Origin: a virus
DNA: 25,781 nucleotides
Strand: one strand, 5' to 3'
Virus record (IMG/VR): IMGVR_UViG_3300042503_001500
Location: 1 to 25,781 of that record
Positions 1 to 25,781 of the stretch are shown piece by piece. The position numbers were made by a program, and so were the translations under genes. The stretch's first letter is position 1. Every line of letters starts with the position of its first letter. The notes under the pieces are model-generated. The model worked only from the letters and a program-made list of their open reading frames with translations. It did not search any database and had not been told where the DNA came from.

Positions 1-867
1 GCCCAGGGCGGTGAACCAGATGCCAACCACGGGCCAGGCAGCCAGGAAGAAGTGCAGGCTGCGGCTGTTGTTGAAGGAGGCGTATTGGAAGATCAGGCGG
101 CCAAAATAACCATGAGCAGCTACAATGTTGTAGGTTTCTTCTTCTTGTCCGAACTTGTAACCGTAGTTCTGTGACTCATTTTCTGTCGTCTCACGTACAA
201 GACTAGAGGTGACAAGAGATCCGTGCATAGCAGAGAAAAGAGAACCACCGAAGACACCAGCAACTCCCAGCATGTGGAAAGGGTGCATAAGAATGTTGTG
301 TTCCGCCTGGAAAACAAGCATGTAGTTGAAAGTTCCTGAAATCCCCAGAGGCATTGCATCAGAGAAGGATCCTTGACCGAAGGGATAGACCAGGAACACT
401 GCACTAGCAGCAGCAACGGGTGCAGAGTAGGCAACACAAATCCAAGGACGCATACCCAGTCGGTAAGATAGTTCCCATTCACGACCCATGTAGGCATAGA
501 TACCAATTAGAAAGTGGAAGACGACCAATTGAAATGGTCCACCATTATATAGCCACTCATCGAGAGAAGCAGCTTCCCAGATAGGGTAGAAGTGTAGACC
601 GATAGCATTGCTAGAAGGAACAACAGCACCAGAGATGATGTTGTTTCCATACATTAGAGAACCAGCAACTGGTTCACGGATACCGTCGATGTCAACGGGA
701 GGAGCAGCAATGAAAGCAACGATGAAACAGATAGTAGCAGCGAGAAGGGTTGGAATCATTAGAGTTCCGAACCAACCGACGTAAAGACGATTATCGGTAG
801 AAGTTACCCACTCACAGAATTGTTCCCAAGTGTTACTTCCACGCTGTTGAGCGATGGATGCGGTCAT
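1..867 (-). CDS. psbA: Photosystem II D1 protein, 5' 289 codons (3' end outside window)
   Basis: D1 is the reaction-centre core subunit of photosystem II. Cyanophages carry it to replace host D1, which turns over quickly in the light. The translation starts [17 protein letters not shown] and runs through [21 protein letters not shown], the helix ending [20 protein letters not shown], and [18 protein letters not shown] to IWFTALG, where the window ends; about 70 residues are missing. Residue 130 is Glu (MGRE), as in the high-light D1:2 form of Synechococcus; the low-light D1:1 form has Gln. The last visible 110 bases (1-110) are 60% GC with 31 of 37 codons ending in G or C. The preceding 36 codons have about 39% GC3, so the gene looks mosaic. 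An early-type and a late-type promoter overlap upstream. Identification is firm. Confidence 0.98.
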
Positions 868-929
868 AGTTTTAAAAGAACGTAAGGTTTGTAAAAATAT
901 GTTAAGGAATGTGTTGATTCCTTAACACT

Positions 930-937
930 TATTTATA
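930..937 (-). promoter_or_regulatory. T4-type late promoter of psbA (TATAAATA)
   Basis: An exact TATAAATA lies 63 nt upstream of the psbA ATG. In T4-type phages this element is read by the gp55 sigma-like factor with the sliding clamp. It shares bases with the -10 box of the early promoter. Confidence 0.75.
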
Positions 938-963
938 GTAGCACAGGTTGCAAAGCTTGTCAA
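935..963 (-). promoter_or_regulatory. Early sigma70-like promoter of psbA
   Basis: TTGACA (958-963), a 17-bp spacer, then TACTAT (935-940), read on the minus strand. It overlaps the late motif at 930-937, so psbA could be transcribed both early and late. The expected start is near 928, giving a leader of about 60 nt. Confidence 0.7.
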
Positions 964-973
964 GGGGTCTTTG

Positions 974-981
974 AATAAATA
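974..981 (+). promoter_or_regulatory. Late promoter (AATAAATA) for the plus-strand small genes
   Basis: AATAAATA fits the cyanophage late consensus NATAAATA and ends 17 nt before the ATG at 998. It is divergent from the psbA promoters and is the only late motif seen on the plus strand. A second AT-rich box (TATAAATT, 984-991) is too close to the ATG to be the better choice. Confidence 0.55.
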
Positions 982-997
982 CTTATAAATTGTTCTT

Positions 998-1192
998 ATG
1001 GACGAGAGAAGAACATTTAATACTCCCATCAGGGAACCTTGGAATGCTCCTATTCACAATATATTAAAAGCTATAGACAATCACACAAGACAATATTTGA
1101 AAACTGGAGATCCTTGGCATGAAGAAAAAGCTAACATGCTAAGGGAATATTTACATGAATTAAAAACTTGGATTCATAAAAATGAAATTTAA
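998..1192 (+). CDS. Small conserved phage protein, unknown function (64 aa)
   Basis: Soluble, helical and charged: a Pro-rich start (TPIREPWNAPIHNILKAI) followed by an amphipathic helix (EKANMLREYLHELKTWIHK). No signal peptide or membrane segment. It opens the plus-strand group. Its 3' end overlaps the next gene by 11 nt, suggesting translational coupling. A late motif sits 17 nt upstream; no clear Shine-Dalgarno is visible. I do not recognise a function. Its position before membrane-protein genes and opposite the lysozyme makes a role in late infection or lysis possible, but this is inference only. Confidence 0.7.
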   Translation: MDERRTFNTPIREPWNAPIHNILKAIDNHTRQYLKTGDPWHEEKANMLREYLHELKTWIHKNEI

Positions 1193-1466
1193 ATTTCCAA
1201 CTTTAGATAATATTGTTCCCTTGTTAGTTGCTTTTGTTGCAACATCTATCGTTGCAATGACATTTACAAATTATGTCATCTGCAATTTTAAAGTGATGAC
1301 TAGTTTACATTATTTGTATCTTGTGAAAGCATTTAATCAAACTGGGGCAAAACCTCCAAGTAAATGTGATGATAATACATCAGAATCTATTCAAACTTTG
1401 ATGTCACTTCTTGCTACAATAATAGCACTTAAAGCAGACCTTAAAAAGAAAAAAGAAGATGAATGA
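1182..1466 (+). CDS. Small membrane protein, candidate holin (94 aa)
   Basis: A clear membrane segment covers roughly residues 10-32 (NIVPLLVAFVATSIVAMTF). A second, weaker hydrophobic stretch lies near residues 70-84 (QTLMSLLATIIALK), followed by a highly charged tail (KADLKKKKEDE). Two short membrane segments, a length under 100 aa and a charged C-terminus are typical of phage holins. The gene lies 246 bp from, and converges on, a lysozyme gene, and follows a late motif. It overlaps both neighbours (11 nt and 8 nt). The holin role is inferred from topology and context, not homology; another small membrane protein is possible. Confidence 0.7.
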   Translation: MKFKFPTLDNIVPLLVAFVATSIVAMTFTNYVICNFKVMTSLHYLYLVKAFNQTGAKPPSKCDDNTSESIQTLMSLLATIIALKADLKKKKEDE

Positions 1467-1584
1467 CTTTCCATGGGGAGTTTCAATAGGACTCGGAATA
1501 ATACTATTGGGCACACTAAGTTTTTTAATCTACATCATGATGTTAGATTACTTAGAGGGTAATGACAAAAACAATACTCATTGA
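1459..1584 (+). CDS. Small single-span membrane protein (41 aa)
   Basis: ATG at 1459 overlaps the end of the previous gene by 8 nt. The product starts MNDFPWGVSIGLGIILLG and continues TLSFLIYIMMLDYLEGN, one transmembrane helix with short polar ends (residues about 8-29). Below usual gene-calling length, but the coupled start and membrane composition support it. Possible roles include a second lysis component such as an antiholin or small spanin-like protein; unproven. Confidence 0.55.
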   Translation: MNDFPWGVSIGLGIILLGTLSFLIYIMMLDYLEGNDKNNTH

Positions 1585-1744
1585 GTTATTAATTATAGCT
1601 AGATTAATAACTAATGATGGAATGATGCTAGAAAATAGAAGACCTCAACCAAAAAGACAATCGGTTGAGGTTCTTCGTTTTATTCGTAGACCAGCAAAAA
1701 AAGGTAGAAAATTATTTAAGTTTACTAATCCCTTTTTCCCATAA
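1562..1744 (+). CDS. Doubtful small ORF (60 aa) running through a terminator
   Basis: ATG at 1562 follows GAGGG at a suitable distance and overlaps the previous ORF. The N-terminus is hydrophobic (ILIELLIIARLI) and the remainder very basic. Against it: codons from about 1642 lie on a hairpin terminator, and the last 33 nt are antisense to the lysozyme gene. It could be real, a truncated relic, or chance. Confidence 0.3.
   Translation: MTKTILIELLIIARLITNDGMMLENRRPQPKRQSVEVLRFIRRPAKKGRKLFKFTNPFFP
1642..1682. terminator. Bidirectional hairpin terminator between convergent units
   Basis: The 9-bp inverted repeat ACCTCAACC (1642-1650) / GGTTGAGGT (1663-1671) encloses a 12-nt loop. It is followed by a T-rich run on the plus strand (TTCTTCGTTTTA) and, read leftwards, by a T-rich run on the minus strand. 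It can therefore end both the plus-strand small-gene transcript and the lysozyme transcript. Confidence 0.8.
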
Positions 1745-2344
1745 AGCACCTTCAGCTCTACGTCTACGTGCAAGACCTTTCTCGACAGATGAACCTGGAT
1801 TGCGATACCTATAGAGTGCTTCTGGCATCATATGCCAAGACTTATCTTTTAGTACTTTGGTGATCGTAGCAAATCCTTCTGATCCATAGAAGTTAGCACC
1901 TAGATTATATGCGAATGAAAGTAGTGCTCCTCTCATATCATCATTCATTTCATTCCAATATGGAATCTTAGTTAGTGGTGGAAGGAATTGATTTCTGGCT
2001 TGATACTCAAGTAGTTGATCTGCTTGTGCTTGGGTAATCTTGTCTGTAATCTTGAATGGCTTTCCATTCATATCTCTGGTGCTACCCCAACCAATTGTAA
2101 TAGGAAGTCCTCCAGTATGAGGATCATAATATGCACTTAATTCACATCCTTCAAATTCTTTGATTAAGTCCAATCCACAGTTTGGAACTATAGATGGATT
2201 GGATACTTTATATTCGTTTCTAAATCTTTTTTCAAATTCTTCTAATACACTAGGAGAAGTATTTTGCTGTAAATACTCCCACGCATCGTTCTGATGCATA
2301 TATCCTTTACTATGCTTTGCCGCATCAATAAATTTTATAGCCAT
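1712..2344 (-). CDS. GH24 (T4-type) lysozyme, endolysin
   Basis: Muramidase that cleaves the glycan backbone of peptidoglycan. The catalytic triad of the T4 lysozyme family is visible: E65 in KEFEG, D74 nine residues later (AYYD), and T83 in PITIGWGS (3 residues more between D and T than in T4). The C-terminal half keeps the helical lysozyme pattern (ALLSFAYNLGA, YRNPGSSVEKGLARRRRAE). Residues 1-55 form an extra N-terminal module (HQNDAWEYLQ..., LEEFEKRFRNEY) absent from T4 e-lysozyme; a similar pattern starts the C39-like protein at 10544. No signal peptide, so export would need a holin; a candidate lies opposite. A terminator ends exactly at the start codon, which suggests that transcription from the upstream early operon is blocked. 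Confidence 0.93.
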   Translation of the reverse strand: MAIKFIDAAKHSKGYMHQNDAWEYLQQNTSPSVLEEFEKRFRNEYKVSNPSIVPNCGLDLIKEFEGCELSAYYDPHTGGLPITIGWGSTRDMNGKPFKITDKITQAQADQLLEYQARNQFLPPLTKIPYWNEMNDDMRGALLSFAYNLGANFYGSEGFATITKVLKDKSWHMMPEALYRYRNPGSSVEKGLARRRRAEGALWEKGISKLK

Positions 2345-2369
2345 AAAAAAAGGAGGTGTAGAACCTCCT
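2345..2369 (-). terminator. Rho-independent terminator ending the hli-petF operon
   Basis: Minus-strand stem AGGAGGT/ACCTCCT (7 bp, 5-nt loop) followed by seven T residues that run directly into the lysozyme ATG at 2344. CTAAATA (2371-2377), one change away from the late consensus, lies just upstream and may supply late transcription of the lysozyme. Confidence 0.85.
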
Positions 2370-2391
2370 GTATTTAGTTATTCGATTGTTA

Positions 2392-2511
2392 TCACCAGAC
2401 GCCAGGAATAATCTGGCCAGTGGTGAGATAAGTTCCTACTGCGACTACAAAACCAAGCATAGCGAGGCGGCCATTAAGTGTTTCTGCCTCAGGTGTCCAT
2501 CCAAATTTCAT
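2392..2511 (-). CDS. hli: High-light-inducible protein (HLIP), 39 aa
   Basis: Single-helix chlorophyll-binding protein of the Hli/Scp family, thought to protect photosystem II by binding chlorophyll and dissipating excess energy. The signature E-x-x-N-G-R-x-A-M-x-G-F is intact: E10, N13, R15 and the following LAMLGF, then a single helix with the TG motif (YLTTGQ). A good Shine-Dalgarno (AGGAG, 7 nt) precedes the ATG. Last gene of the early operon, 17 nt after petF and before the terminator at 2345-2369. Too short for most gene callers but unambiguous. Confidence 0.92.
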   Translation of the reverse strand: MKFGWTPEAETLNGRLAMLGFVVAVGTYLTTGQIIPGVW

Positions 2512-2528
2512 TTTGTTTCTCCTAGTAA

Positions 2529-2819
2529 TTAAAGGTTTTCTTCTTGTTCAGTTAGAATTACACAATCAGATTTAGGATATGCTACACAAGTGAGCACCCA
2601 TCCATCTGCTAGTTGATCATCATCAAGGAACGATTGTTCCTCATTATCAACTTCACCTTGAATCAGTTTACCAGCACAAGCAGAACAGGCACCAGCACGA
2701 CATGATGAAGGAAGATCTACTCCTGCTTCCTCAGCAGCTTCAAGGATATATTGATCCTCAGCACACTGAATAGTTTGTTCAGTTCCATCAGGGGAACGAA
2801 GAGTAATTTGATAAGTCAT
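2529..2819 (-). CDS. petF: Plant-type [2Fe-2S] ferredoxin
   Basis: Soluble electron carrier accepting electrons from photosystem I and passing them to FNR, ribonucleotide reductase systems or phycobilin reductases. All four cluster cysteines are present in the family spacing: C40, C45, C48 ([13 protein letters not shown]) and C78 (VLTCVA). Length (96 aa) and acidic character fit PetF. The ATG overlaps the stop of the upstream 28-residue ORF by 1 nt (TAATG), indicating coupling. It lies in an operon with two hli genes, so the phage seems to supply both photoprotection and an electron outlet. Confidence 0.96.
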
Positions 2820-2905
2820 TAGTAAGTTTCAGATAATTGATTTACAGCGTATGCCAACAGTACAAGGAAGGCAACACTAGTAATTGTAAACAGAAGTTCA
2901 GTCAT
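2819..2905 (-). CDS. 28-residue membrane peptide between hli and petF
   Basis: [20 protein letters not shown] followed by VNQLSETY: one transmembrane helix with short polar ends, the size and shape of the tiny photosystem subunits (PsbM, PsaM, PetN class). The ending [12 protein letters not shown] loosely recalls PsaM, but similarity over so few residues proves nothing. It sits between photosynthesis genes and shares its stop with the petF start. An early promoter overlaps its first codons, so part of the sequence conservation could be for promoter function. Confidence 0.55.
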
Positions 2906-2911
2906 TGTCAA
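2883..2911 (-). promoter_or_regulatory. Early sigma70-like promoter for petF-hli
   Basis: TTGACA (2906-2911), 17-bp spacer, TACAAT (2883-2888). The start codon of the 28-residue ORF lies in the spacer. The predicted transcript begins near 2876, about 57 nt before petF, and would omit this ORF's start. Confidence 0.65.
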
Positions 2912-2918
2912 TTATTTG

Positions 2919-3113
2919 TCAGAAGATTCCGAAAAAGAACTTGCCAGTGCCAAGATAAGAAATGAACCCAGCAATAATACCGACCATTGCCCAGCGCCCA
3001 TTGTACTTCTCCTTTACTTGATTTGGAGTATCCATTCCGTAGTTTTCATAATACATTACAGGTTCTTTGGCAAACATATTTTGTTGACCACGATCATTTG
3101 TTGTGACTGTCAT
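2919..3113 (-). CDS. hli: High-light-inducible protein (HLIP), 64 aa
   Basis: Single-helix chlorophyll-binding stress protein. The core EKYNGRWAMVGIIAG carries E35, N38 and R40 of the Hli motif, and the helix ends in the family TG turn (YLGTGKFFFGIF). The N-terminal 34 residues are a polar extension typical of the longer phage hli type. It follows the ribbon-helix-helix gene by 6 nt and precedes the 28-residue ORF by 13 nt, in an operon under the promoter at 3316-3343. With the 39-residue hli at 2392 this gives two divergent hli genes in one operon. Confidence 0.95.
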   Translation of the reverse strand: MTVTTNDRGQQNMFAKEPVMYYENYGMDTPNQVKEKYNGRWAMVGIIAGFISYLGTGKFFFGIF

Positions 3114-3119
3114 AATAAT

Positions 3120-3296
3120 TTATTCGTTTGATTTAGCAGTTGATTTTTCTTCATCATATAACATTCCTTTTCTAATCAAATCTATAACTAATCTAGAAGT
3201 AGTAATAAATTTTTCATCGCTAATAGTTTTCAATTTTTGTATCAAATCTATATCTCTTTCTCTAAAAGAAATATTAAGATTTCTTTGTATAGTCAT
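3120..3296 (-). CDS. Small ribbon-helix-helix-like protein, likely DNA-binding regulator (58 aa)
   Basis: The product starts MTIQRNLNISFRERDIDLIQ. The pattern is one short beta strand (RNLNISFRE) and two helices (DIDLIQKLKTISDE; TTSRLVIDLIRKGML), as in Arc/MetJ/CopG proteins that dimerise through the strand and bind the major groove with it. First gene of the early operon, with a leader of only about 12 nt after the promoter and no visible Shine-Dalgarno. Its product could regulate this operon or act on host promoters. The fold is inferred from pattern; the target is unknown. Confidence 0.65.
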   Translation of the reverse strand: MTIQRNLNISFRERDIDLIQKLKTISDEKFITTSRLVIDLIRKGMLYDEEKSTAKSNE

Positions 3297-3315
3297 AATT
3301 AAAAATTGTTACAAT

Positions 3316-3343
3316 ATTATATATGAAAAAGGGGTTTTGTCAA
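3316..3343 (-). promoter_or_regulatory. Consensus early sigma70 promoter of the RHH-hli-petF operon
   Basis: Exact TTGACA (3338-3343) and exact TATAAT (3316-3321) with a 16-bp spacer. The -35 box falls in the loop and 3' side of a GC stem-loop (3331-3347), so the terminator of the upstream gene and this promoter share bases. Confidence 0.85.
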
Positions 3344-3347
3344 CCCC
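3326..3347 (-). terminator. Stem-loop terminator of the SLH protein gene, overlapping the early promoter
   Basis: Minus-strand GGGGTT/AACCCC stem (6 bp, 5-nt loop) followed by TTTTT. It lies 15 nt after the SLH protein stop codon. The loop holds part of TTGACA of the next promoter, matching the promoter-early-stem-loop arrangement described in T4-type phages. Confidence 0.7.
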
Positions 3348-3361
3348 CAATTGTCAGAGAA

Positions 3362-4243
3362 TCAGAACTTGAAGCCCAGACCCGTGGTGAACACAGGTGA
3401 ATAGGTTCCATTGGTTGCACCATAGCTATTGGCAGCATTGGTGGTAGGGAACTTGAGATCAGCAAAACCAACTAGTGAGTTAGTGATACGACCTTCTACA
3501 CCTAGGGCTAGAACAACCTGACCCTTCTCACCGACAGCAGACTGGAAATTAGCAGCAGTGTTGTTCACGAAAGGAATCTGATAGCCTACACCAGTGTAGA
3601 TGTTAGCACGGCTCACACCAGAAGCAGCCTTAGCGATACTCCAATCATAGGCAACTAGAGCACCACCTGCAGCACCAATCTCACCAGCAGGAGTGCCTAC
3701 TAGGTTAGCATAGGGACGAACAGAAACAGCATTCTGATTAGCAAAAGTCTTTACTGCATAACGACCTTGAATGGTAGCACCAGAGATAGTACGGTTCTCA
3801 GTGTAACCGTTGCCAGCAACACCTTGCTTGTTCAGAAGAACACCAGCACCTAGATAGTTACCAACACCCTGAGCTTTCTGAGCAGCAGCTACTTCTAGTG
3901 CAGTTACACGGGCATTGGTAGCACCGAGTTCCTTGGCAAACTCAGCACGTAGAGCAGCAGCTAGCTGTGCATCTGCAGCAGTTTGGAATTCGCTAATACG
4001 ATCCAGACATGCATTGGTTAGTGCAGCAAGCTGAGCACGAGTAGCTGGCTCACCAGGACGGAAAGTGCCATCAGGAAAACCAGCAACACAACCATAACGG
4101 GATACTAGGTTAGAAATAGCCTGGTATGACCACTCGGTTGGTTGAACATCACGCAGTTGTGAAACACTGGTGACTTGTGCCATGGCAGGAGCAGCAATAG
4201 AAGCAGCAGCAACACCAGCAGCAATAAATGAACGAATCATCAT
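3362..4243 (-). CDS. SLH-domain outer-membrane beta-barrel (porin-like) protein
   Basis: Signal peptide MMIRSFIAAGVAAASIAAPA-MA with cleavage expected before Q23. Residues 28-82 are one S-layer-homology domain of the kind at the N-terminus of cyanobacterial porins (VTSVSQLRDVQPTEWSYQAI, YGCVAGFPDGTFRP, ATRAQLAALTNACLDRI), which anchors to the cell-wall polymer. A short helical linker (about 85-115) follows, then alternating beta-strand sequence ending in F (GLGFKF), the C-terminal aromatic typical of outer-membrane proteins. At 293 aa it is much shorter than host porins (about 500 aa), so a smaller barrel is likely. An exact late promoter lies 27 nt upstream. Probably host-derived; it may alter the surface of the infected cell or be incorporated in virions. 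Barrel function is inferred. Confidence 0.8.
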   Translation of the reverse strand: MMIRSFIAAGVAAASIAAPAMAQVTSVSQLRDVQPTEWSYQAISNLVSRYGCVAGFPDGTFRPGEPATRAQLAALTNACLDRISEFQTAADAQLAAALRAEFAKELGATNARVTALEVAAAQKAQGVGNYLGAGVLLNKQGVAGNGYTENRTISGATIQGRYAVKTFANQNAVSVRPYANLVGTPAGEIGAAGGALVAYDWSIAKAASGVSRANIYTGVGYQIPFVNNTAANFQSAVGEKGQVVLALGVEGRITNSLVGFADLKFPTTNAANSYGATNGTYSPVFTTGLGFKF

Positions 4244-4269
4244 AATTTTAAATGATTAACTACAGATTT

Positions 4270-4277
4270 TATTTATA
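4270..4277 (-). promoter_or_regulatory. Late promoter of the SLH protein gene (TATAAATA)
   Basis: Exact TATAAATA, 27 nt before the ATG at 4243 and beginning 4 nt after the 3' end of the tRNA-like gene. Confidence 0.75.
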
Positions 4278-4280
4278 TTT

Positions 4281-4350
4281 GGGAAGTGGTTGGAATCGAA
4301 CCAACTACTGAATGGATTGTCTCCGTGCCGTTCCAGTTGGCCTCACTTCC
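4281..4350 (-). tRNA. tRNA-like gene with degenerate anticodon arm (isotype undetermined)
   Basis: The 7-bp acceptor stem GGAAGTG/CACTTCC is perfect. The D-arm (GCC-AACTGGAAC-GGC) and T-arm (GTTGG-TTCGATT-CCAAC) are intact, and the discriminator is C. The stretch where the anticodon arm should be (CGGAGACAATCCATTCAG) does not form a 5-bp stem with a 7-nt loop carrying U33 in any register I tried. Total length is 70 nt. An early promoter ends 11 nt upstream. It is either a decayed tRNA or an RNA used for something other than decoding. Confidence 0.5.
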
Positions 4351-4360
4351 ATGAAATCCT

Positions 4361-4389
4361 ACTATAGCAGGAGTTGTGGGGGCTGTCAA
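4361..4389 (-). promoter_or_regulatory. Early sigma70-like promoter of the tRNA-like gene
   Basis: TTGACA (4384-4389), 17-bp spacer, TATAGT (4361-4366). The -35 box lies in the loop of a perfect G5/C5 stem (4378-4382 with 4390-4394). Expected start near 4354, almost at the mature 5' end of the tRNA-like gene. Confidence 0.75.
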
Positions 4390-4543
4390 CCCCCTTTGCA
4401 GGCTCGCCACCAGTTTTGAGTACGAGAAAACTGGAAACTCGGCAGAGTAAAAACTCCTCATCCGCACCAGTCGGCATATTTCATGTCCATCCGACGAGGA
4501 CTAAATTGGGTCATACTTGACTCCACCAGGGCAAATTTTTAAG
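4390..4543. other. Non-coding stretch with stem-loops
   Basis: No convincing gene. It holds a perfect 8-bp inverted repeat CCAGTTTT/AAAACTGG (4410-4434, 9-nt loop) and a GTCGG/CCGAC pair further right. Together with the G5/C5 stem at 4378-4394 this forms a run of stem-loops just upstream of the tRNA-like promoter. Confidence 0.5.
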
Positions 4544-4741
4544 TCATTCCGAGACTTCTATATCGTTGTATATTTGCCAGATATACTGTTTATGTTCTTC
4601 AAGTTTTTGAATTGTCTCGTGCATTTTAATATAATTTTTTAGATCTAAACGATCTTCAATTTGTTTTAGTGTTGTGATTACACTTTGTATTTCGTCACAA
4701 ACATTCAATAACTTGAGAGAACAATAAGTTGTTTTTTGCAT
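4544..4741 (-). CDS. Small helical protein, unknown function (65 aa)
   Basis: Chosen start is the ATG at 4741 (MQKTTYCSLKLLNVCDEIQS). A longer reading to 4804 begins with TTG and overlaps the previous gene's stop. The product is mostly one amphipathic or coiled-coil helix (ITTLKQIEDRLDLKNY, IQKLEEHKQYIWQIYND). No Shine-Dalgarno is obvious. The 59 nt before it contain a small hairpin (AGAC...GTCT). Function not recognised. Confidence 0.6.
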   Translation of the reverse strand: MQKTTYCSLKLLNVCDEIQSVITTLKQIEDRLDLKNYIKMHETIQKLEEHKQYIWQIYNDIEVSE

Positions 4742-4800
4742 GGGAATTAGGGGGACGCATCCGACCAGTACTGTTATAGACCATCCGTGTCTATGAGTAA

Positions 4801-5217
4801 TCAAGCCTCAGGAATTTCTTCTTGTGGTGCTTCTGCTACTACTTCAGGTTCTGGTGCATTGGTTACTGACCAGCCAACATTAACGCTATCTTCAACTTGA
4901 AGTTCATCAATACGTGCCTGAATATTATCAATAGAAGCTTTTACATATGAAAACTCTTCTACAGTGTCAACACCTTCTTTAGCAAGGAGCCAACCAATTA
5001 CAGTCTCTTTTGTTACTTCTTCAAAAGGAACAAATGAGTCTGAATCAATTTCAGAAATATCAAATGAAACATTTCCACCACAGCTATATGAAAACTGAGG
5101 ATACTCTTGTGACTGGGCACTTACACCAACAGAAACTTCGATGATAACATTTTCTAGACCATCAACTGATAGCTTTCTCTTTAGAGAACCAATATTTAAA
5201 TTGTATGTGATTGCCAT
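4801..5217 (-). CDS. Conserved small phage protein with VIGWL motif (138 aa)
   Basis: Beta-rich N-terminal half (MAITYNLNIGSLKRK, VIIEVSVGVSAQ) followed by SFVPFEEVTKETVIGWLLAK, a motif shared by a family of small proteins in marine phages (I believe the one catalogued as DUF7936; not checked), and a helical acidic Pro/Glu-rich tail (APEPEVVAEAPQEEIPEA). Function unknown; its late motif suggests a virion or assembly role. The upstream region carries the same early-plus-late promoter overlap as psbA. Confidence 0.8.
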   Translation of the reverse strand: MAITYNLNIGSLKRKLSVDGLENVIIEVSVGVSAQSQEYPQFSYSCGGNVSFDISEIDSDSFVPFEEVTKETVIGWLLAKEGVDTVEEFSYVKASIDNIQARIDELQVEDSVNVGWSVTNAPEPEVVAEAPQEEIPEA

Positions 5218-5267
5218 AGGTACTTAAAAATAGTTTTAAATATTTAGACGGAGGAACTATGCCGTCA

Positions 5268-5275
5268 TATTTATC
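5268..5275 (-). promoter_or_regulatory. Late promoter (GATAAATA) for the 4801-5217 gene
   Basis: GATAAATA fits NATAAATA, 51 nt before the ATG. It overlaps the -10 box of the early promoter at 5273-5301. Confidence 0.65.
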
Positions 5276-5301
5276 GTAGCACAGTAGCCAAAATTTGTCA
5301 A
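5273..5301 (-). promoter_or_regulatory. Early sigma70-like promoter for the 4801-5217 gene
   Basis: TTGACA (5296-5301), 17-bp spacer, TACGAT (5273-5278). The -35 box overlaps the stop codon of the glycosyltransferase gene. The segment GTGCTACNATAAATA at the -10/late overlap is shared with psbA except for one base. Confidence 0.7.
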
Positions 5302-5975
5302 ATGGTTAGGGTTTTCTCATGTCCTACTCTACAGGTAGGATCTACCCAAATCTCAATTCCAGCATCTTTGGCATCGTGACAAAATGCAACATCTTCGGAG
5401 CAAACATCTTGAATGCCATCACCAAGCTGAATGAGTTTTGGTGCAAACCAAGGGTATTCAATTTTTTCAAATACACCTTGTTTAATCAACACCCATCCAA
5501 AGCCAATGTAATCAGCTTTAAAAAGATCTGTTTTTTCAGTCATAGTTTCTGTAGTCAGAAACTCATACGAACCATTTGCTTTAAAATATTCGTTATCCAT
5601 CTTTTCAACTACTGGAGTATACAGTCCACCAGTTGAAGTTCCGCCAGGTTGAGAATACCACCCAGAAGCAATATCCTTATCCATCTCGACAAGCTTCATG
5701 AACAAATCTGCATTGAAAGCAATGTCAGAATCAATCCACATCATGTAATCATATTCAAGACCACCAAATGGTTTTTGATTCTTTCCTTTAGTAACATCTG
5801 CCCCAGCACACTTGCATCGAGCATAATTCACCATGCTGGAGTATTGTTGAGAAACTTTGAAGTTTGCACCTTGAGAAGAAATGAATCCTAGCAGTTCAAT
5901 GAAACTCATCATGAAAGTACCAGAATAGGTATTACCTGGCAAACAAAAAATAATGCTTTTATCCTTTAAAGTCAT
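5298..5975 (-). CDS. GT-A type glycosyltransferase-like protein (225 aa)
   Basis: Begins MTLKDKSIIFCLPGNTYSG, with an N-terminal Rossmann-like strand. The DxD motif used to bind a nucleotide-sugar and metal is at D82-S83-D84 in MMWIDSDIAFN. Downstream features (ASGWYSQPGG, ADYIGFGWVLIK, SEDVAFCHDAKDAGIEIWVDP) match the acceptor-side pattern of family-2-like phage glycosyltransferases. It may modify phage DNA, a virion protein or host surface glycans; the substrate cannot be told. ATG at 5975 is chosen; the TTG two codons upstream is less likely. It starts 2 nt after the stop of the zinc-finger gene. Confidence 0.8.
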   Translation of the reverse strand: MTLKDKSIIFCLPGNTYSGTFMMSFIELLGFISSQGANFKVSQQYSSMVNYARCKCAGADVTKGKNQKPFGGLEYDYMMWIDSDIAFNADLFMKLVEMDKDIASGWYSQPGGTSTGGLYTPVVEKMDNEYFKANGSYEFLTTETMTEKTDLFKADYIGFGWVLIKQGVFEKIEYPWFAPKLIQLGDGIQDVCSEDVAFCHDAKDAGIEIWVDPTCRVGHEKTLTI

Positions 5976-5977
5976 AA

Positions 5978-6184
5978 TCAATCTTTAGGTTTAGGTTTAT
6001 TGCACTCATTGCAATAGTAGGAAAATCCTGACCTGAAATATTTTACCACTTGGTAGTGGTCTTTGTCAAGAGGGTACTCAGTGTGACATTTTGAGCACTG
6101 TCTAGTCCCACCACCAACAGAGGTTTTCAAGCGTGTTGATGAACTGTTCGTGATAGACTGTACGGCTCGGATTAGGTTTACCAT
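5978..6184 (-). CDS. Small zinc-finger protein (68 aa; start uncertain)
   Basis: Two CxxC pairs, C30-S-K-C33 and C58-N-E-C61, with an aromatic-rich spacer (YQVVKYFRSGFSYY) form a treble-clef-like zinc ribbon common in small phage proteins; some relatives are HNH-nuclease-like but no HNH residues are seen here. The first in-frame ATG (6184) overlaps the upstream gene by 83 nt. A TTG inside that overlap could be the real start, giving about 50 aa starting near LKTSVGGG. Function unknown. Confidence 0.6.
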   Translation of the reverse strand: MVNLIRAVQSITNSSSTRLKTSVGGGTRQCSKCHTEYPLDKDHYQVVKYFRSGFSYYCNECNKPKPKD

Positions 6185-6683
6185 CTTTCATGTCTTGGAG
6201 ATACTGTATAATACCACGAACCACAGGGGTGTCCTGGAAGTATTCGTGCATTTTGTAACAATCAAACTTCTCAATGTATTCAACGAATCCATGTAAAGGT
6301 GCCATGTTACGACGATAGGCATAGATGAATACATCTTCATCTTTGATACCTTCTTTGTTTAGAATTTGAAGTGGAGTATATTTTTCTCCATCATGTTCTT
6401 CTTCAAGTTCTATTGGATCATCAAATACAAAATGAAGACCATCATAATACTTATCATGAAGTTCTTTATCTGGTGCTACACGAAGCTTTTCATTTTCTTC
6501 CAAATAATAGTTCATGCGGGCTTTGGCGTCTTCATTCGTCAGGCGAAACACGATGTTGCCAATGTAGTAATCTACAGGACCTCCATACATGTTTTCGGAT
6601 GTTCTTTTTCTGAATGACAGATGAGTAATCTCAAATCCAGGTTCTTCGTATTCAGTTTCAACGAGTCCTTGTGAAATAGTCAT
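6102..6683 (-). CDS. Conserved phage hypothetical protein (193 aa)
   Basis: Acidic, mixed alpha/beta protein without signal or membrane segment. Recognisable stretches are GFEITHLSFRKRTSENMYGG, DYYIGNIVFRLTNEDAKARM and a C-terminus ending NLCWWWD. Start shared with the stop of the 67-aa gene (ATGA overlap), so the two are probably translated together. I do not recognise a catalytic motif or family. Confidence 0.8.
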   Translation of the reverse strand: MTISQGLVETEYEEPGFEITHLSFRKRTSENMYGGPVDYYIGNIVFRLTNEDAKARMNYYLEENEKLRVAPDKELHDKYYDGLHFVFDDPIELEEEHDGEKYTPLQILNKEGIKDEDVFIYAYRRNMAPLHGFVEYIEKFDCYKMHEYFQDTPVVRGIIQYLQDMKDGKPNPSRTVYHEQFINTLENLCWWWD

Positions 6684-6883
6684 ACTTCAAAAGTATCAAG
6701 GTCTTTACCAGCTTTGATGGATTCTTTGCGGAGTTTCTTCAAATCCTTCATCATGGTTTTAATTTCTTTGTATGCATCATCGGCATTCATCTTACCACCG
6801 ATTTCCAATCCGACGATAAGATCTACCTTATCACCGAATCTAGCAAGTGCTCTTTCAAATTCAGTAAGTGATTCGTAACCCAT
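6680..6883 (-). CDS. Small helical phage protein (67 aa)
   Basis: Helical, Lys-rich: SLTEFERALARFGDKVDLIV and DAYKEIKTMMKDLKKLRKES. The ATG lies 4 nt after the palindrome that follows tRNA-Thr, and no Shine-Dalgarno is visible. It overlaps the next gene by 4 nt (ATGA). Function unknown. Confidence 0.75.
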   Translation of the reverse strand: MGYESLTEFERALARFGDKVDLIVGLEIGGKMNADDAYKEIKTMMKDLKKLRKESIKAGKDLDTFEV

Positions 6884-6887
6884 AATA

Positions 6888-6903
6888 AGTTAATTAATTA
6901 ACT
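6888..6903 (-). other. 16-bp perfect palindrome 1 nt after tRNA-Thr
   Basis: AGTTAATTAATTAACT; as RNA a 6-bp stem with a UUAA loop. It begins 1 nt beyond the discriminator of tRNA-Thr and ends 4 nt before the ATG of the next gene. Confidence 0.7.
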
Positions 6904-6904
6904 A

Positions 6905-6978
6905 AGCCCAAGGTCGGACTTGAACCGACGACCTACGGTTTACAAAACCGTTGCTCTATCCAGCTGAGCTACTCAGGC
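6905..6978 (-). tRNA. tRNA-Thr (anticodon TGT)
   Basis: Acceptor GCCTGAG/CTTGGGC (with wobbles), anticodon arm ACGGT-TTTGTAA-ACCGT, T-arm GTCGG-TTCAAGT-CCGAC, discriminator T, no encoded CCA. Reads ACA. Its first 10 nt overlap the 3' end of the gene at 6969, whose TAG stop is tRNA positions 8-10. Confidence 0.95.
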
Positions 6979-7229
6979 ATATCTTCTGGATTTTCCAAGT
7001 CTACTGGAAACAAGCAAGGATGACACTCTTCATCAATCAAATAGAATGAAGTTTTATATAGATCTTCTGGACTATACTCTTCATTATTTGAAGCATCAAT
7101 TTGAATGTAAGGATCATCCTGCATTATTTGAGGAAGTTCTTCAAATGTAAATGGAACATTATTAATGAAATACATCTCAACAATTTCATTATTGTAAAAA
7201 CAATACTTTGATGAGATTTTGTATTTCAT
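6969..7229 (-). CDS. Small acidic phage protein (86 aa) overlapping tRNA-Thr
   Basis: Acidic and aromatic-rich (KYCFYNNEIVEMYFINN, FTFEELPQIMQDDPYIQ, FYLIDEECHPCLFPVD). Last residues PE-stop are encoded by the tRNA-Thr acceptor stem. A GTATC-GAAG-GATAC hairpin lies 4 nt before the ATG and contains the only Shine-Dalgarno-like AAGG, so translation may depend on opening it. CTAAATA (7251-7257) 22 nt upstream resembles a weak late motif. Function unknown. Confidence 0.7.
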   Translation of the reverse strand: MKYKISSKYCFYNNEIVEMYFINNVPFTFEELPQIMQDDPYIQIDASNNEEYSPEDLYKTSFYLIDEECHPCLFPVDLENPEDMPE

Positions 7230-7349
7230 GACTGTATCCTTCGATACAAATATTTAGTGGTAGGAGGGGAGAGCATCACCTTAAGCCTCCCTCTTTACTT
7301 CACTTGGACACAGAATACTAAGACCAAGGAGAGGTTTTGGTTCCTACAT
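7230..7349. other. Non-coding spacer with inverted repeats
   Basis: No ORF of note. It contains GAGGGAG...CTCCCCTC inverted-repeat sequence (about 7264-7293), a possible terminator without a T-run, and the small hairpin preceding the gene at 7229. Confidence 0.4.
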
Positions 7350-7368
7350 TTGATACAAAATGTATCAA
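7350..7368 (-). other. Perfect 8-bp hairpin directly after tRNA-Asn
   Basis: TTGATACA-TTT-TGTATCAA starts at the nucleotide after the discriminator base of tRNA-Asn. No T-run follows, so it is not a classical terminator. Confidence 0.75.
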
Positions 7369-7440
7369 CTGGCGTGGTAGGAATCGAACCTACAGTCCTA
7401 CGATTAACAGTCGTTTGCATTACCGTTATGCTACACGCCA
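7369..7440 (-). tRNA. tRNA-Asn (anticodon GTT)
   Basis: Perfect acceptor TGGCGTG/CACGCCA, anticodon loop CTGTTAA, T-arm GTAGG-TTCGATT-CCTAC, discriminator G, no CCA encoded. The anticodon stem has one A-A mismatch at its outer end. Confidence 0.94.
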
Positions 7441-7446
7441 AAGAAA

Positions 7447-7611
7447 TCACTGTTGACTTAACATATATTCAACAGTATTTGCAATGTCATTCATTGCTAC
7501 CCGAAGATCTGATTGTTGACCAGACTCCATTTTAATTATTGGGCGATGATCATCTACTAGAGTCCATCTCCATTGATTTAATTCAGTACAATACCAAAGA
7601 TTAATTTTCAT
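7447..7611 (-). CDS. Small conserved cyanophage protein (54 aa)
   Basis: Starts MKINLWYCTELNQWRWTLVD and continues with PIIKMESGQQSDLRVAMND and a helical end IANTVEYMLSQQ. The ATG overlaps the TAA of the upstream gene (ATGAAAATTAA). I recall near-identical small proteins in other cyanomyoviruses, without a function. Too short for many gene callers. Confidence 0.75.
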   Translation of the reverse strand: MKINLWYCTELNQWRWTLVDDHRPIIKMESGQQSDLRVAMNDIANTVEYMLSQQ

Positions 7612-7759
7612 TTTTAAAGTGTTCTAATTCTATCCATCTAAGGAGAGTGTTAAACGCATAAATTGATGCTTCAGTGCAATTGTCAGCTTCAAGCCTTTGA
7701 ATATAATACTCAAGTGCTTCAATAACCATTTCTCTGTCTGTTTGAGAGATAAGTGACAT
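7601..7759 (-). CDS. Small helical phage protein (52 aa)
   Basis: Starts MSLISQTDREMVIEALEYYI with a GAGG Shine-Dalgarno 5 nt before the ATG. The upstream in-frame extension to 7876 runs through tRNA-Gly and is rejected. Two short helices; function unknown. The Shine-Dalgarno is the 3' arm of the hairpin that follows tRNA-Gly, so tRNA processing and translation may interact. Confidence 0.7.
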   Translation of the reverse strand: MSLISQTDREMVIEALEYYIQRLEADNCTEASIYAFNTLLRWIELEHFKNEN

Positions 7760-7764
7760 AGTAA

Positions 7765-7779
7765 CCTCAAATAGTGAGG
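7765..7779 (-). other. 5-bp hairpin 1 nt after tRNA-Gly
   Basis: CCTCA-CTATT-TGAGG begins one nucleotide beyond the tRNA-Gly discriminator. Its 3' arm is the ribosome-binding site of the gene at 7759. Confidence 0.65.
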
Positions 7780-7780
7780 A

Positions 7781-7851
7781 AGCGAATGACGGGGATCGAA
7801 CCCGTGACACCAACTTGGAAGGATGGGATGTTACCGCTACACCACATTCGC
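7781..7851 (-). tRNA. tRNA-Gly (anticodon TCC)
   Basis: Perfect acceptor GCGAATG/CATTCGC, anticodon loop CTTCCAA, T-arm ACGGG-TTCGATC-CCCGT, discriminator T, no CCA. Reads GGA. Confidence 0.95.
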
Positions 7852-7916
7852 AGGGACCCCTCTGTTTGAGCATCATTCGGCGTCCCGAGATAGGCTTGAG
7901 AGGTAGATGATTTTAT

Positions 7917-8186
7917 TTAGGTAGTAAAATTAATCTCTGGATTTGGATTAATACCACCAAAAGTAATTATATCATCATAGTTAGTTGCAAAAGGAATACC
8001 ACCTTCTACACTAAAATCTTCTTTTGGAGTCTGTACTCTGTTCATGATAATAATGTAACCTAGCTTTTGTAAAGCTTCTGCAATAGAATGAAGAGTATAA
8101 GGATCTTCATGCATAGCACCTAGTTCAAGTGCAGAACGAAGTGCATGTTCAGCTTTTTCAATTTGATACTTAACTGAGTCTCCCAT
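7917..8186 (-). CDS. Small phage protein (89 aa), unknown function
   Basis: Start taken at the ATG beginning MGDSVKYQIEKAEHALRSAL; the longer in-frame reading passes through tRNA-Ala. Helical N-terminal half (EKAEHALRSALELGAMHED, LHSIAEALQKLGYIIIMN) and an extended C-terminal half (GGIPFATNYDDIITFGGINP). The start codon lies in the 3' arm of a TCCCA/TGGGA inverted repeat that follows tRNA-Ala. Function not recognised. Confidence 0.7.
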   Translation of the reverse strand: MGDSVKYQIEKAEHALRSALELGAMHEDPYTLHSIAEALQKLGYIIIMNRVQTPKEDFSVEGGIPFATNYDDIITFGGINPNPEINFTT

Positions 8187-8206
8187 AAAAAATAATATAG
8201 TGGGAA

Positions 8207-8277
8207 TGGAGAATACCAGAGTCGAACTGGTGATTGATGCTTGCAAAGCACCTGTTTTACCACTAAACTAATTCCCC
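8207..8277 (-). tRNA. tRNA-Ala (anticodon TGC)
   Basis: Acceptor GGGGAAT/ATTCTCC (one G-T), anticodon arm GGTGC-TTTGCAA-GCATC, T-arm ACCAG-TTCGACT-CTGGT, discriminator A. Reads GCA. A 5-bp inverted repeat (TCCCA/TGGGA, 15-nt loop) starts 1 nt after the 3' end. Confidence 0.94.
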
Positions 8278-8382
8278 AGATGGATTAGGTGTGAGACCAG
8301 GGACCTAACCTCTATCCGTATGCTGACTTTGCAGTTCAACGACGAAGTTATAGCAAACATCTGCCTGCATATAACTTTTGGT
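8278..8382 (-). other. Structured non-coding spacer between tRNA-Ala and tRNA-Pro
   Basis: No ORF. Inverted repeats visible: GGATTAGGT/ACCTAACC (about 8282-8310) and GTTATA/TATAAC (about 8347-8375). Together with the hairpin at 8383-8415 the whole spacer can fold. Confidence 0.45.
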
Positions 8383-8415
8383 TTACCGTCAGAAAGATAG
8401 TTCTGTTAACGGTAA
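8383..8415 (-). other. Long hairpin directly after tRNA-Pro
   Basis: Outer stem TTACCGT/ACGGTAA (7 bp) and inner stem CAGAA/TTCTG (5 bp) separated by a 3-nt bulge, 6-nt loop. It starts at the first nucleotide after the tRNA-Pro discriminator. No T-run. Confidence 0.8.
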
Positions 8416-8487
8416 TCGGGGTGACTGGGATCGAACCAGTGTCTTCTTGCTCCCAAAGCAAGCCGTCTACCGCTGACTTACACCCCG
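8416..8487 (-). tRNA. tRNA-Pro (anticodon TGG)
   Basis: Perfect acceptor CGGGGTG/CACCCCG, anticodon arm CTTGC-TTTGGGA-GCAAG, T-arm ACTGG-TTCGATC-CCAGT, discriminator A, no CCA. Reads CCA. Confidence 0.95.
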
Positions 8488-8492
8488 TTGAT

Positions 8493-8551
8493 GAGAGGGG
8501 TAACCTGCATGTTTAATCTTGATTTAAAATCAAGCGGCTGATTTCCCTCTC
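8493..8551 (-). other. 59-nt tRNA-like remnant
   Basis: Perfect 7-bp closing stem GAGAGGG/CCCTCTC and a perfect anticodon-like arm CTTGA-TTTTAAA-TCAAG. There is no recognisable D- or T-arm. It lies 5 nt before tRNA-Pro, where a tandem tRNA would be expected. Read as an anticodon, the loop gives TTA (codon UAA), but without a T-arm it is unlikely to be charged. Most likely a collapsed tRNA. Confidence 0.5.
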
Positions 8552-8556
8552 CAATT

Positions 8557-8648
8557 CCAGTTATTACTGAGACATCATCTACACACTGGCAAACTCTGAT
8601 GATGAATATTTTGGGTGAATGGTGGGAATCTGTCATACCCACAACTGG
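8557..8648 (-). other. Multi-branched structured element (92 nt)
   Basis: Closing stem CCAGTT/AACTGG with two internal hairpins: CATCATC/GATGATG (8573-8579 with 8598-8604) and GTGGG/CCCAC (8622-8626 with 8638-8642). No ORF. The fold resembles a small three-way-junction RNA. Confidence 0.5.
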
Positions 8649-8650
8649 AA

Positions 8651-8772
8651 GGTTACACTGACAACCGTATTCCAGAACCTAGATTCTTCTTGGTGAGAAG
8701 TTCTATACCTTTGATTTCTCAACGATACAGCGGGCACCACCCCTAATCTATTACATTATCCCGTGAGTAACC
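8651..8772 (-). other. Second structured non-coding element (122 nt)
   Basis: Possible closing stem GGTTAC/GTAACC, with internal CTTCT/AGAAG and CGGG/CCCG pairings. No ORF, no promoter motif. It begins 2 nt after the 92-nt element. Confidence 0.35.
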
Positions 8773-8796
8773 ACAAAGATTATTCTGTCACATTCT

Positions 8797-8818
8797 TTGG
8801 AAACCCGTCGATTTCCAA
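8797..8818 (-). other. Perfect 7-bp hairpin directly after tRNA-Ile
   Basis: TTGGAAA/TTTCCAA with an 8-nt loop, starting at the first nucleotide after the tRNA-Ile discriminator; no T-run. Confidence 0.75.
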
Positions 8819-8890
8819 TGGGAATACTGGGAGTTGAACCCAGACTAAGCCCTTATAAGGAGCCCGCTCTAACCATTAAGCTATACTCCC
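8819..8890 (-). tRNA. tRNA-Ile (anticodon TAT)
   Basis: Acceptor GGGAGTA/TATTCCC (one G-T), anticodon arm GGCTC-CTTATAA-GGGCT, T-arm CTGGG-TTCAACT-CCCAG, discriminator A. The unmodified-type UAU anticodon for AUA is uncommon in bacteria, which normally use CAU with lysidine. Confidence 0.88.
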
Positions 8891-8894
8891 GAGG

Positions 8895-8977
8895 TGGGCA
8901 TAGTCGGACTTGAACCGACAAGGGCAAAGCCCGACTGATTTTAAGTCAGTTGTGTTTACCAATTTCACCATACGCCC
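8895..8977 (-). tRNA. tRNA-Leu (anticodon TAA)
   Basis: Class II tRNA with a long variable arm. Acceptor GGGCGTA/TATGCCC, anticodon arm ACTGA-CTTAAAA-TCAGT, T-arm GTCGG-TTCAAGT-CCGAC, discriminator A. Only 4 nt (CCTC) separate it from tRNA-Ile, so the two are a tandem pair. Confidence 0.95.
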
Positions 8978-8985
8978 AAAATAAA

Positions 8986-9240
8986 TTAACGAACTTCGTA
9001 ATCTAATTTCCTAACTTTTCTTTTAGGAACAGCTACTTGATCGTATATGGGTTGTCTTTGTTTTGGTTTAACAAATCCACTTACCATTTCAACTTGGCTG
9101 ATGTCCTCAGCTACTATAACAGGTAATCCGTTGTTGTCAAGTCGTATGTAAGCTCTATTGGGACACTTGCATGACTGACCTTTGTTTGGAGCAGTTACTT
9201 GCAACTCCATGTTGCAATCTTTACATCTGATTTTGTACAT
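8986..9240 (-). CDS. Small zinc-ribbon-like protein (84 aa)
   Basis: N-terminal cysteines C6-K-D-C9 and C24-K-C26 (IRCKDCNMELQV, GQSCKCPN) suggest a small metal-binding knuckle, though the second pair has CxC spacing instead of CxxC. A beta segment (YIRLDNNGLPVIVAED) and a basic tail (PKRKVRKLDYEVR) follow, compatible with nucleic-acid binding. It lies between tRNA-Arg and tRNA-Leu. Function unknown. Confidence 0.7.
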   Translation of the reverse strand: MYKIRCKDCNMELQVTAPNKGQSCKCPNRAYIRLDNNGLPVIVAEDISQVEMVSGFVKPKQRQPIYDQVAVPKRKVRKLDYEVR

Positions 9241-9269
9241 TGATTCATGCCTTAATTATTCAATTGTCA

Positions 9270-9341
9270 CAGGCTCACCTGGAATCGAACCAGGGACAAC
9301 CGCTTAGAAGGCGGTGGTTATATCCGCTTAACTATGAGCCC
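9270..9341 (-). tRNA. tRNA-Arg (anticodon TCT)
   Basis: Acceptor GGGCTCA/TGAGCCT (G-T at the first pair), anticodon arm ACCGC-CTTCTAA-GCGGT, T-arm CCTGG-TTCGATT-CCAGG, discriminator G. Reads AGA. An early promoter lies just upstream. Confidence 0.95.
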
Positions 9342-9353
9342 AATTACCTTTTT

Positions 9354-9382
9354 AGTGTAGCAGACTAGTTTTGGTTTGTCAA
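9354..9382 (-). promoter_or_regulatory. Early sigma70-like promoter of the tRNA-Arg unit
   Basis: TTGACA (9377-9382), 17-bp spacer, TACACT (9354-9359). It overlaps the last codons of the gene at 9365; expected start about 5 nt before the mature tRNA-Arg 5' end. Confidence 0.6.
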
Positions 9383-9763
9383 GGGGCAGTCTGGAACCCA
9401 TGGAGCACAGAGTCGGATTTCTCCACCAAGTGCTTGACATTCAGGAGTGTAGCACACCGAAGTGTCTACTGGTTTCTCTGAACGTCGTGGTGATGGTATC
9501 GTAGCACGTCCATCATCGTTTGTCAAGCCCTCATAATCTTTAATTGCTTTATCGACATCTCTCTCGATTCTTCTCTTGAGAAGCTTGTCGTCCTGTATTA
9601 TATAGTCGTTTAATTGACCATTTGGAAAATACTTTCTTTGAATTTCGTCAATCAGGTCATACCAATGTATCTCATCAATCCCTGTGCATTTTGTAAGTAC
9701 ACCTACTGATGATGTAAGTATTATACCAATGATTGCAAAATTTATTACTTGCTTTTTATTCAT
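9365..9763 (-). CDS. Membrane-anchored small protein with Cys-rich tail (132 aa)
   Basis: Start taken at the ATG at 9763 (MNKKQVINFAIIGIILTSSV). The longer reading to 9790 begins inside the late promoter region. An N-terminal membrane anchor or signal (residues 6-24) is followed by a charged helical region (KLLKRRIERDVDKAIKDYEG) and a C-terminal tail with four cysteines (SVCYTPECQALGGEIRLCAP). One anchor plus a periplasmic helix would fit an inner-membrane spanin-like or cell-wall-associated protein; this is speculative. Its leader hairpin displays AGGTGAT, a strong Shine-Dalgarno, in the loop. Two early promoter-like sites lie inside or overlap the coding sequence. Confidence 0.7.
   Translation of the reverse strand: MNKKQVINFAIIGIILTSSVGVLTKCTGIDEIHWYDLIDEIQRKYFPNGQLNDYIIQDDKLLKRRIERDVDKAIKDYEGLTNDDGRATIPSPRRSEKPVDTSVCYTPECQALGGEIRLCAPWVPDCPLTNQN
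9498..9526 (-). promoter_or_regulatory. Early sigma70-like promoter inside a coding sequence
   Basis: TTGACA (9521-9526), 17-bp spacer, TACGAT (9498-9503), in the middle of the gene at 9365-9763. The -10 region (GTGCTACGAT) is identical to that of the promoter at 5273-5301. It could give tRNA transcripts independent of the late promoter upstream. Confidence 0.5.
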
Positions 9764-9769
9764 GAGGAA

Positions 9770-9798
9770 GGGGAGATCACCTCTCCCCATTATTTATC
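9770..9798 (-). promoter_or_regulatory. Late promoter (GATAAATA) and Shine-Dalgarno-presenting hairpin
   Basis: GATAAATA at 9791-9798. Immediately downstream a GGGGAG/CTCCCC hairpin (9770-9788) has the loop AGGTGAT, complementary to the 16S rRNA 3' end, 12 nt before the ATG at 9763. Confidence 0.55.
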
Positions 9799-9800
9799 TG

Positions 9801-10163
9801 TTAAACTCTAGAGTAACAGACACTTGCCACTCCCTGTCCTGGAGATGCAATAGTAGAGAATGCCCCGTAGGACAGGTCGAGGTCTCGTCCTCCGACATAT
9901 GGACCTCTATCATTCACTCGCACAATAACTGATCTTCCATTTCGTTGATTTGTCACCCGTAACCTAGTTCCGAATGGAAGCCATTTATGTGCTACTGATT
10001 TACCATATGCATTGTATCTTTCACCATTTGCGGTGGTTTGACCGTGATATCCATCACCGATACCATAATGAGAAGCCATTGAACATCCGCTGGCCGCTTC
10101 AGCTTTTTGGGGCGTAAATCCAAGAAGTGTTGAAGCAATTAGAAGTGTTGAAATAAAACGCAT
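9801..10163 (-). CDS. RlpA-like double-psi beta-barrel protein (secreted)
   Basis: Start taken at the ATG beginning MRFISTLLIASTLLGFTPQK, a signal peptide with likely cleavage after AEA (residue 23). The mature part is a single RlpA-type double-psi barrel: ASHYGIGDGYHGQTTANGE, AHKWLPFGTRLRVTNQRNG, VNDRGPYVGGRDLDLS. This is the fold of RlpA lytic transglycosylases, which cleave denuded peptidoglycan; the NDRGP...DLS core of the barrel is complete. At about 97 mature residues it has the barrel only, without the SPOR domain of bacterial RlpA. It probably acts on host peptidoglycan at the end of infection together with the GH24 lysozyme. Confidence 0.85.
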   Translation of the reverse strand: MRFISTLLIASTLLGFTPQKAEAASGCSMASHYGIGDGYHGQTTANGERYNAYGKSVAHKWLPFGTRLRVTNQRNGRSVIVRVNDRGPYVGGRDLDLSYGAFSTIASPGQGVASVCYSRV

Positions 10164-10241
10164 TAATTTGAATAGAACTCTACATCCCAATAGAAAGGGG
10201 GTACACCCAACCTCTCGGAGGGCACTTTCCTGGGCACAAAA

Positions 10242-10283
10242 TGACAACAACTCAACCGCTTATAATAAAAATTGGTGTTGTCA
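10242..10283 (-). other. Inverted repeat starting 1 nt after tRNA-Tyr
   Basis: TGACAAC/GTTGTCA (7 bp) enclosing 28 nt, extendable by ACC/GGT after a bulge. It resembles the repeats after the other tRNAs but has a much longer loop. Confidence 0.5.
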
Positions 10284-10284
10284 A

Positions 10285-10367
10285 TGGGCAGGGCTGGATT
10301 TGAACCAGCGTTGGACAGAGCCGCCTGATTTACAGTCAGGTTCCTTAAACCACTCGGACACCTACCC
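10285..10367 (-). tRNA. tRNA-Tyr (anticodon GTA)
   Basis: Class II tRNA with a long variable arm. Acceptor GGGTAGG/CCTGCCC, anticodon arm CCTGA-CTGTAAA-TCAGG, T-arm GCTGG-TTCAAAT-CCAGC, discriminator A, no CCA. Confidence 0.95.
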
Positions 10368-10379
10368 GAAAGCCTGAAA

Positions 10380-10466
10380 CCAGTAATGCCTCCTTCTATG
10401 CTATCTGCATAGCGAGTAACATATTTCCAGCAGGACTCGTGGCGGAGATGCCAAAAGGTTTACTGG
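10380..10466 (-). other. Multi-branched structured element (87 nt) upstream of tRNA-Tyr
   Basis: Closing stem CCAGTAA/TTACTGG (7 bp), a perfect internal hairpin CTATGC-TATCT-GCATAG (10396-10412) and a small GGC/GCC hairpin. Similar in size, closing sequence (CCAGT.../...ACTGG) and layout to the element at 8557-8648. Confidence 0.5.
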
Positions 10467-10482
10467 CTTTAGACTTAAAACA

Positions 10483-10511
10483 ATCTTAACACACTTCTAT
10501 TTGGTTGTCAA
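10483..10511 (-). promoter_or_regulatory. Early sigma70-like promoter of the tRNA-Tyr unit
   Basis: TTGACA (10506-10511), 17-bp spacer, TAAGAT (10483-10488). Transcription would first copy the 87-nt structured element and then tRNA-Tyr. Confidence 0.6.
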
Positions 10512-10522
10512 GGTGTTTGGGA

Positions 10523-10530
10523 TATTTATA
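10523..10530 (-). promoter_or_regulatory. Late motif (TATAAATA) upstream of the tRNA-Tyr/rlpA-like unit
   Basis: Exact TATAAATA 13 nt after the peptidase stop codon and 11 bp from the early -35 box. The next protein gene downstream is the RlpA-like one, over 350 nt away. Confidence 0.5.
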
Positions 10531-10543
10531 AAACTTATGGTGT

Positions 10544-11230
10544 CTAGAAAACCCTACCCCAACCATCCTTGCCACCTGGACACCATCTACGAGCCAGCTC
10601 AGATCGTTTGTAGATTGCTCCTTTACCATTGGTCACTGGACCAGTATAGCTATCATTGAGGCTTCCGTAAGGGTCATTAACTACATAATCTCCATTTGGT
10701 GTCTTTCCAATCACAACTACCATGTGTCCTCCTGTCGGATTAGATAAAGTCCCCCTATGAAGAATACCAATAACAACAGGTCTACCAGCGGCAAGCTCTC
10801 TATCAAGATCAGCAAAACTAAGAGAATAACTGAAATTGGACTTAATTCCATAAGACGCAAGAACACGAGTTTGTACCAAGTGGTCTGTTGTATCTCCGAT
10901 GGAGAAGACTTTTTGAACATATGCATCATCTCCTTTTGGTCCTTTTAATGTGCCTGGTTTAAAATACTCAAGGCACATTGCACATGCAGAGGAATTACAG
11001 GTTCGATTTGCATCTCTGTAATTATCTGTCTGAGGAAACCATGGAAAATTTTCTATGGTATTTGATTTTGGGTTTTCTGGTTTTGTTCTATAAATTCTTA
11101 CCCAATTAGATGAATCATCTATTAATGGAGAATCCATTAAATCAACTTCAAATTGCTCTACTGCAGCAACATGCTTTGGATTATTTTCATCATAGTGTTT
11201 AAAGAAATTGTGTAAATCAATTCTGGCCAT
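10544..11230 (-). CDS. C39-like (papain-fold) cysteine peptidase
   Basis: Residues 60-215 fit the Peptidase_C39-like family: Q67 (oxyanion) in FPWFPQTDNY, nucleophile probably C78 in RTCNSSACAM, H169 in TGGHMVVVIGK, and D187 in YVVNDPYGS. The adjacent GRPVVIGILHRG strand is typical. The likely role is cleaving peptide bonds in the cell wall or in host or phage proteins; no transporter or peptide substrate is nearby, so it is not a bacteriocin processing peptidase. Residues 1-50 form an N-terminal module whose pattern (FKHYDENNPKH..., NWVRIYR) recalls the lysozyme N-terminus. Good Shine-Dalgarno (GGAGAG). It overlaps the nuclease gene by 14 nt. Confidence 0.82.
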   Translation of the reverse strand: MARIDLHNFFKHYDENNPKHVAAVEQFEVDLMDSPLIDDSSNWVRIYRTKPENPKSNTIENFPWFPQTDNYRDANRTCNSSACAMCLEYFKPGTLKGPKGDDAYVQKVFSIGDTTDHLVQTRVLASYGIKSNFSYSLSFADLDRELAAGRPVVIGILHRGTLSNPTGGHMVVVIGKTPNGDYVVNDPYGSLNDSYTGPVTNGKGAIYKRSELARRWCPGGKDGWGRVF

Positions 11231-11564
11231 CTTTCTCTCCGAATAGTTTGATAAAGTACTCTGCGTCTATTACGACTAATGGTTTCTTGTGGTTCTTTTT
11301 CATGACTACTACTGGTTCATAATCACCACAATTTGCTTTAGCTTGTTCATATGCTTCCCAGACATTTAACTTCTCAACATTTTTACATTCTATTGAGAAA
11401 GGAAATTTACTTCTAGCTGCTCTAGCCATGATCAAATCTTCACCTCCAGCACCCATAGATCTAGATTCAATATCTTCAGGATGTATATCTAGTTCTTCTA
11501 TGAGTTGATCTCTAACCCACTTCTGTAAATTCCTACCTTTAGCTTTAGCACTCTGAGGTTTCAT
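11217..11564 (-). CDS. PD-(D/E)XK nuclease-like protein (115 aa)
   Basis: The core motif is G41-E42-D43-L44 (GAGGEDLIMA) followed by E59-C60-K61 in the strand FSIECKN and a helix WEAYEQAKAN containing a conserved-looking Q. This is the arrangement of small PD-(D/E)XK nucleases such as archaeal Holliday-junction resolvases and VRR-type enzymes. It probably cuts branched or host DNA. It has its own early promoter and a late motif upstream, so it may act throughout infection. Confidence 0.75.
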   Translation of the reverse strand: MKPQSAKAKGRNLQKWVRDQLIEELDIHPEDIESRSMGAGGEDLIMARAARSKFPFSIECKNVEKLNVWEAYEQAKANCGDYEPVVVMKKNHKKPLVVIDAEYFIKLFGEKDGQN

Positions 11565-11587
11565 TATATATCTCTAATAACTTAGAA

Positions 11588-11595
11588 TATTTATC
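11588..11595 (-). promoter_or_regulatory. Late promoter (GATAAATA) for the nuclease-peptidase pair
   Basis: GATAAATA 24 nt before the nuclease ATG. An AACCCTG/CAGGGTT stem separates it from the early -35 box. Confidence 0.65.
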
Positions 11596-11612
11596 TGAAC
11601 CCTGACAGAGTT

Positions 11613-11641
11613 ATTGTACAGGGTTTCTTGGGTCTTGTCAA
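11613..11641 (-). promoter_or_regulatory. Early sigma70-like promoter for the nuclease-peptidase pair
   Basis: TTGACA (11636-11641), 17-bp spacer, TACAAT (11613-11618). The -10 box falls in the loop of the AACCCTG/CAGGGTT stem-loop. Confidence 0.75.
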
Positions 11642-11671
11642 GCCCCCTTCTTTCAGGGATTAAACAGCTTA

Positions 11672-11730
11672 TATGGCCAGTTAAAGGGGTCTATGACCCT
11701 TTCCCTAGTCAGACCAGTTTAAAGGCCATA
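11672..11730 (-). other. Structured non-coding element upstream of the early promoter
   Basis: Outer inverted repeat TATGGCC/GGCCATA (7 bp). Inside lies a strong hairpin AAAGGGGTC-TAT-GACCCTTT (8 bp, one bulged G) and two copies of CCAGTT(T)AAAGG. No ORF. With the promoter at 11613-11641 it resembles a promoter-plus-stem-loop cassette. Confidence 0.5.
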
Positions 11731-11772
11731 AACCGCTGTTTTTTGGGAGATTTTACTGGAAGTCCCAGACAC

Positions 11773-11805
11773 AAAAAAGCCACCTACCTAGTCGGCAGAT
11801 GGCTT
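11773..11805 (-). terminator. Rho-independent terminator of the 11826-12980 gene
   Basis: Stem AAGCCATCT/AGGTGGCTT (9 bp, one T-G), 11-nt loop, followed by TTTTTT; 20 nt after the stop codon. Confidence 0.85.
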
Positions 11806-11825
11806 GAATCACTTAAATATTTGGT

Positions 11826-12980
11826 TTATCCATCGTAGCTTCTTCTTGAACCAGTTTCAGCATCTTGCCTACGCTGAGTTCCTACAACTGCATTTAATCT
11901 AGATTTTAATTTAGCTGCCTTCTTTTGTTCAGATGTTTTACCATCCCATTCAGTTGGAGTGTTATCTTTCCAATCATCATGCTTGCCAATATTCGCTTCA
12001 CGACTTCTTGGCAGTTTAGTTGTTTTTGGGGATTGTGGCCTTTCTGGATATGGTGCAGTAAATCCTTCAACAATTACATCAATCCAATCTTCACTCATGT
12101 TAACCATGATGTTTTCTGCTGATTCTACAGTATCAGCATATCCTTCTTCTAGAAGGTGATCTAGAACTACATCATATACATCTACATCTTCACCTAGTCT
12201 TGATGCAAGTCTACCAGCACCAGAAGCTACCTTCCTAGCAACTTTGCCGAGGAAACCTTTACCAGCTTTCTTTGCAGCAGAGCCTGCTGATTGCATCTTA
12301 GCTTGAGCAGCATCACCAGCAGTTTTAGTACCAGTTACTGCTTTTTGACCTGCAGATTGAACCGCACCCTTTACCTTTTCTACTCCACGCTGGAGTTTAT
12401 TGGCAGCTCTTGATGCAAGGTGGCCAACAACCTGTGAGCGAATGCCTCTACGAACAGAAGGATCCTTTGAAGCCTGCTTCATACCAATAGAGGTTCTATT
12501 GAGTGGCTTACCCTTCTTGCTTGATACTAGGCCATGCTTAGCAGCATAATCACCTGCAGCGGTGTCTACAGCCTTTCTAGCTCTAGCTACAGCCTTGCCA
12601 GGAGCATCCTTAACTGCCTGAACTTGGCGCTGGCGGGCAGCAGATACAACAGCTTGCCTTCTAGCTTGTTGACGCATTGCAGTACCCTGACCAGTTGTTA
12701 CTGGTGCAGAACGCTTATCAGTACTTAGTTTAGTATATCCACCACGACCTTTAGTTACAGTAGCTTCGGAGAAAATCTCATCTAAAGCTTCTTCAATATC
12801 TAATAATTCATATCCCTCTTCAAGCATAGCTTCGATTGTTTCTTCAACAATCTCTTCAATCTCACCATCATAAAGATAATTAATATCCTCAAGAAGTTCT
12901 ACTTCTTCAGATAATGTTTCTCTTACTTCATCGTTATAAACGGCAAAGTATGATTCGTAAAGTCTTTGAGTTTCTGTCAT
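11826..12980 (-). CDS. Late virion-type protein with histone-H1-like basic centre (384 aa)
   Basis: Three zones. Residues 1-75 are very acidic (LSEEVELLEDINYL, IEEIVEETIEAMLEEGYE). Residues 80-270 are Lys/Arg/Ala/Gly-rich and repetitive, like histone H1 tails (RQQARRQAVVSAARQRQ, KAVARARKAVDTAAGDY, KKAGKGFLGKVARKVA). Residues 270-310 hold VYDVVLDHLLEEGYADTVES and IMVNMSEDWIDVIVEG, a pattern I recall from other cyanophage structural proteins. The C-terminus is hydrophilic and disordered-looking. An exact late promoter 32 nt upstream and a strong terminator make it a single late gene. Likely a head-interior or core protein that contacts DNA; the function is inferred. Confidence 0.8.
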   Translation of the reverse strand: MTETQRLYESYFAVYNDEVRETLSEEVELLEDINYLYDGEIEEIVEETIEAMLEEGYELLDIEEALDEIFSEATVTKGRGGYTKLSTDKRSAPVTTGQGTAMRQQARRQAVVSAARQRQVQAVKDAPGKAVARARKAVDTAAGDYAAKHGLVSSKKGKPLNRTSIGMKQASKDPSVRRGIRSQVVGHLASRAANKLQRGVEKVKGAVQSAGQKAVTGTKTAGDAAQAKMQSAGSAAKKAGKGFLGKVARKVASGAGRLASRLGEDVDVYDVVLDHLLEEGYADTVESAENIMVNMSEDWIDVIVEGFTAPYPERPQSPKTTKLPRSREANIGKHDDWKDNTPTEWDGKTSEQKKAAKLKSRLNAVVGTQRRQDAETGSRRSYDG

Positions 12981-13034
12981 TGGAGTTTCTATAAATGTTA
13001 CTTTATAGTATTATTTATAAAAACTCCAGTATTA
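12979..13034 (-). promoter_or_regulatory. Late promoter (TATAAATA, 13012-13019) inside an inverted repeat
   Basis: Exact TATAAATA 32 nt before the ATG at 12980, lying inside the loop of TGGAGTTT/AAACTCCA, whose arms are near 13026-13033 and 12981-12988. The repeat may also terminate nrdB transcripts. Confidence 0.7.
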
Positions 13035-13035
13035 A

Positions 13036-14199
13036 TCAGAGTTTAAATCCAGAGAAAGTATCTTTCTTCATGTCTTGTTTGATACCACCGATTACATAGC
13101 TCTCAATTTCAGTTTCCTGTGGAGCATTCTGCATCATCTTGGAATTGAGCCAATGCTCAGTCCAAGGAAGAGGATTGTTTGACATAGAGATGTCAAACAT
13201 TGGCTTAATACCAATTGCTTTCATTCTACGATTTGCAATATACTCAACATATGAAGAAAGTAATTTAGCATTTAGACCAATCATAGAACCATCCTTGAAC
13301 AGATACTCTGCCCATGCCTTTTCTTCATTAACTGCACGAACATACATCTGCTTAACATTATTTTCTTCCTCAGCAATAATATCTAACATCTGAGGATCAT
13401 CACCATTCTTCCAGTTCTTGATAATGTTTTGAGTGATCACAAGATGCTGGGATTCATCACGAGCAATCAAAGAAATGATCTTTGCAGATCCTTCCATGAG
13501 TTTTAGTTCACCGAATGCAAAGCTACAAGCAAATGAAACATAGAAACGAATACCCTCAAGAATATTCACATTCATAACTGCACGATAGAGCTTTCGCTTC
13601 AATTCTTTGAGTTCAATCTGTGCAGTTGGATGACCACCTAGTTCCCAAAGAGTTCCAGAATCCCATTGATGAGCACACTGAATTAGATCATCATATGCTT
13701 CAGTTACACTAGTTGCACGTTCTAGAATCTTTTCATCATCTAGAATAGTATCAAATACTTCTGTCACATCAGAATAGACATTCTTGATGATGTAGGTATA
13801 TGAACGACTATGAATCATCTCCATAGTTTCCCAAATGGTCATGCAAGCTTCCAGTTCAGGAAGTGAACAGTATGGAATAAATGCAAGACCAGGACCACGA
13901 CCCTGTACCGAATCAAGCATGATCTGATACTTCAGGTTGGAAGTAAAGATATGCTTTTGCTCAGGGCGAAGAGTTTGATAATCTGCACGATCTTTTTGGA
14001 GGGAGACCTCCTCAGGTCTCCAGAAATATCCAAGTTGTTGTTGAGTTAGCTTTTCAAAGATAGGATACTTGTAGCTATCATATCTTTGAACTCCAAGTGG
14101 TTTACCAAAAAACATTGGTTGCTTTTTGGTATCTACATGATTACTATTAAATACGGTCATGCCCTTGATTTCACTGTTTGTATTTTTGATGAATTGCAT
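13036..14199 (-). CDS. nrdB: Ribonucleotide reductase beta subunit (class I, R2)
   Basis: Makes the radical used by NrdA to reduce ribonucleotides to deoxyribonucleotides for phage DNA synthesis. The di-iron and radical residues are all visible: D96 (MLDSVQGR), E127 and H130 (MEMIHSRSY) with radical Tyr Y134, E215 (ILEGIRFYVSF), E249 and H252 (IARDESQHL). The C-terminus (DTFSGFKL) is the peptide that docks on R1. 387 aa matches the family. A strong Shine-Dalgarno (AAAGGAG) decides the start. It follows nrdA by 12 nt. Confidence 0.97.
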   Translation of the reverse strand: MQFIKNTNSEIKGMTVFNSNHVDTKKQPMFFGKPLGVQRYDSYKYPIFEKLTQQQLGYFWRPEEVSLQKDRADYQTLRPEQKHIFTSNLKYQIMLDSVQGRGPGLAFIPYCSLPELEACMTIWETMEMIHSRSYTYIIKNVYSDVTEVFDTILDDEKILERATSVTEAYDDLIQCAHQWDSGTLWELGGHPTAQIELKELKRKLYRAVMNVNILEGIRFYVSFACSFAFGELKLMEGSAKIISLIARDESQHLVITQNIIKNWKNGDDPQMLDIIAEEENNVKQMYVRAVNEEKAWAEYLFKDGSMIGLNAKLLSSYVEYIANRRMKAIGIKPMFDISMSNNPLPWTEHWLNSKMMQNAPQETEIESYVIGGIKQDMKKDTFSGFKL

Positions 14200-14211
14200 G
14201 TAAATTCTCCT

Positions 14212-16512
14212 TTAGATTTTGCAGCTTTCGCAGTCGTCTTCGGTCTCTAATTGTGAGACTAGTTGTGATAGAGCATCCGTTTTCTCTTCCGTATCACCAT
14301 CAGATTTACTATCATATGTATTTTGATAGTATGATGTCTTCCAGCCATACTTATATGTTGTCAGTAGATCTTGGGCCATCACTGATGCTGGCACTTCATT
14401 ATCTGGATAGTTTTCTGGGTTATAGCTCCAGTTACCACTGATTGCTTGATCAAAAAACTTTTGCATCACAGCAACAATATTAATGTAACCAGTGTTATTA
14501 GGCATGTCCCAAAGAAGCGTATAGTTCTTCTTGAGGGTTTGATAGCTAGGAACAATTTGTTTAAGCGGACCTTTCTTTGATTTCTTAACGGACAAGTAAT
14601 CTCTAGGTGGTTCAATTCCGTTGGTTTCATTTGACACAACGGAACTGCTTTCCGAAGGCATTTGTGCGGACAACGTGCTATGTCGTAGACCATGTGTTTG
14701 AATCTCGGAACGTAAAGTCTCCCAATCATAGTTCAGTTCGTTAGGTACGATTTCGTCTACATCTGTTTTATAGGTGTCGATGGGAAGAATTCCTTGAGAA
14801 TACTTTGTACGATTAAAATATTCACATGCACCCTTTTCTTGAGCAAGTTTATTAGAAGCTTTCAATAGATGATATTGAAATGATTCAGTCAAATCATGGA
14901 CTAGTTTCCAAGACTCACGATCCTCATATTTCACACCATGTCTAGCCAGATAATGTGCAAGCCCAATATAACCGATTCCAAGTGAACGACGAGACTTTGT
15001 AGAAACTCTAGCAGCTTCAACTGGATAATCTTGATAATCAATTAGTTCATCCAAAGCACGAATTGAAAGATCACAAAGTTCTTCCATTTCATTTAGATTA
15101 TTCAGTTTACCAACATTAACTGCAGAAAGAATACAAAGTGCAATCTCACCTTGTGGATCATCAATATGATTGATTGGTACAGTTGGAAGTGTGATCTCTT
15201 GGCAGAGATTACTCATGTTCACTTTGTCAAGGAAAGAACTATGTGAATTACAATGATCAATATTCATGATGTAAATACGACCAGTTTCTGCACGTTCTTT
15301 GAGAAGATCCAGAAACAGTTCCTGTGCGTTTACAGTTTTTCTTGGAATAGACTGATCTCGTTCTGCATCCACATACATGTCATCAAACGAATCAGTCCCA
15401 AAAGCATCATACAAACCAGGAACGTCGTGTGGAGAGAATAGAGAAATTTCTTCATTTGTGATAAACCTCTCGTAGAATAGTTTTGAGATCTGAATGCTAT
15501 AGTCTAGCTTACGAACTCGGTTATCCTCGGTTCCCTTATTGTTTTTTAATACTAGGATGTCTTCTATTTCTTGATGCCAAATAGGGAAGTGAACTGTAGC
15601 CGACCCACCACGAATGCCGTTTTGAGTGCAACATCTGACCGTCGCTTCAAATTTCTTGAGGAAGGGTATAACTCCAGTATGGGCAACCTCGCCACCACGA
15701 ATTTTGCTATTGAGACCTCTGATCCTGCCTGCGTTAATACCGATTCCAGCACGCTGAGCCACATAACGGCCAATAGCCATGTCAGAGCTGAAGATAGAAT
15801 TGAGAGAATCGTCAGAATCAATAAGCACACAAGAAGCAAATTGACGAAGAGGGGTTCTAACACCTGCCATAATTGGTGTTGGAATGTTAATTCTGTGCTT
15901 GGAGATTGCGTTGTAATATCGTCGGACATATTCTAGTCGAGTTGATTGTGGATATTCTGCAAAGATAGTTGCAGAAATTAGCATGTACATGTATTGAGGA
16001 GTTTCATAAATTTTCTTTGAACTCCTATCCTGTACAAGATATTTGTCTACTACTTGACGAAGACCAGCATAAGTAAAAATATAATCTCTTTCGTGATCAA
16101 TCCAGGAATTAATTTTATCCCATTCTTCATCAGTGTATTTTCCAGATAGGGCTTTATCATATACACCATTCATAATACCTTGGTACAGGTGATCACCTAT
16201 TGAAGGGAACCCGTTCTTCCAATTAGCTCCAAAGACTTGTTTATATAAGCCGAACAAAAGAAGACGAGCAGCAACATACTGGTAATTTGGATTATCAAGA
16301 CTAATGAGGTCACTAGCTGACCGAACCAAGATTTCTTGAATTTCATCAGTTGTAATTCCATCATAAAATTGTAATCCAGATTGAATTTCAACTTGGGATG
16401 CACTTACTCCAGCAAGCCCTCCACAAGCACATTCGACCATATTGTGAATCTTGTCCAAATCTAAAGATTCCAGAGTACCATTACGTTTTTTTACTTTAGT
16501 ACCGTTACTCAT
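14212..16512 (-). CDS. nrdA: Ribonucleotide reductase alpha subunit (class Ia, R1)
   Basis: Catalytic subunit reducing NDPs. An ATP-cone allosteric domain is at the N-terminus (KKRNGTLESLDLDKIHNMVE to about residue 95). Active-site motifs: FASCVLIDSDDS (first redox Cys), MSNLCQEITLP (Asn, radical Cys, Glu), EIALCILSAVNVG (second redox Cys), LRHSTLSAQMPSESSS, the radical-path tyrosines in GWKTSYYQNTYD, and the C-terminal redox pair C761-E-S-C764. The ATG at 16512 (MSNGTKV) is preferred: it overlaps the primase stop as ATGA and has GGAAG upstream. An in-frame ATG at 16524 adds 4 residues. Confidence 0.97.
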   Translation of the reverse strand: MSNGTKVKKRNGTLESLDLDKIHNMVECACGGLAGVSASQVEIQSGLQFYDGITTDEIQEILVRSASDLISLDNPNYQYVAARLLLFGLYKQVFGANWKNGFPSIGDHLYQGIMNGVYDKALSGKYTDEEWDKINSWIDHERDYIFTYAGLRQVVDKYLVQDRSSKKIYETPQYMYMLISATIFAEYPQSTRLEYVRRYYNAISKHRINIPTPIMAGVRTPLRQFASCVLIDSDDSLNSIFSSDMAIGRYVAQRAGIGINAGRIRGLNSKIRGGEVAHTGVIPFLKKFEATVRCCTQNGIRGGSATVHFPIWHQEIEDILVLKNNKGTEDNRVRKLDYSIQISKLFYERFITNEEISLFSPHDVPGLYDAFGTDSFDDMYVDAERDQSIPRKTVNAQELFLDLLKERAETGRIYIMNIDHCNSHSSFLDKVNMSNLCQEITLPTVPINHIDDPQGEIALCILSAVNVGKLNNLNEMEELCDLSIRALDELIDYQDYPVEAARVSTKSRRSLGIGYIGLAHYLARHGVKYEDRESWKLVHDLTESFQYHLLKASNKLAQEKGACEYFNRTKYSQGILPIDTYKTDVDEIVPNELNYDWETLRSEIQTHGLRHSTLSAQMPSESSSVVSNETNGIEPPRDYLSVKKSKKGPLKQIVPSYQTLKKNYTLLWDMPNNTGYINIVAVMQKFFDQAISGNWSYNPENYPDNEVPASVMAQDLLTTYKYGWKTSYYQNTYDSKSDGDTEEKTDALSQLVSQLETEDDCESCKI

Positions 16513-17489
16513 ACTTTCTTCCATGTAGTAAATTTAACTTTAGCTTCCAACCCTTGAAATGTGTTTTGTTTGATTATTTCCTGTGGGTTGAGTCCAGAAA
16601 TAACCATATCATTAATATCTTTTTCTTTTATGGTGCTTGGCCAAATAACGACCTTTTCTCCTGCAGTGATAAGCTTGTCATACCTCTGGACAATCTGAAG
16701 ATTTCTTGGTTCATTATCCAATACAAAAATTCTGTCTCGGTAAATAGACTTTTCTAGATGCACATCAGATCCACACATGGCAATTGCATTAGACAGAAAA
16801 AGAGAGTCAAATGGACCCTCTGTAACATAGATGGTTCTATCGAAGTCTAAAGAATCAAGTCCAAATAATTTAACGTACTTATCATCCAGGATGGTAGTAA
16901 TATAGCGTAGTTTTGCAGTTTTGTCAAGAGCCCTCCCCTGGAATCCAAAAAGTTTTCCACTTTTGGACATGAGGGGGATGACGATTCTAGACTCTTTAAG
17001 TTTTGTGTCTGTTTTGGCCCAAGCATGAAAATCCTCTGCGTAATAGAACTTAGAAAAATATTTTTCTGGTATTTGCCTGTTGGAAAGATATTCTCTTGCT
17101 GGGTGTGAATTATTTAGTTCTGATATTTTTTTGAGTTCGGATAGTGGAGTCTTCTTGAAAACTGGCTTTTGAAATTCAAACTTAGGTTCTGGAGTGTTTG
17201 ATCCACGGCCAGTCAATCCAGACTTGAATCTCTCCATCACGTATTCATCGTGAAGAGTTACATCTAGATCTTTTAAAAAATTACTGAGAGTTCTACCAAC
17301 TCCACAGTTATGGCATTTGAATACCATATCTGCATTCTTTCGATAGAAAAATCCCCTTGCACGGTTTTTGTATTTTGCCGAGTCACCGCAATAAGGGCAT
17401 CTGAAGTTATATAAATTATCTTGCTTCTTTTGAAATTTGCTTAGTCTAATTGAAATGAGGTTAATGTATTTGTGGTCAATGTAACTCAT
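16509..17489 (-). CDS. 61: DNA primase, T4 gp61 type
   Basis: Makes RNA primers for lagging-strand synthesis in complex with the gp41 helicase. N-terminal zinc-binding domain: C31-P-Y-C34 and C59-H-N-C62. The TOPRIM catalytic core follows: IYVTEGPFDSLFLSNAIAM (E of motif I with the following D), RIFVLDNEPRN and the acidic end DINDMVISG. 326 aa is close to T4 gp61 (342 aa). It starts as an ATGA overlap with the coiled-coil gene and ends in an ATGA overlap with nrdA, so primase and RNR are co-translated. A promoter-like site lies inside the gene and a perfect one just upstream. Confidence 0.94.
   Translation of the reverse strand: MSYIDHKYINLISIRLSKFQKKQDNLYNFRCPYCGDSAKYKNRARGFFYRKNADMVFKCHNCGVGRTLSNFLKDLDVTLHDEYVMERFKSGLTGRGSNTPEPKFEFQKPVFKKTPLSELKKISELNNSHPAREYLSNRQIPEKYFSKFYYAEDFHAWAKTDTKLKESRIVIPLMSKSGKLFGFQGRALDKTAKLRYITTILDDKYVKLFGLDSLDFDRTIYVTEGPFDSLFLSNAIAMCGSDVHLEKSIYRDRIFVLDNEPRNLQIVQRYDKLITAGEKVVIWPSTIKEKDINDMVISGLNPQEIIKQNTFQGLEAKVKFTTWKKV
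16899..16927 (-). promoter_or_regulatory. Internal early promoter-like site in primase
   Basis: TTGACA (16922-16927), 17-bp spacer, TATATT (16899-16904), within the primase coding sequence, 387 nt before the nrdA start. It could boost nrdA-nrdB transcription; chance occurrence is possible. Confidence 0.45.
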
Positions 17490-17902
17490 TTTTTGGTGGT
17501 GTGCTCAGTCCCTCCATTATAGGGCATACCGAGCATGTTGTCAACAAGGGGAACCACCAGGCCGACCAGTAAAACAACTGCCCCTGAGATGGCGGCCACC
17601 TGCCACCTAAATTTTAATAAATCTCCAACAGACTTTTCTACTTCCGAAACTCTTTCGGTAACAACTTTATTATCTGCTGTATTTGATGCCTTTATATCAT
17701 TTACCATTTGAATAATAAGTTCATCAGACTTAGTTACATTCTCAATTCTTTGTTCATGAATCACTAACATTTTACTAATTGTCTGACTTGTTTCGCTAAT
17801 TTTTTCGATAGCAGCATCAATCTTTTTCATCATTTGTTCATAGATGCTAAGTTTTTCTTCTAGTAATGCCAACTTAGTTTCGGTGGTTTGAGATTGAAAC
17901 AT
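17486..17902 (-). CDS. Coiled-coil protein with C-terminal membrane anchor (138 aa)
   Basis: Start taken at the ATG beginning MFQSQTTETKLALLEEKLSI, which has GAGG 4 nt upstream. A longer in-frame reading to 17968 overlaps the previous gene. Residues 10-95 are a long coiled coil (KLALLEEKLSIYEQMMKKID, IEKISETSQTISKMLVIHEQ). Then VSEVEKSVGDLLKFRWQVAA leads into one transmembrane helix (AAISGAVVLLVGLVVPLV) and a short tail. It resembles small membrane-tethered proteins common in cyanophage replication regions; function unknown. A perfect consensus promoter is embedded in its last codons. Confidence 0.75.
   Translation of the reverse strand: MFQSQTTETKLALLEEKLSIYEQMMKKIDAAIEKISETSQTISKMLVIHEQRIENVTKSDELIIQMVNDIKASNTADNKVVTERVSEVEKSVGDLLKFRWQVAAISGAVVLLVGLVVPLVDNMLGMPYNGGTEHTTKK
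17516..17544 (-). promoter_or_regulatory. Perfect sigma70 consensus promoter before primase-nrdAB
   Basis: TTGACA (17539-17544), exactly 17 bp, TATAAT (17516-17521), all consensus bases. It lies inside the 3' end of the coiled-coil gene, 27 nt before the primase ATG. Expected to drive primase, nrdA and nrdB early. Confidence 0.85.
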
Positions 17903-17915
17903 ACTACCTCTAAAG

Positions 17916-18302
17916 TTACTGTTCTGGGGAAATGCCTCTATTGGATGCAAATGTAGAGATTTTTTCAAATCCAGAAGCAGATGAATTGATAGTTTTAATC
18001 ATTTTAACTCTATTACTAGCATTTAGATTTCGATACAAGTCAACTAATTTGTTTGCACCATCAGGAGAAATCTGAGCTTTCTCTCCATTGTCAAACATAA
18101 CGACTCCTTGTTGTCCGGCTAGAGCTATTTGCTTTAGTTGGTCAATTACTTTACCACCACTTTCAAATAGTCTTTGTTCATTCACTTTTTTTCTTTTCTT
18201 TCTTTTTGATGCAGGAATTCCAGGTGGTTCCACACTTGGAGGAATGGATACTGCAGATCCATTTCCAACACAATTAGCAGCAACTTCTTCGTTATAGTTC
18301 AT
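17916..18302 (-). CDS. Small phage protein with NCVG motif (128 aa)
   Basis: Starts MNYNEEVAANCVGNGSAVSI, a short motif (NCVGxG...PPxxPPG) that I recall at the N-termini of other cyanophage proteins, followed by a basic patch (ASKRKKRKKVNEQ) and a helical domain (KVIDQLKQIALAGQQGVVMF, GANKLVDLYRNLNASNRVKM). No signal, membrane span or catalytic motif. Overlaps the upstream gene by 4 nt (ATGA). Unknown function; may be a minor virion or assembly factor. Confidence 0.75.
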   Translation of the reverse strand: MNYNEEVAANCVGNGSAVSIPPSVEPPGIPASKRKKRKKVNEQRLFESGGKVIDQLKQIALAGQQGVVMFDNGEKAQISPDGANKLVDLYRNLNASNRVKMIKTINSSASGFEKISTFASNRGISPEQ

Positions 18303-18661
18303 ATTTTACTAAGCTCTTCTAAACAATAACTATCAGGTATTACGTGTGAAATTGAATTTGGCTCTAGCCTATCCAAAAATATTACAAAGGACTTCAAGTA
18401 TTTCCAGTATTCCGGTTCAATTTTAAAAAATAAAATTGGAGTTGCTGCATCACCAAAAATATTATATACAACTATAATATGATTTAATAAAAGATGAGTT
18501 TTGAGAATCCCTGTTTTATCATAACGTTTCAGTAATCTTTTGATATACTTAAATCGTTTTAGGTCTTCAAAAAAATCATCTTTTGTTATTGCATTTGGGT
18601 TGTCATAATGTTTAATTGCAAATAACAAAAAGTTGTCTTCATTCAATTCATTAAATCTCAT
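18299..18661 (-). CDS. Conserved phage hypothetical protein (120 aa)
   Basis: Helical protein starting MRFNELNEDNFLLFAIKHYD with DDFFEDLKRFKYIKRLLKRY and LLLNHIIVVYNIFGDAATPI. I recall a widespread family of the same size and start in T4-like cyanophages (probably DUF7207; not checked), without known function. Located 6 nt after the Ig-like protein gene and coupled by ATGA overlap to the next. Confidence 0.8.
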   Translation of the reverse strand: MRFNELNEDNFLLFAIKHYDNPNAITKDDFFEDLKRFKYIKRLLKRYDKTGILKTHLLLNHIIVVYNIFGDAATPILFFKIEPEYWKYLKSFVIFLDRLEPNSISHVIPDSYCLEELSKI

Positions 18662-18667
18662 ATGCTA

Positions 18668-19276
18668 TCAGGTACCAAATGTTAGTGTTGCAGTTCTGGA
18701 AATAACTTCTTCAGTACCACCAGCAGATGTGACCTTCACTCTATACTTGTAACCAGTAACTGCTGAAGTAGCACCAGTTAGAGTTAGAGTATGAGTTGTA
18801 GAGCCAGTGTAGATTCCAGTGTTGGTAAGATTTGTCCAACGAGTTCCGGTTGTGGTTTGAACCTGCCACTGATAAACAAGAGTTCCTGGAGTTCCAGTTG
18901 TAGTGGTCTGACCGTTAACTGTAAATGTTGCTCCACCGGATGATGTAGTAGCATTCTGTGGATATGCAACGTTGATTGTTACTGCTGATGCAACGTCTGC
19001 AGCAATTGTGTCATCAGTCTGAGTTTCGTTTGCATTGGTATCTGGATTGCCAAGTGCAACTAGCTTCTCTGCTTTGTGACGAGTATTTCCTGCAGCATCA
19101 GTATAAGTGAAGTAGGACCACCAACCAGGACCATCAATACCACGGGTACGGTTCTCGTTTAGCCTTGCCTCAGTTTCATCAACGAAAACAATTGTTTTTG
19201 CTTGTGCTGAAGCAGCAATAGTTCTTTCAACTTTAGTCTTATTTGCGTTAGAATCAGTTCTTCCGTATAGAGACAT
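18668..19276 (-). CDS. Virion protein with Ig-like C-terminal domain (202 aa)
   Basis: N-terminal part MSLYGRTDSNANKTKVERTI and GIDGPGWWSYFTYTDAAGNT is typical of cyanophage structural proteins. Residues 95-202 are Thr/Ser-rich beta sequence with the Ig-fold pattern (LVYQWQVQTTTGTRWTNLTN, HTLTLTGATSAVTGYKYRVK), like displayed Ig domains on phage heads and tails (Hoc-type). An exact late promoter lies 32 nt upstream, right after a terminator. Probably decorates the virion and binds carbohydrates or host surfaces; the role is inferred. Confidence 0.85.
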   Translation of the reverse strand: MSLYGRTDSNANKTKVERTIAASAQAKTIVFVDETEARLNENRTRGIDGPGWWSYFTYTDAAGNTRHKAEKLVALGNPDTNANETQTDDTIAADVASAVTINVAYPQNATTSSGGATFTVNGQTTTTGTPGTLVYQWQVQTTTGTRWTNLTNTGIYTGSTTHTLTLTGATSAVTGYKYRVKVTSAGGTEEVISRTATLTFGT

Positions 19277-19307
19277 TTAAACCCCTCTTGAATTTTTATT
19301 CTATTAA

Positions 19308-19337
19308 TATTTATAAAAAATGGGGAGTTACCTCCCC
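19308..19337 (-). terminator. Terminator (19315-19337) running into a late promoter (19308-19315)
   Basis: Stem GGGGAG/CTCCCC with a GTAA (GNRA) tetraloop, then ATTTTTT; the T-run merges with the exact late box TATAAATA. It ends the upstream small-gene transcript and starts the late transcript of the Ig-like protein. Confidence 0.85.
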
Positions 19338-19480
19338 AGCATACGTTTTATAGTGTTTTTAGTAAAATCTATTATATTATTCTCTTTGAATCGTTTTGTC
19401 TTGCCAAGATATTCAGAAAAACTGAGGAGTAAAATTAAAGTTAACTCAACCCCCCAGTTCAACAGCAAACATTCAATCAC
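19328..19480 (-). CDS. Small membrane or secreted peptide, GTG start (50 aa)
   Basis: GTG overlaps the previous stop codon as GTGA. Product starts MIECLLLNWGVELTLILLLS (hydrophobic, membrane or signal-like) and continues with a basic tail (EYLGKTKRFKENNIIDFTKN, TIKRMLGR). The TAA stop lies in the loop of the terminator hairpin. Amphipathic hydrophobic-plus-basic makeup and coupling support it; non-ATG start and small size are against. Confidence 0.5.
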   Translation of the reverse strand: MIECLLLNWGVELTLILLLSFSEYLGKTKRFKENNIIDFTKNTIKRMLGR

Positions 19481-19650
19481 TTACAATTCTTTAGAAGTGC
19501 AGTTCGTACAGTTGCTGCGATTACATTATCAATATCATTATCAGTGGTGTTCACATAACGATCAAGTAGTTCAACTACAAGACGCTTAGTATGACAAGAA
19601 TTCATTGCTGCAAGTAGTAGTGGTTTTACTACTTCTACTAATACTCCCAT
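19477..19650 (-). CDS. Small helical phage protein (57 aa)
   Basis: Starts MGVLVEVVKPLLLAAMNSCH with GGAGA 8 nt upstream; the in-frame extension to 19674 lies over the late promoter and is rejected. Continues TKRLVVELLDRYVNTTDNDI. Helical, slightly hydrophobic N-terminus. AATAAATA 28 nt upstream marks it as late. Function unknown. Confidence 0.7.
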   Translation of the reverse strand: MGVLVEVVKPLLLAAMNSCHTKRLVVELLDRYVNTTDNDIDNVIAATVRTALLKNCK

Positions 19651-19677
19651 GATTTTTCTCCGAAAAGGATTCACTTC

Positions 19678-19685
19678 TATTTATT
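19678..19685 (-). promoter_or_regulatory. Late promoter (AATAAATA) for the 57-aa gene
   Basis: Fits NATAAATA, 28 nt before the ATG at 19650 and directly after the stop codon of the 882-aa gene. Confidence 0.6.
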
Positions 19686-22334
19686 TTAGTCGAATCTTGA
19701 AGACATCATATCTTTTGCTCTTTGAGCAGCAGCACGACGTGCAGCTACTTTTTGTGCTGGAGACTTAGGACCGCCATACTCACCAGCTGCAGGTGGCTTT
19801 TTACCAGGAGTTTTCTTTTGTCCTCTTGGTTGAACACCCGCTCTTGAAGCTCCCATTGATTTGGAAACTAGTTTAAATGCAGCACTTGGTTCAGGTGGTC
19901 TCGGAGTTCCCTTGTCTTCTCTTCTTCTTTCATCAATTACTTCAACTTCTTCATTATATTTTTTCCATGCGGTTGCATATGCAATGCCTTTTTCTTTTTT
20001 AGTCAGACCACCTTTAGAATAACCCTTTTTAATATGCTTCACCATTCTTTCATATTTTTTGCCTGGAGGTGCCTTCTCATCAATGCTTTCAACTTCTTCA
20101 CGCCTCATATCAACCTGAGGATTAATGATTACACCATCCTTTCTTTTACCTTTCACATCTGGAGTGTTATCTGTTCTGTTAGTTTGAGTTAGACTAACAA
20201 ATTTTCCAGTTGCATCATCATCACTAGACTTTTTTTCGGTTAACTGCCTCCAGTCTGCAAAAGTAAATCTTTCGATGTCAAATGAATTTTGCAATTTTTC
20301 TTCAATGATTTCACGAGCTGATGGACCAGACTCTTCTACCATTAGCATTGCTTGCTCAATGAAATAATCAAAATGCTCTTGATCGAGTGATTCAAAGATT
20401 TCTTGAACCTCATCATAGTTAAATGCAATTTCAGATTCGATGAAATAGTGAGTTAGAAGTTCTTTCTCTTCCTTTCTCATCTTTTTAACAAAAGTTCCAA
20501 CTGCTCTACCTGCGGTTGCAGCAGCAGACTTGCCAGCTTTTCTAGCCTTTACTGCTTCTCCTGCAGCCGCTCCAGCAGCACCCGCAGCCTTGACTGCAGT
20601 TCTACCTGCACTTTGAGCTGCTCTACCAGCTGCAACAGTTGCCTTTCTTCTTGCTTTAGTTGCAGCTGCGGATTGTTCTGCTTCTTTACCTTTTGCCCTA
20701 ACAGCGTCATAAGTTGCTTTAACTTCTGCAGCACGTCTTGCTCCTACTTGTCTTGCTGTGTTTACTGATTGTCTAACAGATGCAATATCCTTTTCTGCTC
20801 TAGCTTTAAGGGCACCTAGGATACCACCTTTTGCTTTTTCTTTAGTTTGTGTTGGGGTTGATTTAGTTGCTGGCTGAGATTTCTTAGCATTGGCAACTTT
20901 AGACTGACTCTTGAGAGCAGCAGCCATTCCAGATGATTTTGATGATTCGGCATCTCTTGCAGCTTTTCTTGATTTATGCTCAGCAGAAGCACGGATTGCT
21001 GCAGATTTAGCACCACCTTTTAGTGAGCCAATTGACTTGCCAGACTTGGACATTCCAGAGCCACGTACTTTAGTACCACCAGCTCCACGTCTCCATTCAA
21101 CAAGAAACTCTTCAGATGAAATCTCATCAACAAAATCACAGAAATCATCAATACCCATATCTTCGATTAGAAGATCAATACCATACTCATTGAGTCCCTC
21201 ATTCATAAAATATGTTGTTGCAATTTCTGCAACATCTTCCATTTTCACACACTTATCTTTACCGTTTTCGGTACCAGCATACTTATAACCTTTCCAGCAA
21301 GCTTTTCCATCAGCACCTTGCTCTTTGCCTTCTTTGTTCTTTGCTTCAACAGCATACTCTTCAGGGGTGTAATGTACGCTGTGACGATATCCACCAATTT
21401 CTTGATCTAATCTATCTGCTCTAGATTTAGCTCTTTTTTTATTTTTATATGGTTTGCCAATTTTAACTGGCTCTCCATCACTTGGACCATGTTTTGCTGG
21501 GCCATAAATTTGATATGGCATTTCATTCAATTCATACTCTTCATTTCTAGGATCTCTGGTGCCTCTGAGTGGCTCTAAACCAGAACGACGGCGTGCTTTG
21601 TTTCCCGCCCCCTGATCACCATACCCAGCATATCTTGGGCCTTTACCGCCAGTGGATTTCTTCTCATACCCAGGTGTTCCAGGACCATCACCACGAACTG
21701 CAATATTATGAGCATTTGCTCTATCTCTTGTAGTTACTCCATATGTCTGATACTGCTTACCCGCCAGTTTTCTTTGACGGGGACCGGGACGCATTGCCTC
21801 ATATACAGTTTCATCTTCTTGAAGTTGTCTATTTCTCCAAAGCTCAGCAACATAATCTACTGCTTCCTTTCTGGTCTTTCTAACATCATCACCTGGCTCG
21901 TATGGAGTATCATCACCATCAGAATTCCACCAAGGATTCTTACCCTTAAACTTACGACCTTTTAGTTTAGGTCTTTTTTTCTCTTGAACTAATTCAGTTT
22001 CTTCCTTGCGAACTCCACTCTTAGCATTTAATTTTGCTTGGATTCTTTGCTTCATTTCTGGCATTGAAGCCACATTATAAAGAGCTAGGGTCGGAGCACT
22101 AAATGTTTTTCCATTGGTGTATACATTAACACCCATGTAATCTCTAACTTTCTTGTCTTCTAGAAGAGTTAGAGCATACTCAAGAGTTTGATCAATTAAA
22201 TTTTCTCTTAGATAATCTTCTTGAGAGTTCACATCACCCGGAAAGTATGCAGAAGCAGACTCAACCATCTTTGTTGCTTTGTACATCATGTCCGGTGTAA
22301 GAGACATGAATTGAGATACAATAGATAAATCCAT
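19686..22334 (-). CDS. Large late virion-type protein with histone-H1-like region (882 aa)
   Basis: Mosaic protein. Residues 1-110: helical domain (MDLSIVSQFMSLTPDMMYKA). 110-330: hydrophilic and basic. 331-365: AKNKEGKEQGADGKACWKGY...KCVKM, a motif I recall from other cyanophage proteins. 366-412: acidic helices. 415-622: Ala/Lys/Arg-rich repetitive region (KARRKATVAAGRAAQSAGRT) like histone H1. 623-690: acidic (ELLTHYFIESEIAFNYDEVQ). About 745-795: KKYERMVKHIKKGYSKGGLT and KKEKGIAYATAWKKY, another recurrent cyanophage motif. Basic C-terminus. Two late boxes lie just upstream. Probably a head-interior or scaffold-like protein; it shares its acidic-basic-acidic plan with the gene at 11826. 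Confidence 0.82.
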   Translation of the reverse strand: MDLSIVSQFMSLTPDMMYKATKMVESASAYFPGDVNSQEDYLRENLIDQTLEYALTLLEDKKVRDYMGVNVYTNGKTFSAPTLALYNVASMPEMKQRIQAKLNAKSGVRKEETELVQEKKRPKLKGRKFKGKNPWWNSDGDDTPYEPGDDVRKTRKEAVDYVAELWRNRQLQEDETVYEAMRPGPRQRKLAGKQYQTYGVTTRDRANAHNIAVRGDGPGTPGYEKKSTGGKGPRYAGYGDQGAGNKARRRSGLEPLRGTRDPRNEEYELNEMPYQIYGPAKHGPSDGEPVKIGKPYKNKKRAKSRADRLDQEIGGYRHSVHYTPEEYAVEAKNKEGKEQGADGKACWKGYKYAGTENGKDKCVKMEDVAEIATTYFMNEGLNEYGIDLLIEDMGIDDFCDFVDEISSEEFLVEWRRGAGGTKVRGSGMSKSGKSIGSLKGGAKSAAIRASAEHKSRKAARDAESSKSSGMAAALKSQSKVANAKKSQPATKSTPTQTKEKAKGGILGALKARAEKDIASVRQSVNTARQVGARRAAEVKATYDAVRAKGKEAEQSAAATKARRKATVAAGRAAQSAGRTAVKAAGAAGAAAGEAVKARKAGKSAAATAGRAVGTFVKKMRKEEKELLTHYFIESEIAFNYDEVQEIFESLDQEHFDYFIEQAMLMVEESGPSAREIIEEKLQNSFDIERFTFADWRQLTEKKSSDDDATGKFVSLTQTNRTDNTPDVKGKRKDGVIINPQVDMRREEVESIDEKAPPGKKYERMVKHIKKGYSKGGLTKKEKGIAYATAWKKYNEEVEVIDERRREDKGTPRPPEPSAAFKLVSKSMGASRAGVQPRGQKKTPGKKPPAAGEYGGPKSPAQKVAARRAAAQRAKDMMSSRFD

Positions 22335-22356
22335 ATTCTTTCTTTGAAATGAGTTC

Positions 22357-22374
22357 TATTTATTATTATTTATC
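22357..22374 (-). promoter_or_regulatory. Tandem late boxes for the 882-aa gene
   Basis: AATAAATA (22357-22364) and GATAAATA (22367-22374) in tandem, 23 and 33 nt before the ATG at 22334; the second overlaps the stop region of the upstream gene. Confidence 0.65.
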
Positions 22375-23547
22375 TTTTCGTCTACCTTTAGTAAATGACT
22401 TAACTGGTTCGGTAGGATGCATTCGTTGCAGATATTCACGATAATCATCCGTACCAATTTCCAATGGTCCTGGGTGATAACTTAAATCTTTGACCCAGGT
22501 TCTATGAATTTTCTTTTGTTCGTCCACAAAGATAACATAATTAGAACCTCTGGTAACAATTTTTCCAGAGATACCAGTAATAGAATCAATTACTGTTTCA
22601 CCTAAGTTGTAAATATTTCCTTGATAATATTGCTCTCGGAGATTTTCAATATCTAATGATGGAGATATTTTCCATAAATCTTCTTTGAGACTCATAGACT
22701 TACGAACTTGTGAATAGATTGCACGGCACTCTTTTTTGCTAACATTGCCAGGAAGTCCTTGTTTGAAGGTTTCGTAATCATTTTCAAGTGCTGCTTTACG
22801 CATCATTGAGCTAGTAATTCCTTCAGTTTTGTCCGTATCTGGATCAGACATTCCAGCACCAACTACTTCTACTCCATAAAAGTCATACACAGTTCCATTG
22901 TATTTCTGTGCAATTTTTTCATACTTTTGAACATTCTCATCTCCACACATAATTACTACATGATGGTAACCCTCATCGTGCAATGATGTCAAAATATCAT
23001 AAATGTTATCTCCATTTTCTGGATCATTTACAATACTTTCAGCATGATCCGGGAATATATGTTGGAGAATGTTATACTTTGATTTGAAATCTAATGGATT
23101 CTGCTTACTATCAGAAGTCCTACTTGGATAAATTCTATATTCAGCTTCCAGCTCTTCTGCTTGTTCTTGAACTGCATTTATAAGATTTTCATGCCCAAGT
23201 GAAGGAGGATTAAATCTGCCAAAAGTAATAACCACTGCAGGACCATCTCCAGGTTGAATTTCTTCTGGAGGTTGATCTGCAGTGGTTTGATTTGTGGCAG
23301 GCGGCTGAGGAACATTCTGAACATCAGCTTGTGAAGATGGACCCATAAGTGGGACACCATCTTTTAATTTTTTCTTATCTGACTTAGATATAGAAACTAA
23401 TTTTTGTCCGCCACCTTCACTTTTAGCGACAATTTCTCCTTTGGCATTTGAGTAATAGCCTTTACCCAGATGGGTAAGACCTTTTTTCTCTGCCTCTTTG
23501 CCCGCAGGAGTTCTGGCTTCTGTTATAAATTGTCTAAAAGTTTTCAT
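22366..23547 (-). CDS. Nucleotidyltransferase with capsid-targeting-like N-terminus (393 aa)
   Basis: The ATG at 23547 is chosen over a TTG 9 nt upstream. Residues 105-265 form a HIGH-type nucleotidyltransferase (NMN adenylyl-/cytidylyltransferase superfamily): G110-RFNPPSLG-H119 for the nucleotide, a VVIMCGDENVQKYE strand, and I244-TSSMMR-250, the ISSTxxR-like motif. Phage relatives are often called cytidylyltransferases. The N-terminus MKTFRQFITEARTPAGKE closely resembles the T4 capsid-targeting sequence of internal proteins (MKTYQEFIAEA), including an I-x-E|A protease-type site. Residues 20-100 are a hydrophilic linker. A C-terminal small beta domain (YNLGETVIDSITGISGKIVT) looks KOW/SH3-like. 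It may be packaged in the head and injected. The substrate is unknown. Confidence 0.85.
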   Translation of the reverse strand: MKTFRQFITEARTPAGKEAEKKGLTHLGKGYYSNAKGEIVAKSEGGGQKLVSISKSDKKKLKDGVPLMGPSSQADVQNVPQPPATNQTTADQPPEEIQPGDGPAVVITFGRFNPPSLGHENLINAVQEQAEELEAEYRIYPSRTSDSKQNPLDFKSKYNILQHIFPDHAESIVNDPENGDNIYDILTSLHDEGYHHVVIMCGDENVQKYEKIAQKYNGTVYDFYGVEVVGAGMSDPDTDKTEGITSSMMRKAALENDYETFKQGLPGNVSKKECRAIYSQVRKSMSLKEDLWKISPSLDIENLREQYYQGNIYNLGETVIDSITGISGKIVTRGSNYVIFVDEQKKIHRTWVKDLSYHPGPLEIGTDDYREYLQRMHPTEPVKSFTKGRRKDK

Positions 23548-23582
23548 CAAAAACAAAAGTTCTACATCTATTATTTAGGTAA

Positions 23583-24044
23583 CTACATAGGTTTGATAAG
23601 CGTTTTTGCCCTCAATATGTTAGTAGCTACTACAATTGAATTGTAAACATTAGTAGAATTGTCTTGTAAAAATTTTAGAATTGGATCTTTGTTTTGATTG
23701 TAATGCAGTTTACTTTTCTTTCTCTTCATCAAATAAAAATTTATTAATGAAGAAACTAGTTCTTTTTGATTAGCTAAATTTTGTTTTGTCTTGGGATAAA
23801 ATCTTACATAATCTACTAGCAAAGTGTAAACAAAAAAATCATGATTTTTTGCAATAACATCTAGGAAGTCTGAGCACAATGGCAAGAATCTTTTTGTAGC
23901 ATTGATATAATTATCAAATCTAGGTTTGTCTGCTGGTTGAACAAATATAGACATTGAATCCAGTAAAGCTAAGCATTCGTTCACACCTTTACTACCATTT
24001 GCAAACAGACTAGAATGTATAGTGCTCAGACTTACTCCACTCAT
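23583..24044 (-). CDS. Phage hypothetical protein (153 aa)
   Basis: Helical protein: MSGVSLSTIHSSLFANGSKG, LALLDSMSIFVQPADKPRFD, FLPLCSDFLDVIAKNHDFFV and a basic C-terminus (FYLMKRKKSKLHYNQNKDPI). The ATG overlaps the mazG stop by 1 nt (TGATG). No signal or membrane segment and no recognised family. Being coupled to mazG and the helicase, it is probably an early or middle gene. Confidence 0.75.
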   Translation of the reverse strand: MSGVSLSTIHSSLFANGSKGVNECLALLDSMSIFVQPADKPRFDNYINATKRFLPLCSDFLDVIAKNHDFFVYTLLVDYVRFYPKTKQNLANQKELVSSLINFYLMKRKKSKLHYNQNKDPILKFLQDNSTNVYNSIVVATNILRAKTLIKPM

Positions 24045-24484
24045 CAGATGTCTCCTTCTTTGCGATTTTCAGAATGGAATACACGGAACACACCTTCTGG
24101 ATACCGTGCAGTTAACTTTTCTACGTTGGTCTCAAGAACCTCTTCGATACTAGTACCAAGAGCAATACAGCCTTGTGCAATATACCACATTACGTCTCCC
24201 ATTTCTTTAATCATATGAATACGAGACTGTTCATTGTATGGTTTGCCTTGGAAAGCAATCTTTTTAACTACTTCTGCGAATTCTCCGCCCTCTGCAGTCA
24301 ATCCAATCGCAGCAGTTAAAAGTCGGTTCAAGTCAACACCAACAGCGTTTACGTTGTCTTCAGGCATCTTGCGTTCAAGTTCATTAACCCGAGCAACGAA
24401 CTCTTCTGGGTTGCTAGATGCAATACTAGTAGTATCACCTACAAACTCTTGATATGCGTCTAGGCTAATTAGTTTCTTTGTCAT
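24044..24484 (-). CDS. mazG: MazG-type nucleotide pyrophosphohydrolase
   Basis: Hydrolyses NTPs or dNTPs to monophosphates; in cyanophages MazG was first proposed to lower ppGpp, later work pointing instead to dGTP/dCTP as preferred substrates. The metal-binding ExxE...ExxD signature is present: E65-G-G-E68 (TAEGGEFAEVVKK) and E94-M-G-D97 (IKEMGDVMWYIAQ). 146 aa is the usual single-domain phage size. It overlaps the helicase stop by 4 nt, linking nucleotide supply with replication. Confidence 0.93.
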   Translation of the reverse strand: MTKKLISLDAYQEFVGDTTSIASSNPEEFVARVNELERKMPEDNVNAVGVDLNRLLTAAIGLTAEGGEFAEVVKKIAFQGKPYNEQSRIHMIKEMGDVMWYIAQGCIALGTSIEEVLETNVEKLTARYPEGVFRVFHSENRKEGDI

Positions 24485-25781
24485 ACTTTGAATCCTTCAA
24501 ATGTGCGTTGTGATTTTTTAAACTTGGAATCATGCTCATCATCTTGACCTGAGTTGATCAGAGTTTTCTGAGCACTGTCCTCAACATTATACAGCTTCAT
24601 CTTGGCTCTGTCAATACCCACGACGAATCTCTTGTGGGTGGTGGGGTCATTGTAACGATTCTTGAGTTGCTTAATCATGATTTGATTAAGATTTTCAAGC
24701 TCTTCCGTACTGATGAGTGCAAACATAAAGTCTGCAGTAGCAGGAAGACCAAAACTTTCAGATGTATCAGTAAGTTCTACATCAGAGTTACCATAACCTT
24801 GACGAGTCGTTTGTGTTGCAGATACAATTGGAACATTACATTCTACAGCAAGTCCACGAAGTTCTTCTGCGATTGCTTTGACATAGGTATATGAATTTAC
24901 AAGTGAACCTTTATACCTAGATGAAGCACAGATGTTTAGATAATCAATAAAAATAATATCTGGCCGAAATCCTTTCTTCAGAGCAAGATCATTTAGAAGT
25001 GATTTAAAATGTCCTACGTGTGCAGATGCAGTCGGATATTCTTTAATGATTAATTTACCTCGTGTCTTTTCAGACAACTTAAATAACTTACTCTCATAAG
25101 TACTCTTTGGCAAATTAGTAATATCTTGAATATTGACATTCAAGAGATTTGCATCAATTCTTTCAGCAATCCTTTCCTCTGCCATTTCAAGTGTAATGTA
25201 GAGAACATTGCTCCCTTGCAGGAGGATGGAGCTAGCCATGTGGCACATGAATAAACTTTTGCCGACACCCGTACCAGCAAGAGCGATATTGAGAGTCTTG
25301 TTAGGGAGACCACCTTTGGTAATTTTGTTGAATAGATCGAGATCAAATGGGATTTTGTCTTCTTTTTTGTGGTAGAAATCATATCGAGAATCAGAGTCTG
25401 AAATATAGTCATGACCAATGTGGTCATCAAAAGAAACGGAAAGTGCGTCGGAAAGGATCGAAGGAATAGAATCTTTACTTCGTGTTTTATCCTTTCCATC
25501 TGCAATTTTAACTGAGTCAAGAAGAGCCAAATAAATGGCTCTATCCTTGCACCATTTTTCGGTAGTATCTAGTAACCATTGTTCATCAAACTTTTCTTCC
25601 TTTAATTCAGTAACTAGGTTAATTGATTTCTGGAATGCATCATCAGAGATGTCCTTACGGTTTTCAATTTCAATTTTTAAAACTGCCTTAGAGGGCACTG
25701 CATCATACTTGGTAACATAATTATGAATCTCCTGGAATACAATTTTGTCTACAAGAGATTCAAAGTATGTTTCTTTAATGA
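24481..25781 (-). CDS. 41: Replicative DNA helicase, T4 gp41 (DnaB) type; N-terminus outside window
   Basis: Hexameric 5'-3' helicase that unwinds the fork and works with the gp61 primase. The RecA-like core has Walker A (ALAGTGVGKSLFMCHMAS), LYITLEMAEERIAERIDANL, Walker B (DIIFIDYLNICASS), AIAEELRGLAVECNVPIV, ATQTTRQGYG and SFGLPATADFMFALISTEEL, all closely matching T4 gp41. The frame stays open to the window end (…YFESLVDKIVFQEIHNY) with no start codon needed inside; the initiator GTG at 25698 is not the true start. Roughly the first 20-30 residues are missing. Its stop overlaps mazG (ATGA). Confidence 0.95.
   Translation of the reverse strand, partial: IKETYFESLVDKIVFQEIHNYVTKYDAVPSKAVLKIEIENRKDISDDAFQKSINLVTELKEEKFDEQWLLDTTEKWCKDRAIYLALLDSVKIADGKDKTRSKDSIPSILSDALSVSFDDHIGHDYISDSDSRYDFYHKKEDKIPFDLDLFNKITKGGLPNKTLNIALAGTGVGKSLFMCHMASSILLQGSNVLYITLEMAEERIAERIDANLLNVNIQDITNLPKSTYESKLFKLSEKTRGKLIIKEYPTASAHVGHFKSLLNDLALKKGFRPDIIFIDYLNICASSRYKGSLVNSYTYVKAIAEELRGLAVECNVPIVSATQTTRQGYGNSDVELTDTSESFGLPATADFMFALISTEELENLNQIMIKQLKNRYNDPTTHKRFVVGIDRAKMKLYNVEDSAQKTLINSGQDDEHDSKFKKSQRTFEGFKV

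Follow-up and report, generated by a model that had tools for sequence, protein, structure and literature searches.

The window, by which we mean the whole 25,781-nucleotide stretch of viral DNA analysed here (IMG/VR record IMGVR_UViG_3300042503_001500), encodes a 393-residue NMNAT-like protein whose N-terminus carries a capsid-targeting sequence of the type found on internal head proteins of phage T4. We consider it very likely that this tag directs packaging of the protein and, leaving the substrate aside, likely that an NMNAT-fold enzyme is packaged in this way for delivery. The gene occupies the coordinates given in the initial annotation, on the minus strand (Table 1).

Table 1. Positions in the window of the tagged gene, the parts of its product and the upstream promoter motif.
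Feature	Position	Strand	Remarks
Whole gene, 393 aa + stop	22366..23547	minus	ATG at 23547, stop at 22366-22368
Capsid-targeting sequence, residues 1-11 (MKTFRQFITEA)	23515..23547	minus	Prohead-protease cut predicted between E10 and A11
Module 2, residues 12-62, small alpha/beta domain	23362..23514	minus	Common to unrelated tagged proteins; profile search, predicted model
Variable linker, residues 63-103	23239..23361	minus	Disordered about 72-97, pLDDT 38-47
NMNAT-like nucleotidyltransferase domain, residues 104-284	22696..23238	minus	GRFNPPSLGH, ITSSMMR
C-terminal small beta-barrel-like domain, residues 292-360	22468..22674	minus	Predicted model
T4-type late-promoter motif CTAAATA	23572..23578	minus	31 nt upstream of ATG

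The N-terminus of the protein reads MKTFRQFITEARTPAGKEAEKKG, and its first eleven residues are identical at 7 of 11 positions (1, 2, 3, 7, 8, 10 and 11) to MKTYQEFIAEA, with which two internal-protein genes of T4 begin (NC_000866). The resemblance to T4 internal proteins proposed in the initial annotation, including the I-x-E/A site, is thereby borne out, and at position 4 the Tyr of T4 is conservatively replaced by Phe. According to a review of T4 head assembly, the targeting sequence comprises ten residues, of which 4 and 7 serve targeting and 8 and 10 processing (T4 IPIII), with (L/I)-x-E as the sequence behind which the prohead protease cleaves (PMC9026906). The window protein matches every one of these targeting and cleavage positions with F4, F7, I8, E10 and A11. 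I8-T9-E10/A11 conforms to the cleavage rule, and prohead-protease cleavage after E10 is predicted with good confidence. In the structural model, residues 4-10 of the tag form a helix, with low confidence at residues 1-3.

The resemblance of the tag to T4 is not due to chance. When a strict pattern (^MK.[FYW]..F[ILVM].E) was applied to each start codon in all six frames, each phage genome gave one to three matches (at most three in each of seven phage genomes besides T4), and the reversed genomes gave none in 8 of 8 cases. Residue shuffling behind 976 MK dipeptides predicted 0.07 matches, compared with 15 observed among 1676 MK dipeptides, the two sets differing slightly because the shuffle requires 42 downstream residues. 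The three matching places in T4 are the two internal-protein genes and a 54-aa open reading frame at 18966-19130 (minus strand; NC_000866), which starts with MKTFKEFIKED and suits the targeting motif except at position 11. The tag is kept in all 73 distinct IMG/VR orthologs from two scans (36-100% identity), a set biased toward the tagged lineage by its ranking on whole-query similarity; 61 fit the strict pattern and 12 a relaxed or one-residue shifted form. An alignment of 33 orthologs reveals M1, F7 and E10 as invariant and K2 and A11 as almost invariant, with a freely varying linker behind them, while Phe occupies position 8 in 8 of the 73 orthologs and falls outside the T4 (L/I)xE rule. 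In a tblastn search, the first 69 residues alone retrieved T4-like internal head proteins with 70.6% identity over 17 aa, but at E-values of 3-9.

The initial annotation joined the tag by a linker to a HIGH-type nucleotidyltransferase; the nucleotidyltransferase domain is indeed present, but module 2, rather than a linker alone, lies directly behind the tag, and the motif itself is SxGH, a variant of HxGH. PF01467 matches residues 107-251 above its cut-off, with GRFNPPSLGH at 110-119 and ITSSMMR at 244-250, so that the protein combines the PF01467 fold with the (T/H/S)xGH and SxxxR-type motifs expected of NMN/NaMN adenylyltransferases. In the AlphaFold2 model the catalytic core is predicted with confidence, and among its fold matches in the PDB, NadD-type NaMN adenylyltransferases rank first (E about 1e-5), closely followed by PPAT; a single-sequence search of PDB chains produced a chance match only. 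The fold and nucleotide-binding motifs are thus shared with bacterial NadD/NMNAT (PF01467, TIGR00482), whereas the window family departs from these in its SxGH/TxGH variant and in additional domains at both termini, and the window protein has only 15-18% identity to solved NadD. Among the curated models, the window protein itself matched only the general TIGR00125, below its cut-off, and the NadD and NadR matches stem from its orthologs. 'Cytidyltransferase' in the databases is a superfamily label.

NMNAT is our best guess for the identity of the enzyme from sequence and model, and NMN or NaMN as its substrate is a tentative assignment with close to, though short of, an even chance. It is quite possible, if on balance doubtful, that the protein is packaged by its tag but uses another acceptor, such as phosphopantetheine, a sugar or lipid phosphate, RNA or protein, an alternative that concerns the substrate alone and is compatible with packaging. 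The low identity to NadD would fit such an acceptor, as would the TM-scores of PPAT structures (0.69-0.71, above about 0.6 for NadD), the CoaD model that also matches 6 of 33 orthologs, and the fusion of the S-PM2 domain to DUF6267, a bearer of a ligase-like KWDGAP motif. An NMNAT is favoured by the NCBIfam matches to NadD (18/33 orthologs) and NadR (12/33), and by the best structural E-values, which belong to NadD/NMNAT. NARP1 (Namat) was considered as an NAD route and rejected, because Namat is Nampt-like, not NMNAT-like, and PADLOC assigned the window protein to no defence family. The C-terminal domain, which S-CAM3 and S-PM2 encode as a small gene of its own, was likewise rejected as a further shared cargo module, being confined to NMNAT orthologs in eight genomes.

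The late-promoter motif upstream of the gene suggests late expression. CTAAATA is kept at -31/-32 in close relatives (ATAAATA in two) while the flanks diverge, and within the window CTAAATA/TATAAATA occurs 11 times on the minus (coding) strand and 0 times on the plus strand, against first-order Markov expectations of 4.3 and 2.5, respectively. Many of the motifs in the window lie 28-44 nt before gene starts, including those of the NMNAT-like, head-protein and 384-aa genes, and AATAAATA lies 30 nt before the 882-aa gene, while gp41, mazG, nrdA, nrdB and gp61 of the window are without the motif. A prohead protease of the gp21 type (PF03420) is encoded by 5/5 close relatives, from which its presence is known, the window being a 25.8-kb fragment without the prohead-protease region. 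We note that the Lys/Arg-rich 882-aa and 384-aa proteins (19686-22334 and 11826-12980, both on the minus strand), which have several (L/I)xE sites and late-promoter motifs, are possible internal head proteins.

Relatives of the enzyme have been reported in purified virions of cyanophages, as S-SCSM1 ORF91, S-CREM2 ORF154 and S-SZBM1_140 (PMC9602691, PMC10665884, PMC9146016), and these papers cite a further family member in S-CBWM1 virions. These virion NMNAT/cytidylyltransferases (phrog_395) share with the window protein both the family and a tag-like N-terminus, in 3/3 cases (MKSFLQFLKEA in S-SCSM1, MKNFSSFLTEA in S-CREM2 and MRFRQFIIEA in S-SZBM1), and differ from it in S-CREM2 and S-SZBM1 by being without module 2; the linker is also short or missing in these two orthologs. 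The tag pattern matches four proteins of S-CREM2, gp154 (NMNAT), gp14 (kinase), gp6 (SAM lyase, PF23780) and gp13, with a 78-aa protein among them. All four belong to the virion-detected proteins, which account for 52 of the 219 CDS of this phage (p=0.003). When three phages are taken together, virion detection extends to 6 of 9 tagged proteins versus 127 of 719 (p=0.0014; 4/6 and p=0.010 for the strict pattern alone), the tagged proteins S-SCSM1 gp030, S-SZBM1_191 and S-SZBM1_192 being undetected in the virion proteomes.

In the S-SCSM1 and S-CREM2 studies, the authors already put forward delivery to the host and themselves warned of carry-over, and the mass-spectrometry signal for the enzyme is modest, with 2-3 peptides in S-SZBM1 and S-CREM2. 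The protein could accordingly be an ordinary cytoplasmic auxiliary metabolic enzyme, its virion detection reflecting carry-over and its motif being conserved for another reason, and some lineages do retain the enzyme without a tag. In S-CAM3 gp079 (187 aa) and a protein of jumbo phage K64-1 (178 aa), nothing precedes the catalytic domain, and S-PM2 has its NMNAT-like domain fused, untagged, to the C-terminus of a DUF6267 protein. Thus, the tag is an addition to the enzyme that is unnecessary for its fold, and packaging is not universal in the NMNAT family; phages with untagged enzymes (the S-PM2/S-CAM3 lineage and the jumbo phage) are natural negative controls. We nevertheless regard carry-over as improbable, since the same motif is present on T4 internal proteins and, in S-CREM2, on non-tail enzymes found in the virion, since the abundant replication enzymes that carry-over would predict are missing from the S-CREM2 and S-SZBM1 lists (S-SCSM1 has one, RegA), and since the late-promoter motif speaks against an ordinary cytoplasmic enzyme. 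That the tag brings the protein to the prohead chiefly to serve in assembly or in the core, rather than to be delivered to the host, is very unlikely, because the catalytic motifs conserved across orthologs would be needless for a purely structural function, even though T4 core proteins are likewise processed in the prohead and the neighbouring gene (18668-19276) belongs to a head-protein family whose S-SZBM1 ortholog is in the virion.

Packaging through a T4-type capsid-targeting sequence, as the initial annotation predicted, is therefore supported by position-specific conservation, the T4 control, the protease of relatives, the late-promoter motif and the virion proteomics of orthologs. The head location, cleavage and injection of the enzyme, as well as its substrate, are inferred. 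We suggest that a late-expressed NMNAT-like adenylyltransferase would enter the prohead via its N-terminal T4-type sequence, the first ten residues binding to the scaffold core while the head is being assembled. Cleavage by the prohead protease after I-T-E10 would then leave a mature protein whose first residue is A11 and whose N-terminal part is module 2, which might act as a further element for retention or docking. The mature enzyme would remain in the head with the DNA, enter the cyanobacterium at infection and act immediately, most likely by adenylylating NMN or NaMN and so raising or restoring NAD(P).

With T4 IPI-IPIII the window protein has in common the 10-residue N-terminal motif ending in (I/L)xE/A, the prohead protease (here in relatives) and the late-promoter motif; those proteins, in contrast, are small and not described as NMNAT-type enzymes, whereas here the tag, and then module 2, precede the rest of a 393-aa enzyme. 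T4 Alt, a virion ADP-ribosyltransferase, is alike in being a head-carried enzyme that is gp21-processed and acts on entry (PMC9026906), properties that are predicted for the window protein, but is unrelated to it as an enzyme. Cyanomyoviruses are without alt (PMC2984593).

Module 2 is a stretch of 45-50 residues with the pattern GLxxxGxGxYxDxxGxxVAKxxxGxL. A profile was derived from five NMNATs after deletion of their tags. Among 13,477 ORFs obtained by six-frame translation of the window and eight phage genomes, it recovered the NMNATs, both kinase copies of S-CREM2 and of S-N03, and the HNH-type proteins of these two phages at E-values of 1e-9 to 1e-26, with no other match below E 0.9. With a kinase copy alone as the query, 251 phage records were retrieved, NMNATs making up most among the matches listed. 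A tag-like start together with module 2 is also present on ACG-2014f gp182, the S-CRM01 kinase, S-CRM01 g128 and, outside the cyanophages, an unrelated 175-aa protein of Xanthomonas phage X1 (WEM34387; L175 2468-2995). The kinase and NMNAT genes of S-CRM01 form one contiguous group with two small genes. The module is modelled with a pLDDT of about 87 within the full protein and only moderately in isolation (mean pLDDT 71), the isolated model finding no fold match in the PDB with Foldseek, and Pfam has no family for it in the NMNAT, kinase or HNH-type protein. Module 2 may have a docking or retention role.

Searches for other proteins with the same N-terminus, a check that the initial annotation had proposed for cyanophages, returned among others a kinase, a SAM lyase, a DUF6267 protein and small proteins. 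In S-CREM2, the virion kinase gp14 and SAM lyase gp6 carry the tag at their start, and the virion 'Cas9' gp12 has a tag-like stretch, LRFASFMAEA, near its start; module 2 is present in both gp14 and gp12, and all three virion-detected proteins differ from the window protein in having unrelated catalytic domains. In gp12 (OR473000 7704-10313, minus strand) and S-N03 QIN96773, both with a tag-like stretch and module 2, an HNH-like stretch is recognizable by eye, while Pfam returned no nuclease family for either; gp12-type 'Cas9' proteins are possible injected nucleases. When IMG/VR was scanned for the tag by its DNA pattern, without recourse to NMNAT homology, at least 80 ORFs were retrieved, at least 51 of them NMNATs. 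Many genes thus use the tag, with NMNAT the commonest carrier among the matches listed. The other carriers listed include a DUF6267 protein (in L200) and small proteins that are often basic; TAAATA lies 27-32 nt upstream in many cases.

On balance, we favour the existence of a cargo code in T4-like cyanophages, in which the tag, often with a docking module of ~45 residues, would be swapped among unrelated enzymes that form a host-takeover or counter-defence set injected before gene expression. This reading draws on the tag plus module on NMNAT, kinase and HNH-type nuclease, and the tag alone on SAM lyase and DUF6267. T4 targeting, and the virion presence and possible injection of the NMNAT family, are already known and published, so that for this family the targeting explanation alone is new; no mention of a targeting sequence on cyanophage virion NMNATs was found in the open-access papers searched, relative to which the T4-type tag on these enzymes, and the tag and module common to unrelated cyanophage virion enzymes, appear to be new. 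For the NMNATs, kinases, SAM hydrolase and Cas9-like protein of virions, where real cargo has to be told from carry-over, the tag offers a mechanism and a prediction per protein, namely that a tagged protein is inside the head and has lost ten residues. It also allows cargo to be read from the genomes of very abundant ocean phages, and indicates NAD metabolism as a target at the first moment of infection.

The DUF6267 protein of L200 (6418-7623, minus strand) has a capsid-targeting N-terminus of its own, MKSFQTFLNEA, and its gene is preceded by a late-promoter motif at 30 nt. Full-length DUF6267 proteins with a ligase-like KWDGAP-type motif are located at the same place in Syn9, S-SZBM1 and P-TIM40, and the 153-aa protein encoded at 23583-24044 (minus strand) of the window, which matches only DUF6267 residues 205-325 (of 376 aa) just under the family cut-off, looks like a remnant. 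In a close relative (L043 1953-3196, minus strand, equivalent to G001 21953-23196), two adjacent proteins are tagged, with the N-termini MKTFAQFLEEA and MKTYSEFLLES.
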